A stretch of DNA of 59,204 nt from Reyranella sp. Its GTDB lineage: Bacteria > Pseudomonadota > Alphaproteobacteria > Reyranellales > Reyranellaceae. A program made the translations under genes and the position numbers. Each line of letters starts with the position of its first letter. Position 1 is the first letter of the stretch. Shown here in pieces: positions 1 through 59,204 of this stretch. The notes beneath the pieces were generated by a model. The model was not told where the DNA came from, made no database searches, and worked only from the letters and a program-made list of their open reading frames with translations. The DNA lies in contig JAQSDW010000023.1 in the NCBI GenBank assembly GCA_029946105.1, positions 1-59,204 of the forward strand, read 5' to 3'.

Positions 1-105
1 CTGGCGCATCATCGGCCATCACTCCGGTCCAGTCCCCTCGGTCGAGACGCAACAGTCGACACCCGCCGCCTCATCCGCGCCGACGCGCGACCGGCGCAGG
101 CTGCA
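1..105. other. Left flank, no supported gene
   Basis: This stretch lies downstream of the Rid-family gene. On the minus strand ATG codons occur near positions 9-19 behind a GGAG-like sequence, so the next gene of the minus-strand operon may begin here and run off the window. Too little is visible to identify it. No hairpin with a T-run is seen, so the operon may continue. Confidence 0.2.
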
Positions 106-525
106 CTAGGCGACGTGAGGAAGCAAAACCGGAGAGGGTTCCACCTCGACAAGGAATTCCTCCCGGGCGAGGCCAGGAACGCCGATCCAGGTCGAGCACG
201 GCAACTTGTCGCCGAATACCGCCTTGAGAGCGCCGGCGATGGCCTTGCCTTCGTGCATGTGGCTTTGCTTGACGTAAATGCGCAGCGAGCCGACCTGATC
301 GAGCGTCGCGCCGACCGATTCCAGTGCGACGGCAACGTTCGCGAGGCTCTTTTCGAGTTGGCGGCGAACGTCGCCAGCGCCGATGATGTTTCGTTCGGCG
401 TCCCAAGCCGTCTGGCCTGACACGTGAACCTCGCGGCCGGCGGAGGTCGTCACGATCGCGACCTGCGCAAAGCCGAACTGTCGACTATCGAAGAGTCCGG
501 CTGGAACATGGATCGATCGGCTCAT
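106..525 (-). CDS. Rid family (YjgF/YER057c/UK114) protein, divergent
   Basis: The 139-aa product has the length and signature of the YjgF/RidA fold: HVSGQTAWDAE near residues 34-44, the central VGATLDQVGSLRIYV block, and the C-terminal FLVEVE strand. RidA removes reactive enamine/imine intermediates made by PLP enzymes. In canonical RidA a catalytic arginine sits in the P-A-R-S-C-V-E-V segment; the equivalent here reads PCSTWIGV, with Ser in place of Arg. This suggests a Rid subgroup without the usual deaminase activity (inference). The ATG at 525 follows an AGGAG motif. The gene sits 14 nt after an LprI/DUF3298 gene and two genes after a PLP aminotransferase, in one minus-strand operon. Confidence 0.85.
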   Translation of the reverse strand: MSRSIHVPAGLFDSRQFGFAQVAIVTTSAGREVHVSGQTAWDAERNIIGAGDVRRQLEKSLANVAVALESVGATLDQVGSLRIYVKQSHMHEGKAIAGALKAVFGDKLPCSTWIGVPGLAREEFLVEVEPSPVLLPHVA

Positions 526-539
526 GACGACTCCTCATC

Positions 540-1526
540 TCATCGTGCAATCGGCCCGTCGGCACGGATGAGCGTCCGCAGGCGGCTGTAAGGGATAGCG
601 ACCTGGTAGGTTCCCGCCGAGTAAGGCCCGACATCGTATGGGTTGAAGATGATCTCCAACCCATCGGCCTTAAAGAGATAGCGTCCCGGCTCTGCCATCA
701 GCTCGGCCAGCTTGGCGGGCTCGAGGGCATCGTCGAAACCGGGGCGTTCGACGAACTGCTTCTTGAGATCGGCAGCGACGATCGCCGTCACAGTGCGCAG
801 CCATTCACCGCCTGCCGTGAAGGCATTCTCCGGCTTCAGATCGCGACCGGTGCGCAGGTCGACCAGCACGACGTAGGTGCTGCCGTTGCCGTGAGCGCCG
901 CCGGTGAAGCTGTAACTGCTCATCTCGACCGAGATCGCCGCCGGACCGGGCCGATGCAGGCCAAAACTCTGCTCGTAACTCCAGGTCTGCTCGATGTCGT
1001 CGCCGATATCGGCTGCCGGAACCGACTCTCCGGCGGCTTCCTTCGCCATATTGGCTAACTTCGTGTTGAGGGCGGTGAAATTGATCGCGGGCCCATCGAA
1101 CTGCGGATAGCTGGCGTCGATGCGATAGCGCGTCGCCTTCACCTTGCCCGCCCGGACGATGGCCTGCTCGCTGACGAACGGATAGGCGCCGGTGCCGAAT
1201 TCCTTCAGTAACGCGAGGCGGTTCTCGTAGCGCGACTTCAGGCACTCTGCCGCATCCTCACCGATACATGCGCGGTTGCGATTTCCGATCCAGCGCTGTT
1301 GATCCTTCACCAGATGGTCTTTTGCCCCTCCGCTGAGCTTGCTCGCCAGTGCCGCGTAGACCGACGCCACATTGCGATCGGCCTTGGCAAGCTCCGCGCT
1401 CTTGCAGATCGTGCGCTCGACCGGTATCGAGGCCTTGGCACAATCAAAGCTCGGGCCGCTCTGCGCCTGTGCCGGTGCGGCCTCGACAACGGCGAGAAGT
1501 ACGGCTGTCGCGAGCAGCCTCCTCAT
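540..1526 (-). CDS. Secreted LprI-domain / DUF3298-like protein
   Basis: The 328-aa product starts with a signal peptide (MRRLLATAVLLAV, cleavage near AQA at about residue 22). Residues about 27-100 have the spaced cysteines (FDCAKA, TICKS, RACIGE, ECLKS) of the lysozyme-inhibitor LprI-type domain. The C-terminal two thirds contain the SYSFTGGAHGN pattern typical of DUF3298/RsiV-like domains. A periplasmic or envelope role is likely; the ligand is unknown. An open frame extends about 105 codons upstream, but the ATG at 1526 is chosen because it begins a proper signal peptide and overlaps the aminotransferase stop codon by 4 nt (ATGA), implying translational coupling. Confidence 0.8.
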   Translation of the reverse strand: MRRLLATAVLLAVVEAAPAQAQSGPSFDCAKASIPVERTICKSAELAKADRNVASVYAALASKLSGGAKDHLVKDQQRWIGNRNRACIGEDAAECLKSRYENRLALLKEFGTGAYPFVSEQAIVRAGKVKATRYRIDASYPQFDGPAINFTALNTKLANMAKEAAGESVPAADIGDDIEQTWSYEQSFGLHRPGPAAISVEMSSYSFTGGAHGNGSTYVVLVDLRTGRDLKPENAFTAGGEWLRTVTAIVAADLKKQFVERPGFDDALEPAKLAELMAEPGRYLFKADGLEIIFNPYDVGPYSAGTYQVAIPYSRLRTLIRADGPIAR

Positions 1527-2674
1527 GTCCGCCGCCACGCCTTGAGCCGCCGCACGGCGGCTTCCATTTCCGCGGTCGATCCGGCAAACGATATGCGTAG
1601 CGTGCCAGCGCCGCGCGCCCGGTCGAAGTCCACGCCGGGTGTCGTCGCCACGCCAGCCTCGCTCAGCATCCGGCGGCAGAACTCGCGACTGTCGTTGGTG
1701 AGGTGGGAAACGTCGGCATAGATATAGAAGGCGCCCTGCGCCGGAGTGAGACGGTCGAGACCGGCCGTCGGCAGCCCCGCCATCAGCAGGTCGCGGTTGG
1801 CGCGGTAGCGCCGGACATGGCCGTCGAGCTCGTCGCGGCACTCGAAGGCCGCGAGTGCTGCATGCTGCGACAGCGTCGGCACAGAGATGAAGAAATTCTG
1901 CGTCAACCGTTCGATCGGCCGGACGAGGTCGGGCGGTACGACCAGCCAGCCGACACGCCAGCCGGTCATCGAGAAATATTTCGAGAAACTATTGACCACG
2001 ATCGCGGTCTCCGACACCTCGACCGCCGAATGGGTTTCGCCCTCGTAGACGATGCCATGATAGATCTCGTCGGAGATCAGCCGCACGCCGTTGCGATTGC
2101 ACCAGTCCGCCAACGCCTTCAACTCGGCACGGTTCACCATCGTACCGGTAGGGTTAGATGGGCTGGCCAGGATCAGGCCGTCGATCTTGCCGGCTTTCTC
2201 CAATGCCGCGACGGTCGGCTGGAAGCGATCGGCGGCCGAGGTGGGTAGGTCCACGACATCGAGATTGAGCGCCACCAGGATGTTGCGGTAGGCGGGATAG
2301 CCGGGTGCCGCCAGCGCCACCCGGTCCCCAGCATCGAAGCTCGCCAGGAAGACCAGGGGAAAGCCCCCCGACGACCCAGTTGTGACGATCACCCGCTCGG
2401 CCGGCACATCGGCGCCATAAAAGTCGCGATAGTGCCGCGCGATGCGTTCGCGCAACGCCGGGATCCCGAGCGCCGCGACATAGCCGATACGATCCGAATC
2501 GAGCGCGGCGCGGGCCGCCGCCAGAGCACCCTTCGGCGCCGGCGTGCTGGGCTGGCCGACTTCCAGATGGATGACCGTGTCGCCGGCGGCCTCCTTCTCG
2601 GCCGCCGCCGCCATGACATCCATCACGATGAATGGATCGACGGCACCGGACCGGCGCGACAGCTTTCCCGACAT
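1523..2674 (-). CDS. Class I/II PLP-dependent aminotransferase
   Basis: The 383-aa protein is a fold-type I aminotransferase of the AspC/PatA kind. The PLP-binding features are visible: SPSNPTG (Asn about 174), SDEIYHG (Asp about 202), the Schiff-base lysine in NSFSKYF (Lys about 232) and the phosphate-binding Arg in GWRVGW. Substrate specificity cannot be read from the sequence; aspartate or aromatic amino acids are possible. The ATG at 2674 (MSGKLSRRS) is preferred over a longer upstream frame, which would overlap the preceding gene. It lies 16 nt after the GGT-like gene and overlaps the next gene by 4 nt, in an operon that ends with a Rid-family gene. Confidence 0.9.
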   Translation of the reverse strand: MSGKLSRRSGAVDPFIVMDVMAAAAEKEAAGDTVIHLEVGQPSTPAPKGALAAARAALDSDRIGYVAALGIPALRERIARHYRDFYGADVPAERVIVTTGSSGGFPLVFLASFDAGDRVALAAPGYPAYRNILVALNLDVVDLPTSAADRFQPTVAALEKAGKIDGLILASPSNPTGTMVNRAELKALADWCNRNGVRLISDEIYHGIVYEGETHSAVEVSETAIVVNSFSKYFSMTGWRVGWLVVPPDLVRPIERLTQNFFISVPTLSQHAALAAFECRDELDGHVRRYRANRDLLMAGLPTAGLDRLTPAQGAFYIYADVSHLTNDSREFCRRMLSEAGVATTPGVDFDRARGAGTLRISFAGSTAEMEAAVRRLKAWRRT

Positions 2675-2690
2675 GAACGGCAGCCCTGGG

Positions 2691-4013
2691 CTAGTTGGCA
2701 AGCAGCGCGAGCCCGGCGCCGGCCGGATCGACAGCGCCCCGGCAAGTGTTCGCACCGCCCCGCAATCCGCTCGGACAAGCGATGGCGTTGACGAAGCCAC
2801 CCTGGCCGCGGCGCTGGGCCAATACGCTGGCAAGGTTCTGCCCTGCCTCGATCGTCGCCCGCGCCACGATACCCGTCGCCTGGGCCGCCGTCGGCGCTCC
2901 GCCGCCGGCGCCAGCGAAGACGAATTCACCGTTGCTGGGATAGGCAATGATCATCGGACTGACAGATGCCGCGTCAGGTGTCGGCGCCCCGAGCAGGATG
3001 CCGGTTCCCGGCACGACCATGCGGGCGCCGAACAACTGGCCCATCGACAGGCTGCAGGCGACGGCATTGGCCTTGTTGTCGACCGCAACCAGGCCAGCGA
3101 AGCCACCCGAATCGGTTGGCGTCCCCCCGCCCGGTGCCTGGCCACGCCAGCCCGCCAGAGCGGCGGCACCCGCCATTGGCGGCGGTGCAACGTAGATGCG
3201 CTGACGGCCAAAAGTGCCGAAATTTTCGCTCACCGGCAGCCCCGCTTGCGGCACCGCGCGACGCAGCGCATCGAGGGGCAGACTGCCGCCCATCTGCGAG
3301 ATCTGATCGGACAGGGTGCGCGCAAAGGTTCCCTGGAAGAAGTCGACGCCGCCGCGCGAGCGGATCACGGCCAGCGTCCCGGCGAGCTCGGGCTGCACCA
3401 GGTTGCTGCCCTCGGCTAACGCGCCGCCGAAGATACGTTGGGCTTCGCGATCGGCCGCGAGAAGGGCGCCGCCGGCCTGGAGGTCACGTGCAAGCGCCCG
3501 CGACACCGGGACACCGAACCGGGCCAGACGCTCCGCGGCCGCAACAGACTGCTCCCACCGGCCCTGGCCGTGGCGAACATGCATGAGCGTCATCGCGCGT
3601 ACGCCAGTCGGTATCATGAACGACACGCCATTGACCGCACCCGGCGCCGCGACGGGGGCAAATACGAACGATTCGGCTGCCAGAGTCTTGCTGTTGTGGA
3701 CAATGCAAGCACCCGAAGCGCCCAATCCACCCGCCGAAGGCAAGGTAACCGCGAGCGCGAAATACATGGCGACCGCGGCATCGACCGCATTGCCACCGCC
3801 TGCCAGGATTTCACGGCCAATCTCCGCCGCGCGGCTCTCGTCGGCGGCAACGGCGGCGAATGAAGCCCCCCGGAAAACGCCCGACAGACCCGACCTGTTG
3901 GGAGTCCGGCCGGTCGGATTTGTGGCATTTGAGGCGTCCTCGGTCGCCACATCGGTCTCACTTCTGCCACAAGCCGACAGCAAAAGGACGCCCACAAGCG
4001 CCAAGCTGCGCAA
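2691..4013 (-). CDS. Gamma-glutamyltransferase-fold lipoprotein, probably inactive
   Basis: The protein (about 440 aa) begins with a hydrophobic stretch ending in a lipobox (LLLSAC), so it is probably a lipoprotein. The GGNAVDAAVAM block and GGLGASGA motif match the N-terminal region of gamma-glutamyltranspeptidases (GGTs). The small-subunit region is recognisable by VDNKANAVACS, GTGILLG, SVSPMI and AGAGGGAP. GGTs mature by cleavage before a Thr in a T-T-H-x-S-V-V-D motif; here the equivalent reads FAGLVAVD, so the nucleophile appears to be missing. The family is usually about 550-580 aa, so this one is short. The start is uncertain: TTG 4013 gives a short n-region, while ATG 4076 adds a basic n-region but overlaps the divergent M48 gene. 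Confidence 0.7.
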   Translation of the reverse strand: MRSLALVGVLLLSACGRSETDVATEDASNATNPTGRTPNRSGLSGVFRGASFAAVAADESRAAEIGREILAGGGNAVDAAVAMYFALAVTLPSAGGLGASGACIVHNSKTLAAESFVFAPVAAPGAVNGVSFMIPTGVRAMTLMHVRHGQGRWEQSVAAAERLARFGVPVSRALARDLQAGGALLAADREAQRIFGGALAEGSNLVQPELAGTLAVIRSRGGVDFFQGTFARTLSDQISQMGGSLPLDALRRAVPQAGLPVSENFGTFGRQRIYVAPPPMAGAAALAGWRGQAPGGGTPTDSGGFAGLVAVDNKANAVACSLSMGQLFGARMVVPGTGILLGAPTPDAASVSPMIIAYPSNGEFVFAGAGGGAPTAAQATGIVARATIEAGQNLASVLAQRRGQGGFVNAIACPSGLRGGANTCRGAVDPAGAGLALLAN

Positions 4014-4053
4014 TTGACGTGGCCGCCGCGCGTTCCTAGCCTGTTCGACAGCC

Positions 4054-5418
4054 GTGCCGCCCGTGTTCAAACGCATCACCATCCTCATTTGCCTCTCGCT
4101 GCTCGCGCTGGCGCCGTTTCGTGCCGCCCACGCGCAGCGCATCAATCTCATACGCGATGCGGAGATCGAGAACACCATCCGCACCTTCGTCATCCCGATC
4201 TGGAGGGCGGCAGGCCTCGACCCCAACGCGGTCGAGATCATGATCGTCCAGGACGGTTCGCTCAACGCCTTCGTGGCCGGCGGCCAGCGGATATTCATAA
4301 ATACCGGCCTGATCATGCGGACCGAGACGCCCAACCAGCTCATCGGCGTGCTCGCACACGAAAGTGGCCATATCGCGGGCGGACATCTTGCCCGCATGCA
4401 GGAAGAGCTACGCTCGCTCTCGACCATGCAGATCCTTGAAACGATCCTCGCCGGCGGCGCCATGGCGGGTGGCTCGCTCTCTGGCGGCGGCATCGGCAAG
4501 GGTGGCCCGAGCGCCGGCGGGAACAAGGCGCCGGGGTCGATCATGTCCTTCCTGAAATATTCACAGACCCAAGAGTCGGCCGCCGATCAGGCGGCGATGA
4601 GCTATCTCCAGAAGACCGGGCAGTCGCCGAAAGGATCAATCGAGTTTCTGCGCACCCTGCAGAAGGAGGAGCGTCTGGCGATGACGCAGCGCGATCCCTA
4701 TCTGACGACCCATCCTCTGACGCCGGACCGGATCGATGCATTCGAACAGGCCGCCGCACGGTCTCCCTACGTCAATACGCCTGATACGCCCCAGAACCTG
4801 GCCATGCATCACCGCATCGTGGCCAAGCTCTATGGCTTCGTGGCGCCCGACGTTGCCCTCCAGCGTTTCAGCGAGGCCGACCGCTCGGTGCCGGCGCGCT
4901 ACGCCCGTGGCATCGCGCTCTATCGCAAGGGCTCGCTGGGTTCGGCATTGCTCACCATCGACGGGCTGCTGAAGGAATACCCAAACGATCCCTACTTCAA
5001 CGAGGTGCGCGGCCAGATGCTGTACGAGAACGGCCGCCCCGCCGAGGCCGTCGTCTCCTACCGCCGCGCCGTCCAGCTGCTGCCCTCAAGCGGACTGTTG
5101 AAGATCGACCTGGCGCGCGCCCTGCTCGATACCAACAATACCGAAAATGAACGCGAGGCCCTGCGCAATCTCGAGCTCGCGGTGCAAACGGAGAGCGGCT
5201 CCTTCGACCTGTGGCGGCTTATGGCAGCCGGCTATTCCAAACAGAACAACGCCGGCATGACGTCGCTGGCCCGGGCTGAAATGGCAATCCTTCGCGGCCA
5301 GCGCTCGGAAGCGCAATCCCACGCCGCGACGGCAGAACGCGGCCTGCAGCCAGGAACGCCGGCCTGGCAGCGCGCCCAGGACATCAAGGCCTATATCGAC
5401 TCGCGGCCGAAGCGCTAG
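4054..5418 (+). CDS. Periplasmic M48 metalloprotease with TPRs (BepA/YfgC-like)
   Basis: This 454-aa product has a signal peptide (hydrophobic core LICLSLLALAPF, AHA cleavage site), the zinc-protease motif HESGH at about 102-106, and a downstream glutamate in QESAADQA (about 174) as third ligand. The C-terminal half contains TPR-like helices (YENGRPAEAVVSYRRAVQL). This is the architecture of BepA, which edits and degrades misassembled outer-membrane proteins in the periplasm. The start is GTG at 4054; a second GTG at 4063 is possible. The gene is divergent from the GGT-like lipoprotein with only about 40 nt between proposed starts, and is followed after 47 nt by a DsbA-like gene, so both appear to serve envelope protein quality control. 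Confidence 0.88.
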   Translation: MPPVFKRITILICLSLLALAPFRAAHAQRINLIRDAEIENTIRTFVIPIWRAAGLDPNAVEIMIVQDGSLNAFVAGGQRIFINTGLIMRTETPNQLIGVLAHESGHIAGGHLARMQEELRSLSTMQILETILAGGAMAGGSLSGGGIGKGGPSAGGNKAPGSIMSFLKYSQTQESAADQAAMSYLQKTGQSPKGSIEFLRTLQKEERLAMTQRDPYLTTHPLTPDRIDAFEQAAARSPYVNTPDTPQNLAMHHRIVAKLYGFVAPDVALQRFSEADRSVPARYARGIALYRKGSLGSALLTIDGLLKEYPNDPYFNEVRGQMLYENGRPAEAVVSYRRAVQLLPSSGLLKIDLARALLDTNNTENEREALRNLELAVQTESGSFDLWRLMAAGYSKQNNAGMTSLARAEMAILRGQRSEAQSHAATAERGLQPGTPAWQRAQDIKAYIDSRPKR

Positions 5419-5465
5419 CGATCCACGCGACCGGCCCCCAACCCTTCCTTCCGGAGTTCAAGACA

Positions 5466-6233
5466 ATGCCTTCGCTCCTTCTCGCAATTTGTGCCGCCCT
5501 GGTCGCGGGCGGCGCGCTTCTCGCCACCGCCGCCACCTCCCCAACCCACCTCGCCGCACCGGCTGTGGCCGCCGATACCGGTGACAAGGCAGCGTTCGGC
5601 CGGAAGATCCGGGACTTTCTGGTCGCCAATCCTGAAGTGCTGGTCGAGGCGATGCAGGAATTCGAGCGCCGGCAGGACAGCCAGCGCGATTCGGTCGCGC
5701 AGAAGGCGATCAGCCAGCACAAGGCCGAGCTGTTCTCGGACCCCGAAGCCCCGTCAGGCGGCAACGCCGGCGGTGACGTCGTCGTCGTCGATTTCAACGA
5801 CTACCAATGCCCCTATTGCAAGCGCGCCCATCTGGCCTTGAAGTCCGTCGCGGCCGCCGACGGCAAGGTCAAGGTCGTCTACAAGGATCTGCCGATTCTG
5901 GGCGAGCCGTCGCGCATTGCGGCGCTCGCCGCACTGGCTTCGGTCAAGCAGGGCAAGCACCAGGCCCTGCACAATGCGCTGATGGAATTCTCCGGCAAAC
6001 TCGATCGCGACCGCATCCTGGAGATCGCCGCGTCGGTCGGCCTCGATGTGGCTCTGCTCCAAAAGGACATGGAAGATCCGAAGTTCAAGCAGCTCATCGA
6101 GCGCAACATGGCCCTGGCCGGCGCCTTGGGCGTGCGCGGCACGCCGGCCTTCGTCATTGGCGATCAGTTCGTTCCCGGTGCCATCGACGCCGACGCGCTG
6201 AAACAACTGATCGCCGAGGCCCGCAAGCGCTAG
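5466..6233 (+). CDS. DsbA-family thiol oxidoreductase
   Basis: The 255-aa protein has an N-terminal export signal (residues about 1-24), an alpha-helical linker (KIRDFLVANPEVLVEAMQEF) seen in trimeric ScsC/DsbG-like proteins, and a thioredoxin domain with the active site CPYC at Cys115/Cys118. The cis-proline loop GTPAFVIGD is present near residue 226. It should act in the periplasm on cysteines of exported proteins; whether it works as oxidase or isomerase is not visible. It follows the M48 protease by 47 nt. Its stop codon is only 6 nt from the stop of the convergent gene, with no room for a separate terminator. Confidence 0.88.
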   Translation: MPSLLLAICAALVAGGALLATAATSPTHLAAPAVAADTGDKAAFGRKIRDFLVANPEVLVEAMQEFERRQDSQRDSVAQKAISQHKAELFSDPEAPSGGNAGGDVVVVDFNDYQCPYCKRAHLALKSVAAADGKVKVVYKDLPILGEPSRIAALAALASVKQGKHQALHNALMEFSGKLDRDRILEIAASVGLDVALLQKDMEDPKFKQLIERNMALAGALGVRGTPAFVIGDQFVPGAIDADALKQLIAEARKR

Positions 6234-6239
6234 CCTGCT

Positions 6240-7718
6240 CTAACGCGACAGCGTTGCCGTCAGCCCGAGGGCATTGACCAGATCGGCGCCGGGACTCGTC
6301 AGGTAGTCGATCCGGTCAATGGCAAGCGGAGGTTCGGGACGGGCATCGACCGTGAGCGTGCCACCCTTCTCAACGAAGCGTGCGACTGCGTCGAGCAGTT
6401 GCGTCAGGTTCTGGGTGATCAATAGGCCGGCGGGCTGAAAGCGCCTGACATCACGCGCCAAGTTGGCCCGCACTGTCGCCGCCGGTTGGCCGGTCGTCGC
6501 CGCGAGCGCCTTGAGCCCGCGTTCCAGCAGGCCGCCGTCGGCCAGAACCAGCTGCGCCGAAGCAAGGGCCGCCTTCGAATCGTAAAGGGCTGCCGTATCG
6601 CCGTCATCGACGACATGCCAGAAGGCGTCGTCGGCACCCACGAGCCGGGCGGTGAAGCTGATCTCGGCAAGATCGGGCCCGGAAAGCGCGCAGCGATCGA
6701 TGGTGACTTCATCCCGCTCGCGGTCCTCGACCCCGGCACAGTCGAAGCCCAGCTTGAGTTCGCGCAGGCCCATCGCCTGCAAGGCCATACGCAACGTCAG
6801 AGCCTCGAGGTTGCGCAGCGGCGGCGCCAGCACAAACCCCTCTATGCGCGTTCGCGTGCGACTGACCTTGGCGTTTTCGCGAAGAGTCTCGATGGTCACC
6901 GCGCTCAGCGACGCACCGTAGCGCGTGAACATTTCACCGCCGAAGCCGACCGCACTTGCGCGTTCGACCTTGACCTGCCCAATCGGGTCATTGGGCCGCC
7001 AGTCGGCCGACGACAAAGCCGCCAGGATCCGACGCGTGTCGAGACCGCGGACGTCGATGTTGGCCACTCGATACAGCGGTGCGCGGCCCGCGCTTGCCGT
7101 GACCTCGAAGCCGAGGGCGGTGGCTGATGCCATGCGGCCGCCTTCGTAGCGGTCGATGTCGATCTTCGATGCGCCGTAGGTGTCGCCACTTCCCGGCGAG
7201 GCGAAGACGGTTCCGATCTGCTCGAAACGTCGGACCGACAATGCTCTCATCGCCCGGGCGAGAAGAACCACGTCATGGTAAGGCCCATCGTCCGAAGCAT
7301 CGAAACGGGCGAGGTCGAGCCCTTCCAGCACGAGCGATTCGACGCTCCATGTTCCGGCGATGCCCCGATCGCCGAAGCGGATCTGCTGCAGTTCGACGCG
7401 GTCGGCCTGCAGCGGGCTTCCCCATTGGAACCCAGCCAGAGGCGTGCGTCCCCGCAGCAACTCGGCGAGCGGCCAGCCGAGCCCCGAGGCCTCCCATCGG
7501 CCGATGGACAATCCAGCGGCATGGCTCGACTTGACGTCCGCAAGCATCACACGACGCGCCAGCAGCCCAACCTCCACCTGCCCTACCGTCGTCGCCCCGT
7601 TGCGCTCGATCTCGGCCTTGATGCGCGAGGCGGCAAATCCTTCCACAAGCGGAAACGCCGCCGCGACGATGCCCGCCAGGGCGACGGCGGCGATCCCGGC
7701 AATGATGCCTTTCTTCAC
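6240..7718 (-). CDS. Unknown envelope protein, one N-terminal membrane segment
   Basis: I do not recognise a firm family for this 492-aa protein. It begins MKKGIIAGIAAVALAG with a single hydrophobic segment (about 5-25), followed by a long region rich in beta-strand-like alternation (VGQVEVGLLARRVMLADVKS, ADRVELQQIRFGDRG). This resembles the repeat style of AsmA/DUF945-like periplasmic proteins. Only one cysteine pair is seen (FDCAGVEDRE, IDRCALSG). It overlaps maiA by 4 nt (ATGA), so it is translated with the homogentisate genes although no role in that pathway is evident. An AsmA-like lipid-transfer role is possible but unproven. Confidence 0.65.
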   Translation of the reverse strand: MKKGIIAGIAAVALAGIVAAAFPLVEGFAASRIKAEIERNGATTVGQVEVGLLARRVMLADVKSSHAAGLSIGRWEASGLGWPLAELLRGRTPLAGFQWGSPLQADRVELQQIRFGDRGIAGTWSVESLVLEGLDLARFDASDDGPYHDVVLLARAMRALSVRRFEQIGTVFASPGSGDTYGASKIDIDRYEGGRMASATALGFEVTASAGRAPLYRVANIDVRGLDTRRILAALSSADWRPNDPIGQVKVERASAVGFGGEMFTRYGASLSAVTIETLRENAKVSRTRTRIEGFVLAPPLRNLEALTLRMALQAMGLRELKLGFDCAGVEDRERDEVTIDRCALSGPDLAEISFTARLVGADDAFWHVVDDGDTAALYDSKAALASAQLVLADGGLLERGLKALAATTGQPAATVRANLARDVRRFQPAGLLITQNLTQLLDAVARFVEKGGTLTVDARPEPPLAIDRIDYLTSPGADLVNALGLTATLSR

Positions 7719-8359
7719 GCTTCGGCGTCCGGTTGCTTGGCGGGCTGGGCGGCGTCGAAAGCCGGCAGCCTCATACAGGCGTCATAGATGCGCTGGATGG
7801 TCGGGTACTTCTTCATATCGACCTTGAAGCGCGCGGCATTGAACACCTGCGGGATTAGGCAGAGATCGGCCATGGTCGGCGCATCGCCGTGGCTGAAGGT
7901 GCCTGTCTTCGGGTCTTTCGAAATCGTTGCCTCGTAGGCATCGAAGCCGGTCTCGATCCAGTGCCGCGACCAGGCGAAGGCGCTCTCCTCGGTCTGGCCG
8001 AATTTCTCACGCAGATAACCCATCACCCGCAGATTCTGGATAGGGTGGATATCGGCGGTCGGAATGAGCGCCAGTGCCCGAACCCGCGCACGCCCCACCG
8101 GATCCTTGGGCAACAGCGGTGGCTGAGGATGGGTTTCCTCCAGATATTCGAGGATGGCGAGCGACTGGGTCAGCACCTCGCCGGAATCGAGGACCAGGGC
8201 CGGCACGAGCATCTGTGGATTGAGTGCCGCATAGTCCGGCGCCCTTTGCTCGCCCTTGCGCAGGTGTCGCGATGCATGCTCGACCGTGACGCCCTTGAGA
8301 TTGAGCGCGATCCGCACGCGATAAGCCGCCGACGAACGAAAATAGCCAATGAGCTTCAT
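7715..8359 (-). CDS. maiA: Maleylacetoacetate isomerase (zeta-class GST)
   Basis: The 214-aa protein has the thioredoxin-like N-terminal domain of glutathione transferases with the zeta-class signature SSAAYRVRIALN (residues 9-20) and the LVPALVLDSGEVLTQSLAIL block that binds glutathione. The C-terminal helical domain includes GDAPTMADLCLIPQ. It isomerises maleylacetoacetate to fumarylacetoacetate in tyrosine breakdown. Its position directly after fahA, hmgA and hpd on the same strand settles the assignment among GSTs. The stop overlaps the start of the following unknown membrane protein. Confidence 0.93.
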   Translation of the reverse strand: MKLIGYFRSSAAYRVRIALNLKGVTVEHASRHLRKGEQRAPDYAALNPQMLVPALVLDSGEVLTQSLAILEYLEETHPQPPLLPKDPVGRARVRALALIPTADIHPIQNLRVMGYLREKFGQTEESAFAWSRHWIETGFDAYEATISKDPKTGTFSHGDAPTMADLCLIPQVFNAARFKVDMKKYPTIQRIYDACMRLPAFDAAQPAKQPDAEA

Positions 8360-8389
8360 GACCGCCTCCAGTGGTCACTCTAGCATGGC

Positions 8390-9382
8390 TTAGGCCGGCG
8401 GCGTGTAGCGCACCACCTTCTGGTCGATCGCACCGAAAATCGAGCGGCCGCTGCGATCGAACATTTCAATGCGGATGCGGTCGCCGAACGTCATGAATGG
8501 TGTCACCGGCTTGCCGCTGTCGAGCGTCTCGCGCACCCGTCGCTCGGCAATGCAGGAGCAGCCGACCGAGGCATCCCGGTTGGCGACCGTGCCCGAACCG
8601 ACGACTGTGCCGGCCTCGAGATGCCTGGTCTTGGCGGCATGGGCGATCAGCTGGCCGAAATCGAACGTCAGGTCGGTGGCGGCGTTGGGGTGGCCGAATT
8701 CCTTGCCGTTCAGCGTCGAGAGCAGCGGCAGGTTGAGCTTGGCGCCGTCCCAGGCATCGCCCAGCTCGTCCGGAGTCACCGCGACCGGCGCGAACGCCGT
8801 GGCGGGCTTGCCGTGCAGGAAGCCGAAACCCTTGTTGAGTTCGGCTGGAATCAGGTTGCGTAGCGACACGTCGTTCAGGATCGTCACGAGCTTGACGTGC
8901 TTTCGAGCGGCGGCGGCCGACGTGCCCATCGGCACGTCGTCGACGAACACCGCGATCTCGCCCTCGAAGTCGATGCCCCAGGCCTCGTCTCCGGCCTCGA
9001 TCTCATCGGTCGATCCAACGAAGGAGTCCGAGCCGCCCTGGTACATCAGCGGATCGGTCCAGAAGGACGGCGGCATGTCGACGCCACGGGCCTTGCGCAC
9101 CAGTTCAACGTGAACGACGTAGGCCGAGCCGTCGACCCATTGGTAGGCGCGCGGCAGCGGCGCCGCGAGCGCGCCGCTGTCGAGCTCGAACGAGCCCGGC
9201 GCCTTGTCGTCGGCAAGTTGATCGGCAAGCGCCTGCAGGCGGGGCACGGTGTCGGCCCAGTCATCCAGCGCCCGCTGCAGCGTCGGCGCCACGTTGGTGG
9301 CCCGCACCGCGCGCGTGAGTTCACGGTTGACCACGATCAGCGTGCCGTCCCGGCCGCCCTCCTTCAGCGTTCCCAGCTTCAT
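8390..9382 (-). CDS. fahA: Fumarylacetoacetate hydrolase
   Basis: This 330-aa member of the FAH family splits fumarylacetoacetate into fumarate and acetoacetate, the last step of homogentisate breakdown. Family features are the acidic metal-binding segment WGIDFEGEIAVFVDD (about 136-150), the ILNDVSLRN block, and GSGTVANRD near residue 266. It starts at ATG 9382. hmgA ends 13 nt upstream and maiA follows 30 nt downstream, so the whole pathway is one minus-strand transcription unit. FAH proteins vary in substrate, but the context is decisive here. Confidence 0.93.
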   Translation of the reverse strand: MKLGTLKEGGRDGTLIVVNRELTRAVRATNVAPTLQRALDDWADTVPRLQALADQLADDKAPGSFELDSGALAAPLPRAYQWVDGSAYVVHVELVRKARGVDMPPSFWTDPLMYQGGSDSFVGSTDEIEAGDEAWGIDFEGEIAVFVDDVPMGTSAAAARKHVKLVTILNDVSLRNLIPAELNKGFGFLHGKPATAFAPVAVTPDELGDAWDGAKLNLPLLSTLNGKEFGHPNAATDLTFDFGQLIAHAAKTRHLEAGTVVGSGTVANRDASVGCSCIAERRVRETLDSGKPVTPFMTFGDRIRIEMFDRSGRSIFGAIDQKVVRYTPPA

Positions 9383-9395
9383 TGATTGCCTTCCC

Positions 9396-10544
9396 CTACT
9401 CTGCGGCGTGTTTCATTTCCGGCGGCCGCCAGGACTTCACGTAGCCCTCGAATTCCACGCCGGCCGGCATGTCGGCGAGGTCGATCGCGTCGCGCGTGTC
9501 GACCATCACCGCGACCTCATCGGTCTCGGTCTTGCCGCCTTTCGTCGCTGCATTGAACGCCTTGGGGTGTGGACCGTGCGTAAAACCGGTCGGATGCACC
9601 GTCATCATGCCGGGATGGATGTTGTCGCGGCTGAAGAAGCTGCCCTTGTGATAGAAGATCACTTCCTCGAAATCGTCATTGTTGTGGAAGAACGGCAGCT
9701 TCAGCGCCTCGGGGTCGCTCTCGAACGGCCGCGGCACGAAGGTACAGACGACGAAGCGACCGGCCACCCAGGTCGTGTGCGCCGACGGCGGCAGATGGGC
9801 GCGATGACTCATCAGCGGGCGCAGGTCGCGCCAGTTGATGCGCACCACGCTCAAGTCGCCGTGCCAGCCCACCGCATCGAGCGGATTGAATGGATAAGTC
9901 ACGGTCGAGATCTGGTTGCGGCGCTTCACCGACACTTTCCAGGTACGCTCGTCCTGCTGCGCCTTGAAGGCGTCATCGATATGCGGGGTATCGAGAATCG
10001 CCGGGTCGAAGATCGCGTGGCGTCCGACCAGGCCCTTCTCCGGTAGGGTAAAGTGATCGTTTGTGGCCTCGATCATCAGCGCCGTCGTGGGTGCAGCAGG
10101 CTCCAGCCGCCACATCGTGCCGCGCGGGATCACGAGATAATCGCCCTCGCTGTAGTCGAGATGGCCGTAGTCGCAGAACAGGGCGCCGCTGCCTTCATGG
10201 ACGAACAGGAGCTGGTCGCCGTCACTGTTGCGCGCCAGCTTGGCCATCGCCTGGTCCAGATGCCAGATCCGCATCTGCATATGGGCATTGCTCATGACGA
10301 GCGGAGCCGCCCAGGGGTCGTTCTTGGGCGCCGCCATCTTGTTGAGGTCGAGCGCCCGCGGCCGGATCGGCCCATCGAACTCGACCCAATCGGTCGGCTT
10401 GTGTTTGTGGTGAAACTGCGCCGAGGGTCCGAAGAAGCCCTCCTTGCTGATCTCGCGCTCGTAGGTGCCCTCGGGCAGGCGGACATGGGCCTGGCGCGAG
10501 GCGGTACCCTCTACCTGGCGCAGCGGAATCCAGTTCTTGGTCAT
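9396..10544 (-). CDS. hmgA: Homogentisate 1,2-dioxygenase
   Basis: The 382-aa enzyme opens the ring of homogentisate using Fe(II) and O2 to give maleylacetoacetate. It has the cupin-like core with YLVIPRGTMWRLEP and the C-terminal metal-site region HPTGFTHGPHPKAFN. At 382 aa it is shorter than the classical form of about 430-440 aa and belongs to the shorter bacterial version. The ATG at 10544 follows a strong AGGAGG sequence. It is 9 nt after hpd and 13 nt before fahA. Confidence 0.93.
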   Translation of the reverse strand: MTKNWIPLRQVEGTASRQAHVRLPEGTYEREISKEGFFGPSAQFHHKHKPTDWVEFDGPIRPRALDLNKMAAPKNDPWAAPLVMSNAHMQMRIWHLDQAMAKLARNSDGDQLLFVHEGSGALFCDYGHLDYSEGDYLVIPRGTMWRLEPAAPTTALMIEATNDHFTLPEKGLVGRHAIFDPAILDTPHIDDAFKAQQDERTWKVSVKRRNQISTVTYPFNPLDAVGWHGDLSVVRINWRDLRPLMSHRAHLPPSAHTTWVAGRFVVCTFVPRPFESDPEALKLPFFHNNDDFEEVIFYHKGSFFSRDNIHPGMMTVHPTGFTHGPHPKAFNAATKGGKTETDEVAVMVDTRDAIDLADMPAGVEFEGYVKSWRPPEMKHAAE

Positions 10545-10553
10545 GGTTTCCTC

Positions 10554-11645
10554 CTAAGCTTTTAGAACGCCGCGGCGGATCTGGTCGAGTTCGATCGACT
10601 CGAACAGGGCGCGGAAATTGCCCTCGCCAAAGCCCTCATTGCCGCGGCGCTGGATGATCTCGAAGAAGATGGGCCCGATCACCGTCTGGGTGAAGATCTG
10701 CAGCAACAGACCACCGCCCTTGGTTGGCGCGCCATCGATCAGGATGCGATCGGCCGCCAGCCGCGCCAGATCCTCGCCATGACCGGGCAGGCGCGCGTCG
10801 ACCTGCTCAAAATAGGTATCGGGCACGGTCTGGAACGGCACACCCTTGGTCTTCAGCGTTTCGACGGTCTCGTAGATGTCGCCGGTGCCCAGTGCGATGT
10901 GCTGGATGCCCTCGCCATGATAGGCCGAGAGATATTCCTGGATCTGCGATTTGTCGTCGGTGCTCTCGTTGATCGGGATGCGGATCTTGCCGCACGGGCT
11001 GGTCATTGCCTTGGATTTCAGGCCGGTGAGCTTGCCCTCAATGTCGAAATAACGGATTTCGCGGAAGTTGAAGAGGCGTTCGTAAAAACCCGCCCATTCG
11101 TCCATGCGCCCGCGGTGCACGTTGTGGGTCAGATGGTCGATGTAGGTGAGGCCGACGCCCTTGGGGTTGTGGTCGACGCCGGGCAGGAACTCGAAATCGA
11201 CGTCATAGATACTACCCCTCTCGCCATAGCGATCGACCAGGTAGATCAGCGAATCGCCGATGCCCTTGATCGCCGGGATGTTGAGTTCCATCGGGCCGAC
11301 CTTGTTCTCGACGCCCCAGGCCCCGAGCGACAGGGCGCGCTTGTAGGCGAAGGCGGCATTCTTCACGCGGAAGGCGATGGCGCAGACGCTGGACCCGTGC
11401 ACGCGGGCAAAGCCCTGGGCGAAGCTCTCCTTCTCGCCATTGACGATGAAATTCACGTCCCCCTGGCGGAACAGCGAGACGTCCTTGGAGCGGTGCCGGG
11501 CGACGCGCACGAAGCCCATGCTTTCGAACAGGGCGCCCAGCACCGCCGGATCCGGGGCGGTGTATTCGACGAACTCGAAACCGTCGGTGCCCATCGGATT
11601 CACCGGGTCGGCCTCGAGAAGGGTCCGTTCGCTGATGCTGGCCAT
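10554..11645 (-). CDS. hpd: 4-hydroxyphenylpyruvate dioxygenase
   Basis: This 363-aa enzyme makes homogentisate from 4-hydroxyphenylpyruvate. The three iron ligands are recognisable: His in [12 protein letters not shown], His in [14 protein letters not shown] and Glu in [14 protein letters not shown], the last within the C-terminal motif [15 protein letters not shown]. It is the first gene of the minus-strand tyrosine-catabolism operon hpd-hmgA-fahA-maiA, read away from a divergent MarR gene. A near-perfect 18-bp palindrome lies 33-50 nt upstream of its start codon, so induction by a pathway intermediate through that regulator is likely (inference). An AGGT-type ribosome site precedes ATG 11645. 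Confidence 0.95.
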
Positions 11646-11677
11646 ACTTGACCTCCCGATTGACGGTGACGGTGAAT

Positions 11678-11695
11678 TAGTTTCATATGTAACTA
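11678..11695. promoter_or_regulatory. Candidate MarR-family operator
   Basis: The 18-bp sequence TAGTTTCATATGTAACTA is an inverted repeat with 8 of 9 arm positions matched. It lies between the divergent hpd and marR starts and ends 2 nt before the marR ATG. Size, symmetry and A/T richness fit MarR-family operators. A TAATTC -10-like element for hpd (11679-11674 on the minus strand) touches its edge. Confidence 0.7.
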
Positions 11696-11697
11696 TT

Positions 11698-12159
11698 ATG
11701 CGGAACGCTTTGCAAGCCCTCGAACTGGAGAAATTTCTCCCCTACCGCCTCTCGGTCCTGGCCCAGCTGGTGAGCGAATCGCTACACGATCTCTACGCCG
11801 AGCCGTTCGGCCTGTCGGTGACGCAATGGCGGGTCATGGCGGCTCTGGGGCGGTTTGCGCCGCTCACCGCTTCAGATGTGGGCCAACGGATCGTCATGGA
11901 CAAGGTGGCGGTCAGCCGGGCCGTCGCAGGCCTGATGAAAGCCGGGCTAGTCGAACGGGCGACCGACAGCCACGACCGCCGCAGGGCGTCATTGAAGTTG
12001 AGCACCCGTGGTCGCGCCATGCATGCGCGCATCGTGCCGCTGGCGCTAGCCTACCAGGAACGTCTCCACGAAGCGCTCAGTTCCGATGAAAGACGGACCT
12101 TCGACGCCTTGTCCGACAGACTGTTCGCACGCGCCCAGGCTCTACGCGAGAAGGTCTAG
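11698..12159 (+). CDS. MarR family transcriptional regulator (tyrosine catabolism)
   Basis: The 153-aa protein has the MarR winged helix-turn-helix: [15 protein letters not shown], then [20 protein letters not shown] as the recognition region, and the wing with [16 protein letters not shown] near residues 92-107. It is divergent from the hpd operon and shares its 52-nt control region, which carries an 18-bp palindrome. It probably represses hpd-hmgA-fahA-maiA and itself until a pathway metabolite binds. The ATG at 11698 has no Shine-Dalgarno sequence, and the palindrome ends 2 nt upstream, so translation may be leaderless or weak. A longer upstream frame crosses into hpd and is rejected. Confidence 0.88.
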
Positions 12160-12178
12160 AACCGTCCCCGGCCCCGCC

Positions 12179-12206
12179 TTGTGGCCCGGACCCCCCATGC
12201 TATAAC
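12179..12206 (+). promoter_or_regulatory. Candidate sigma70-type promoter for aroQ-accB-accC
   Basis: TTGTGG at 12179-12184 and TATAAC at 12201-12206 are separated by 16 bp, and TGC directly before the -10 gives an extended -10 element. The predicted start would leave a leader of about 22-24 nt before the aroQ TTG codon. Confidence 0.55.
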
Positions 12207-12235
12207 GCCCGCGTTTGTGAAATAGGGAGGCAGGC

Positions 12236-12706
12236 TTGGCTGCAAAGGCTGCCCGGCGTCGGCCGGCACTCAAGCCGGTGCTGATACTCAACGGGCCCAA
12301 TCTCAACATGCTGGGTAAGCGGCAGCCGGAGATCTACGGCCACGAGACGCTGGCGGACGTCGAGAAGGCGTGCCGGGCCGAAGCGTTGCGCCTGGAAATC
12401 CCGGTCGAGTTTGCCCAGAGCAACCACGAAGGCGTTCTGGTCGACCTCATTCAGGCGGCGCGCGAGAAGAATGCCGGCATCATTATCAATGCCGGCGCCT
12501 ACACCCACACCTCGGTGGCGCTACTCGATGCGCTGAATGCCGCCGAACGGCCGACAGTCGAAGTTCATCTTTCCAACATCTACAAGCGTGAGCGCTTCCG
12601 GCATCATTCATACATCAGCCCGGCGGCGGTCGGCGTGATCGCCGGCCTCGGCACCCAAGGCTACCTTCTGGCTCTCCAGGCGCTGGCCCGCCTGCTGGGT
12701 CGCTGA
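12236..12706 (+). CDS. aroQ: Type II 3-dehydroquinate dehydratase
   Basis: The 156-aa protein matches dodecameric type II dehydroquinases of the shikimate pathway, which convert 3-dehydroquinate to 3-dehydroshikimate. [17 protein letters not shown] carries the active-site loop (Arg and Tyr), NAGAYTHTS the substrate contacts, and [17 protein letters not shown] the catalytic His region. The start is TTG at 12236, justified by a GGGAGG ribosome site 5 nt upstream and by the lack of a nearer ATG before the conserved N-terminus. It heads a plus-strand unit with accB (22 nt later) and accC, an order common in alphaproteobacteria. Confidence 0.95.
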
Positions 12707-12728
12707 CTTTCATCCGGAGCGTATCTCC

Positions 12729-13181
12729 ATGGCAAAGTTCGAAATGGATACCGAGTTCGTCCGCAAGCTGGCGGAGATCCTCGAGGAGAACGATCTCGGC
12801 GAAATCGAGTTGGCCGATGGCGACCGCCGGATCCGGATCGCCCGGCCGACCGTGACCTATGCTACCGCACCGATGGCCGCCGCCTCAGCTCCCGTCGCGG
12901 CACCCGCCGCCGCGACACCTGCCGGCGCCGCCGACCTCGCCAAGCATCCCGGTGCGGTGAAGTCACCGATGGTGGGCACCGCCTATCTCGCGCCGGAGCC
13001 CGGCAAGCCCAACTTCGTGGCGGTCGGCGACAAGGTCACCGCCGGCCAGACGATTCTCATCATCGAAGCGATGAAGACGTTCAATCCGATCAAAGCCCCC
13101 AAGGCCGGCACGGTGATGCAGATCCTGATCGACAACGCCCAGCCGGTTGAATTCGGCGAAGCGCTGATGATCGTCGAATAG
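12729..13181 (+). CDS. accB: Biotin carboxyl carrier protein of acetyl-CoA carboxylase
   Basis: The 150-aa protein has an N-terminal helical region (about 1-35), an Ala/Pro-rich linker (about 45-70) and a C-terminal biotinyl domain with the biotin-accepting lysine in EAMKTFNP (Lys116). It carries CO2 between biotin carboxylase and carboxyltransferase in malonyl-CoA formation. It lies 15 nt before accC, as in most bacteria. Confidence 0.96.
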   Translation: MAKFEMDTEFVRKLAEILEENDLGEIELADGDRRIRIARPTVTYATAPMAAASAPVAAPAAATPAGAADLAKHPGAVKSPMVGTAYLAPEPGKPNFVAVGDKVTAGQTILIIEAMKTFNPIKAPKAGTVMQILIDNAQPVEFGEALMIVE

Positions 13182-13196
13182 AGACGGGCCGTCGCC

Positions 13197-14540
13197 ATGT
13201 TCGACAAGGTCCTGATCGCCAACCGGGGTGAAATCGCGCTCCGCATCCATCGCGCCTGCCGCGAGATGGGGATCCAGACCGTGGCGGTCCACTCGACGGC
13301 CGACAGCGATGCCATGCATGTCCGCCTGGCCGACGAATCGGTCTGCATCGGCCCGCCGCCGGCACGCGACAGCTATCTCAATATTCCCGCGATCCTGTCG
13401 GCGGCGACCATCGCCGGCGTCGATGCCATTCATCCGGGCTACGGCTTCCTGTCGGAGAACGCCCGCTTTGCCGAGGCGGTCGAGGCGCACGGCTTCACCT
13501 TCATCGGCCCGACGCCCCAGCACATCGCCATGATGGGCGACAAGATCGTGGCCAAGCAGACCGCCAAGGAACTCGGCTTGCCGCTGGTGCCGGGTTCGCC
13601 CGGCCCGGTCGACTCGGTCGAGGAGATCGTGGCGCTCGGCACCAAGATCGGCTGGCCGGTGCTGATCAAGGCGGTGGCGGGTGGCGGAGGACGCGGCATG
13701 AAGGTCGTGGACGATGCCGACGGAGCGGCCGAGGCCTTTTCGCTCGCCCGCACCGAGGCGAAGGCCGCGTTCAGCAACGACTCGGTCTATCTTGAAAAGT
13801 ACCTGCCGCGACCCCGCCATATCGAGATCCAGGTGCTGGGCGACGGCCTGGGAGCCGGCATACACCTCGGCGAGCGCGACTGCTCGCTACAGCGCCGTCA
13901 CCAGAAGGTGCTGGAGGAAGCGCCGTCCCCCGCCCTGAATACGGAGCAGCGCAACCGCATCGGCGAACTGGCCGCCGACGCCGTGCGCAAGCTCAAGTAC
14001 CGCGGCGCCGGGACGATGGAGTTCCTGTTCCAGGATGGCGAATTCTACTTCATCGAGATGAACACCAGGCTGCAGGTCGAGCACCCGATCACCGAGGCGG
14101 TGACCGGCATCGACCTGGTGCGGGAGCAGATCCGCATTGCCTCCGGCGCCCCGCTCGGGCTCAGCCAGAAAGACATCGTGATCCAGGGCCACGCCATCGA
14201 GTGCCGGATCAATGCCGAGAATCCCGAGACATTCGTGCCCTGCCCCGGTCTCGTCACCGACTATCACGCACCCGGCGGGCTGGGCGTGCGTGTCGATTCC
14301 GGCCTCTACGCCGGCTACGCGATTCCGCCCTACTACGATTCGATGGTGGCCAAGCTGATCGTGAACGGCGGCAGCCGCAACGAGTGCCTGATGCGGCTCC
14401 GACGCTGTCTCGAGGAGTTCGTGATCGGCGGCATCGAGACGACCATCCCGCTGCATCGGCGAATCATCGGCGAGCAGCCCTTCATCGACGGCGACTACGA
14501 CATCCACTGGCTGGAGAAGCTGGTCGGCTTCAAGAAGTAG
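13197..14540 (+). CDS. accC: Biotin carboxylase subunit of acetyl-CoA carboxylase
   Basis: This 447-aa ATP-grasp enzyme carboxylates biotin on AccB. The N-terminus [20 protein letters not shown], the glycine-rich ATP loop [14 protein letters not shown] (about 159-172), and the catalytic stretch [14 protein letters not shown] (about 285-298) are all intact. The length matches E. coli AccC. It is followed after 8 nt by aat on the same strand. Confidence 0.97.
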
Positions 14541-14548
14541 CCGCCGCG

Positions 14549-15199
14549 ATGCCGGAAATTACCGCCGACCTCCTGCTGCAAGCCTACTGCGTCGGCGTCT
14601 TTCCCATGGGCGAGCGGCGCGATGATCCCAAGTTGCACTGGCTCGACCCCAGACTGCGCGCCGTGCTGCCGCTCGACGGCTTCCACCTGTCGCAGCGACT
14701 GGCCCGCACGGTCCGCTCCGGGAAATTCACCATAGCTGCCGACATCGCCTTCGCGGAGACGATGCGCGCCTGCGCCGAGCCGCGGCCGGGACATCCCGAG
14801 AGCTGGATCAACGAGCCGATCGTCGCTCTCTATACCGAGCTGCACCGACGCGGCCATGCCCACAGCGTCGAATGCCGAATCGGCGACCGCCTGGTTGGCG
14901 GCCTCTATGGCGTCTCGGTAGGTGCCGCGTTCTTTGGCGAGAGCATGTTCAGCCGCGAGCGCGATGCCTCCAAGGTGGCGATGGTCCATCTCGTGGCGCG
15001 TCTCATCCAGGGCGGATTTCACCTTCTCGACTGCCAGTTCATGACCGAGCATCTGCGGAGTTTCGGCGCGATCGAAATCCCGCGCGAGGCGTTCAAGTCG
15101 CTGCTGGCCGATACGATCGACCGGCCGGCGACTTTTCAGCGTGAGCTGGGCGGCGTCGACCCTTGCGCCATCGTGCAGGCCAGTACGCGGACGTCGTAG
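14549..15199 (+). CDS. aat: Leucyl/phenylalanyl-tRNA--protein transferase
   Basis: The 216-aa protein adds Leu or Phe to N-terminal Lys/Arg of proteins, creating N-degrons recognised by ClpS, which is encoded at 29714-30133 in this window. Family motifs are YCVGVFPMGE, PRLRAVLPLDGFHLS, ESWINEPIVALY, GGLYGVSVGAAFFGESMFS and LLDCQFMTEHL. The ending QASTRTS resembles the normal C-terminus of alphaproteobacterial Aat proteins, which supports the full frame although its last 64 nt overlap the convergent DUF2155 gene. ATG 14549 is directly upstream of the conserved start. Confidence 0.93.
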   Translation: MPEITADLLLQAYCVGVFPMGERRDDPKLHWLDPRLRAVLPLDGFHLSQRLARTVRSGKFTIAADIAFAETMRACAEPRPGHPESWINEPIVALYTELHRRGHAHSVECRIGDRLVGGLYGVSVGAAFFGESMFSRERDASKVAMVHLVARLIQGGFHLLDCQFMTEHLRSFGAIEIPREAFKSLLADTIDRPATFQRELGGVDPCAIVQASTRTS

Positions 15200-15591
15200 A
15201 CACCGTGGTCGAGCGCCGAGAGTGACGGTGTCGATGCGAACATCCAGCCGGCAAACAGTTTTTCCTCGGTCTGGCCTGGCTTGTGATCGACGATGGTGAG
15301 ATAGGCGACCGATTCAGGCGACGCCTCGGGCACATTGACCAGGCAGTCGCCCACGGTGATCTCCAGCGTTCCGAACCGGGTTGCCTGGCCGACGGGTGCG
15401 TAGAAGCGCTGGGTGCGCGCCGTCACCTTGTCGAGCCCCTGCAATTCGGCGACGCGCTTGCCAGGCCCATCGGGGATCGGCCTCAGGTTGGCGCTCCCCG
15501 GCTTCGGCGGCGCCGGAGCCTGTGCAACGGCCGCGCCCAGGCTTGCAGCCATGGTCACGATAGCGGCCACGACAGTCACCAGCCCACGCAT
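15136..15591 (-). CDS. DUF2155 secreted protein
   Basis: The 151-aa protein has a signal peptide (MRGLVTVVAAIVTMAASLGA, cleavage near AVAQA) and the conserved alphaproteobacterial core ELQGLDKVTART, FGTLEITVGDCLV and WMFASTPSLSALDHGVYDV. This family is exported and has no established function. The conserved core reaches to about residue 138, so the 3' overlap of 64 nt with aat is real rather than a wrong frame. It sits two genes after mlaD, and the set NDUFA12-mlaD-small protein-DUF2155 is a recurrent alphaproteobacterial neighbourhood. Confidence 0.88.
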   Translation of the reverse strand: MRGLVTVVAAIVTMAASLGAAVAQAPAPPKPGSANLRPIPDGPGKRVAELQGLDKVTARTQRFYAPVGQATRFGTLEITVGDCLVNVPEASPESVAYLTIVDHKPGQTEEKLFAGWMFASTPSLSALDHGVYDVRVLACTMAQGSTPPSSR

Positions 15592-15593
15592 GC

Positions 15594-15821
15594 TCAGTCT
15601 TTTTTGCCAGGAGGCGTCAGCCCGTCGATAAGCGCGTGCAGGGCCGCCTTGATCTGGTCGACGTCGCATCCCATCAGGACTCCATCCTCCAGCGCGTCGG
15701 CGCAGAGGCCTTCGATCTCCTGCACATTCTGATTCAGGACTTTGATTTTTTCGAGGCACGACACCGGTTTGCCGTCGGCCTGCCGCCAGACTGGCGGCGC
15801 CTTGGGGCCGGGCGCGCTCAT
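15594..15821 (-). CDS. Small conserved hypothetical protein
   Basis: This 75-aa acidic protein contains PVWRQADGKPVSCLEKIKVL followed by a predicted helical part (EIEGLCADALEDGVLMGCD). It looks like a short cytosolic helical protein commonly found between mlaD and DUF2155 genes in alphaproteobacteria; I know of no function. The ATG at 15821 overlaps the mlaD stop by one base (TGATG), suggesting coupling. A GTG one codon earlier is an alternative. DUF2155 starts 2 nt after its stop. Confidence 0.7.
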   Translation of the reverse strand: MSAPGPKAPPVWRQADGKPVSCLEKIKVLNQNVQEIEGLCADALEDGVLMGCDVDQIKAALHALIDGLTPPGKKD

Positions 15822-16270
15822 CACTTGGACCCGGTGCCGCCGAACATGAACTTGGCGATCAGTTCGGTGAGGGGGATGGAATCCTGGGTGTTCTGGATTT
15901 CGCCGTTGGCGCCGATCAGCTTCTTGTCACCGCCGGGCTCAAGCGCCACGACGGTCCCGCCCAGCAGCGATTCGCTCACGATCTTCGCGTTCGTATCGGC
16001 CGGCAGATCGACGCTCGCTGCAACCGACAGCCGGACGACGGCCTGGTAGGTCTTGGGATCGAGGACGATGTTGGTGACGGCGCCGACCTTGACCCCGCTC
16101 AGCGTCACGTCGGCACCGCGCTTCAGCCCATCGATGCGGCCGAACCGCGCCACGACTTCATAACCGCTCGGACCGGTGCGGTCCGCCTTGGCGAAGGCGT
16201 AGAACACGAAGACGCCGGCCACCACCAGAACCAATGCACCAACGATCGTTTCGACGATATTGCGGCCCAC
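15821..16270 (-). CDS. mlaD: MlaD-family phospholipid-transport protein (MCE domain)
   Basis: The 149-aa protein has one N-terminal membrane anchor (IVETIVGALVLVVAGVFVF, about 5-24) and a single MCE domain (YEVVARFGRIDGLKRGADV, LSGVKVGAVTNI, LLGGTVVALEPG). MlaD forms the periplasmic hexamer of the Mla system that moves phospholipids between inner and outer membrane. The GTG at 16270 is chosen because a GGAGGA ribosome site lies 5 nt upstream and the anchor follows at once; an ATG 4 nt before it is out of frame. The permease and ATPase partners are separate, at 50286-51838. Confidence 0.88.
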   Translation of the reverse strand: MGRNIVETIVGALVLVVAGVFVFYAFAKADRTGPSGYEVVARFGRIDGLKRGADVTLSGVKVGAVTNIVLDPKTYQAVVRLSVAASVDLPADTNAKIVSESLLGGTVVALEPGGDKKLIGANGEIQNTQDSIPLTELIAKFMFGGTGSK

Positions 16271-16298
16271 GCCATTCCTCCGTTGCTGCCGACGCGTC

Positions 16299-16649
16299 TC
16301 AGCTCGGACGCCATGCCTCGTAGTGAGGCTTCGGCTTGTCGCCGCTGCCGAGCGCATGGCCTGGCGGACGGTAGGCATGATCGGTGCCGGTGAGGTTGGC
16401 CTGATGATCTTTCTGCCATGCCTTGCGCGGCGGGCCGCCGGGGGGCGGAACCGCGTCTGTCGTATAATGGAGCCAGCCGTGCCATTCCGCCGGCACGCGC
16501 GACGCCTCGGCCACACCGTTATAGATGACCCAGCGTTTGCGCCGGCGCCCGGCGATCACCCGCTTGTCCTGGAAGTAACGGTTGCCTTCGGCATCGCTGC
16601 CGACAGGTGCGCCATGCAGCTTCGTGAAGAGCCAAGTGCCGATCGTCAT
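16299..16649 (-). CDS. NADH:ubiquinone oxidoreductase accessory subunit, NDUFA12 family
   Basis: The 116-aa product shows the NDUFA12 pattern: GSDAEGNRYFQDKR, RRKRWVIYNG, ASRVPAEWHGWLHYTTD and the PPRKAWQKDHQANLTGTDHAYRP-type C-terminal half. The family is an accessory subunit of respiratory complex I found in mitochondria and alphaproteobacteria. The gene is 28 nt before mlaD and its ATG overlaps the stop codon of a small upstream open frame by 4 nt. Confidence 0.93.
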   Translation of the reverse strand: MTIGTWLFTKLHGAPVGSDAEGNRYFQDKRVIAGRRRKRWVIYNGVAEASRVPAEWHGWLHYTTDAVPPPGGPPRKAWQKDHQANLTGTDHAYRPPGHALGSGDKPKPHYEAWRPS

Positions 16650-16753
16650 GAAGGAACCACGCCTCGAAAAGTGACCGCGCCGCTTGTACGCGCGCGCTCG
16701 ATGACGCGCAACGCGACGTCATCCGGCGTGCCTTCGCAATCGTTCGACGACAT
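16646..16753 (-). CDS. Candidate 35-aa ORF coupled to NDUFA12
   Basis: A short frame starting ATG-TCG-TCG-AAC (MSSNDCEGTPDDVALRVIER...) ends in a TGA that overlaps the ATG of the NDUFA12 gene as ATGA. Codon third positions are mostly G/C like the neighbours until the last few codons. No strong ribosome site precedes it. It may be a coupled leader peptide, a small protein, or chance. I do not recognise a family. Confidence 0.35.
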   Translation of the reverse strand: MSSNDCEGTPDDVALRVIERARTSGAVTFRGVVPS

Positions 16754-16817
16754 GCGATTCGCGCGTTCAGATGACCTGTTGCACACTTGCATCATCTAGT
16801 ATCATCAACACCACGGC

Positions 16818-16860
16818 CTACAAAATGTAGTTGCGCACACAAGATTTTGTAATTTAGTAT
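16818..16860 (+). promoter_or_regulatory. nrdJ promoter with two candidate NrdR boxes
   Basis: Two imperfect palindromes match the C-w-A-n-A-T-n-T-w-G core of NrdR boxes: CAAAATGTAG (16821-16830, full box 16818-16833) and CAAGATTTTG (16840-16849, full box 16837-16852). Their centres are 19 bp apart, about two helical turns. A possible promoter has TTGCGC at 16831-16836 and TAGTAT at 16855-16860 with an 18-bp spacer, so box 2 fills the spacer and box 1 overlaps the -35. TAGTATCATC also occurs at 16797-16806 and 16855-16864. The remaining gap of about 300 bp up to nrdJ shows no B12 riboswitch that I can recognise. Confidence 0.6.
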
Positions 16861-16949
16861 CATCCGGTGCCTATATGTGCGTGCTCAATTTCAAGAGAGC
16901 ACACCCCGCTAGGGAACAAATGACGGGAACTGGGCACGGGGGATCGTCG

Positions 16950-20645
<3,696 letters not shown>

Positions 20646-20723
20646 CCGTGTGTGGCGTAGCGTACCCGCGTAAGCCGGGGCCCTCGCGGTTGGGGACCTC
20701 ACAGCTAACCATAGGAGACAGTT

Positions 20724-20780
20724 ATGGCTGCTAAGAAAAAGGCTGCTAAGAAGAAGGCTGCTAAGAAGAAGAAGCAGTAG
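20724..20780 (+). CDS. 18-aa Ala/Lys-repeat microprotein
   Basis: The frame encodes MAAKKKAAKKKAAKKKKQ, three AAKKK units in a 15-nt tandem repeat (GCTGCTAAG...). A strong AGGAG ribosome site at 20713-20717 with 6-nt spacing argues that it is translated. Ten of 18 residues are lysine, like the tails of histone H1/HctB-type DNA-binding proteins or an RNA-binding peptide; its role is unknown. It is codirectional with nrdJ, 78 nt after its stop, with a small hairpin (CCGCG/CGCGG at 20666-20670 and 20685-20689) between them. I see no separate promoter, so it may be on the nrdJ transcript. A heavily structured RNA and terminator follow at once. Confidence 0.7.
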   Translation: MAAKKKAAKKKAAKKKKQ

Positions 20781-20783
20781 ACA

Positions 20784-20981
20784 GGAAAGGGCGTAGGCCA
20801 AGGTTTACCTTGGCCCCTCTAACCAAACGCCTTTCGGCTTCCGCGTGGGTGCCCTCACGGGCCCCACCGGAAGCCACCTTCAGAAGACGAGCTCAATGCC
20901 AACGCGACACTTCCGCTTGCGGAGGTGGAAAGGCGAAACTGGATAAGCGTCCGGCGACTTCGGTTTGCCGGACCTTTTTTT
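20784..20981 (+). ncRNA. Candidate structured RNA (3' UTR or sRNA) with three-way junction
   Basis: By eye the segment folds strongly. Hairpin GGCCAAGG/CCTTGGCC (20796-20815) has a TTTA loop. Hairpin P2 (20836-20875) has 8+5+4 base pairs with two single-base bulges and a TCAC loop. Hairpin P3 (20908-20927) has 8 pairs, one of them G-U, and a CTTG tetraloop. CGCCTTTC (20828-20835) can pair with GAAAGGCG (20928-20935), enclosing P2 and P3 without gaps as a three-way junction, or alternatively with GAAAGGgCG at 20785-20793. A terminator ends it. I do not recognise a known family; tmRNA, RNase P, SRP and 6S signatures were looked for and not seen. Confidence 0.6.
20949..20981 (+). terminator. Intrinsic terminator
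   Basis: GTCCGGC (20949-20955) pairs perfectly with GCCGGAC (20967-20973) around an 11-nt loop and is followed by C and seven T residues. This is the best-formed terminator in the window and ends the nrdJ/microprotein/structured-RNA unit before the tetR gene. Confidence 0.9.
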
Positions 20982-21017
20982 GCCTGCCCTGATGTGTGAC
21001 CCGCCTTGAAGAGGGCT

Positions 21018-21043
21018 ATATTGCGCTTTACATAGCGGAATAT
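21018..21043. promoter_or_regulatory. Candidate TetR operator upstream of the RND operon
   Basis: ATATTGCGCT (21018-21027) and AGCGGAATAT (21034-21043) form an inverted repeat with 9 of 10 positions matched and a 6-bp spacer. It ends inside the tetR start codon (ATG 21042). Placement directly over the start of the regulator gene fits autorepression of the whole tetR-efflux unit. Confidence 0.6.
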
Positions 21044-21701
21044 GGATACTGACCGTTCAGTCATTGCCGCGCCACCGGGTGCTGGGACCCCGCCGCGAAC
21101 CCGCCGGCCGGAAGATCGCGCCCCCGAGATTGCCCGGGCGGCGCTCGAGCTGTTCGTCACCCGAGGCTTTGCCGCCACCAAATTGGAAGACGTCGCCAAG
21201 GCCGCGTCGGTCAGCAAGGGCCTCCCCTACCTCTACTTCAAGAACAAGGAAGACCTCTTCAAAGCGGTGATCACCGAGGCGATCGGCGGCCCGCTCGCCG
21301 AGGCGACCGACATGATCGACCGCTTCGAGGGTTCGAGCGAGGACCTGCTGCGTGAACTGGCTGGCGGCTTCCGCGCCTTCGAGGAAAGTCCGGGCGGCGG
21401 CGTGGTCAAACTGATCCTGGCCGAGGCTGGCAACTTCCCCGATGTCGCGCGCTTCTTCTGTGCCCACTTCGACCGGCGCGGCCGCGAGCTCTTTGCTCGC
21501 GCCTTGCGGCGCGGCGTCGAGCGCGGCGAATTCCGGCCGATCGCCGACATTGAGACCACCGCCGTCATCCTCGTCCAGCCTCTCGCCATGTTCGCTGTCT
21601 GGAAGCGCTCGCTCGCGCCCTACGACCCGGGCACCGCAATCGGCAGCGACCAGTTCTACGCCGCCTACCTCGATCTGATCTTCCAGGGGCTCCGGCCATG
21701 A
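21042..21701 (+). CDS. TetR/AcrR family transcriptional regulator
   Basis: The 219-aa protein has an N-terminal TetR helix-turn-helix (about 27-75: IARAALELFVTRGFAATKLE, VSKGLPYLYFKNKEDLFKAV) and a larger C-terminal ligand-binding domain of the AcrR kind. It precedes and overlaps by 4 nt (ATGA) the efflux adaptor gene, so it is probably the local repressor of this RND pump. A 26-bp inverted repeat covers its start codon. The first 20 residues are Pro/Ala/Arg rich and poorly conserved, so a later start cannot be excluded. The inducing ligand is not predictable. Confidence 0.9.
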   Translation: MDTDRSVIAAPPGAGTPPRTRRPEDRAPEIARAALELFVTRGFAATKLEDVAKAASVSKGLPYLYFKNKEDLFKAVITEAIGGPLAEATDMIDRFEGSSEDLLRELAGGFRAFEESPGGGVVKLILAEAGNFPDVARFFCAHFDRRGRELFARALRRGVERGEFRPIADIETTAVILVQPLAMFAVWKRSLAPYDPGTAIGSDQFYAAYLDLIFQGLRP

Positions 21702-22831
21702 TCCCACGTCGCATCCTCCTGATCTCAGCCATCGTCGTGACCGCGGCCCTCGCAGCCGGCGGCTTTGCCTGGAAGGGCAGCCGCGGCGTGGCATCGCAAA
21801 CCGCCGGCGCCCAGAGCAGCAAAGCGGCCGATCCGACGATCGAGCTGATCCCGGCCGAGCTTCACACCATCAGCCCTCGTGGCCTGGTCGACATCGTACG
21901 CTTCACCGGCGCGACGCAACCCGTCGACCAGACAATCGTCAAGGCGCGCGTTGCCGGCCGTCTGGCCGAGGTGCTGGTGCGCGAAGGTGATCGGGTCACC
22001 AAGGGCCAGGTGCTGGCGCGCTTCGAGGCGGCCGAGCTGCAGTCCAAGGAGAACGAGCGCCGCTCGGCCCTGGAAGGCGCCCGGGCCGATGCCCGCTGGA
22101 CCGCGCGCGACCGCTCGGACAAGGAGGCGCTCGCGTCGCGCAACATCGTCTCGCAATCCGCGGCCGATCAGGCGCGGTCGACGGCCGAGAACCGGTCCTC
22201 GATGGTGGCCATGGCCGAAGCCCAGCTTGAAGTGGCGCAAAGGAACCTGGCTGACGCCGAGGTGGTGGCACCGTTCGACGGCGTGGTCGGCGAACGCATC
22301 GCCAACCAGGGCGAGTCACTGCCGATCGACGGCAAGATCCTGGCACTGCTCGACACCAGCCACGTCGAAATCTCGGCCCAGATGCCGGCGGCAGACGTCG
22401 TGCGCCTGCGCGTGAGCCAAGTCGCCACCGTCAATCTCGAAGGCTTCGGCGACCGCGTCTTCAATGGCCGCATCACCCGCATCAGCCCGACGACGCAGCC
22501 CGGCTCGCGCTCGATCCCGGTCTATGTCGAGATCACGGACCGGCACGAGGCACTGCGCGGCGGCCTGTTCGCCACGGGCACCGTCAACGTCCAGGAGAAG
22601 AGCCATGCGCTGGCGGTGCCGGCCTCGGCGATGCGCAAGGACGATCAGGGCGACTTCGTCCTGGCGGTCGAGAACGGCGTTCTGGTGCGCAAGCCCGTCG
22701 GCGCCGTACGCACCTGGTCGCGCGGCGAGCTGGTCGAGGTCAAGGGCCTCGAAGCGGGCATGCAGATCGTCTCCGCTCCCCTGCCCGGCCTGCGGGCGGG
22801 ACAGAGGGTCAAGATCATCACGGCCAAATAG
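21698..22831 (+). CDS. RND efflux periplasmic adaptor (HlyD/MFP family)
   Basis: The 377-aa protein has an N-terminal membrane anchor or signal (LLISAIVVTAALAAGGFAW), a lipoyl/barrel-sandwich domain (VKARVAGRLAEVLVREGDRV, VVAPFDGVVGERIANQGESL), a helical hairpin between them, and beta-barrel and membrane-proximal domains (FNGRITRISPTTQPGSRSIP). It should bridge the inner-membrane pump encoded next to an outer-membrane channel. No outer-membrane factor gene is present in the neighbourhood, so a channel encoded elsewhere must be used. It overlaps tetR by 4 nt and precedes the pump gene by 9 nt. Confidence 0.93.
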   Translation: MIPRRILLISAIVVTAALAAGGFAWKGSRGVASQTAGAQSSKAADPTIELIPAELHTISPRGLVDIVRFTGATQPVDQTIVKARVAGRLAEVLVREGDRVTKGQVLARFEAAELQSKENERRSALEGARADARWTARDRSDKEALASRNIVSQSAADQARSTAENRSSMVAMAEAQLEVAQRNLADAEVVAPFDGVVGERIANQGESLPIDGKILALLDTSHVEISAQMPAADVVRLRVSQVATVNLEGFGDRVFNGRITRISPTTQPGSRSIPVYVEITDRHEALRGGLFATGTVNVQEKSHALAVPASAMRKDDQGDFVLAVENGVLVRKPVGAVRTWSRGELVEVKGLEAGMQIVSAPLPGLRAGQRVKIITAK

Positions 22832-22840
22832 GCGGCCGCG

Positions 22841-25800
22841 ATGAAGCTCACCCAGATCGCCGTCGACAACCCGGTCTTCGCCACCATGATGATGGTGGCG
22901 TTGCTGGTGATGGGCCTGTTCTCCTACCGCCAGCTCGGCGTCGACCAGTTCCCCAATGTCGACTTCCCGATCGTCGTGGTCACCACTGAGTACCCCGGCG
23001 CCTCGCCCGAGACCGTCGAGACCGAGATCAGCCGCAAGATCGAGGAGTCGGTCAACGCCATCGCCGGCCTCAAGACACTGACCTCGCGCTCGCTCGAGGG
23101 CCGCTCGATCGTCATCGCCGAGTTCGAGCTGTCGGTACCCTCGCCGATCGCCATGCAGGACGTGCGCGAAAAGGTCCAGATGGTCCGCGCCGCCTTCAAG
23201 CCCGAGATCAAGGAACCGCTGATCCAGCGCTTCAACCCGGACGACCAGCCGATCGTGTCGATCGCGGTGCGCTCCGACATCCGCTCGGTGCGCGACCTGA
23301 CCACGATCGCCGACCAGCTCATCGTCAAGCGCCTGCAGACCGTGCGCGATGTCGGGCGCGCCACCATCGCCGGCGGCGTCAAGCGCCAGATCAACATCGA
23401 GCTCGATCCCGGCCGCATGCATTCGCTACGTGTCGGCGTCAACGACATCATGCGGGCAATCAAGGACGAGAACCAGAATTTCCCGGCCGGCAACGTCGCG
23501 CGCGGCAACGACGATCGCATCGTCGAGGTCACCGGCCGCGTCGTCGAGCCCGGCCACTTCGCCGACCTGATCGTGGCCCGGCGCGGCCTCGCCCCGGTCT
23601 ATCTGCGCCAGGTCGCCACCGTGGTCGACGGCCAGCAGGAACTCGAGAGCGTCGCCACCCAGAACGGCGAGCGGGCATTGGCCATCGACGTGGTCAAGAC
23701 GCAGGGCTCGAACACCATCGAGGTCGCCCGCGGCGTGCGCCGCGCCGTGGCCGAGCTCCAGGCCGTCGTGCCGGCCGACGTCAAGCTCGAGATCGTGCGC
23801 GACAGCTCGCGCGGCATCCAGAATTCGGTCAGCAACGTCCAGCAGACGATGGTCGAGGGCGGCCTGCTCACCATCGCCATCGTCTTCCTGTTCCTGCATT
23901 CGTGGCGCAGCACGGTGATCACGGGCCTCGCCTTGCCGATCTCCGTGTTCGGCGCCTTCATGGTGATGGCGGCGTTCGGCTTCACCCTGAACGTGCTCAC
24001 TCTGATGGCTTTAAGTCTGGCCATCGGCATCCTGATCGACGACGCCATCGTGGTGCGCGAGAACATCATGCGCCACATCGGTTTCGGCAAGACCCACCGT
24101 CAGGCAGCGATCGACGGCACCAACGAGATCGGGCTGGCGGTGCTCGCCACCACCTTCTGCATCGTCGCGGTCTTCCTGCCGGTCGCCTTCATGGGCGGCA
24201 TCATCGGCCGCTTCTTCTTCCAGTTCGGCGTCATGGTGTCGGCGGCGGTACTGATCTCGCTGTTCGTCTCCTTCACGCTCGATCCCATGCTGTCGAGCAT
24301 CTGGTACGACCCGCAGGCGCACGGCGGTGGCCGCTTTGCCCGCATCGTGAATGGCGCCCAGGACCACGCCAACCGAGCCTATCGCGCGATCCTCGGCTGG
24401 TCGCTGCGCTGGCCCAAGCTCACCCTGCTGATCGCGCTCGGCACTTTCGTCGGAAGCTTTGCCCTGCCGAAATACATCGGCTTCGAGTTCGTGCCCCAGG
24501 CCGACCTCGGCGAACAGGTCGTGAGCATCGAGACGCCGGTCGGCTCGTCGCTCGAATACACCACAGCCAAGCTCAACCAGGTCGATGCCGCCGTGCGGGA
24601 ATTCTCCGAGGTCGAGTATACCTACGGCACGGTCAATACCGGCTACGCCAACGGCAAGAATCAGGCGAGCCTCTATCTTCGCCTAAAGCCCATCAAGGAA
24701 CGCAAGCGGTCGCCCGAACAGCTTGCCCAGCCGATCCGTGAGCGCCTGGCCGGCATCCCGGGCATCCTGGCGTCGATCAACATTCCCGGCGGTCCGGGCG
24801 GCGGCGTGCAAAAGCAGCTCCAGCTCTCGCTGCAGGGACCCGACACTGCCGTGCTCGACCGACTGTCCCAGGGGGTAATGCAGCGCGCCGCTGCCATTCC
24901 CGGCATGGTCGACCTGGACCGCAACCTGAAAGCCGCCAAGCCAGTCCTGTCGGTGCGGCTGCGGCGCGATGCGGCGTCCGATCTTGGCCTCGGCTCGGCC
25001 CAGGTGGCGCAGTCGTTGCGGCCGCTGTTCGCTGGCGACGAAACCAGCCTGTGGCGGGCGCCCGACGGCGAGAACTACACGGTCATGGTTCGCCTGCCGA
25101 TCGACGAGCGGACCGGCGTCGCCGACCTGCAGCGCATCTGGTTCACCGCCGGCACCGAGCTGAACGGCCTGCCGCGGATGGTCCACATCGCCCAGGTTGC
25201 CGACATCATCGACGACGTCGGCGCCTCCCAGATCAATCGTCGCGACCTCAATCGCGAGGTCCAGATCACTGCCAACGTCTCGGGCCGGTCGAGCGGCGAA
25301 GTCAGCAGCGACCTGCAGAAGATCCTGGCCGACACGACACTGCCGCCGGGCTATCGCTTCGTGTTCGGCGGCTCGACCAAGGACATGGCCGAAAGTGCCG
25401 CCTATGCAGGCCAAGCGCTTCTGCTCGCCGTCATCCTGATCTACCTGATTCTCGCCTCCCAGTTCGGCAGCTTCCTGCAGCCGCTGGCGATCATGATGTC
25501 GCTGCCGATGTCGCTGATCGGCGTGTTCCTGGGATTGCTGATTGCCGGAACGACCCTCAACATCTTCAGCGCCATCGGCTTCATCATGCTAATGGGGCTT
25601 GTGACCAAGAATGCCATCCTGCTCGTCGATTTCTTCAATCAGGCGCGCGCCCGGGACGTGCCGGTCAACGAGGCCCTGCTCGAGGCCGGGACGATCCGGC
25701 TGCGGCCCATCCTGATGACCACGCTCGCCATGGTGTTCGGCATGATGCCGCTGGCGCTCGGCCTGGGCGAAGGCGCCAGCCAGCGCGCACCGATGGCCCA

Positions 25801-25954
25801 CGCAGTGATCGGCGGCCTGATCAGCTCGACCCTGCTCACGCTGGTCGTGGTGCCGGTCGTCCTGGTCTACATCGACCGCATCGGTGCCTGGAGCCGGAAG
25901 CGCTTCAGCCGGTCGGCCGACGACGTCGCGCGGAAGCACAAGCCTGCGGAATAG
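22841..25954 (+). CDS. RND multidrug-type efflux pump (AcrB/HAE1 family)
   Basis: The 1037-aa inner-membrane transporter shows the RND layout: helix 1 (FATMMMVALLVMGLFSYRQL), a large periplasmic loop, a first helix bundle with the ALSLAIGILIDDAIVVRENI proton-relay segment holding paired Asp residues (about 400), and a second loop and bundle (LILASQFGSFLQPLAIMMSL, GLVTKNAILLVDFFNQARAR). The sequence resembles the HAE1/MdtBC-like branch; the substrate cannot be assigned. It is the last gene of tetR-adaptor-pump and is not followed by an outer-membrane channel. Confidence 0.95.
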   Translation: MKLTQIAVDNPVFATMMMVALLVMGLFSYRQLGVDQFPNVDFPIVVVTTEYPGASPETVETEISRKIEESVNAIAGLKTLTSRSLEGRSIVIAEFELSVPSPIAMQDVREKVQMVRAAFKPEIKEPLIQRFNPDDQPIVSIAVRSDIRSVRDLTTIADQLIVKRLQTVRDVGRATIAGGVKRQINIELDPGRMHSLRVGVNDIMRAIKDENQNFPAGNVARGNDDRIVEVTGRVVEPGHFADLIVARRGLAPVYLRQVATVVDGQQELESVATQNGERALAIDVVKTQGSNTIEVARGVRRAVAELQAVVPADVKLEIVRDSSRGIQNSVSNVQQTMVEGGLLTIAIVFLFLHSWRSTVITGLALPISVFGAFMVMAAFGFTLNVLTLMALSLAIGILIDDAIVVRENIMRHIGFGKTHRQAAIDGTNEIGLAVLATTFCIVAVFLPVAFMGGIIGRFFFQFGVMVSAAVLISLFVSFTLDPMLSSIWYDPQAHGGGRFARIVNGAQDHANRAYRAILGWSLRWPKLTLLIALGTFVGSFALPKYIGFEFVPQADLGEQVVSIETPVGSSLEYTTAKLNQVDAAVREFSEVEYTYGTVNTGYANGKNQASLYLRLKPIKERKRSPEQLAQPIRERLAGIPGILASINIPGGPGGGVQKQLQLSLQGPDTAVLDRLSQGVMQRAAAIPGMVDLDRNLKAAKPVLSVRLRRDAASDLGLGSAQVAQSLRPLFAGDETSLWRAPDGENYTVMVRLPIDERTGVADLQRIWFTAGTELNGLPRMVHIAQVADIIDDVGASQINRRDLNREVQITANVSGRSSGEVSSDLQKILADTTLPPGYRFVFGGSTKDMAESAAYAGQALLLAVILIYLILASQFGSFLQPLAIMMSLPMSLIGVFLGLLIAGTTLNIFSAIGFIMLMGLVTKNAILLVDFFNQARARDVPVNEALLEAGTIRLRPILMTTLAMVFGMMPLALGLGEGASQRAPMAHAVIGGLISSTLLTLVVVPVVLVYIDRIGAWSRKRFSRSADDVARKHKPAE

Positions 25955-26008
25955 CTGCCCGGCGCGGATTTCGGCTCGTGCTGGCACGATTCGCGCTATG
26001 CTCCGGCC

Positions 26009-27181
26009 ATGCCGGATGACGCTCCGACGATCGGCCTGCGTGTCGTCGAAACACTCGCCGCGGTCGACCCGCTCCAGTGGGACGCCTGCGCGTTGGCGCC
26101 GGGATCGGGCGGCAATCCGTTCCTGAGCTATCGCTTCCTGAAAGCGCTGGAGGACTCGAAGTCCGTCGGCAGGCGCACCGGCTGGCAGCCACAGTATCTG
26201 TTGGCGGAGAACGCTGAACACGGGCTGCTGGGCGCCGTGCCCCTCTACGTCAAAGGTCATTCGCAAGGCGAATATGTCTTCGACCACGGCTGGGCGCAGG
26301 CTTTCGAACGGGCGGGTGGCCGCTACTATCCCAAGCTCCAGGCGGCGATCCCCTTCACGCCGGTGCCCGGGCCGCGGCTGTTCGCCCGCCCCGGCCCGCT
26401 CGCCGACGGCGTGCGCGACGCGCTGATCGACATGCTGGCCAAGATTGCCGACGACAACGGCATCAGCTCCGTCCATGCCACGTTCTGCACCGAAGCTGAG
26501 TGGAAGCGCTTCGGCGAGCATGGATGGCTGCTGCGCCTGGGACAGCAGTTCCATTGGAACAACAACGGCTATCGAACCTTCGACGATTTCCTCGGCGCTC
26601 TTTCCTCACGCAAGCGCAAGGCAATCCGCAAGGAACGCGAGACGGTCCGGCGCGAGGGAATAACCATCCGGGCGCTGAGCAGCGATGAGATCAGGCCGGA
26701 GCACTGGGACGCCTTCTTCGCCTTCTACATGGACACCGGTGGGCGCAAGTGGGGTACGCCCTACCTGACGCGCGCCTTCTTCGACATCCTGGGCTCGACC
26801 ATGGCCGACAAGGTGGTGCTGGTGATGGCCGAGGCCGATGGTCGACCGGTGGGCGGTGCGCTCAATCTCAAGGGCGACGACACGCTCTACGGCCGCTACT
26901 GGGGCTGCCTTGAAAGCCACGCCTTCCTGCATTTCGAGGCCTGCTACTACCAGGCGATCGACTATGCCGTGGCGCACGGACTGCAGCGCGTGGAAGCCGG
27001 CGCCCAGGGCGACCACAAGATTCAGCGCGGCTATCTGCCGGTGCCGACCTATTCGGCGCACTGGATCCCCGACCCGTCTTTCCGCCGCGCCGACTATCTC
27101 AGCCGCGAGCGGCCGGCGGTCGAGCAGGAAATCGAAGGGTTGATGCAGTACTCGCCGTTCAGGAAAGAGAACGAAGGCTGA
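26009..27181 (+). CDS. FemAB/GNAT-like acyltransferase (DUF482 type)
   Basis: The 390-aa protein matches the proteobacterial family once called DUF482, predicted to have a double GNAT fold related to FemAB peptidyltransferases. Recognisable segments are NPFLSYRFLKALEDS, YVFDHGWAQAFERAGGRYYP, SSRKRKAIRKERETVRREG, and the C-terminal block YGRYWGCLESHAFLHFEACYYQAIDYA with EAGAQGDHKIQRGYLP. The acyl donor and acceptor are unknown. It stands alone on the plus strand; its stop is 4 nt from the stop of the convergent small frame after clpA. A weak TATGCT -10-like element lies at about 25996. Confidence 0.82.
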   Translation: MPDDAPTIGLRVVETLAAVDPLQWDACALAPGSGGNPFLSYRFLKALEDSKSVGRRTGWQPQYLLAENAEHGLLGAVPLYVKGHSQGEYVFDHGWAQAFERAGGRYYPKLQAAIPFTPVPGPRLFARPGPLADGVRDALIDMLAKIADDNGISSVHATFCTEAEWKRFGEHGWLLRLGQQFHWNNNGYRTFDDFLGALSSRKRKAIRKERETVRREGITIRALSSDEIRPEHWDAFFAFYMDTGGRKWGTPYLTRAFFDILGSTMADKVVLVMAEADGRPVGGALNLKGDDTLYGRYWGCLESHAFLHFEACYYQAIDYAVAHGLQRVEAGAQGDHKIQRGYLPVPTYSAHWIPDPSFRRADYLSRERPAVEQEIEGLMQYSPFRKENEG

Positions 27182-27185
27182 CGTG

Positions 27186-27361
27186 CTACTTGCCGCTTAT
27201 CAAGACGCCGAGAAAGAAAATCACGAAAAAGATCAGCTGCTCGGTCAGGCCCAGTGGCGCCTGCCAGCCAACCTTGTCGACGATGAAGAGGCTCACCAGA
27301 ACACTGCGGTGGCAAGTACCGCCGCGCGCAGGGCGACCCAGAGCGGCCGGAAGGCGCTCAC
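27186..27361 (-). pseudogene. Small two-helix membrane protein gene, frameshifted, coupled to clpA
   Basis: Two short frames follow clpA. The first (27361-27293, 22 codons, MSAFRPLWVALRAAVLATAV..) starts with a GTG overlapping the clpA stop as GTGA. The second (27296-27186, 36 codons) starts with a GTG overlapping the first stop, again GTGA, and encodes VSLFIVDKVGWQAPLG... followed by a hydrophobic helix. A single -1 shift near 27300 joins them into a natural-looking 58-aa protein with two membrane helices. So this is either a one-base deletion (real or a sequencing error), programmed frameshifting, or two coupled microproteins. No family recognised. Confidence 0.5.
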
Positions 27362-29673
27362 TCAGCCAGCACAGGTTCTTGGCTGGCCGGCGGCAACGCG
27401 CCGCGCTCAGGCGGCAGGAACTCGAAACTGAGCTTGGCGCCATCGCCCTGCCCTTCGACCTCCACCCGCACGGTGCCGCCGTTCGACAGCTTGCCGAACA
27501 GAACCTCCTCGGCCAGGGGCTTCTTGATGTGCTCCTGGATGAAGCGGCCGAGCGGCCGGGCGCCGAAGGTCTTGTCGTAGCCCTTCTCGGCCAGCCAACG
27601 GCGGGCGCCGTCGCTCAGTTCGATAAACACCTTGCGGTCGGCAAGCTGGCCTTCGAGCTCGGCCACGAACTTGTCGACAACACGCCCCATCGACTCCGGG
27701 CCCAAACTGGCGAACTTGATGATCGCGTCCAGCCGGTTGCGGAACTCCGGCGAGAACATGCGATTGATGGCGTCGTCGTCCTCGTCGTGTCGCTGCTCGC
27801 GGCCGAAGCCTAGAGCGGGCTTGGCGATGTCGGCAGCGCCAGCGTTGGTTGTCATGCACAAGATGATATTACGGAAATCCACCGTCCGACCGTTGTGGTC
27901 GGTGAGCTTGCCGTAATCCATCACCTGAAGCAGCACGTTGAAGACGTCTGGATGCGCCTTCTCGATCTCGTCGAACAGCACGACGCAATGCGGATGCTGG
28001 TTGACCTTGTCGGTCAGCAGGCCGCCCTGGTCGAAGCCGACATAGCCCGGCGGGGCACCGATCAGGCGCGAGACGCTGTGGCGTTCCATGTACTCCGACA
28101 TGTCGAAGCGGATCAGCTCGAGCCCGAGCAGACGGGCCAACTGGCGGGTCACCTCGGTCTTGCCGACGCCGGTCGGGCCGGCCAGCAGGTAGCTGCCGAT
28201 CGGCTTTTCCGGCTCGCGCAGGCCGGCACGCGCCAGCTTGATCGAGGCGGCGAGATGCTCGATCGCCTTGTCCTGGCCGAACACGACGGTCTTCAGATCA
28301 CGGTCGATGTTGCGCAGCAGCTCGGTGTCGTCCTTGGATACGCTCTTGGCCGGGATGCGCGCGATCTTGGCCACGATCTCCTCGATGTCCGGAACCTCGA
28401 TCGTCTTCTTGCGCAGTTCCGGCGTGCGCAGCATCTGGGCGGCACCGACCTCGTCGATGACGTCGATTGCCTTGTCAGGCAGCTTACGATCGTGAATGTA
28501 GCGCGCCGACAACTCGACCGACGCCTTGATGGCATCGTCGGTGTAGATCACGTGATGATGCTTCTCGTAGACCGGCTTGAGCCCCATCATGATCTCGACG
28601 GCGTCACTGACGGAGGGTTCCGGCACGTCGATCTTCTGGAAACGGCGGACCAGGGCGCGGTCCTTCTCGAAGTGGTTGCGGTATTCCTTGTAAGTGGTCG
28701 AGCCGATGCAGCGCAGTTCACCCGACTGCAGCGACGGCTTCAGCAGGTTCGATGCATCCATCGAGCCGCCCGAGGTGGCGCCGGCGCCGATGATGGTGTG
28801 GATCTCGTCGATGAACAGTACGGAGTTGGGCTTCTTCTTGAGTTCGGCCAGCACCGCCTTCAGCCGTTCCTCGAAGTCGCCGCGATAGCGCGTGCCAGCC
28901 AGCAGCGCACCCATATCGAGCGAATAGATGATCGAGTCGCGCAACACCTCCGGCACCTCGCCGTCGACGATCTTGCGGGCCAGGCCCTCGGCGATCGCCG
29001 TCTTGCCGACGCCGGGCTCGCCGACATAAAGCGGGTTGTTCTTGGTACGGCGGCACAAGACCTGAATGGTGCGCTCGACCTCATGCTCGCGCCCGATCAG
29101 CGGGTCGACGCGGCCCTCGCGGGCCTTCTGGTTGAGATCGACGCAATAGGCGGCCAGCGCTTCGTTGCCCTGCTTGGCTGCAGCCTCGCCTTCCTCTTCG
29201 GAGCCGCTGACGCGGCGGGTGCGGGCGCGGCCCGGCACCTTGGCCTTGCCATGGCTGATGTAATCGACCGCATCGAGACGGGTCATGCCCTGGTTCTCGA
29301 GGAACGACACGGCGTGGCTGTCGCGCTCCGAGAATAGGGCGACCAGGACGTTCGCACCCGTCACTTCGTTCCGCCCGGACGACTGGACGTGGACGGCCGC
29401 GCGCTGGACGACGCGCTGGAAACCGGCGGTCGGCAACGGCTCATTCGGCGTCTGGGTGACGATGCCTTTCAGGCGATTATCGACGAAGGTCTCGAGATCG
29501 TGCCGCAGGCGGTCGATATCGACTCCGCAGGACTTGAGAACGGGCGTTGCATCCTCGTCCTCGGTCATCGCCAGAAGCAGGTGCTCCAGCGTCGCGTATT
29601 CGTGACGGCGCTCGCCGGCGAGCCCGAAGGCGCGATGCAGGGACTTCTCGAGGTTCTTGGACAACATGGACAT
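27358..29673 (-). CDS. clpA: ATP-dependent Clp protease ATP-binding subunit ClpA
   Basis: The 771-aa AAA+ unfoldase has the N-domain repeats (LEHLLLAMTEDEDATPVLKS), two ATPase modules with Walker A motifs GEPGVGKTAIAEG and GPTGVGKTEVTR, the matching Walker B/sensor segments (FIDEIHTIIGAG, VLFDEIEKAHPDV), and the C-terminal D2 small domain. With ClpP (not in the window) it degrades proteins, including N-degron substrates delivered by ClpS. clpS lies directly upstream (40 nt). Two possible start codons, ATG 29673 and ATG 29667, differ by two residues. Confidence 0.97.
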   Translation of the reverse strand: MSMLSKNLEKSLHRAFGLAGERRHEYATLEHLLLAMTEDEDATPVLKSCGVDIDRLRHDLETFVDNRLKGIVTQTPNEPLPTAGFQRVVQRAAVHVQSSGRNEVTGANVLVALFSERDSHAVSFLENQGMTRLDAVDYISHGKAKVPGRARTRRVSGSEEEGEAAAKQGNEALAAYCVDLNQKAREGRVDPLIGREHEVERTIQVLCRRTKNNPLYVGEPGVGKTAIAEGLARKIVDGEVPEVLRDSIIYSLDMGALLAGTRYRGDFEERLKAVLAELKKKPNSVLFIDEIHTIIGAGATSGGSMDASNLLKPSLQSGELRCIGSTTYKEYRNHFEKDRALVRRFQKIDVPEPSVSDAVEIMMGLKPVYEKHHHVIYTDDAIKASVELSARYIHDRKLPDKAIDVIDEVGAAQMLRTPELRKKTIEVPDIEEIVAKIARIPAKSVSKDDTELLRNIDRDLKTVVFGQDKAIEHLAASIKLARAGLREPEKPIGSYLLAGPTGVGKTEVTRQLARLLGLELIRFDMSEYMERHSVSRLIGAPPGYVGFDQGGLLTDKVNQHPHCVVLFDEIEKAHPDVFNVLLQVMDYGKLTDHNGRTVDFRNIILCMTTNAGAADIAKPALGFGREQRHDEDDDAINRMFSPEFRNRLDAIIKFASLGPESMGRVVDKFVAELEGQLADRKVFIELSDGARRWLAEKGYDKTFGARPLGRFIQEHIKKPLAEEVLFGKLSNGGTVRVEVEGQGDGAKLSFEFLPPERGALPPASQEPVLAE

Positions 29674-29694
29674 CGGACCACCTCGACGGAAAAA

Positions 29695-29721
29695 CGAACT
29701 ACTCTTCTTCGAACTACTCTT
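29695..29721 (-). repeat. 15-bp tandem duplication over the clpS stop codon
   Basis: The 12-bp motif CGAACTACTCTT occurs at 29695-29706 and 29710-29721, a 15-bp period. On the minus strand each copy carries an in-frame TAG, so clpS ends with one stop codon and meets a second one five codons later. Confidence 0.8.
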
Positions 29722-30133
29722 TCTCCAACGTGCACTGGAGAGGGTGCTGGTTTTTGCGGGCGTAATCCACCGTTTGCGTCACCTTGGTCTCGGCGATCTC
29801 GTAGGTGTAGACACCGCAGATGCCGACGCCCTTCTGATGGACGTGCAGCATGATCTCGGTCGCTTCGTCGCGCGTCTTCTGGAAGATGTGCTGCAGCACG
29901 TCGACGACGAACTCCATCGGCGTGTAGTCGTCGTTCAGCATCAGCACCTTGTACATCGACGGCTTCTTGGTCCGCGCCCGCGTAAGCGTCAGCGCCCCGG
30001 TCCGCCCGTCGTTGTCGCCGTCCCCGTCGTCGCGACGGGGCGGCTGTTGCGGCGGCCCTCCCGGCGGCTCGTTGGGCCCCCCCAGGCGGCTGCCCTCCAG
30101 GCGCCATTCGCTAGCGGTACGCGCAAAGACCAT
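29714..30133 (-). CDS. clpS: ClpS adaptor protein
   Basis: The 139-aa protein delivers N-degron substrates to ClpA. The conserved core is intact: [19 protein letters not shown], the substrate-pocket and [21 protein letters not shown] blocks. It carries an N-terminal extension of about 45 residues, rich in Gly, Pro and Asp ([15 protein letters not shown]), longer than in E. coli ClpS (106 aa). A TTG at 30169 would lengthen it by 12 residues, but it lies inside a TATAAT -10 element; ATG 30133 is therefore preferred. Together with aat (14549) the window encodes both the writer and the reader of the Leu/N-degron pathway. Confidence 0.92.
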
Positions 30134-30168
30134 CTTCCGGCTCAAACTCCCGATGGGAACATCAGTCA

Positions 30169-30174
30169 ATTATA
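30169..30174 (-). promoter_or_regulatory. -10 element of the clpS-clpA promoter
   Basis: A perfect TATAAT reads on the minus strand from 30174 to 30169, preceded by TA (TATATAAT). The -35 region (about AGCGAA) is poor. Transcription would begin near 30162, leaving a leader of about 28 nt before ATG 30133. The first T-T-G after the -10 is thus not a usable start codon. Confidence 0.6.
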
Positions 30175-30195
30175 TAGGTAGCCTGGGCGCTTTCG

Positions 30196-30906
30196 CTACC
30201 TCGGCCGCAGTCCATCCTTCCCCACCACGAGAATCCAGCGGTTGGCGGTGCCGGCGTGATACATCGGTGCGTTCCAATCGCGACGAAGCTCGGAGGGTTC
30301 CAACTTGCGCGGCCGGTTCACCGGAACCGGCACCTTGTCCCAGGCGAACAACCGCTCAGCGAACTTCACGTTGGCGAAGCCGTCGGTCGGATAATGATAG
30401 GCCTGAAATCCCCAGACGCCGTTTCGGCACGACGCGACGGTCCACCAGAAGTCGTTGTCCGGTAGCTTCAACCCGTCCCGCGGAGGGCCAAAAGCAGCAC
30501 TTGCCTCCAACAACCCTACCAATTCCCGGGTTTCGTCGGCGCTCAGGATACGCTCGCCGCGCTTCATGCTCCACGGGCCGAGCGCATCACCGGCGCTGCC
30601 GATCGTCAGGTTGCTGACGTTACCTTGATCGGCGAGCACACCGATTGCCATTCCGGCCGTACCGTCAGGCTGCAGGAAGATCTCATAGGTCCGGACTTGC
30701 TCCTCATAGAGGGCGTTATAGATGAGGCGTACGCGATTTCGGCCGCCAGGCTGGCAGGCCGAGCGAATATCGTTGGCCCCGACATAGGCAAACCAGTTGT
30801 AGCTGCGCGCGATGGGCGGCTCGACGTTGCGGTCCGGCCGCTGTGCCGAGGCATTGGTGGCACCGAGCAGTGCCAGGCCGACAGTTACCGTGACCATCCA
30901 TTTCAT
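30196..30906 (-). CDS. Secreted hypothetical protein
   Basis: The 236-aa product begins with a signal peptide (MKWMVTVTVGLALLGATNA, cleavage near ASAQ). I do not recognise a domain. Notable are many aromatic residues (YNWFAYVGAND, DNDFWWTVASCRNGVWGFQAYHY) and two cysteines (SACQPGG, ASCRNG) that could form a disulfide in the periplasm. ATG 30906 is preferred over an ATG five codons earlier because it starts the signal peptide. It stands on the minus strand 62 nt before clpS but that gene has its own -10 element, so an operon link is not needed. Confidence 0.7.
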   Translation of the reverse strand: MKWMVTVTVGLALLGATNASAQRPDRNVEPPIARSYNWFAYVGANDIRSACQPGGRNRVRLIYNALYEEQVRTYEIFLQPDGTAGMAIGVLADQGNVSNLTIGSAGDALGPWSMKRGERILSADETRELVGLLEASAAFGPPRDGLKLPDNDFWWTVASCRNGVWGFQAYHYPTDGFANVKFAERLFAWDKVPVPVNRPRKLEPSELRRDWNAPMYHAGTANRWILVVGKDGLRPR

Positions 30907-31071
30907 CGCGGATCCCCACATCTTTCTTTAGCAGTTTCCGAACCAACTGGGGCAGCAGCACGGCGGCGAATGTTGCATAACCCCACAGACTTTAGTATCG
31001 TCAGAGGAATTGCTCCTAACATCTTGGTGGAGCACAAGAATATTGACCTACAAGTAATGGCGTAACAGGCG

Positions 31072-32499
31072 ATGACTTTTCCCCATGAGTGCATCGCGGT
31101 CGGCCTGTCTCGGCTTGCCGTCGGTCTCTTTTTTGTTGTTGGCGCAATCGCTGCTCCGTCGCATGCGGATGCCCAATCGGCCTCGACAAAGCGCGCCGTA
31201 CCACCGTCCAAGGCCCGAGCGGCCACTAAGACCATCGCAACCAACCCCTCGCCATGGGTCGCAAATCCTTCTGTTTCCGGCAAGACGGCCTATTTGATCG
31301 TCGATGCGACCAGCGGTCGGGAAATCGCCTCCGACCAGGCCGACGAGCTTCGTCATCCGGCCTCCCTCACCAAGTTGATGACGATCTACCTCACCTTCTC
31401 CGCCCTCGATTCGGGGCGGCTATCGCTGGGCGACGCGCTTCCGGTGTCCTCGAATGCGCTGAACGCGCCACCGACCAAAATGGGCCTGACGCCCGGCGGT
31501 TCGGTCAATGTGCGCGACGCGACGATGGCACTCGTCACACGGTCGGCAAACGACGCGGCCGTCGTACTCGCCGAGGCGCTGGGCGGCGATGAGCCCAACT
31601 TCGCCCGCATGATGACGCAGCGGGCACGCCAGTTGGGCATGAATTCGACCGTGTTCCGCAATGCTTCCGGCCTGCCGCACCGCGAACAGGTCACAACGGC
31701 GCGCGACCTCGCCCGCCTCGCCAACGCTTTGATGCGCGACTTTCCACACTATTACGCGGTGTTCTCCGTCCAGAGCTACGCCTACCGCGGCCGGCAGCTC
31801 GACAATCACAACCGCATGCTCGGCAGCTACGAGGGCGCCGATGGCCTGAAGACCGGATATACGGTGGCGTCGGGCTTCAACTTGGTGATGTCGGCCGTAC
31901 ACGACAATCGGCGCTTGATCGGCGTCGTGATGGGCGGCCAGAGCGCCAGCAGCCGCGATCGCCAGATGGCAGAGCTGATGGACCGTGGCTTCGCCAGCGC
32001 CCAATCCATGGGCGTCTCGCCCTGGCCATCGCTCCGCAAGCCGCCATCGGCCCGCTACAACGCCGCCCAGTTCGTATCGGGCGCCGCCATCGCTGAAGTC
32101 CCGCGCCCCGTCGGTGTCGCCAAGGCTGAACCGCCCTCGCCGCCCGCGGCGGCGCCTCAGGCCGCCGCCACCCGGGTCGCCGGGCCGGCTGTCCCGCCGC
32201 CGAGCGAGCCCGAAAATCCGGCGCTCGGAAGCTGGGTCATCCAGGTCGGGTCGTTCGCCGAGCCGCAATCGGCCCAGCTCGCCCTCGAGCGCGCCTCGGC
32301 CGCCCTGCCCAACACGATGCGCTCGACCGCCGCGGCGACCGTCGACGAAGTGCAGATGGCCAACAAGGTCTTCCATCGCGCCCGGCTCACCAATCTCTCC
32401 CAGGAACAGGCGATCGACGGCTGCAAGCGTCTCGAGAAGCAGAAGATCTACTGCTCGCCGCTACAGATCACCGCCTGGAATACGCCGGGCGCGCGCTGA
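31072..32499 (+). CDS. D-alanyl-D-alanine carboxypeptidase (S11 family) with SPOR domain
   Basis: The 475-aa penicillin-binding protein has a signal peptide (residues about 1-36), the S11 catalytic motifs SLTK (Ser98-Lys101), SAN in TRSANDAAVVL, and KTG in DGLKTGYTVASGF, a Pro/Ala-rich linker (about 345-385), and a C-terminal SPOR domain (WVIQVGSFAEPQSAQLALER) that binds denuded glycan at the septum. It trims the terminal D-Ala of peptidoglycan stem peptides. The upstream 165-nt gap contains no clear promoter. Its last 32 nt overlap the convergent gamma-glutamylcyclotransferase-like gene. Confidence 0.93.
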   Translation: MTFPHECIAVGLSRLAVGLFFVVGAIAAPSHADAQSASTKRAVPPSKARAATKTIATNPSPWVANPSVSGKTAYLIVDATSGREIASDQADELRHPASLTKLMTIYLTFSALDSGRLSLGDALPVSSNALNAPPTKMGLTPGGSVNVRDATMALVTRSANDAAVVLAEALGGDEPNFARMMTQRARQLGMNSTVFRNASGLPHREQVTTARDLARLANALMRDFPHYYAVFSVQSYAYRGRQLDNHNRMLGSYEGADGLKTGYTVASGFNLVMSAVHDNRRLIGVVMGGQSASSRDRQMAELMDRGFASAQSMGVSPWPSLRKPPSARYNAAQFVSGAAIAEVPRPVGVAKAEPPSPPAAAPQAAATRVAGPAVPPPSEPENPALGSWVIQVGSFAEPQSAQLALERASAALPNTMRSTAAATVDEVQMANKVFHRARLTNLSQEQAIDGCKRLEKQKIYCSPLQITAWNTPGAR

Positions 32500-32902
32500 C
32501 GGCGCGCTGCAGCCTGGCCACGAACGCGCGTTTGTGGCGGCGCTGCCAGAGCGCCAGGTCCCAGAGATCTCCACTTGGCTGCAGACGGCTGACCACCGGC
32601 TCGAACACCGCGACCGTGACCAGCGTTCCCTGCGAGCGAACCTTCAAGGGAACAACCTGGTATCCCGGCCCCTCGTACGCCGCAAGGCAGGCCACATCCC
32701 GGGAACTGAGGCCACCGACGATGGCTCCCATGACTTCACCGCGCGGATCGGAAACGACGACGGGATAGGTCGCCCCCTCGGCCCGCCACCGTGCATGTCC
32801 CGACAAGATCGCCGGTTTGAAGGCTTGCGGCGGCAGGCGCCGGCCCAGCACGAGTGCTGTAACATCGCGGTCAAGCAGCGTGCCGTAGACGAAGAACCGC
32901 AT
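32468..32902 (-). CDS. Gamma-glutamylcyclotransferase-like (AIG2/GGCT fold) protein
   Basis: The 144-aa protein begins [14 protein letters not shown], the YGTL substrate-binding signature of the AIG2/GGCT fold, and has the conserved glutamate in LAAYEGPGYQ (about residue 77). Family members act on gamma-glutamyl amines or peptides; the true substrate is unknown. Its start overlaps the stop of the phosphohexomutase gene by one base. The 3' end overlaps the dac gene by 32 nt. The C-terminal ~30 residues are Arg-rich and not conserved. Confidence 0.8.
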   Translation of the reverse strand: MRFFVYGTLLDRDVTALVLGRRLPPQAFKPAILSGHARWRAEGATYPVVVSDPRGEVMGAIVGGLSSRDVACLAAYEGPGYQVVPLKVRSQGTLVTVAVFEPVVSRLQPSGDLWDLALWQRRHKRAFVARLQRAVSARPAYSRR

Positions 32903-34305
32903 CAGTGATGCCCGTCGGATGCCTCGTCCGGGAGGTCGACGCCACTAGCGGATAAAGCTCCCTTGAGATCGCTCTTGAGACGCTCCAGTCCGGCATCGTC
33001 AGCCGCCTCGCAGCGCGCCACCAGCACGGGCTGGGTGTTCGATGCGCGCAGTAGCCACCAGCCGTCCTTGGTGCTGACCCGGACGCCGTCAATGTCCGAC
33101 AGTGTCGCTCCCGCCTTCAGCAGGCGGGCCTTGACCTCGTCGACGATCCTGAACTTGTCGGCATCGGGACAATCGAACCGCAGCTCGGGCGTGTTCACCG
33201 GTTGAGGCAGGCCATCGCGCATGTCGGCCAGGCTTTGCGTGCTGTTGGCCACGATGTTCAGCAGACGCAGCCCGCAATAAAGAGCATCGTCGAAGCCGTA
33301 GAAGGTGTCGGCGAAGAAGACATGGCCGCTCATCTCTCCCGCGAGCGGCGCCCCCATCTCGGCCATCTTGCTCTTGATCAGCGAATGACCGGTCTTGTAC
33401 ATCATGGGCTTGCCGCCCGCCTTGGCGATCTCGTCGAACAGCACCTGGCTCGCCTTGACGTCGGCGATGATGGTGGCCCCGGGATGCGTCTTCAGCACAT
33501 CGCGTGACCACAGCACGAGAAGCTGGTCACCCCACAGTATACGGCCCTTGCCATCGACGGCCCCGATCCGGTCACCGTCGCCGTCGAAGGCGATGCCGAG
33601 GTCGCAGCCGTGCTTCTTGACCTCGGCAATCAGCTGCTCGAGATTCTTCGGCACCGTCGGGTCGGGGTGATGCGACGGAAAGGTGCCGTCGACCTTCTCG
33701 TTCAAAATGAAATGCTCGCCCGGCAGCTTGCCGACGACGGCGCGGATCGACACGCCGACAGCGCCATTGCCCGTATCCCACGCCACCTTGAGCTTCTTGC
33801 CGGATTTCACGTCCTTCAGCAGCCGCGCCGCATATTCGGCCAGAATGTCCTTCTTCTCCGCCTTGCCCTGCCCACTCTCCCAGTCCGCCTTCGCGGCCAT
33901 CGCCCCCAGGGTCTGGATATCGGCGCCGAAGAACGACTTCTTGCCCATCATCATCTTGAAGCCGTTGTAGTCCGGTGGATTGTGCGAGCCCGTGATCATG
34001 ATGCCGCCGTCGGCATCGAGGTGATAAACGGAGAAGTAAAGCATCGGCGTCGCGGCCAGGCCGATGTTCGTTACATCGATTCCGGCCGAGGTCAGACCCT
34101 CGATGCAGGCCGCAGCGAGTTCAGGTGAGCTCAGGCGGCCGTCATACCCCAGCGCCACGTGCTTGCCGCCCTTGCGGCGGACGAGCGTGCCAAGGGTCCG
34201 GCCGATGGCGCGGGCGTCCGCCGAATGCACGGTGCCGCCCACGATTCCGCGAATGTCGTACTCGCGCAGGATGGTGGGATCGAACTTGTGCGCCGTCTGG
34301 CTCAT
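32902..34305 (-). CDS. Phosphomannomutase/phosphoglucomutase (AlgC type)
   Basis: The 467-aa alpha-D-phosphohexomutase carries the active-site serine loop [15 protein letters not shown] (about 103-117), the Mg-binding loop FDGDGDRIG, the sugar-binding GEMSGHVFF and the C-terminal phosphate loop [15 protein letters not shown]. It interconverts hexose 1- and 6-phosphates. It is the first of a minus-strand set with ugd and galU (read galU, ugd, this gene), which together lead from glucose 6-phosphate to UDP-glucuronate. Confidence 0.92.
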
Positions 34306-34332
34306 GCAAAGGCTCCAAAAGGAAGTTGATAG

Positions 34333-35649
34333 CTAGGGATGCGGCTGGGGACGGCCGATGCTCTCGTAGGCAAAGCCGAAGCCGCGCATTTCGTTGGGAT
34401 TGAAGATATTGCGGAGATCGACGATGCGCGGCTGGCGCATCGCTTCCTTGATCCGCCGCGGATCGAGGCCGCGGAATTCATGCCATTCGGTGATGACGAC
34501 CAGAACGTCGGCCCCTGTCGCCGCCTCGTAGGCGGTCTTGGCGAAGACCACGCCCGGCAGCATGCGAGCCGCCTCCTTCATCCCTTCCGGGTCGAACGCC
34601 ACGATATTCGCGCCGGCAGCCTGGAGGGCCGGCACGATGTCGAGCGAGGGCGCATCACGCATGTCGTCGGTGTTGGCCTTGAAGGTGACGCCGAGCACGC
34701 CGATTGTCAGTCCGGCCACCGAGCCGCCGCAGAAGTCGATGACCTTCTGCGCCATTCGCTTCTTGCGCGTGTTGTTGACCTCGATTACCTGCTCGACGAT
34801 GGTTTGCGGCGAGCCTACCTCGCGCGCCGTATAGGCGAGCGCCAGCGTATCCTTGGGGAAGCACGAGCCGCCGAATCCCGGACCGGGATGGAGGAACTTG
34901 CGGCCGATGCGGCCATCCAGCCCGATACCGCGCGCCACGTCGTGCACGTCGGCGCCAACTTTCTCGCAAAGATCGGCGATTTCATTGATGAAGGTGATCT
35001 TGGTCGCCAGGAACGCGTTGCCGGCGTATTTGGTGACCTCTGCCGTCTCGATATTGGTGAATACCATCGGCGTCTGGATGAGATTGAGAGGCCGGTAGAT
35101 GGCCGCCATGACGTCGCGTGCGCGCTGGCTCTCTACACCGATCACCACCCGGTCGGGCTTCATAAAATCCTCGATTGCCGCCCCCTCGCGCAGGAACTCT
35201 GGATTGGAGGCAACGTCGAACTCCGCAGCCGGTTGCGCCCCGCGGATGATCCGCGCCACTTCCCGGCCGGTGCCGACCGGCACTGTCGATTTGGTGACCA
35301 CCACGGTGTAACTGCGGATGGCCTCCGCGATCTCTGCCGCAGCTGCGTAGACGTAGCTCAGATCGGCATGGCCGTCGCCGCGGCGTGTCGGCGTGCCCAC
35401 GGCGATGAATACCGCGTCGGCGTTGCTCACCGCCTCGCCGAGATTGGTGCCGAAGGTCAGGCGATCCGCCCGTACGTTGTCGGTGACCAGCTTGTCGAGC
35501 CCGGGTTCGTATATCGGCATCTCGCCGGCACGCAGGCGGGCGATCTTGTCGGCATCCTTGTCGACGCAAACCACGTCGTGACCGAATTGTGCGAAGCAGG
35601 CGCCGGACACGAGCCCGACATAGCCGGAGCCGATCATGGCGATGCGCAT
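34333..35649 (-). CDS. UDP-glucose 6-dehydrogenase
   Basis: The 438-aa protein has the NAD-binding GSGYVGLVSGACFAQFGHDV start and the catalytic cysteine in GPGFGGSCFPKDTLAL (about 260), with the KATFKANTDDMRDAPS-like C-terminal block (GVTFKANTDDMRDAPS). It oxidises UDP-glucose to UDP-glucuronate for surface polysaccharides. Directly adjacent galU (4 nt upstream) supports UDP-glucose rather than GDP-mannose as substrate. The phosphohexomutase gene follows after 27 nt. Confidence 0.93.
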   Translation of the reverse strand: MRIAMIGSGYVGLVSGACFAQFGHDVVCVDKDADKIARLRAGEMPIYEPGLDKLVTDNVRADRLTFGTNLGEAVSNADAVFIAVGTPTRRGDGHADLSYVYAAAAEIAEAIRSYTVVVTKSTVPVGTGREVARIIRGAQPAAEFDVASNPEFLREGAAIEDFMKPDRVVIGVESQRARDVMAAIYRPLNLIQTPMVFTNIETAEVTKYAGNAFLATKITFINEIADLCEKVGADVHDVARGIGLDGRIGRKFLHPGPGFGGSCFPKDTLALAYTAREVGSPQTIVEQVIEVNNTRKKRMAQKVIDFCGGSVAGLTIGVLGVTFKANTDDMRDAPSLDIVPALQAAGANIVAFDPEGMKEAARMLPGVVFAKTAYEAATGADVLVVITEWHEFRGLDPRRIKEAMRQPRIVDLRNIFNPNEMRGFGFAYESIGRPQPHP

Positions 35650-35653
35650 GGCC

Positions 35654-36535
35654 TCAGTCCTTCATCAAGCGTTGGAGCAAGGCGCGGCTCTCGGCCTTGG
35701 TGTCGGCCCGGCTCAACGAGATGGCGACATTGGCCTCGAGGAAACCGAGCCGGCTGCCGCAATCGTAGCGCCGCCCGGCATAGCGCAAGGCATGGAACGG
35801 TGAACTGCCGATCATCTTGGCCATGGCGTCGGTCAGCTGGATTTCGCCGCCGGCACCGGTTTCGTGACGATCGAGATGGTCGAATACCTCGGGCAGCAGC
35901 ACATAGCGCCCGATCAGCGCCAGGGTCGACGGCGCCTCCTCCGGCTTGGGCTTTTCGACCATGCCGGTTATCTCGGCCAAGCCGTTCTTTTCGTTCTTCA
36001 CTGCGGCGATACCGTAGCTCTTGGTCTGCTCGCGCGGCACATCCATCACGGCGACCACGCTGCCACCGGTCTTCTCATGCGCCTGGGCCAGTTGGCCGAT
36101 GCAACTCGGCGTATCAAGCGTGAGCTCGTCCGGCAGCAGAACCGCAAACGGCTCGCGGCCGATCCAGTGCCGCGCGCACCACACCGCATGGCCGAGACCG
36201 AGCGGCTTCTGCTGGCGCGTGAAGATCGCGTTGCCGGGCTTGATGGTGGCGCTTCGTGTCTCGGCAAGCTCCGCCGCCTTTTTGCGCTGCTCCAGCGTCA
36301 TCTCGAGTTCGTAGGCGTGATCGAAGTGATCTTCCAAGGTGACCTTGTTGCGACCACTGACGAACACGAATTCGTCGATCCCCGCTTGCAGGCATTCCTC
36401 AACCGCATACTGGATGAGCGGCCGGTCGACGACCGTCAGCATTTCCTTCGGCATCGCCTTGGTGGCGGGCAGAAAGCGGGTGCCCAGTCCGGCGACCGGC
36501 AGAATGGCTTTGCGGATACGCTGCGCCATGCTCAT
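35654..36535 (-). CDS. galU: UTP--glucose-1-phosphate uridylyltransferase
   Basis: The 293-aa nucleotidyltransferase begins with the signature LPVAGLGTRFLPATKAMPKEML and contains DRPLIQYAVEECLQAG and VVAVMDVPREQTKSYG. It makes UDP-glucose from UTP and glucose 1-phosphate. It lies 4 nt before ugd in the galU-ugd-phosphohexomutase set. Two in-frame ATGs (36535 and 36529) are possible. Confidence 0.95.
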   Translation of the reverse strand: MSMAQRIRKAILPVAGLGTRFLPATKAMPKEMLTVVDRPLIQYAVEECLQAGIDEFVFVSGRNKVTLEDHFDHAYELEMTLEQRKKAAELAETRSATIKPGNAIFTRQQKPLGLGHAVWCARHWIGREPFAVLLPDELTLDTPSCIGQLAQAHEKTGGSVVAVMDVPREQTKSYGIAAVKNEKNGLAEITGMVEKPKPEEAPSTLALIGRYVLLPEVFDHLDRHETGAGGEIQLTDAMAKMIGSSPFHALRYAGRRYDCGSRLGFLEANVAISLSRADTKAESRALLQRLMKD

Positions 36536-36593
36536 CGACCTCGTTCAGCAGAAGTTGGCGGTTGATGCCACGGTGATGCACGCACTGGCAAGG

Positions 36594-37301
36594 TCATCCC
36601 CCGAGCAAGACGCCCTTGGCCCGATTAATGCGGGCGGCCAGATCCGCGCTGCCGCCAACATCGGGATGCATGCGCTGGATCAGGCGCCGATGGGCAGCCT
36701 TGATGTCTTCCGCGGTAGCGCCTTCGGCCAACCCCAGAACCGCCAACGCTTCGTCGCGCGCCATATCCGTGCGCGATCCGGAGGGCGGCGACCGCTGCGC
36801 CTTGCGCCAGTCTCCGCCCAGCCGCCGGTCGAGGTAGGCTTCGAGGACCTTGTGCGAGTCCGGATCTGCGGCGCACTCGGCGTGCAGTCCCAGCAAATCG
36901 CCGTCGGCCAGTGAGTCCAGCGTGCGACCGGCAAATTGACCGTTCAGCACCGTACCCCCAACGTCGCCGGTGCTGTGGTCGATCCATGCCTGCAAATAGG
37001 CGGTACGCACTTCCGTCCGCTGCCCCGTCCCCGGAGCACTGAAGCCGCCGGAGGAGCGGCGGCGCACCGCTCGGGCGACCAGGGCCGCGATCACGACGCC
37101 GGCCAGTCCGGAGAGTTCGGGCAGCAGACTGGGCAGAAACCGCATGCCGAAGATCAGGAATCCACCGACACCGATCATGCCCATGACCACGAGAACCAGC
37201 CGCAACACGCGGGCGAGCGAGGAAGGATTTGCGCGCAGGAACCAGGCAATGCCGAAGGCGATGACGGCCAATACGATGAGCGCCAGGAAGATCGCCTGCA
37301 T
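36594..37301 (-). CDS. Membrane-anchored J-domain protein
   Basis: The 235-aa protein has two or three N-terminal membrane segments (AIFLALIVLAVIAFGIAWFL, then LVLVVMGMIGVGGFLIFGM and LSGLAGVVIAALVARAV) and a C-terminal J domain (about 180-235: DEALAVLGLAEGATAEDIKA..) with the HPD tripeptide in RMHPDVGGSADLA. The J domain at the C-terminus resembles mitochondrial Tim14/Pam18 and alphaproteobacterial relatives. It should stimulate DnaK at the inner membrane. It starts 3 nt after mltG on the same strand. Confidence 0.85.
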   Translation of the reverse strand: MQAIFLALIVLAVIAFGIAWFLRANPSSLARVLRLVLVVMGMIGVGGFLIFGMRFLPSLLPELSGLAGVVIAALVARAVRRRSSGGFSAPGTGQRTEVRTAYLQAWIDHSTGDVGGTVLNGQFAGRTLDSLADGDLLGLHAECAADPDSHKVLEAYLDRRLGGDWRKAQRSPPSGSRTDMARDEALAVLGLAEGATAEDIKAAHRRLIQRMHPDVGGSADLAARINRAKGVLLGG

Positions 37302-37304
37302 GGC

Positions 37305-38366
37305 TCACTGCCGAGAGGGAACCGACGACGGCGCGGTGGGCGCAGCCGGCGACGCCGGCTGCCCTGGCGTGGGTAACTGCGGCTGCTCCAGGCGCTCGCG
37401 CTGTATTTCACGCCAGCGCGCGACGTTGCGGTTGTGCTCGGGCAGCGTGAGCGCGAAGGCGTGGCCGCCCGCGCCGTCGGCGACGAAGTAGATCGAGCGA
37501 TCGCGTGCCGGATTGGTTGCCGCCACGATCGAGGCACGACCCGGATTGCAAATCGGCCCTGGCGGCAGGCCGGTCACCATGTAGGTATTGTACGGCGAGG
37601 TCGACTGCAGATCGGCGCGCGTGAGCTCGCGACTGAACGGCGTCTTGCCGCCGGTCAGGCCATATATCGTGGTCGGATCGCTTTCGAGCTTCATCCGGCG
37701 CCGCAGCCGGTTGATGTATACGGCCGCCACCCGGGCGCGCTCGGCCGGGAGCGCGGTTTCCTTCTCGACGATCGAGGCCAGCACCAGGGCGTCGCGCCGG
37801 TTCGCCAGCGGCAGGCCGGGCGCACGCTTGCGCCAGGCGCCATCGAGTGTTTTCTCCATCGCCTCCTTCATGCGCGAAAGCAAGCCATCGCGCGTGTCGT
37901 CGCGCGAGTAGAAGTAAGTCTCCGGCAGCAGGTCGCCTTCCTTGACGTCGAGCGTGATCTCCCCATTCAGCGCCTCGGTCTTGCGGACCAGTTCGAGGAC
38001 CTCCGCCGTCGTCATGCCCTCGGGCACGGTCAGGCGGCGCTGCACGACCTTGCCGGACTGCAGAATGTCGACCAGGGCCTCCATGGAGGTACGTGCCGGG
38101 ATCTCATATTCGCCCGCCTTGATCGGCTTCGGCGCGGGATCGATCATCAGCGCGATGCGAAACAGCCGCGTGTGGGTGATGACCCCTTCTTCCTGCAGCA
38201 CCTTCGCCATCGTGACGGGGCCGGCGCCGCGCGGGATCACCACGGTCTTCGTCGCCTGGAGCGGCCCTTCGGCGATGAGCAGTACATGGCCGACGTACAC
38301 CGCGCCACCCATCAGCGTCGCGAACAGGGCGATGAAGAAGAGAACCCAACGGAAGTAGCTGAGCAC
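37305..38366 (-). CDS. mltG: Endolytic murein transglycosylase MltG
   Basis: The 353-aa protein has one N-terminal transmembrane helix (YFRWVLFFIALFATLMGGAV) and the YceG/MltG catalytic domain with the active-site glutamate in ASIVEKETALPAERARVAAV, plus SPYNTYMVTGLPPGPICNPG near the C-terminus. It cuts nascent glycan strands and limits their length. The start is GTG 38366, supported by a GGAGG ribosome site 7 nt upstream. fabF ends 16 nt upstream, the usual fabF-mltG pairing. Confidence 0.95.
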   Translation of the reverse strand: MLSYFRWVLFFIALFATLMGGAVYVGHVLLIAEGPLQATKTVVIPRGAGPVTMAKVLQEEGVITHTRLFRIALMIDPAPKPIKAGEYEIPARTSMEALVDILQSGKVVQRRLTVPEGMTTAEVLELVRKTEALNGEITLDVKEGDLLPETYFYSRDDTRDGLLSRMKEAMEKTLDGAWRKRAPGLPLANRRDALVLASIVEKETALPAERARVAAVYINRLRRRMKLESDPTTIYGLTGGKTPFSRELTRADLQSTSPYNTYMVTGLPPGPICNPGRASIVAATNPARDRSIYFVADGAGGHAFALTLPEHNRNVARWREIQRERLEQPQLPTPGQPASPAAPTAPSSVPSRQ

Positions 38367-38382
38367 CCTCAGCCTCCGGTGA

Positions 38383-39639
38383 TCAAACGGGGCCGAAGAT
38401 CAACGACGCGTTGGTGCCGCCGAAACCGAACGAGTTGCTGAGTGAATAGCGGACCTTGCGCTGCTTGGCTTGCTTCGGCACCAGATCGATATCGCAGCCC
38501 TCGTCCGGCTCGTCGAGATTGAGCGTCGGCGGAACAACCTGATCGTTGATCGACTTGATTGCGTAGATCGCCTCGATCGCGCCGGCCGCGCCCAGCAGGT
38601 GGCCGGTCGCCGACTTGGTCGACGACATGGAAAGCTTGTAGGCGTCCTCGCCGAAGGCGCGCTTCACCGCACCGAGCTCGATCACGTCGGCCATGGTCGA
38701 GGTACCGTGGGCGTTCACGTAGTCGATCTGGTCGGTATTGAGCTGGCCGCGCTTCAGCGCTGCCCGTATGGCGCGAAACGCGCCGTCGCCATCCTCCGAC
38801 GGCGCCGTGATGTGGTAGGCGTCGCCGGAAAGGCCGTAGCCAATGATTTCGCCGTAGATCTTGGCGCCGCGCTTCTTGGCGTGCTCGTATTCCTCGAGCA
38901 CCACGCAGCCCGCGCCCTCGCCCATCACGAAACCATCGCGCCGCCTGTCCCACGGCCGCGACGCCTCGGTCGGCGTGTCATTGAAGTCGGTCGACAGCGC
39001 CTTGCAGGCGTTGAAGCCGGCGATGCCGATGCGGCAGATCGCGGCCTCCGCTCCTCCGGCCACCATGACATCGGCATCCTCGAGCTGGATGAGCCGTGCC
39101 GCATCGCCCAGGGCGTGCGCGCCAGTGGCGCAGGCGGTGACGACGGAATGGTTCGGACCCTTGAAGCCATACTTGATCGAGACCTGACCCGAAACGAGGT
39201 TGATCAGGGCCGACGGAATGAAGAACGGGCTGACGCGCCGCGGCCCCCGCTCCTTCAGTATCAGCGATGTCTCGTAGATGGTCTGGAGGCCGCCGATGCC
39301 GGAGCCGATCATCACGCCGGTCCGGGCGAGCCCCTCTTCGTCCTGCGGCTTCCAGCCCGAATCCTCGACCGCCTGTTCGGCGGCCGCCAGGCCGAAGACG
39401 ATGAACTTATCGAGTTTGCGCTGGTCCTTCGGCGCGATGTAGGCGTCGATGTTGAAGTGCCCGTTCGCCTTGTCGCCCTTGGGCACTTCACCCGCGATCT
39501 TGGTGGCAAGATCCGACGTATCGAACGCCTGGATCGAACGGATTCCCGACTCGGCCGCAAGCAGCCGACGCCAGTTGGTATCGACGCCGTCACCCAGCGG
39601 CGTCACCATGCCCATGCCCGTAACGACAACTCGCCTCAT
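38383..39639 (-). CDS. fabF: Beta-ketoacyl-ACP synthase II
   Basis: The 418-aa condensing enzyme has the Cys-His-His triad: Cys in VVTACATGAHALG, His in NAHGTSTMADVIE and His in SATGHLLGAAG, and the C-terminal GFGGTNASLIF. It elongates acyl-ACP in fatty acid synthesis. ATG 39639 (MRRVVVTGMGMVTPLG) is the family start; an upstream extension is rejected. It follows acpP by 34 nt. Confidence 0.97.
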   Translation of the reverse strand: MRRVVVTGMGMVTPLGDGVDTNWRRLLAAESGIRSIQAFDTSDLATKIAGEVPKGDKANGHFNIDAYIAPKDQRKLDKFIVFGLAAAEQAVEDSGWKPQDEEGLARTGVMIGSGIGGLQTIYETSLILKERGPRRVSPFFIPSALINLVSGQVSIKYGFKGPNHSVVTACATGAHALGDAARLIQLEDADVMVAGGAEAAICRIGIAGFNACKALSTDFNDTPTEASRPWDRRRDGFVMGEGAGCVVLEEYEHAKKRGAKIYGEIIGYGLSGDAYHITAPSEDGDGAFRAIRAALKRGQLNTDQIDYVNAHGTSTMADVIELGAVKRAFGEDAYKLSMSSTKSATGHLLGAAGAIEAIYAIKSINDQVVPPTLNLDEPDEGCDIDLVPKQAKQRKVRYSLSNSFGFGGTNASLIFGPV

Positions 39640-39673
39640 CGTTCGCCCTTCCTGCTTCAGGAACCGGCGAAGA

Positions 39674-39913
39674 TCAGGACTTCGCGTTGCTCGTGATGAA
39701 ACCGATCGCGTCGCCGACCGTCTGAATCTTCTCAGCCGCATCGTCGGGAATCTCGATGGCGAATTCTTCCTCGAACGCCATTACCAGTTCTACGGTGTCG
39801 AGGCTGTCGGCGCCCAGATCGTCGATGAACTTCGCATCTTCCTTCACCTGCGCCGCTTCCACGCCGAGATGCTCCACTACGATCTTCTTAACCCGCTCGG
39901 CAATGTCACTCAT
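39674..39913 (-). CDS. acpP: Acyl carrier protein
   Basis: The 79-aa acidic protein carries the phosphopantetheine site DSL (Asp36-Ser37-Leu38) in [17 protein letters not shown]. It shuttles acyl intermediates of fatty acid synthesis. It sits between fabG (133 nt upstream) and fabF (34 nt downstream); the longer gap before it may hold its own promoter, but I could not define one. Confidence 0.98.
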
Positions 39914-40046
39914 CTCTTGTCCTTCCCGTGTATTCCAAATCCGATTCGCCGAAGGGGTTGGCGATTTCCGGCGTTCCTAACATAGCTCCCCGGCCATTGG
40001 CTAGGGTCGAAAAGCCCACAGAATCAGGCACTTGTAGCCCGTCCCC

Positions 40047-40784
40047 TCAAATCATCGCCATACCGCCATTGATGTGCAGCGTCTGGCCGGTGACGTAGGC
40101 TGCCTCTTCGCTGGCCAGATAAACCACGCCGGCCGCGATCTCGTCGGGTGTCCCCAGCCGGTCGGCGGGCACACGGGCGAGGATGCCCTTCTTCTGTTCG
40201 TCGGTTAGTCCGTCGGTCATTGGCGTCGCGATGAAACCTGGCGCCACGCAATTGACCGTGATGCCGCGCGACGCCAGTTCTTGGGCCAGCGACTTCGACA
40301 TGCCGATGAGGCCGGCCTTGGCCGCGGCATAGTTGGCCTGGCCGGCATTGCCGGTCACGCCGACGACCGATGTGATGCTGACGACCCGGCCGAAGCGCCG
40401 CTTCATCATCCCGCGCATGACGGCGCGCGTGAGGCGGAAGGTGCCGGTGAGGTTGACCTGGAGCACCTTCTCCCACTCCTCGTCCTTCATCCGCATCGAA
40501 ATATTGTCGCGCGTGATGCCGGCGTTGTTCACCAGGATGTCGAGCTTACCCATCGCCGCTTCGGCTTCCTTGGCGAGGCGGTCTATGTCGGCCGCATCGT
40601 CCATCTGGGCGGCCACGACATGCGTCCTTTCGCCCAGCGACGCCTTGAGCTGCTCCAGTGCTTCGGCGCGCGTCCCCGAGAGCGTGACCGTAGCGCCCTG
40701 CCGATGCAACGCGCGGGCGATCGCACCGCCAATGCCGCCCGAGGCGCCGGTGACGAGGGCCGTCTTGCCATTCAGATCGAACAT
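40047..40784 (-). CDS. fabG: 3-oxoacyl-ACP reductase
   Basis: The 245-aa short-chain dehydrogenase has the NADPH loop TGASGGIGGAIA, the NNAG motif, and the catalytic Ser-Tyr-Lys set in ITSVVGVTGNAGQANYAAAK. It reduces 3-oxoacyl-ACP in each elongation round. ATG 40784 is used; a GTG one codon earlier is possible. fabD ends 12 nt upstream. Confidence 0.96.
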   Translation of the reverse strand: MFDLNGKTALVTGASGGIGGAIARALHRQGATVTLSGTRAEALEQLKASLGERTHVVAAQMDDAADIDRLAKEAEAAMGKLDILVNNAGITRDNISMRMKDEEWEKVLQVNLTGTFRLTRAVMRGMMKRRFGRVVSITSVVGVTGNAGQANYAAAKAGLIGMSKSLAQELASRGITVNCVAPGFIATPMTDGLTDEQKKGILARVPADRLGTPDEIAAGVVYLASEEAAYVTGQTLHINGGMAMI

Positions 40785-40796
40785 CACCGCTCTCCC

Positions 40797-41738
40797 TCAG
40801 ACGGTCTTCAGAAAGGCTTCGATGTCGTTCGGGCCGTTCAGGGCCATTCCCGTCATGTCCTTGTCTATACGCTTCACGAGTCCGGACAGGACTTTCCCCG
40901 TGCCGCATTCGACCAGCGCTTCGACGCCCTTCGATTTCATGTACTGCACACTCTCGCGCCAGCGCACGAGGCCGGTCACCTGTTCGACCAGGCGCTGCTT
41001 GATGGCCACCGGATCGCTGATCTCGGAGGCCAGCACGTTGGCGACCAAGGGCACCCGCGGTGGCATCAACGTCACCTCCTCGAGTGCCGCCTTCATCGCA
41101 TCGGCCGCCGGCTGCATCAGCGAGCAGTGGAACGGCGCGCTCACCGGCAGCAGCATGCCGCGCTTGCATCCCCGGGCCTTGGCCGCTTCGATTGCCCGCT
41201 CGACGGCATCCTTGTGGCCGCTGACGACGACCTGCCCACCACCATTGTCGTTGGCCACTGCGACTACTTCGCCTTGCGCGGCCTCGACGCAGGCAGCCAT
41301 CGCCGGCTCAAGCTCGATGCCGAGGAGGGCCGCCATCGCACCCACGCCGACCGGGACGGCTTTCTGCATCGATTGTCCGCGCAGCTTCAAAAGGCGCGCG
41401 GAGTCTGCGACTTTCAGCGACCCGGCCGCGGCCAGAGCGGAGTATTCGCCGAGGGAATGGCCGGCAACATGGGATGCCATCGCCGGCAGCGGCTTGCCGC
41501 CGTCCTTCTCCAGGATACGAACTACGGCCAGACTGACGGCCATCAGGGCTGGCTGAGCGTTTTCGGTCAGGACCAGCTCGCTTTCCGGCCCTTCCCGCAT
41601 CAGCTTGGACAGATTCTGTTTCAGCGCCTCGTCGACTTCACCGAAGACGTCCCGGGCGGTCGCGAAGGCCGCCGCCAGGTCGGCGCCCATGCCAACCGCC
41701 TGCGATCCCTGGCCCGGAAAGACGAAAGCCCGACTCAT
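40797..41738 (-). CDS. fabD: Malonyl-CoA:ACP transacylase
   Basis: The 313-aa enzyme loads malonate onto ACP. It has the FPGQGSQAVGMG N-terminus, the nucleophile elbow GHSLGEYSALAAAG (Ser near 92), and the VSAPFHCSLM catalytic His block. It is the first gene of fabD-fabG-acpP-fabF-mltG on the minus strand, with a good promoter 36-63 nt upstream of its start. Confidence 0.97.
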   Translation of the reverse strand: MSRAFVFPGQGSQAVGMGADLAAAFATARDVFGEVDEALKQNLSKLMREGPESELVLTENAQPALMAVSLAVVRILEKDGGKPLPAMASHVAGHSLGEYSALAAAGSLKVADSARLLKLRGQSMQKAVPVGVGAMAALLGIELEPAMAACVEAAQGEVVAVANDNGGGQVVVSGHKDAVERAIEAAKARGCKRGMLLPVSAPFHCSLMQPAADAMKAALEEVTLMPPRVPLVANVLASEISDPVAIKQRLVEQVTGLVRWRESVQYMKSKGVEALVECGTGKVLSGLVKRIDKDMTGMALNGPNDIEAFLKTV

Positions 41739-41773
41739 GCGCGTTTTCCCCTGATTTGATGCGAATTGGCGCA

Positions 41774-41801
41774 GTCATACCGGGGTACTGGATGCAGTCA
41801 A
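41774..41801 (-). promoter_or_regulatory. Promoter of the fabD operon
   Basis: On the minus strand TTGACT (41801-41796) and TATGAC (41779-41774) are separated by 16 bp. The predicted start near 41767 leaves a leader of about 28 nt before fabD. It is back-to-back with the rpsF promoter, the -35 elements being 17 bp apart. Confidence 0.65.
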
Positions 41802-41818
41802 GCCGCACGCGGAACAGC

Positions 41819-41846
41819 TTGATTTCGGGCTGCGGGCCTGTATAAC
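41819..41846 (+). promoter_or_regulatory. Promoter of rpsF-rpsR-rplI
   Basis: TTGATT (41819-41824) and TATAAC (41841-41846) are separated by 16 bp. The leader to rpsF would be about 120 nt, long enough for the hairpin described at 41885-41914. Confidence 0.6.
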
Positions 41847-41884
41847 CCGCCCTCTTCGGGGCCTAAATCGGCCTCGATCTCCTT

Positions 41885-41914
41885 GCCGTCCCGTGCATTC
41901 CGCGAAGGGACGGC
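41885..41914 (+). promoter_or_regulatory. rpsF leader hairpin
   Basis: GCCGTCCC (41885-41892) pairs perfectly with GGGACGGC (41907-41914) around a 14-nt loop. It lies in the untranslated leader of the S6-S18-L9 operon. S6:S18 autoregulation through a leader RNA is known in other bacteria; whether this hairpin serves it is an inference. No T-run follows, so it is not a terminator. Confidence 0.5.
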
Positions 41915-41973
41915 TAGATCCGGCCGGTTCGATGAACTCCGGGTCACCAACAGCCATAAGGAGCCAAATCTAC

Positions 41974-42429
41974 ATGGCACTCTACGAAAACGTCTTCATT
42001 GCGCGTCAGGATGTCCCGCAGACGCAGGTGGAGGCACTGACCACCCAGTTCGCCGACATCGTTACCGGTCTGGGCGGCACCGTCTCCAAAAAGGAGTACT
42101 GGGGCCTCCGTTCTCTCACCTACCGCATCAAGAAGAACCGCAAGGGTCACTACACCCTGCTCAACATCGACGCTCCCTCCGCTGCGGTGAAGGAGATGGA
42201 ACGCACGATGTCGATCAACGAAGACATCATCCGCTTCCTGACCGTGCGCGTCGACGCGCTCGAGGAAGCCCCGTCGGCGATCATGGTGCGCAGCGCCGAG
42301 AAGTCCGATCGTCCGGGTGGTGATCGCGGCGACCGCTGGGGCGATCGTCCACCCCGTCGTGAACGTCCCCGCTTCGGCGAAGAGGGTGGCGCGCCAGCCG
42401 CACCCATCAGCACGGGAGAAGAAGAATGA
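41974..42429 (+). CDS. rpsF: 30S ribosomal protein S6
   Basis: The 151-aa protein begins [20 protein letters not shown] and contains [20 protein letters not shown], typical S6. It binds S18 in the 30S platform. A C-terminal extension rich in Arg, Asp and Gly (about 112-151) makes it longer than E. coli S6 and is usual in alphaproteobacteria. ATG 41974 follows AAGGAG. Its stop overlaps the rpsR start by 4 nt (ATGA). Confidence 0.97.
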
Positions 42430-42659
42430 GCGCCCAACGTCGCCCCTTCACGCGCCGCCGCAAGAGCTGCCCGTTCTCCGGCGCCAATGCGCCTGTGATC
42501 GACTACAAGGACGTGCGCCTTCTGCAGCGTTTCGTCTCCGAGCGCGGCAAGATCGTACCGAGCCGCATCTCGGCGGTGTCGTCGAAGAAGCAGCGCGAAC
42601 TCGCCCAGGCGATCAAGCGCGCGCGTTTCCTGGCGCTCCTGCCCTACCTCATCGCCTAG
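42426..42659 (+). CDS. rpsR: 30S ribosomal protein S18
   Basis: The 77-aa basic protein has the S18 core [40 protein letters not shown] and [12 protein letters not shown]. It pairs with S6. The start overlaps the rpsF stop by 4 nt, ensuring matched synthesis; rplI follows after 15 nt. Confidence 0.98.
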
Positions 42660-42674
42660 CCGGGAGACCGAATC

Positions 42675-43313
42675 ATGCCGATGAACGTCATCCTGCTGGA
42701 GCGTGTGCCGAAGCTCGGTCAGATGGGCGATGTTGTGAAGGTGAAGCCCGGCTTCGCCCGCAACTTCCTCCTGCCGCAGAAGAAGGCCCTACGCGCCACC
42801 AAGGACAACATCACCTACTTCGAATCGCAGCGTAAGACGCTCGAGGCCCAGAACCTCGAGCGGCGTGGAGAAGCCGAAGCGGTCGGCACCAAGATGAGCG
42901 ACCTCAAGGTCATCATCATCCGCCAGGCGTCTGAAGCCCTGCAACTCTACGGTTCGGTGACCTCGCGCGACATCGCCGACGGCGCGGTCGCCGCCGGCGT
43001 CAAGATCGAGCGCAGCCAAGTCGAACTGGACAAGCCGATCAAGAGCCTGGGAGCCCACAAGATCAAGGTCCACCTCCATCCGGAGGTCACGATCGAGATC
43101 ACTGCCGTGGTCGCACGTTCGCCCGACGAGGCCGAGTTCCTCGCCAAGGGTGGTGCACTGGTGGCCGAGAACGAGCGCGCAGCGCTCGAGGCAGCGGATG
43201 CCGCTAAGCGTGCCGCCGAACAGGCCGCCGCATTGTTCGAAGCCAAGCCTGCCGAGGACGAGACTGCCGAGGCTCCGGCCGAAGCCGAGGAAGTGCCGGC
43301 CGAAACGAAGTAA
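42675..43313 (+). CDS. rplI: 50S ribosomal protein L9
   Basis: The 212-aa protein starts MPMNVILLERVPKLGQMGDV and has VKPGFARNFLLPQKKALRAT, the 23S rRNA-binding N-domain. The C-domain ends near residue 160, followed by an Ala/Glu-rich tail (about 160-212) absent from the 149-aa E. coli L9; such tails are common in alphaproteobacteria. It ends the operon before a long hairpin at 43347-43379. Confidence 0.97.
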   Translation: MPMNVILLERVPKLGQMGDVVKVKPGFARNFLLPQKKALRATKDNITYFESQRKTLEAQNLERRGEAEAVGTKMSDLKVIIIRQASEALQLYGSVTSRDIADGAVAAGVKIERSQVELDKPIKSLGAHKIKVHLHPEVTIEITAVVARSPDEAEFLAKGGALVAENERAALEAADAAKRAAEQAAALFEAKPAEDETAEAPAEAEEVPAETK

Positions 43314-43346
43314 CGCGCGTGCCGCAGGGCACCGTGTCTGCCATCG

Positions 43347-43380
43347 AACGCATGCCATCGCCCCGCGATGGCATGCGTTT
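43347..43380 (+). terminator. Terminator hairpin after rplI
   Basis: A perfect 15-bp inverted repeat (43347-43361 with 43365-43379, starting AACGCATGCC) closes on a 3-nt CCC loop and runs into TTTTC. The T-tract is short, so termination may be partial. It separates the ribosomal operon from the iron permease gene. Confidence 0.75.
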
Positions 43381-43410
43381 TCTATTGGACCGACCGCTCA
43401 GGATCCACCC

Positions 43411-45060
43411 GTGATCTGGCGGCTAGGTGCACTGGCGATCGCCGCTCTGGTCGGGCTGCCTCTACTCGGCATCGCGTCGAGCCTCCTGTCGTGGCAGGGC
43501 GACCTGTGGCGGCATATCGCCGAGACGCAACTCTCCGACATCGTCACCAACACTGCCGTCCTGCTGGTCGGCGTCGGTCTCGGCACGACGGTGGTCGGCA
43601 CCGGCACCGCCTGGCTGGTCACCATGTGCCGCTTTCCCGGCAGCCGGACATTGCAGTGGGCGTTGCTGCTGCCACTCGTCCTTCCGACCTACATCATCGG
43701 CTATGCCTATGCCGATCTTCTGGCCTTCGCGGGCCCGCTGCAGGCGGCGCTCAGAGCGGCAACCGGCTGGGGTCGCGACGACTACTGGTTCCCCGATCTC
43801 GGCTCGGCCGGCGGCGTAGCGCTCCTGTTCACGCTCGTCCTCTATCCCTACGTCTACCTGTCGGCGCGCGCGGCATTCCTGGTGCAGTCTCAGCCGCTGC
43901 TCGAGGCCAGCCGCATCCTGGGACATGGCCCGTGGCGGACCTTTTGGCGCGTCGCCCTGCCGCTGGCACGTCCTGCCATCGCCGCCGGCGTGATATTGGC
44001 GCTCCTGGAAACCTTGGCCGATTTCGGCACCGTGCAATATTACGGTGTCCACACCTTCACGACGGCGATCTACCGGACCTGGTACGGGCTGGGTAACCGC
44101 GAGGGCGCGGCGCAGATCTCACTGATCCTGATTTCCATTGCGGTCCTGCTGATCCTGGTTGAACGCCAGTCGCGCGGCCGGGCCCGCTTCCACGTCGCTT
44201 CGGGACTGTGCCACCATGCCGAGCCCGTCGTCCTTGGAACGTGGCGGGCGGCTGCGGCCATCCTGGCCTGTACACTGCCCGTCCTGATGGGCTTCATCCT
44301 GCCAACGCTCCATCTCGCGCAGCTTGCCCTAACCTCCGGCGTGGCGCTCGGCGATCGGCGTTTTCTGGGCGATGCCACCAACAGCCTCTTGCTGGCGACG
44401 ATCGCGGCACTGTCCATCGTGACCCTGGCGCTGTTCCTGAGCTATGCCGGCCGCCTCGTCCGCCGACGCTCACTCAACCGCGTGATCGAATTCGCCTCGC
44501 TGGGCTACGCCATTCCCGGCGCCGTGATCGCGGTCGGTGTCCTGCTGCCACTGACCGTGGCCGACCACGGCATCAACCGGCTGACGCAAAACATCCTCGG
44601 CCTGCAAAGCGGCCTGCTGCTGAGCGGCACGGCCTTCGCACTCCTGGTGGCCTATGTCGTACGCTTTCTGGCGGTCGGCATGGCCAATATCGCGCCGGGC
44701 CTTGCCGCCATCGATCCGGCGATGGACGCGAGCGCACGTATTCTAGGGGCCCGGCCGCGCCAGGTGCTGCGCTACATCCATCTACCGATGCTACGCGGGC
44801 CGGCACTGACCGCAGGCGTCATCGCGTTCGTCGAGGTGCTGAAGGAGCTGCCGGCCACGCTGCTGATCCGACCCTTCAATTTCGACACGCTGGCGGTCGG
44901 CGTCTACAGGTTCGCGTCCGACGAGCGCCTTGCCCAGGCGGCCGTGGGCGCCATCGTGATCGTGGCCGTCTCGCTGGTACCAGTTATCCTGCTCAGCCGC
45001 GCGATTGCGGCGCCACCACCGTTATCGGGCCAGCCTACTTCCAGCCCGCCCGGTCCATGA
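43411..45060 (+). CDS. Ferric iron ABC transporter permease (FbpB-like)
   Basis: The 549-aa inner-membrane protein has two fused permease halves of about six helices each. Each half carries an EAA-type loop that docks the ATPase: EASRILGHGPWRTFWRVALP and DASARILGARPRQVLRYIHL. This fused form is typical of FbpB/SfuB/FutB. The GTG at 43411 is chosen from an AGGA site 7 nt upstream and because it starts just before the first helix; longer frames run back into rplI. The binding-protein gene is convergent with a 26-nt 3' overlap. No ATPase gene is present in the window. Confidence 0.88.
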   Translation: MIWRLGALAIAALVGLPLLGIASSLLSWQGDLWRHIAETQLSDIVTNTAVLLVGVGLGTTVVGTGTAWLVTMCRFPGSRTLQWALLLPLVLPTYIIGYAYADLLAFAGPLQAALRAATGWGRDDYWFPDLGSAGGVALLFTLVLYPYVYLSARAAFLVQSQPLLEASRILGHGPWRTFWRVALPLARPAIAAGVILALLETLADFGTVQYYGVHTFTTAIYRTWYGLGNREGAAQISLILISIAVLLILVERQSRGRARFHVASGLCHHAEPVVLGTWRAAAAILACTLPVLMGFILPTLHLAQLALTSGVALGDRRFLGDATNSLLLATIAALSIVTLALFLSYAGRLVRRRSLNRVIEFASLGYAIPGAVIAVGVLLPLTVADHGINRLTQNILGLQSGLLLSGTAFALLVAYVVRFLAVGMANIAPGLAAIDPAMDASARILGARPRQVLRYIHLPMLRGPALTAGVIAFVEVLKELPATLLIRPFNFDTLAVGVYRFASDERLAQAAVGAIVIVAVSLVPVILLSRAIAAPPPLSGQPTSSPPGP

Positions 45061-46069
45061 CCTTGAGCGCTTCGGCGTTGTTCTGCGCGTAGACGCGGGC
45101 GTTGAGCTGGTCCTCCTTGAAGGCGCCGAGCGATGCCAGCTCCGGCGAGAGCGGAACACCGGCTACAACCGGAAACTCCGAGTTGCCTTCGGCGAAATAT
45201 TTCTGGGCCGGCAGCGATACGAGATACTCCAGGAACTTCACGGCCACTTCCTTGTTCGGCGCATACTTGGCCACCGCGCCACCGCTTATGTTGACGTGGG
45301 TGCCGCGGTTCGACTGGTTGGGGAATACCAGACCGACCTTCGCGGCGACCTCGCGGTCTTCCGGCTTCTTCGAACGCATCAGATTGACGTAGTAGTAGGT
45401 GTTCACCAGGCAGACCTCGGCCTCGCCCGCGGCAACACCCTTGATCTGATCGGTGTCGCCACCGCGCGACGGACGCGCGAGATTGCCCGCCACTCCCTTG
45501 GCCCATGCTTCGGTCTTCTCCGGCCCAAGTGCTGCCAGGAGGGAACCGACGAGGGACTGGTTGTAAATGTGCCCGGAGGAGCGGATCAGCACCTTGCCCT
45601 TCCACTTGGCGTCGGCGAGGTCTTCATAGTTCTGCGGCGCCGCCGAAGCCGTCACCTTTTCCTTGTTGAAGAGGATCACGCGCGCGCGCTTGGAGAACCC
45701 GAACCAGTTGTTGTCCGGGTCGCGCAAATGCGCCGGCACTGCCTTGGCAAGCACTGCCGATGACACCGGCTGCAGCAAACCCATCTGGCGCGCCCGGTCG
45801 ATTCGGCCGGCGTCAGTGGTGATCAGCACGTCGCACGGGCTCTTGTCACCCTCGGCCTTGAGCCGTTCGACCAATGGATCGGGCTCGGCATCAATGCGGT
45901 TGATCTTGACGCCGCTCAGATCGGCGAAATTACCGTAGAGCGCTTCGTCGGTGTTGTAATGCCGCGCCGAGTAGAGGTTGAGCGTTCCCGTTTGCGCCTG
46001 CGACCGGCGCGAAACCAGAAAACCGACGCCGGCGGATAGTCCGGCAGCCATTAGGGCCCGTCGCTTCAT
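45035..46069 (-). CDS. Ferric iron ABC transporter substrate-binding protein (FbpA/FutA-like)
   Basis: The 344-aa periplasmic protein has a signal peptide with twin arginines (KRRALMAAGLSAGVGF, then SRRSQA), the N-terminal GTLNLYSARHYNTDEALYGN with tyrosines, and the iron-binding tyrosine cluster NTYYYVNLMR (about 229-238). It would bind Fe3+ and hand it to the adjacent permease. It is convergent with that permease. A palindrome over its -35 element suggests iron-responsive control by a Fur/Mur-type regulator (inference). Confidence 0.9.
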   Translation of the reverse strand: MKRRALMAAGLSAGVGFLVSRRSQAQTGTLNLYSARHYNTDEALYGNFADLSGVKINRIDAEPDPLVERLKAEGDKSPCDVLITTDAGRIDRARQMGLLQPVSSAVLAKAVPAHLRDPDNNWFGFSKRARVILFNKEKVTASAAPQNYEDLADAKWKGKVLIRSSGHIYNQSLVGSLLAALGPEKTEAWAKGVAGNLARPSRGGDTDQIKGVAAGEAEVCLVNTYYYVNLMRSKKPEDREVAAKVGLVFPNQSNRGTHVNISGGAVAKYAPNKEVAVKFLEYLVSLPAQKYFAEGNSEFPVVAGVPLSPELASLGAFKEDQLNARVYAQNNAEALKVMDRAGWK

Positions 46070-46106
46070 ATCGGTCTCCCAGTGCGAGTGTGTCTCAATA
46101 CCAAGC

Positions 46107-46155
46107 GAATTAGCACCCCCACAGAGCGACTGCAAATCGTTTGCAGCAAATTTGC
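46107..46155 (-). promoter_or_regulatory. fbpA promoter with candidate Fur/Mur-type operator
   Basis: On the minus strand TTGCAG (46135-46130) and TAATTC (46112-46107) are 17 bp apart, with TGC before the -10. TGCAAATCGTTTGCA (46131-46145) is a perfect 6-3-6 palindrome covering the -35, and GCAAATTTGC (46146-46155) directly adjoins it. Such TGCAAAT-type palindromes resemble alphaproteobacterial Fur/Mur sites. The divergent cfa gene starts 90 nt to the right. Confidence 0.6.
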
Positions 46156-46244
46156 ACGGTTCTACCCTTTGCCTTGAAATCGCCATTTGGCTTAACATTT
46201 CACCTAACAGCTACGTGGAGTTCGTTGCCCCGGGGGGAACGACG

Positions 46245-47483
46245 ATGTTGCTAGTCAAGGTGCTCGCCCGCGTCCTGGGCGAAGGTCAGTTGACGATCAT
46301 CGATGCCGCCGGGCGGTCGCACCGCCTTGTGGGCGCCCGGTCAGGACCTGCCGTCACCCTGCGTATTCACACCTGGTGGACCGGTATTCGCCTGGCCCTG
46401 CGTCCGCGGCTGGCGTTCGGCGAATCCTATATGGACGGCAAGCTCACCGTCGAGGACGGCGACATCTATGACCTGCTCGACCTCCTCGGCCGCAATATCG
46501 CAGCCGTCGAGGCCACGCCCCTTGTACGCTGGTCGTTCGCTCTCCAGAAATTCCTGCGGGCGATCGAGCAGTACAATCCGATCGGCCGGGCGCAGCGCAA
46601 TGTCGCCCATCACTACGATCTCAACGACCAGCTCTATGACTTCTTCCTCGATCGCGACCGCCAGTACTCCTGCGCCTATTTCACGACGCCGGGCGAAAGC
46701 CTGGAACAGGCCCAGATCGACAAGAAGCGCCATATCGCGGCCAAGCTGCTGCTGAAAGAGGGTCAGCGCGTGCTCGACATCGGCGCAGGTTGGGGCGGCA
46801 TGAGCCTGTTCCTCTCCCGGCAGTTCGGCGTCGACGTCACCGGTGTCACGCTATCCAGGGAACAGCACGCCGTCTCCAGCCGCCGCGCGCTCGAGGGGGG
46901 CGTTGCCGACCGGGTCCGCTTCAAGCTGCTCGACTATCGCCAGGAACCGGGCCGCTACGACCGCATCGTCTCGGTCGGCATGTTCGAGCATGTCGGCGCT
47001 GCCCACTACGTCGAATACTTCACCAAGGTGAAGGAACTGCTGGCCGACGACGGCATCATGCTTCTGCACTCGATCTGCCGCATGGAAGCGCCGGGCGGCA
47101 CGAACACCTGGTTGCGCAAGTACATTTTCCCCGGCGGCTATACGCCGGCCCTGTCCGAGGTCCTGGCGGCAATCGAAAAGGTCGAGCTGTGGGTAACCGA
47201 CATCGAGGTGCTTCGCCTGCACTATGCAGAAACAATCCGCCATTGGCGCCAGCGCTTCCAGGTCAACCGGGAAAAGGTCAAGCAGACCGCCGGTTATGAC
47301 GAGCGCTTCTGCCGGATGTGGGAATTCTATCTGGCCGGCTGCGAAGTCTCTTTCCGGTACATGAACCAGATGGTTGTCCAGATCCAGATCGCCAAGCGCC
47401 AGGATACGGTACCCCTCACTCGCGACTACATGACCGCCACTGAACGTGGCGACGGAACCGCGCCGTCAATGGCGGCGGAGTGA
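46245..47483 (+). CDS. Cyclopropane-fatty-acyl-phospholipid synthase family protein
   Basis: The 412-aa SAM-dependent methyltransferase has the SAM motif LDIGAGWGGMSLFLSRQFGV, the EHVGAAHYVEYFTKV block and the C-terminal RQRFQVNREKVKQTAGYDER segment typical of CFA synthases. It probably methylenates unsaturated phospholipid chains to cyclopropane. The ATG at 46245 has a GGGGGGAA ribosome site 6 nt upstream. It is divergent from fbpA and shares its control region. Confidence 0.88.
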   Translation: MLLVKVLARVLGEGQLTIIDAAGRSHRLVGARSGPAVTLRIHTWWTGIRLALRPRLAFGESYMDGKLTVEDGDIYDLLDLLGRNIAAVEATPLVRWSFALQKFLRAIEQYNPIGRAQRNVAHHYDLNDQLYDFFLDRDRQYSCAYFTTPGESLEQAQIDKKRHIAAKLLLKEGQRVLDIGAGWGGMSLFLSRQFGVDVTGVTLSREQHAVSSRRALEGGVADRVRFKLLDYRQEPGRYDRIVSVGMFEHVGAAHYVEYFTKVKELLADDGIMLLHSICRMEAPGGTNTWLRKYIFPGGYTPALSEVLAAIEKVELWVTDIEVLRLHYAETIRHWRQRFQVNREKVKQTAGYDERFCRMWEFYLAGCEVSFRYMNQMVVQIQIAKRQDTVPLTRDYMTATERGDGTAPSMAAE

Positions 47484-47578
47484 CGGGACTCGGTTGTCCC
47501 CAGCTTTCAGGTTATCCTAGAAGCGCTGCAGCATTAGCAGTGGTGAATGCCTCCTCGCGTCCGTAACAAAGGCTCTAC

Positions 47579-49114
47579 ATGGAGCCATTAAAAGAAACGA
47601 CCAACGTCACACGCCTCCCCGGCGCAGAGGACACGCGCCTGCGCGAGCCGCCGCACAATTTCGAGGCGGAGCAGGCGCTGCTGGGCGCCATCCTCGTCAA
47701 CAACGCCGCCTATCAACGCGTGGCCGAGTTCCTGCGTCCCGAGCACTTCGCCGATCCGCTGCACGGCAAGCTCTTCGATTCCCTGTCGCGACTGATCGAA
47801 CGCGGCCAGGTGGTGAGCGCCGTCACCCTCAAGACCTACGTCGAGCAGGACGAGGCGATGAAGGCCGCCGGCGGCGCAGCGACCTACCTTGCCCGCCTTG
47901 CTGCCGCCTCGGTCCATGTGATCGATGCCGCCGCCTTCGGCCGCACGGTGCACGATCTCTACCTGCGACGACAACTGGTCGATCTCGGCGAGGAGGTCGT
48001 CAACGGCGCCTTTGGTGGCGATGTCGACGAGACGGCGCTGCATCAGATCGAGATGGCCGAGAAGAAGCTTTTCGAACTCGCGACCACCGGCCAGACCGAG
48101 GGCGGCTTCAAGCCGTTCCGCGCGGCGCTCACCGAAGCGACCATCGCGGCCGAGGCCGCGTACCACCGGGTCGGGCAGCTCACCGGCGTGGCATCGGGCC
48201 TGTTCCAGCTCGACCAGCTTCTGGGCGGTCTCCATCGCTCGGACCTCATCATCCTCGCCGGCCGCCCGTCGATGGGGAAGACCGCTCTGGCAACGAACAT
48301 CGCCTTCAATGCCGCGCGCGCCTACCGCGAGGAGCATGGCGAGGACGGCAAGCCCAAGGCAGTCGACGGCGCCGTCGTCGGCTTCTTTTCGCTGGAAATG
48401 TCCTCCGAGCAGCTCGCCACCCGAATGCTCGCCGAACAGGCGGAGGTGCCGTCCGAGAAGATCCGCAAGGGCGAGCTGATCAGCGGCGATTTCGACAAGG
48501 TCCTGTCGGTCAGTCAGGAACTCGAGCACCTCAATTTCTTCATCGACGACACGCCCGCCCTCAGCATCGCCGCACTGCGTACCCGGGCGCGCCGTCTGAA
48601 ACGCACCCACGGTCTCGGGCTGCTGGTGGTCGACTACCTCCAGCTTCTCAATCCTTCCGGCAGGTCGCGCCAGGAAAACCGCGTGCAGGAAGTCTCCGAG
48701 ATCACGCGTGGTCTGAAGACCCTGGCCAAGGAGCTCGACGTGCCGGTTCTGGCGCTGTCGCAGCTCAGTCGCGCGGTCGAGCAGCGCGAGGACAAGCGGC
48801 CGCAGCTTTCCGACCTGCGCGAGTCGGGGTCGATCGAGCAGGACGCCGACGTCGTCATGTTCGTCTATCGCGAAGAGTACTATCTGCAGCGCGGCGAGCC
48901 GACGCGACGCGCCGAGGAGAACGACCAGCGTTTCAACGAGCGCCACGATGCCTGGAAGCAGCGTTGCGAGCAGACCTACGGCAAGGCCGAGGTGATCGTG
49001 GCCAAGCAGCGCCATGGCCCCACCGGCCTCGTGCGCCTGGCATTCGAAGGCCAGTTCACCAAATTCGACAACCTGCCCGCCGACGAGGAACGGCCGGGCG
49101 GCCCAGCCTTCTAG
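47579..49114 (+). CDS. dnaB: Replicative DNA helicase
   Basis: The 511-aa hexameric helicase has the N-terminal primase-interacting domain (NFEAEQALLGAILVNNAAYQ) and a RecA-like motor with Walker A GRPSMGKTALATNIA (about 234-248), Walker B LLVVDYLQLL and the LRESGSIEQDADVV motif. No intein is present. alr starts 8 nt after its stop, beginning a long codirectional block. Confidence 0.97.
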   Translation: MEPLKETTNVTRLPGAEDTRLREPPHNFEAEQALLGAILVNNAAYQRVAEFLRPEHFADPLHGKLFDSLSRLIERGQVVSAVTLKTYVEQDEAMKAAGGAATYLARLAAASVHVIDAAAFGRTVHDLYLRRQLVDLGEEVVNGAFGGDVDETALHQIEMAEKKLFELATTGQTEGGFKPFRAALTEATIAAEAAYHRVGQLTGVASGLFQLDQLLGGLHRSDLIILAGRPSMGKTALATNIAFNAARAYREEHGEDGKPKAVDGAVVGFFSLEMSSEQLATRMLAEQAEVPSEKIRKGELISGDFDKVLSVSQELEHLNFFIDDTPALSIAALRTRARRLKRTHGLGLLVVDYLQLLNPSGRSRQENRVQEVSEITRGLKTLAKELDVPVLALSQLSRAVEQREDKRPQLSDLRESGSIEQDADVVMFVYREEYYLQRGEPTRRAEENDQRFNERHDAWKQRCEQTYGKAEVIVAKQRHGPTGLVRLAFEGQFTKFDNLPADEERPGGPAF

Positions 49115-49122
49115 CGCCGTCG

Positions 49123-50289
49123 ATGTCCTCTCCTGACGACGACGCCACTCGCCGGGCCGGCGCGATCCTGACGATCGATCTCGCAGCGATCGCCGCCAAC
49201 TGGCGCGGCCTGCGCGACGCCGGCCGCGCCGACGGCCGTCCGGTGGATTGCGCCGCCGTGCTCAAGGCCGATGCCTACGGCACTGGCCTTGCAATCGTGG
49301 GCCCCAAGCTGGCGGCGGAGGGTTGCCGGCAGTTCTTCGTGGCGCATATCGACGAAGGAATAGAGCTGCGGCGCGTGTTGCCCGGGCATCCGATCTATGT
49401 CCTGAACGGCCTGCTGGCCGGCACCGAGGGCGATTTCGTCGAGCACGGCCTCACCCCGGTACTCAATCATCTTGGCCAGCTCAACGCCTGGCGCGCCGCG
49501 GCGCAGCGCTTCAACCAGGCGCTGGATGCCGTCATCCATCTAGACACCGGGATGAATCGCCTGGGCTTCGGCCCCGAGGACGCCCAGGCCCTGATCAACG
49601 AGCGTGGTCGCTTGCGCGGACTGCGGCTGGCCTTGTTCATGAGCCATCTCGTGGCGTCGGAGGAGCCGGCCAATCCGATCAACGGCGAGCAGCTCTCCCG
49701 CTTCAGGGGGTTCGTGAAGGCCATGCCCGGTGCACCGGCGTCGCTGGCGAATTCCTCAGGCATCTTTCTCGGCCCCGAATATCACTTCGACCTGATGCGG
49801 CCTGGCGCTGCCCTCTACGGGATCAACCCCCTGCCTGGGCAGGACAATCCGATGCTGCCGACCGTGGCCCTACACGCACGCATCCTGCAAACCCGTCGCG
49901 TTGACGCTCTACAGACCGTTGGATACGGTGGAGCTTGGCGTGCGGCGAGGCCGACGCGTGTTGCCACCATCGGCCTCGGATACGCCGACGGCTACTTTCG
50001 CGATTTGATGAACCGCAGTGTCGTCTACATTGGCCAGCAATCTGTGCCCGTGATCGGCCGAATATCGATGGATCTCGTGACGATCGATGTGACCGAGGTG
50101 CCAGAGGCCGTTTCGCAGCCGGGTGCCTCCGTGGAAATTCTGGGCGCCAACCTGTCGCCCGACGATCTCGCCGAACGGGCGCGCACCAACGGGTATGAAA
50201 TCATGACCGCCCTCGGACGGCGCTATCACCGTGTGTATGTCGAAGGCCAGGGCGACATAGCGGGAGAAGAAGCGGGAGAAGAGACGTGA
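49123..50289 (+). CDS. alr: Alanine racemase
   Basis: The 388-aa PLP enzyme makes D-alanine for peptidoglycan. The PLP lysine is in VLKADAYG (Lys48), and the second catalytic residue Tyr lies in TVGYGGAWRAARPTRVATIG. HLDTGMNRLGF and GRISMDLVTIDVT are also family motifs. ATG 49123 is chosen because upstream codons belong to the dnaB end. Its stop overlaps the mlaE start (GTGA). Confidence 0.94.
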   Translation: MSSPDDDATRRAGAILTIDLAAIAANWRGLRDAGRADGRPVDCAAVLKADAYGTGLAIVGPKLAAEGCRQFFVAHIDEGIELRRVLPGHPIYVLNGLLAGTEGDFVEHGLTPVLNHLGQLNAWRAAAQRFNQALDAVIHLDTGMNRLGFGPEDAQALINERGRLRGLRLALFMSHLVASEEPANPINGEQLSRFRGFVKAMPGAPASLANSSGIFLGPEYHFDLMRPGAALYGINPLPGQDNPMLPTVALHARILQTRRVDALQTVGYGGAWRAARPTRVATIGLGYADGYFRDLMNRSVVYIGQQSVPVIGRISMDLVTIDVTEVPEAVSQPGASVEILGANLSPDDLAERARTNGYEIMTALGRRYHRVYVEGQGDIAGEEAGEET

Positions 50290-51065
50290 ACATTCCGCTG
50301 TTGACGGTTCTCGGCCGCATGTCGCTGGCCTTCCTGGAGGCGACCGGGGCAGTGACGGCCTTCGCCTTCCATGCCGTGCGTCAGGCGGTGCAGCCGCCCT
50401 ACTACCGCCGCCAGATCGTCAGCCAGATACTGGAGATCGGCTACTACTCCTTGCCAGTCGTCGGCCTGACCGCGATCTTCACCGGCATGGTCCTGGCGCT
50501 GCAGAGCTATACCGGCTTCGCCCGCTTCTCCGCCGAAAGTGCCATTCCCAACGTCGTTGTCGTATCGCTGACCCGTGAACTGGGCCCGGTCCTTGCCAGC
50601 CTCATGGTGGCGGGCCGCATTGGCGCTGCCATTGCCGCCGAGATCGGCACCATGCGCGTCACCGAACAGATCGATGCGCTCACCACGCTGTCGACCGATC
50701 CCTTCAAGTATCTGGTGGCGCCTCGCCTGATCGCGGGGATCGTCACCCTGCCGATCCTGGTTCTGGTCGCCGACATCATCGGCATTCTCGGCGGCTTTCT
50801 CGTCGGCGTGTACAAACTCGACTTCAACGACACCGCCTACCTGCGCAACTCGTTGGACTTCCTCGAGTTCCAGGACGTGTTCTCGGGTCTCGTGAAAGCC
50901 GCGGTCTTCGGATTCCTCATCACCTTGATGGGTTGCTATCACGGCTATACGTCGAAGGGCGGCGCCCAGGGTGTCGGCATGGCGACAACCAATGCCGTGG
51001 TCTCGGCATCGATCCTGATTTTCACTTTCAACTACTTCATCACCGAAGCGTTCTTCGCCCGATGA
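50286..51065 (+). CDS. mlaE: MlaE-family ABC permease (phospholipid transport)
   Basis: The 259-aa inner-membrane protein has five or six helices and the MlaE signatures LTAIFTGMVLALQSYTGF, LTRELGPVLASLMVAGRIGA and GTMRVTEQIDAL. It pairs with MlaF and, in the periplasm, MlaD, here encoded about 34 kb away at 15821. The start is GTG 50286, overlapping the alr stop by 4 nt. mlaF overlaps its stop by 4 nt. Confidence 0.93.
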   Translation: MNIPLLTVLGRMSLAFLEATGAVTAFAFHAVRQAVQPPYYRRQIVSQILEIGYYSLPVVGLTAIFTGMVLALQSYTGFARFSAESAIPNVVVVSLTRELGPVLASLMVAGRIGAAIAAEIGTMRVTEQIDALTTLSTDPFKYLVAPRLIAGIVTLPILVLVADIIGILGGFLVGVYKLDFNDTAYLRNSLDFLEFQDVFSGLVKAAVFGFLITLMGCYHGYTSKGGAQGVGMATTNAVVSASILIFTFNYFITEAFFAR

Positions 51066-51838
51066 GCGCCGCCGCGAAGATCGCCTTGCGCGGCGTCACC
51101 AAATCCTTCGGGCCCAAGAAAGTGCTGCAGGGCATCGATCTCGACGTGGCGCCGGGCGAATCGATGGTGGTGATCGGCGGCTCCGGCACCGGCAAATCGG
51201 TGCTGCTCAAATGCATCCTCGGATTGATGACGCCGGATCGCGGCTCGATCAGTGTCGACGGCGAGGAAACCGTCGGCTTCAACGACCGCAGCCGCGCCCG
51301 CGTCATGCGCAAGTTCGGCATGCTGTTCCAGGGCGGCGCCCTGTTCGATTCGCTGCGCGTCTGGGAAAATGTCGCGTTCGGCCCGATCCAGAGCGACGGC
51401 ATGAAGGCCGAAGAGGCTCGCGAGGTTGCCGTCGCCAAGCTGGGCGCCGTCGGCCTCGGGCCCGAAATCGGCGAACTGTTCCCCTCCGAGCTTTCCGGCG
51501 GCATGCAAAAGCGTGTGGCGTTGGCACGCGCCATCGCCCGTGAACCCGAGATCATCTTCTTCGACGAGCCGACCACCGGGCTCGACCCGATCATGGCCGA
51601 CGTCATCAACGACCTGATCGTGAAGTGCGTCAGCGACCTCGGCGCCACCGCCGTGTCGATCACCCACGACATGGCGAGCGCGCGCAAGATCGGCCATCGC
51701 ATCGGCATGCTCTACGAGGGCCGGCTGATCTGGCAGGGACCGGTCGCCGACATCGATCACTCCGGCAACGCCCATGTCGACCAGTTCATTCATGGCCGCG
51801 CCGAGGGGCCGATCCGCATGCAGGTCCGGAAGCTCTGA
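51062..51838 (+). CDS. mlaF: MlaF-family ABC ATPase (phospholipid transport)
   Basis: The 258-aa ATPase has Walker A GGSGTGKSVLLK (about 39-50), the signature LSGGMQKRVALARAIA and Walker B IIFFDEPTTGLDPI. It powers MlaE. ATG 51062 overlaps the mlaE stop (ATGA); pcm follows 2 nt after its stop. Confidence 0.94.
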   Translation: MSAAAKIALRGVTKSFGPKKVLQGIDLDVAPGESMVVIGGSGTGKSVLLKCILGLMTPDRGSISVDGEETVGFNDRSRARVMRKFGMLFQGGALFDSLRVWENVAFGPIQSDGMKAEEAREVAVAKLGAVGLGPEIGELFPSELSGGMQKRVALARAIAREPEIIFFDEPTTGLDPIMADVINDLIVKCVSDLGATAVSITHDMASARKIGHRIGMLYEGRLIWQGPVADIDHSGNAHVDQFIHGRAEGPIRMQVRKL

Positions 51839-51840
51839 CC

Positions 51841-52689
51841 ATGGCGCGCGCGCCCAGCCTCTCCCAGACACGGCGGTGGTTTGCCGAGGAACTGCGTGCC
51901 GTCGGCCATCTCCGAGACGAGCGCGTCGTCGAAGCCTTCGCTGCCGTGTCGCGCGAGCTCTTCGCCGGCCCCGGACCGTGGCGCATCTTTCATTTCGTCG
52001 ATGGCTACTGGACGACTGCCGACGCCGATCCGCGCCGGCTCTATCACAACGTCCTGATAGCGCTCGACGAGAGTCGCCGCCTCAATATCGGCGAGCCTTT
52101 GCTCTGGGCAAGCCACTTCGACCGTATCGGCGTGCAAGAGGGCGCACGCGTGCTGCAGGTCGGCGCGGGATCGGGCTACTACACCGCGATCCTCGCCGAA
52201 TTGGTGGGGCCCGACGGACAGGTCGAGGCCATCGAGATCGACAGGCCGCTCGCCGAGGCCGCGCAGCGTAATCTCGCGGCCTGGCCAAACGCCCACGTCC
52301 GCCTGGGCGACGCGAGCCAGCCGATCGACGGGCAATGGGACCTGATCGTGGCGTTCGCTGGGGCGACCGCGCCGCACGCCTGGTGGCTCGATGCGCTGGC
52401 CGACGGCGGCCGTCTGCTGTTGCCACTGACCGCCGAGCAACGGGGCGGCTTCATGCTGCGCCTGGACCGCCGCGACGACGGCTTCGCCGCGCGTTCCGCC
52501 GGCTGGGTCGGCTTCTACCCCTGCGCCCGCGCGCGCAGCCCGGAGGACAACGCAGCGCTCGGCCAGGCGCTCGCCGATTTCGTGGGCCAGCAGGCGGTAC
52601 GCAGCTTGCGCCGCGACCATCACGACAAGGACGATTCGTGCTGGCTGCATCGCGAGGGCTGGTGCCTCTCCAAGCGGGAGCTGCATTGA
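51841..52689 (+). CDS. Protein-L-isoaspartate O-methyltransferase-like protein
   Basis: The 282-aa protein has the PIMT fold: LLWASHFDRIGVQEGARVLQ, the SAM loop VGAGSGYYTAILAELVG and EIDRPLAEAAQRNLA. True PCM repairs isoaspartyl residues. The SAM motif I and downstream acidic residue are kept, but the conserved substrate-loop serine region of PCM is not obvious (PLLWASHF instead of the usual SQP.V pattern), so substrate identity is less sure. It ends with a one-base overlap with radA (TGATG). Confidence 0.8.
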   Translation: MARAPSLSQTRRWFAEELRAVGHLRDERVVEAFAAVSRELFAGPGPWRIFHFVDGYWTTADADPRRLYHNVLIALDESRRLNIGEPLLWASHFDRIGVQEGARVLQVGAGSGYYTAILAELVGPDGQVEAIEIDRPLAEAAQRNLAAWPNAHVRLGDASQPIDGQWDLIVAFAGATAPHAWWLDALADGGRLLLPLTAEQRGGFMLRLDRRDDGFAARSAGWVGFYPCARARSPEDNAALGQALADFVGQQAVRSLRRDHHDKDDSCWLHREGWCLSKRELH

Positions 52690-54128
52690 TGGCCCGGCCG
52701 ATGAAGCGCTTCGTCTGCCAGTCGTGCGGTTCCGTCACCACCAAGTGGAACGGCCGCTGCGAGAGCTGCGGCGAGTGGAACACCATCGTCGAGGAAGCAG
52801 CGCCCGCGCCCGGTCCGGCAGGCGGCGGCCTGGCGCGCGGCAGCAAGGGCCGGCTGCTCGAATTCGCCGGCCTGACGGGCACGACACCGCAGGCACCGCG
52901 CTACAAGAGCGGCATCGCTGAATTCGACCGGGTGTGTGGCGGCGGGCTCGTGGTCGGCTCGGCGCTGCTGATCGGCGGCGATCCCGGCATCGGCAAATCG
53001 ACGTTGCTGCTGCAGGTCGCGGCCGCGCTGGCGCGCCAGAATACGTCCTGCGCCTACATCTCGGGCGAGGAGGCACTCGACCAGGTGCGCTTGCGCGCCG
53101 AGCGGCTGGGCCTGGGCGATGCGCCGGTGCAGCTCACCGCCGCAACCTCGGTGCGTGACATCGTGGCGACGCTCGAGCGCGCCGATGCACCGAAGGTCGC
53201 GGTGATCGATTCCATCCAGACCATGTGGCTCGACACGGTCGACAGCACGCCCGGCACAGTGACGCAGGTTCGCGCCTCCTCGCAGGCGCTGGTCGAACTC
53301 GCCAAGCGCCGCGGCATCGCCGTGCTGCTGGTTGGCCACGTGACCAAGGACGGCGCCATCGCCGGCCCCCGCGTGCTCGAGCACATGGTCGACACGGTGC
53401 TCTATTTCGAAGGCGAGCGCGGTCACCAGTTCCGCATCCTGCGCACGGTCAAGAACCGCTTCGGCCCGACCGACGAGATCGGCGTGTTCGAGATGTCCGA
53501 TCGCGGCCTCTCCGACGTCGCCAATCCGTCGGCGCTGTTCCTGGGCGAGCGCCGCGGCAACGTCTCGGGCGCTTGCGTCTTCGCCGGCATCGAGGGCACC
53601 CGGCCGCTGCTGGTCGAGATCCAGGCGCTGGTGTCGCCCTCCTCCTTCGGCACGCCGCGCCATGCCGTGGTCGGCTGGGACTCCAATCGGCTCGCCATGG
53701 TGCTGGCCGTGCTCGAAGCCCGCTGCGGCGTCGCCATTGGCGCCAACGATGTCTATCTCAACGTCGCCGGCGGCTTGAAAATCGGGGAGCCGGCGGCCGA
53801 CCTGGCTGTGGCCGCGGCCGTCGTCTCGTCGCTGGCCGATGAACCGGTACCGGCCGAAATGGTCGTGTTCGGCGAGATTGGCCTCGGCGGTGAGGTTCGC
53901 CCGGTCGGCCAGCGCGAGGCGCGGCTGCGCGAGGCGGCGAAACTCGGCTTCCGCAGCGCCCTGGTGCCACGCGGTCGGGCCGGCACGGCACCCGCGCCAC
54001 GCGGCCCCGAGGCCATCGCCATTGACGAAATCGAGCATCTGACCGACCTTGTGGCTCGCTTTCAGCCGGCGAACAGGGCACCCAAGCGTCCGCGGCGCGA
54101 GGGCGCCCCCGACCGTCGGCGCGAATAG
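52689..54128 (+). CDS. radA: DNA repair protein RadA (Sms)
   Basis: The 479-aa protein has the zinc finger C10-x2-C13 and C24-x2-C27, a RecA-like core with Walker A GGDPGIGKSTLL, the RadA-specific KNRFG motif (VKNRFGPTDEIG), and a C-terminal Lon-like domain (ARCGVAIGANDVYLNVAGGL, GEIGLGGEVRPVGQ). It promotes branch migration in recombination. ATG 52689 starts the zinc finger; an upstream frame inside pcm is rejected. Confidence 0.96.
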   Translation: MARPMKRFVCQSCGSVTTKWNGRCESCGEWNTIVEEAAPAPGPAGGGLARGSKGRLLEFAGLTGTTPQAPRYKSGIAEFDRVCGGGLVVGSALLIGGDPGIGKSTLLLQVAAALARQNTSCAYISGEEALDQVRLRAERLGLGDAPVQLTAATSVRDIVATLERADAPKVAVIDSIQTMWLDTVDSTPGTVTQVRASSQALVELAKRRGIAVLLVGHVTKDGAIAGPRVLEHMVDTVLYFEGERGHQFRILRTVKNRFGPTDEIGVFEMSDRGLSDVANPSALFLGERRGNVSGACVFAGIEGTRPLLVEIQALVSPSSFGTPRHAVVGWDSNRLAMVLAVLEARCGVAIGANDVYLNVAGGLKIGEPAADLAVAAAVVSSLADEPVPAEMVVFGEIGLGGEVRPVGQREARLREAAKLGFRSALVPRGRAGTAPAPRGPEAIAIDEIEHLTDLVARFQPANRAPKRPRREGAPDRRRE

Positions 54129-54153
54129 GTCACGAGGCGTACTGGCGGAGTCG

Positions 54154-54774
54154 ATGGAACAGCTTGGAATTACCGTTTTCGACGTCGCCGTCATTGCCGT
54201 GGCCGTGTTCGGGGCCGTCATCGGCATGTCGAGCGGCTTTGCCCATGCCGTCATGTTCATCGGTTCATGGATCGGCGCCGGCTGGCTCGCCTGGCGGTTC
54301 GCCAAGGTCGTCCAGCCCGAGGTCGAACAGGTCGTGGGCAGTGCCGAACTGGCCTATTTCATCTCGATGCTGGCAGTCTTCGTCGCCGCCCTGATCGTGC
54401 TGGTGATGCTGACCAATGCGCTGTCGCGCTCCATCCGGTCGAGTCCCTTGGGCAAACCAGACCGCATTCTGGGCGCCGGCTTCGGCGTCCTGTGTGCCTG
54501 GGTGGCGGTTGGCTTGGCCTTTTTGTTTTATGGCTATCTCGGCCCGCGGACGCTGCCGCCGGCCGTCGAGGGCGCCGCCACCTTCCCGATGATCAAGGAA
54601 ATGGCGACTTTCGTCGAACCCTATCTGCCGACCGGCTTCCGCAATCGCCTCCAGCGCCCGGGCATGGAAACAGGCATCGGCGCGGTTTCGCCACCGTCTC
54701 CCGCGGCCTCAACTGCTCCGACCGCCCCTTCCGCGGCGCCGCCGGCCACCGAAGATACCAAACCGCCGCAGTGA
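54154..54774 (+). CDS. CvpA family membrane protein
   Basis: The 206-aa protein has four predicted helices (VFDVAVIAVAVFGAVIGMSS, AVMFIGSWIGAGWLAW, YFISMLAVFVAALIVLVML, GAGFGVLCAWVAVGLAFLFY) and a Pro/Ala-rich tail, the CvpA pattern. Members affect colicin V production and envelope robustness. Its place between radA and purF is conserved in alphaproteobacteria. Confidence 0.9.
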   Translation: MEQLGITVFDVAVIAVAVFGAVIGMSSGFAHAVMFIGSWIGAGWLAWRFAKVVQPEVEQVVGSAELAYFISMLAVFVAALIVLVMLTNALSRSIRSSPLGKPDRILGAGFGVLCAWVAVGLAFLFYGYLGPRTLPPAVEGAATFPMIKEMATFVEPYLPTGFRNRLQRPGMETGIGAVSPPSPAASTAPTAPSAAPPATEDTKPPQ

Positions 54775-54808
54775 GTTATCCTTGATGGCGTAACCGGCAG
54801 CACCCAGA

Positions 54809-54814
54809 TATAAC
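54809..54814 (+). promoter_or_regulatory. -10 element of a probably leaderless purF transcript
   Basis: TATAAC ends 6 nt before the purF GTG, placing the transcription start at or next to the start codon. No Shine-Dalgarno sequence precedes the GTG. The best -35-like TTGATG (54782-54787) is 21 bp away, which is too far, so the -35 is unclear. Confidence 0.5.
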
Positions 54815-54820
54815 CCCGCC

Positions 54821-56284
54821 GTGCCAGACAACTTGAAGCCCTTCGACCACGACCTCGACAAGTTTCACGAGGAATGTGCGTTGTTCGGCATCTACGGCAC
54901 TTCAGACGCTGCTGCTCATACCGCGCTCGGCCTGCATGCCCTGCAGCATCGCGGCCAGGAAGCCTCCGGCATCGTCACCTTCGACGGCCGCCACTTCCAC
55001 GATCACCGCGCCTCGGGCCTGGTCGGCGCCATTTTCGGTGAGCAACAGGTGATGGCCCGGCTCAAGGGCTATTCGGCGATCGGCCATAACCGCTACGCCA
55101 CGACCGGCGGCCCCTCCGACCGCAACATCCAGCCGATCTTCGCCGACTTCGATTTCGGCGGCATGGCGCTGGCCCACAACGGCAATCTCACCAACGCCTA
55201 CCTCCTGCGCAAGGAACTGGTGCGCATCGGCTGCCTGTTCCAGTCGACCAACGACACCGAGGTCATCAACCACCTGATCGCCCGCTCCGACTTCTCGACG
55301 GTGCAGGACCGGCTGATCGACGCCCTCGGCAAGGTCAAGGGCGCCTACTCCCTCCTGCTGCTGACCAACGAGGCGCTGATCGGCGTGCGCGACCCGCTGG
55401 GCGTGCGACCGCTAGTCCTCGGCAAGCTCGAGGATTCCTGGATCCTGACCTCGGAGACCTGCGCGCTCGACATCATCGGCGCCCGCTTCGAGCGCGACGT
55501 GGAGCCCGGCGAGATCATCATCATCGACGGCCACGGCCCGCGCTCGATCAAGCCCTTCCCCAAGCAGCCGCGCCGCTTCTGCGTCTTCGAGCACATCTAC
55601 TTCGCCCGCCCCGACTCGCGACTCGAAGGCGTCGGCGTCTACGAGGCGCGCAAGCGCATCGGCGAGGAACTGGCCAGGGAAAGCCCGGTGCAGGCAGATG
55701 TCGTGGTCCCGGTGCCCGATTCGGGCGTGCCGGCGGCGATCGGCTATGCCCACGGCTCCGGCCTGCCGTTCGAGCTCGGCATTATCCGCAATCACTATGT
55801 CGGCCGCACCTTCATCGAGCCGGCCGACCACATCCGCCATCTCGGCGTGCGCCTGAAGCACAATGCCAACCGTGCGCTGATCGAGGGCAAGCGCGTGATC
55901 CTGGTCGACGATTCGATCGTGCGCGGCACGACGTCGAAGAAGATCGTCGAGATGGTGAAGCAGGCCGGCGCCCGCGAAGTGCACATGCGCATCGCTGCCC
56001 CGCCCACCACCAACCCGTGCTTCTACGGCATCGACACGCCCGAACGCGACAAGCTGCTGGCCTCGCACTACGACGTGGCCGGCATGGCGAAGTTCATCGG
56101 CGTCGATTCGCTGGCCTTCGTGTCGATCGACGGCCTCTACCGCGCGATGGGCCTGCCCGGCGGTCGCGATCCCGCGCAGCCTGCCTTCTGCGACGCCTGC
56201 TTCACTGGCGACTATCCGACCACGCTCGACGACCAGGTCGGCATCGAAGATCGCCAGCTCTCGTTCCTCGCCGAATCCGTCTAG
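54821..56284 (+). CDS. purF: Amidophosphoribosyltransferase
   Basis: The 487-aa enzyme starts purine synthesis from PRPP and glutamine. After an 18-residue propeptide the nucleophile Cys19 begins the mature glutaminase domain (CALFGIYG). The PRPP site is VILVDDSIVRGTTSKK. Cysteines in RRFCVFEH, TNPCFYG and FCDACFTGDYP match the four iron-sulfur ligands of the B. subtilis-type enzyme. The start is GTG 54821. The upstream -10 lies so close that the mRNA may lack a leader. Confidence 0.96.
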   Translation: MPDNLKPFDHDLDKFHEECALFGIYGTSDAAAHTALGLHALQHRGQEASGIVTFDGRHFHDHRASGLVGAIFGEQQVMARLKGYSAIGHNRYATTGGPSDRNIQPIFADFDFGGMALAHNGNLTNAYLLRKELVRIGCLFQSTNDTEVINHLIARSDFSTVQDRLIDALGKVKGAYSLLLLTNEALIGVRDPLGVRPLVLGKLEDSWILTSETCALDIIGARFERDVEPGEIIIIDGHGPRSIKPFPKQPRRFCVFEHIYFARPDSRLEGVGVYEARKRIGEELARESPVQADVVVPVPDSGVPAAIGYAHGSGLPFELGIIRNHYVGRTFIEPADHIRHLGVRLKHNANRALIEGKRVILVDDSIVRGTTSKKIVEMVKQAGAREVHMRIAAPPTTNPCFYGIDTPERDKLLASHYDVAGMAKFIGVDSLAFVSIDGLYRAMGLPGGRDPAQPAFCDACFTGDYPTTLDDQVGIEDRQLSFLAESV

Positions 56285-56294
56285 GACCGCTGTC

Positions 56295-57029
56295 GTGACA
56301 GCCGCTCTCGCTGGCCGTCTGGTCGGTCGACTGGCGCTGATCACCGGCGCCTCGCGCGGTCTGGGGGCAGCCGCTGCACTGGCCTTTGCCGCCGAAGGCG
56401 CGCACTGCGTGCTGGTCGCCCGTACCGTGGGCGGGCTGGAAGCCCTGGACGACAAGATCAAGGCACTGGGCGGCACGGCCACCCTGGTGCCGCTCGACGT
56501 CACCGACAGTCCCGGCATCGACCGGCTGGGCGCCGCCCTCCACGAACGCTTCGGCCGTCTCGACGTACTGCTGGCCAACGCCGGCATCCTGGGCGGGCTG
56601 TCGCCGATCGGCCACATCGAGCCCAAGCTGTTCGAACAGATCATGGCGGTGAACGTCACCGCCAACTGGCGGCTGATCCGCTCGCTCGATCCGCTGCTGC
56701 GCGCCTCGGACGCCGGACGCGCCATTTTCGTGACCTCGGGCATCGCACGCCGGGTCGTGCCCTACTGGAGCGCCTACGCCGCCAGCAAGGCCGCCCTCGA
56801 CATGCTGGTCGGCGTCTACGCCGCCGAGATCGCCCACACCCAGGTCCGGGCCAATCTCTACAATCCCGGTCCGATGCCTACGGGCATGCGCAGCGAAGCC
56901 TTCCCGGGCGAGGATCAGGCCACGCTGCCGCCGCTCGAGGCGCACGCCGAGGGCCTGATCCGGCTCGCCCTTCCCTCCTGCACGATGAACGGCCAGTGGA
57001 TCGCCGGCGACGAGGCATTGCACCGCTAG
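56295..57029 (+). CDS. SDR family oxidoreductase
   Basis: The 244-aa short-chain dehydrogenase has the nucleotide loop TGASRGLGAAAA, NAGILGG, and the catalytic Ser and Tyr-x3-Lys in VTSGIARRVVPYWSAYAASK. The substrate is unknown. The GTG at 56295 lies 10 nt after purF, so it is probably cotranscribed with it, an arrangement often seen in alphaproteobacteria. Confidence 0.88.
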   Translation: MTAALAGRLVGRLALITGASRGLGAAAALAFAAEGAHCVLVARTVGGLEALDDKIKALGGTATLVPLDVTDSPGIDRLGAALHERFGRLDVLLANAGILGGLSPIGHIEPKLFEQIMAVNVTANWRLIRSLDPLLRASDAGRAIFVTSGIARRVVPYWSAYAASKAALDMLVGVYAAEIAHTQVRANLYNPGPMPTGMRSEAFPGEDQATLPPLEAHAEGLIRLALPSCTMNGQWIAGDEALHR

Positions 57030-57310
57030 CGTGGACCATTTCGTGCCACGCCTGGACGGCGTTCGTTTGTCCGGTATCAGTGTCCGGAATTCGCCGCCAA
57101 GCCGTTGATCGTTAAACGAAATCGCCGCAACGGCTGGCACAGAATCAACGCATATCCTTTTCAAAATGCGTGTTCGGTTTCGTCACCGCGAAGTGGACCA
57201 TTCGTGGACCATAAAAAACGCCCGCCGGATTTCTCGGGCAAGCGTCTTCCATCGTGACAGAAAATATAGCTCAGACCTGCTGAACCTGTAAATTCATCAC
57301 CGCGTTGATA
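57030..57310. other. 281-bp spacer with GTGGACCAT repeats
   Basis: No gene is seen. GTGGACCAT occurs three times (57031-57039, 57193-57201, 57204-57212). The composition is less G+C-rich than the neighbours. The spacer between convergent genes holds the minus-strand terminator described next. The repeats look like scars near integrase-type insertion sites, but no integrase or tRNA is present. Confidence 0.5.
57213..57239 (-). terminator. Terminator for the minus-strand gene at 57311
   Basis: On the minus strand GCCCG (57239-57235) pairs with CGGGC (57224-57220) and is followed by G and six T residues (57218-57213). It lies about 70 nt after the stop of the carboxymuconolactone-decarboxylase-like gene. 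Confidence 0.65.
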
Positions 57311-57871
57311 TTAGCGCGCCATGCCCGTCGCCCCATCCGGCACGTCGTAGAAGGCCAGGATCATCGCGACGCTGGTGTAATGCCCCATCAGGGTGACGAC
57401 GTCGGTGACGCCGACGTGGCCGAGCGCCTTCACGGCGCGGTCGTGGAGGCCGCGCGGCACCCACCGGGCGTTGGAGAGCACCATCGCCATCTCATAGACG
57501 ACCTGTTCGCGTTCGTCGTCGAACGCGGCCGGCATCCCGCCCAGGATCGCCTCGACCTTGGCCGCCGGCAGCCCGACTTCCTTCGCAAGCCGCTCGTGCG
57601 CCGCCGTCGGATAGGCCGAACGCCAGTGGCTGGTGATGACGCAGACGGCGATTTCGCGCTCGCGTTCGCTGAGCGAATATTGACCTGGCTGGAAATGCGC
57701 GCCGAACGGGGCGGAGACTTTCGCGAGCTTCGGATTATGGATCCAGATCTTGGTCGGGCCCGGCAGGCGCCCGCGCGCGCCAATCATGGCGTCGTAGCCT
57801 TCCTTTTGCTCGGGGGTCATCTTGTCGTACGGGATTTCGGCGTAGCGGCCGAAGGTGGGCGTCTCGGACAT
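57311..57871 (-). CDS. Carboxymuconolactone decarboxylase-like (AhpD fold) protein
   Basis: The 186-aa protein has the CMD/AhpD helical fold, with LSEREREIAVCVITSHWRSA, AAHERLAKEVGLP and GVTDVVTLMGHYTSVAMILA. The typical redox pair C-x-x-C of AhpD is absent, only one Cys being near the usual position, so it is not a simple AhpD peroxidase partner. Function unknown. ATG 57871 (MSETPTFGRYAEIPYDKM) is preferred to a longer frame. It is divergent from the LLM oxidoreductase, with which it may share a degradation pathway. Confidence 0.82.
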   Translation of the reverse strand: MSETPTFGRYAEIPYDKMTPEQKEGYDAMIGARGRLPGPTKIWIHNPKLAKVSAPFGAHFQPGQYSLSEREREIAVCVITSHWRSAYPTAAHERLAKEVGLPAAKVEAILGGMPAAFDDEREQVVYEMAMVLSNARWVPRGLHDRAVKALGHVGVTDVVTLMGHYTSVAMILAFYDVPDGATGMAR

Positions 57872-57987
57872 CGGTCTTCCTCCATTTCTGTCGTTGTCTT
57901 GTGCCTGCATCGGGCGACGGGCCGGCGACGCTGTCAACCCGACGCACTCTTGGCTAGGCTTGCCGCAAGGCGACAGGGAGCGGCGGG

Positions 57988-59118
57988 ATGACCAAGGCTG
58001 AAGCGATCGCATTGGCGGAGTACCGCCGCGCACACGTGCCCTTGTACAACGACCAGAAGCTCAAGCTCGGCGTCTTTGCCGCGAACTGCAGCCACGGGGT
58101 CAACATCTCGCACGCGCCCACCACCTACAAGGTGACCTGGGAGCACACGTCCGAAATCGTCAAGCGCGCCGATGCCATGGGCTTCGAGCTGGCCCTGCCG
58201 GTGGCGCGCTGGCGGGGCTTCGGCGGGACGACCGACTTCAACGGCGAGTCGTTCGAGACCTACACCTGGGCGGCAGGCCTGGCCCAGGCGACGAAGAACA
58301 TCATGATTGCCGCGACGTCGCATGTGCCGACGGTGCACCCCATCGTTGCCGCCAAGCAGGCGACGACCATCGACCACATCTCCAACGGACGCTTCGCCCT
58401 CAATCTCGTGATGGGTTGGTTCACGCCTGAGATGGAGATGTTCCAAGGCACCCAGCGGGCACACGACGATCGCTACCGCTACGGCGCCGAGTGGCTCGCC
58501 GTCGCCAAGCGCCTGTGGACCGAGGAGGCGCCGTTCGATTTCGAGTCGGAGCATTTCCACATCAAGCAGGCCCAGGCCCATCCCAAGCCGATCCAGAAGC
58601 CCTACCCGGTCCTGATCAACGCCGGTCATTCGCCGGCGGCCACGGATTTCGCCGCCCGCGAGGTCGATTTCAGCTTCGTGGGCTTCGACAGCATCGACGC
58701 CGTCAAGGCCGTGGCCGCCCGGGTCCGCGAGAAAGCGCGCACGGACTATCAACGTGACATCGGCATCTTCACCTCGGCCCTCGTCGTTTGCCGCGAGACC
58801 GAGGCCGAAGCGCGCCAAGTCTATCGCAGCATCATCGACCAGGGCGACTGGGTCGCCGCGGACAATCTCATGAAGGTGCTGGGCATCGAGAGCCAGTCGT
58901 TCAACGACCGCATCCAGAAGTATCGCGAGCGACTGGTCGCCGGCTGGGGCACGAATCCGATCATCGGGACGCCGGAGCAGGTGACCTCGCAGCTCGCCCA
59001 GCTCTCGGCAGCCGGCATCGACGGCGCGGTGTTCGGCTTCCTCGACTATAACGAGGAGCTCAAATATTTCGACAATGCGGTGATGCCGCTGCTGCGCCAG
59101 GCGGGGCTGCGGCGCTAG
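57988..59118 (+). CDS. LLM-class flavin-dependent oxidoreductase (luciferase-like)
   Basis: The 376-aa protein matches bacterial luciferase-like monooxygenases of the alkanesulfonate/dimethylsulfone branch: MGFELALPVARWRGFGG, MIAATSHVPTVHPIVAAKQA, DHISNGRFALNLVMGWF, DRYRYGAEWLAVAKRLW and QKPYPVLINAGHSPAATDFA. It would use FMNH2 from a separate reductase. The organic substrate cannot be read from sequence. It is divergent from the CMD-like gene, with 116 nt between. Confidence 0.9.
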   Translation: MTKAEAIALAEYRRAHVPLYNDQKLKLGVFAANCSHGVNISHAPTTYKVTWEHTSEIVKRADAMGFELALPVARWRGFGGTTDFNGESFETYTWAAGLAQATKNIMIAATSHVPTVHPIVAAKQATTIDHISNGRFALNLVMGWFTPEMEMFQGTQRAHDDRYRYGAEWLAVAKRLWTEEAPFDFESEHFHIKQAQAHPKPIQKPYPVLINAGHSPAATDFAAREVDFSFVGFDSIDAVKAVAARVREKARTDYQRDIGIFTSALVVCRETEAEARQVYRSIIDQGDWVAADNLMKVLGIESQSFNDRIQKYRERLVAGWGTNPIIGTPEQVTSQLAQLSAAGIDGAVFGFLDYNEELKYFDNAVMPLLRQAGLRR

Positions 59119-59204
59119 AGCAAGATGATGTCGGATTAAATCGGTTGAGCGACTTCCAGGGATCTCCAATCATCGTCTTCCGGACCGCGGGCGTCCCGCT
59201 CGCT
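59119..59204. other. Right flank, no gene; possible edge of an intergenic repeat
   Basis: The sequence after the stop (GAGCAAGATGATGTCGGATT and following) resembles dispersed intergenic repeats seen after stop codons in Rhizobiales-related genomes. Only one arm is in the window, so it cannot be confirmed. No open frame is supported. Confidence 0.25.

Follow-up and report, generated by a model that had tools for sequence, protein, structure and literature searches.

A probable doubled NrdR operator with 31-19-31 box spacing at the nrdJ promoter of Reyranella

NrdR boxes share a core of six bases, C.A.AT.T.G. Two such boxes lie at the predicted promoter of nrdJ in a Reyranella genome with their centres 19 bp apart, which raises the question of whether this NrdR accepts an unusual spacing or whether the two boxes are parts of a larger operator. 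The DNA analysed here, referred to as the window, is a stretch of 59,204 nucleotides in which nrdJ, encoding a B12-dependent class II ribonucleotide reductase (RNR), occupies 16950..20645 on the + strand (NF005736, 2117 bits). The longest open reading frame begins with the first ATG at 16875 and the NF005736 match to it opens at residue 26; the family alignment places the start of nrdJ at 16950. Upstream we predict a promoter with the -35 element TTGCGC (16831..16836, + strand), which is kept in Reyranellaceae, and the -10 element TAGTAT (16855..16860, + strand), which reads TACTAT in many relatives, separated by a spacer of 18 bp. A simple promoter scan of the window, with a threshold of 4/6 per hexamer, did not list this promoter (TTGCGC scores 3/6), therefore we based its assignment on conservation in the family.

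Box 1, ctaCAAAATGTAGttg, spans 16818..16833 (centre 16825.5) and ends in the first three bases (TTG) of the -35 element, an overlap of 3 bp. Box 2, acaCAAGATTTTGtaa, spans 16837..16852 (centre 16844.5) and lies inside the spacer between the -35 and -10 elements. Both are 16-bp palindromes with the two conserved G-C pairs and all six core bases, in agreement with a preliminary description of this locus, which had also correctly placed one box within the promoter spacer and the other over the -35. A complete core occurs at 13 of 59,189 positions in the window, and among these boxes 1 and 2 are the only two separated by 15 to 59 bp; by matrix score, they are also the top two boxes of the window. 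Binding by NrdR requires two boxes, and when gaps of 12-27 bp were tried with four NrdR proteins, those of 14-17 and 24-27 bp were bound and the others about two orders of magnitude more weakly (PMC12051234, available part). The gap between boxes 1 and 2 is 3 bp, which falls outside that series and outside the permitted spacing of a pair, and matrix scores revealed no strong 32- or 42-bp pair involving either box.

The preliminary description had missed two further boxes, each exactly 31 bp outside one of the inner ones. Box 0 (16787..16802, centre 16794.5) is the distal partner of box 1, and box 3 (16868..16883, centre 16875.5), the partner of box 2, lies over the predicted transcription start. 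Both match the core at 5/6 positions: box 0 has T rather than A at core position 6 and keeps both G-C pairs, while box 3 has C rather than G at core position 13, so that one of its two conserved G-C pairs is reversed. The chance of a match of at least 5/6 is about 0.004 per position, and the only pairs in the window at 31 bp with a summed core score of at least 11/12 are boxes 0 and 1 and boxes 2 and 3. With centres 31 bp apart and gaps of 15 bp, both pairs agree with the separation of about 15-16 bp expected of paired boxes (PMC12051234). A matrix trained on other families gave scores of 3.5, 15.6, 16.8 and -0.9 for boxes 0 to 3, and 22 and 75 positions in the window score as high as or higher than boxes 0 and 3, respectively. 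In Streptomyces coelicolor, reversing the conserved G-C pairs lowered binding by approximately 50-60 fold (PMC9110341, available part), and the weak outer boxes at the present promoter suggest that at least one site has low affinity.

We propose that the nrdJ promoter probably carries a doubled NrdR operator, in which boxes 0 and 1 and boxes 2 and 3 form two pairs in tandem with a spacing of 31-19-31. The 19 bp between boxes 1 and 2 is then most likely the gap between two standard pairs and not a new NrdR spacing. The proposal draws on the boxes, their spacings and conservation, the presence of nrdR, a 31-bp pair at nrdA and the recurrence of the layout in other families. A less likely reading, although one to be taken seriously, is that boxes 0 and 1 (31 bp) are the single working pair, and that box 2, whose partner box 3 has decayed, is an extra box that adds little. 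The reversed G-C pair and low matrix score of box 3 fit such decay, and in E. coli nrdAB one of three boxes is indeed not needed (PMC12176259, available part). However, box 2 keeps a complete core in 68/68 promoters of the family and box 3 matches at 5/6 in 67 of them, and the 31-19-31 arrangement is found in other families with both G-C pairs present in box 3, for example at loci L255 and L023.

The conservation of the doubled operator was assessed in Reyranellaceae, where a search for nrdJ gave a match in 75/75 genomes. Two of these (G031 and G054) matched only near E 1e-19 and represent other reductases, which leaves nrdJ itself in 73 genomes. Upstream DNA was obtained from 70/75 genomes, including the one studied here; G001, G021, G031, G046 and G054 were left out (G031, G046 and G054 being without a listed N-terminal match), as were the partial second copies of G037 and G055. 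From the 69 sequences that could be read (L094 had no upstream DNA), 68 promoters were counted, the remaining one having less than 110 bp upstream. The preliminary description had made its reading depend on nrdR in the genome and on boxes at orthologous nrdJ promoters. All four boxes stand at the fixed 31-19-31 offsets in 67/68 promoters, with core counts of 5, 6, 6 and 5 for boxes 0 to 3, and the single exception gives 5, 6, 6 and 3; as Reyranellaceae share ancestry, 67/68 does not amount to 67 independent events. The stretch that separates boxes 0 and 1 is variable, as is the one from the -10 element to box 3. In box 3, the core positions 4, 6, 8, 9 and 11 carry 1.9-2.0 bits and the free positions 5, 7 and 10 only 1.0-1.2 bits, which makes the latter the most variable positions in the middle of the box, exactly where NrdR boxes are free. 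Position 13 of this box, with C for G, counts against the reading. Moreover, the free position 12 of box 3 is close to fixed and free positions of box 0 are fixed, and we infer that other constraints also act at the two outer boxes.

These additional constraints bear on a further reading, which we consider improbable, in which the outer conserved blocks are sites for other factors or parts of the promoter and start region, and resemble NrdR boxes by accident. Box 0 is constrained beyond the needs of NrdR and adjoins a conserved TGTTGC hexamer (16777..16782, no strand assigned), which is fixed 4 bp upstream of the box and exact in 65/68 Reyranellaceae promoters, while box 3 adjoins a possible hairpin in the mRNA leader; the conservation of both boxes may come in part from these two elements. 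An accidental likeness would, however, have to account for the exact 31-bp placement on both sides, each expected by chance at about 0.004 per position, and for the recurrence of 31-19-31 in other families. As a separate observation, TGTTGC together with the TAGTATCATC that follows box 0 resembles, by eye, the main promoter in shortened form.

We then turned to nrdJ promoters of other alphaproteobacteria. Consensus matches in 69 regions from outside Reyranellaceae (80 loci less 10 of Reyranellaceae and one without upstream DNA) gave 16 pairs at 31 bp (14 loci), 7 at 32 bp and 3 at 33 bp, with a minor peak at 75 bp (5); 19 bp occurred once, and the locus concerned has the 31-19-31 layout. For 172 regions in total (69, 26 and 80, less three duplicates), we used a position matrix built from 233 boxes. 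Since 40 further listed class-level matches, and any beyond the listing, were left out, the set leans to nearer relatives. In the 137/172 regions with a strong top box, the partners of this box peak at -31 (z 6.3) and +31 (z 3.5), whereas +19 (z 0.3) and -19 (z 0.0) show no enrichment. Two separate pairs with spacings of 30-33 bp are present in 71/172 regions and in 0.0 shuffled ones; at other thresholds the count was 82/172 against 1.0 and, at the loosest, 86 against 5.6. With the matrix trained on one half of the regions and tested on the other, two pairs were found in 53/103 and 18/69 regions and in none of the shuffles. Grouping of the 172 regions at 80% identity left 163 groups, 68 of them with two pairs. 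Two pairs occur upstream of nrdJ in 33/89 loci, compared with 0/89 in both of the neighbouring stretches of the genome that were examined.

The gap between the two pairs is most often 19 bp (11 cases), followed by 31 bp (5 cases). In the two halves of the cross-test, 19 bp was the commonest gap in one (8 cases) and the second in the other (3 cases), after 13 bp. Eight of the 11 cases come from eight different families within the set of 26 regions, and the other three belong to the set of 69; four include a pair at 30 or 32 bp, and several contain a weak box. Box 1 ends in TTG in 6/11, has TTG within its last bases in two and lacks it in three, and A/T-rich stretches resembling a -10 element follow box 2, as judged by eye only. 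We also kept the 35/172 regions in which a box ending in TTG has a partner at -31. A second pair is present in 18 of these (four with a gap of 19 bp), compared with 0.05 when the downstream part was shuffled, and the most box-like offsets are +31 (z 2.9) and, second, +19 (z 2.7). In Reyranella, the 19-bp inner gap is perhaps explained by box 1 providing the -35 TTG and box 2 taking up the spacer between -35 and -10; judged from this anatomy, the gap is probably set by promoter geometry. A different geometry, 31-13-31, recurs at nrdJ loci that are mostly from Rhodobacteraceae (L059, L065, L084 and L086), each with two pairs and an inner gap of 13 bp.

The same data bear on the pairing of boxes 1 and 2 claimed in the preliminary description, according to which Reyranella NrdR would accept a 19-bp centre spacing and thus a 3-bp gap. 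This reading is attractive at first sight, as boxes 1 and 2 outscore every other box in the window, the 19-bp distance is fixed in Reyranellaceae, and +19 ranks second among box-like offsets in the 35 regions above, a result that also agrees with the doubled operator. We nevertheless consider it highly improbable. Partners of the strongest box are not enriched at 19 bp in the 137 regions; of the spacers of 12-27 bp tried in published work, those other than 14-17 and 24-27 bp are bound far worse (PMC12051234, available part); and the NrdR of Reyranella shows no insertion or deletion relative to the best solved chains. Its alignment to each of the three best solved NrdR chains is free of gaps, and D15, R17 and the RRRR run are all retained, residues whose roles in NrdR have been described (PMC9110341, available part). 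The gene was found on another contig than nrdJ (TIGR00244, 179 bits), and nrdR is present in 72/75 Reyranellaceae genomes and in 51/51 of those of good quality. Since nrdR is present and the boxes are conserved, neither of the two grounds for doubt raised in the preliminary description, a genome without nrdR or boxes that are not conserved, applies. Its view of the nrdJ upstream region as a repressor layout was right in kind, as predicted from box positions and conservation; its pairing of boxes 1 and 2 was not upheld.

The genome also carries class I nrdAB and a short class II gene of the NrdJ/Z type (L089:2353-4713). At nrdA of the same family, we searched 61 genomes, which returned 30 loci, one of them (L216) without an anchor. 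With the search limited to 31 and 32 bp, a 31-bp pair is present in 29/29 readable loci, and 31 bp is the best spacing in 25/29 when all spacings from 17 to 60 bp were allowed, the others being 20, 20, 17 and 53 bp. The spacing of 31 bp at nrdA, together with the absence of enrichment at 19 bp in other alphaproteobacteria, led us to reject a 19-bp NrdR spacing. The upstream box of the nrdA pair lacks the central AT, like one working box at E. coli nrdAB (PMC12176259, available part). Searches near nrdR, a glyA-like gene and the short NrdJ/Z gene found no pair of NrdR boxes. Two boxes with 5/6 cores at 31 bp lie upstream of an rpiB-like gene (L088, 1407) that precedes nrdR, which may be due to chance; the names glyA-like and rpiB-like come from reading of the translations.

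By analogy with published NrdR proteins, the doubled operator would work as follows. When dATP is plentiful, NrdR tetramers loaded with ATP and dATP would bind one or both pairs, one tetramer per pair, with the two boxes of each pair three helical turns (31 bp) apart and the inner boxes 19 bp apart. The four boxes reach from the upstream side of the -35 to beyond the predicted start (about 16867); bound NrdR would kink the DNA and cover the -35, the spacer and the start region, and its occupancy would stop transcription of nrdJ. In the solved NrdR complex, every bound box shows a sharp kink (PMC12051234, available part). With only 3 bp between the inner boxes and kinks of this sharpness, two tetramers or one octamer would have either to form a single complex on all four boxes or to exclude each other. 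It is tempting to speculate, although we hold this only tentatively and would sooner expect it to fail than to hold, that doubled operators whose commonest inner gap is set by -35/-10 geometry are widespread at alphaproteobacterial class II RNR genes, and that a four-box complex or exclusion gives nrdJ a two-step dATP switch that is absent from single-pair nrdAB.

The closest published likeness is nrdAB of Listeria monocytogenes, which has four boxes in two standard pairs with spacers of 15 and 16 bp; both pairs bind NrdR in vitro and the proximal of the two overlaps the RNA polymerase site (PMC12051234, available part). That operator controls a class I RNR in Bacillota and was termed atypical (PMC12051234, available part), whereas the present one lies at a class II nrdJ in Alphaproteobacteria, with inner boxes 3 bp apart, box 1 running into the -35 and box 2 in the spacer. 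In contrast to the label atypical, two pairs are common in the alphaproteobacterial regions sampled here, and the count of 71/172 suggests that this layout is common at alphaproteobacterial nrdJ. S. coelicolor nrdRJ also encodes a class II RNR and is bound by an ATP/dATP-loaded NrdR tetramer at a pair about three turns apart; the available part of that report describes one pair, and nrdR is cotranscribed with nrdJ (PMC9110341), unlike in Reyranella, where nrdR is on another contig. E. coli nrdAB likewise has more than two boxes (0, 1 and 2), including a non-canonical box that works as a partner, but differs in having three boxes, one working pair and one dispensable box (PMC12176259, available part). 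Two boxes per RNR promoter are reported for Pseudomonas aeruginosa (PMC4409342, available part). Proteobacterial NrdR regulons have been predicted in bulk, and the available part of that work mentions neither nrdJ nor doubled operators (PMC5343134); our literature search, which covered few subscription papers, returned no title or abstract on doubled operators at alphaproteobacterial nrdJ. With the doubled operator, the seeming exception to the published three-turn rule of NrdR spacing disappears, and a testable architecture takes its place. If doubled operators are common, tools that seek one pair, or that pair the two best boxes, would misread such promoters. Two further questions follow, namely whether there is room for two NrdR tetramers next to each other, and whether repression of nrdJ is tighter than that of nrdAB.

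Beside box 3, the possible leader hairpin pairs GTGCTC with GAGCAC (16881..16902, + strand). RNAalifold gave no structure on the leaders, whose alignment is gappy, therefore we counted the hairpin directly in the 68 promoters. A fully pairing 3' arm, taken as the best of a 25-base stretch, is present in 44/68 compared with 9% of shuffled sequences, and is lacking in 24/68; relatives show changes on both sides, for example GTGTTC/GAACAC. A search of 16600-17100 for known RNAs (Rfam) gave two matches, both below gathering scores and neither on the leader. Further downstream, a G-rich block of the leader (16920-16950), untranslated if the start is at 16950, is strongly conserved in ten Reyranella-type sequences.
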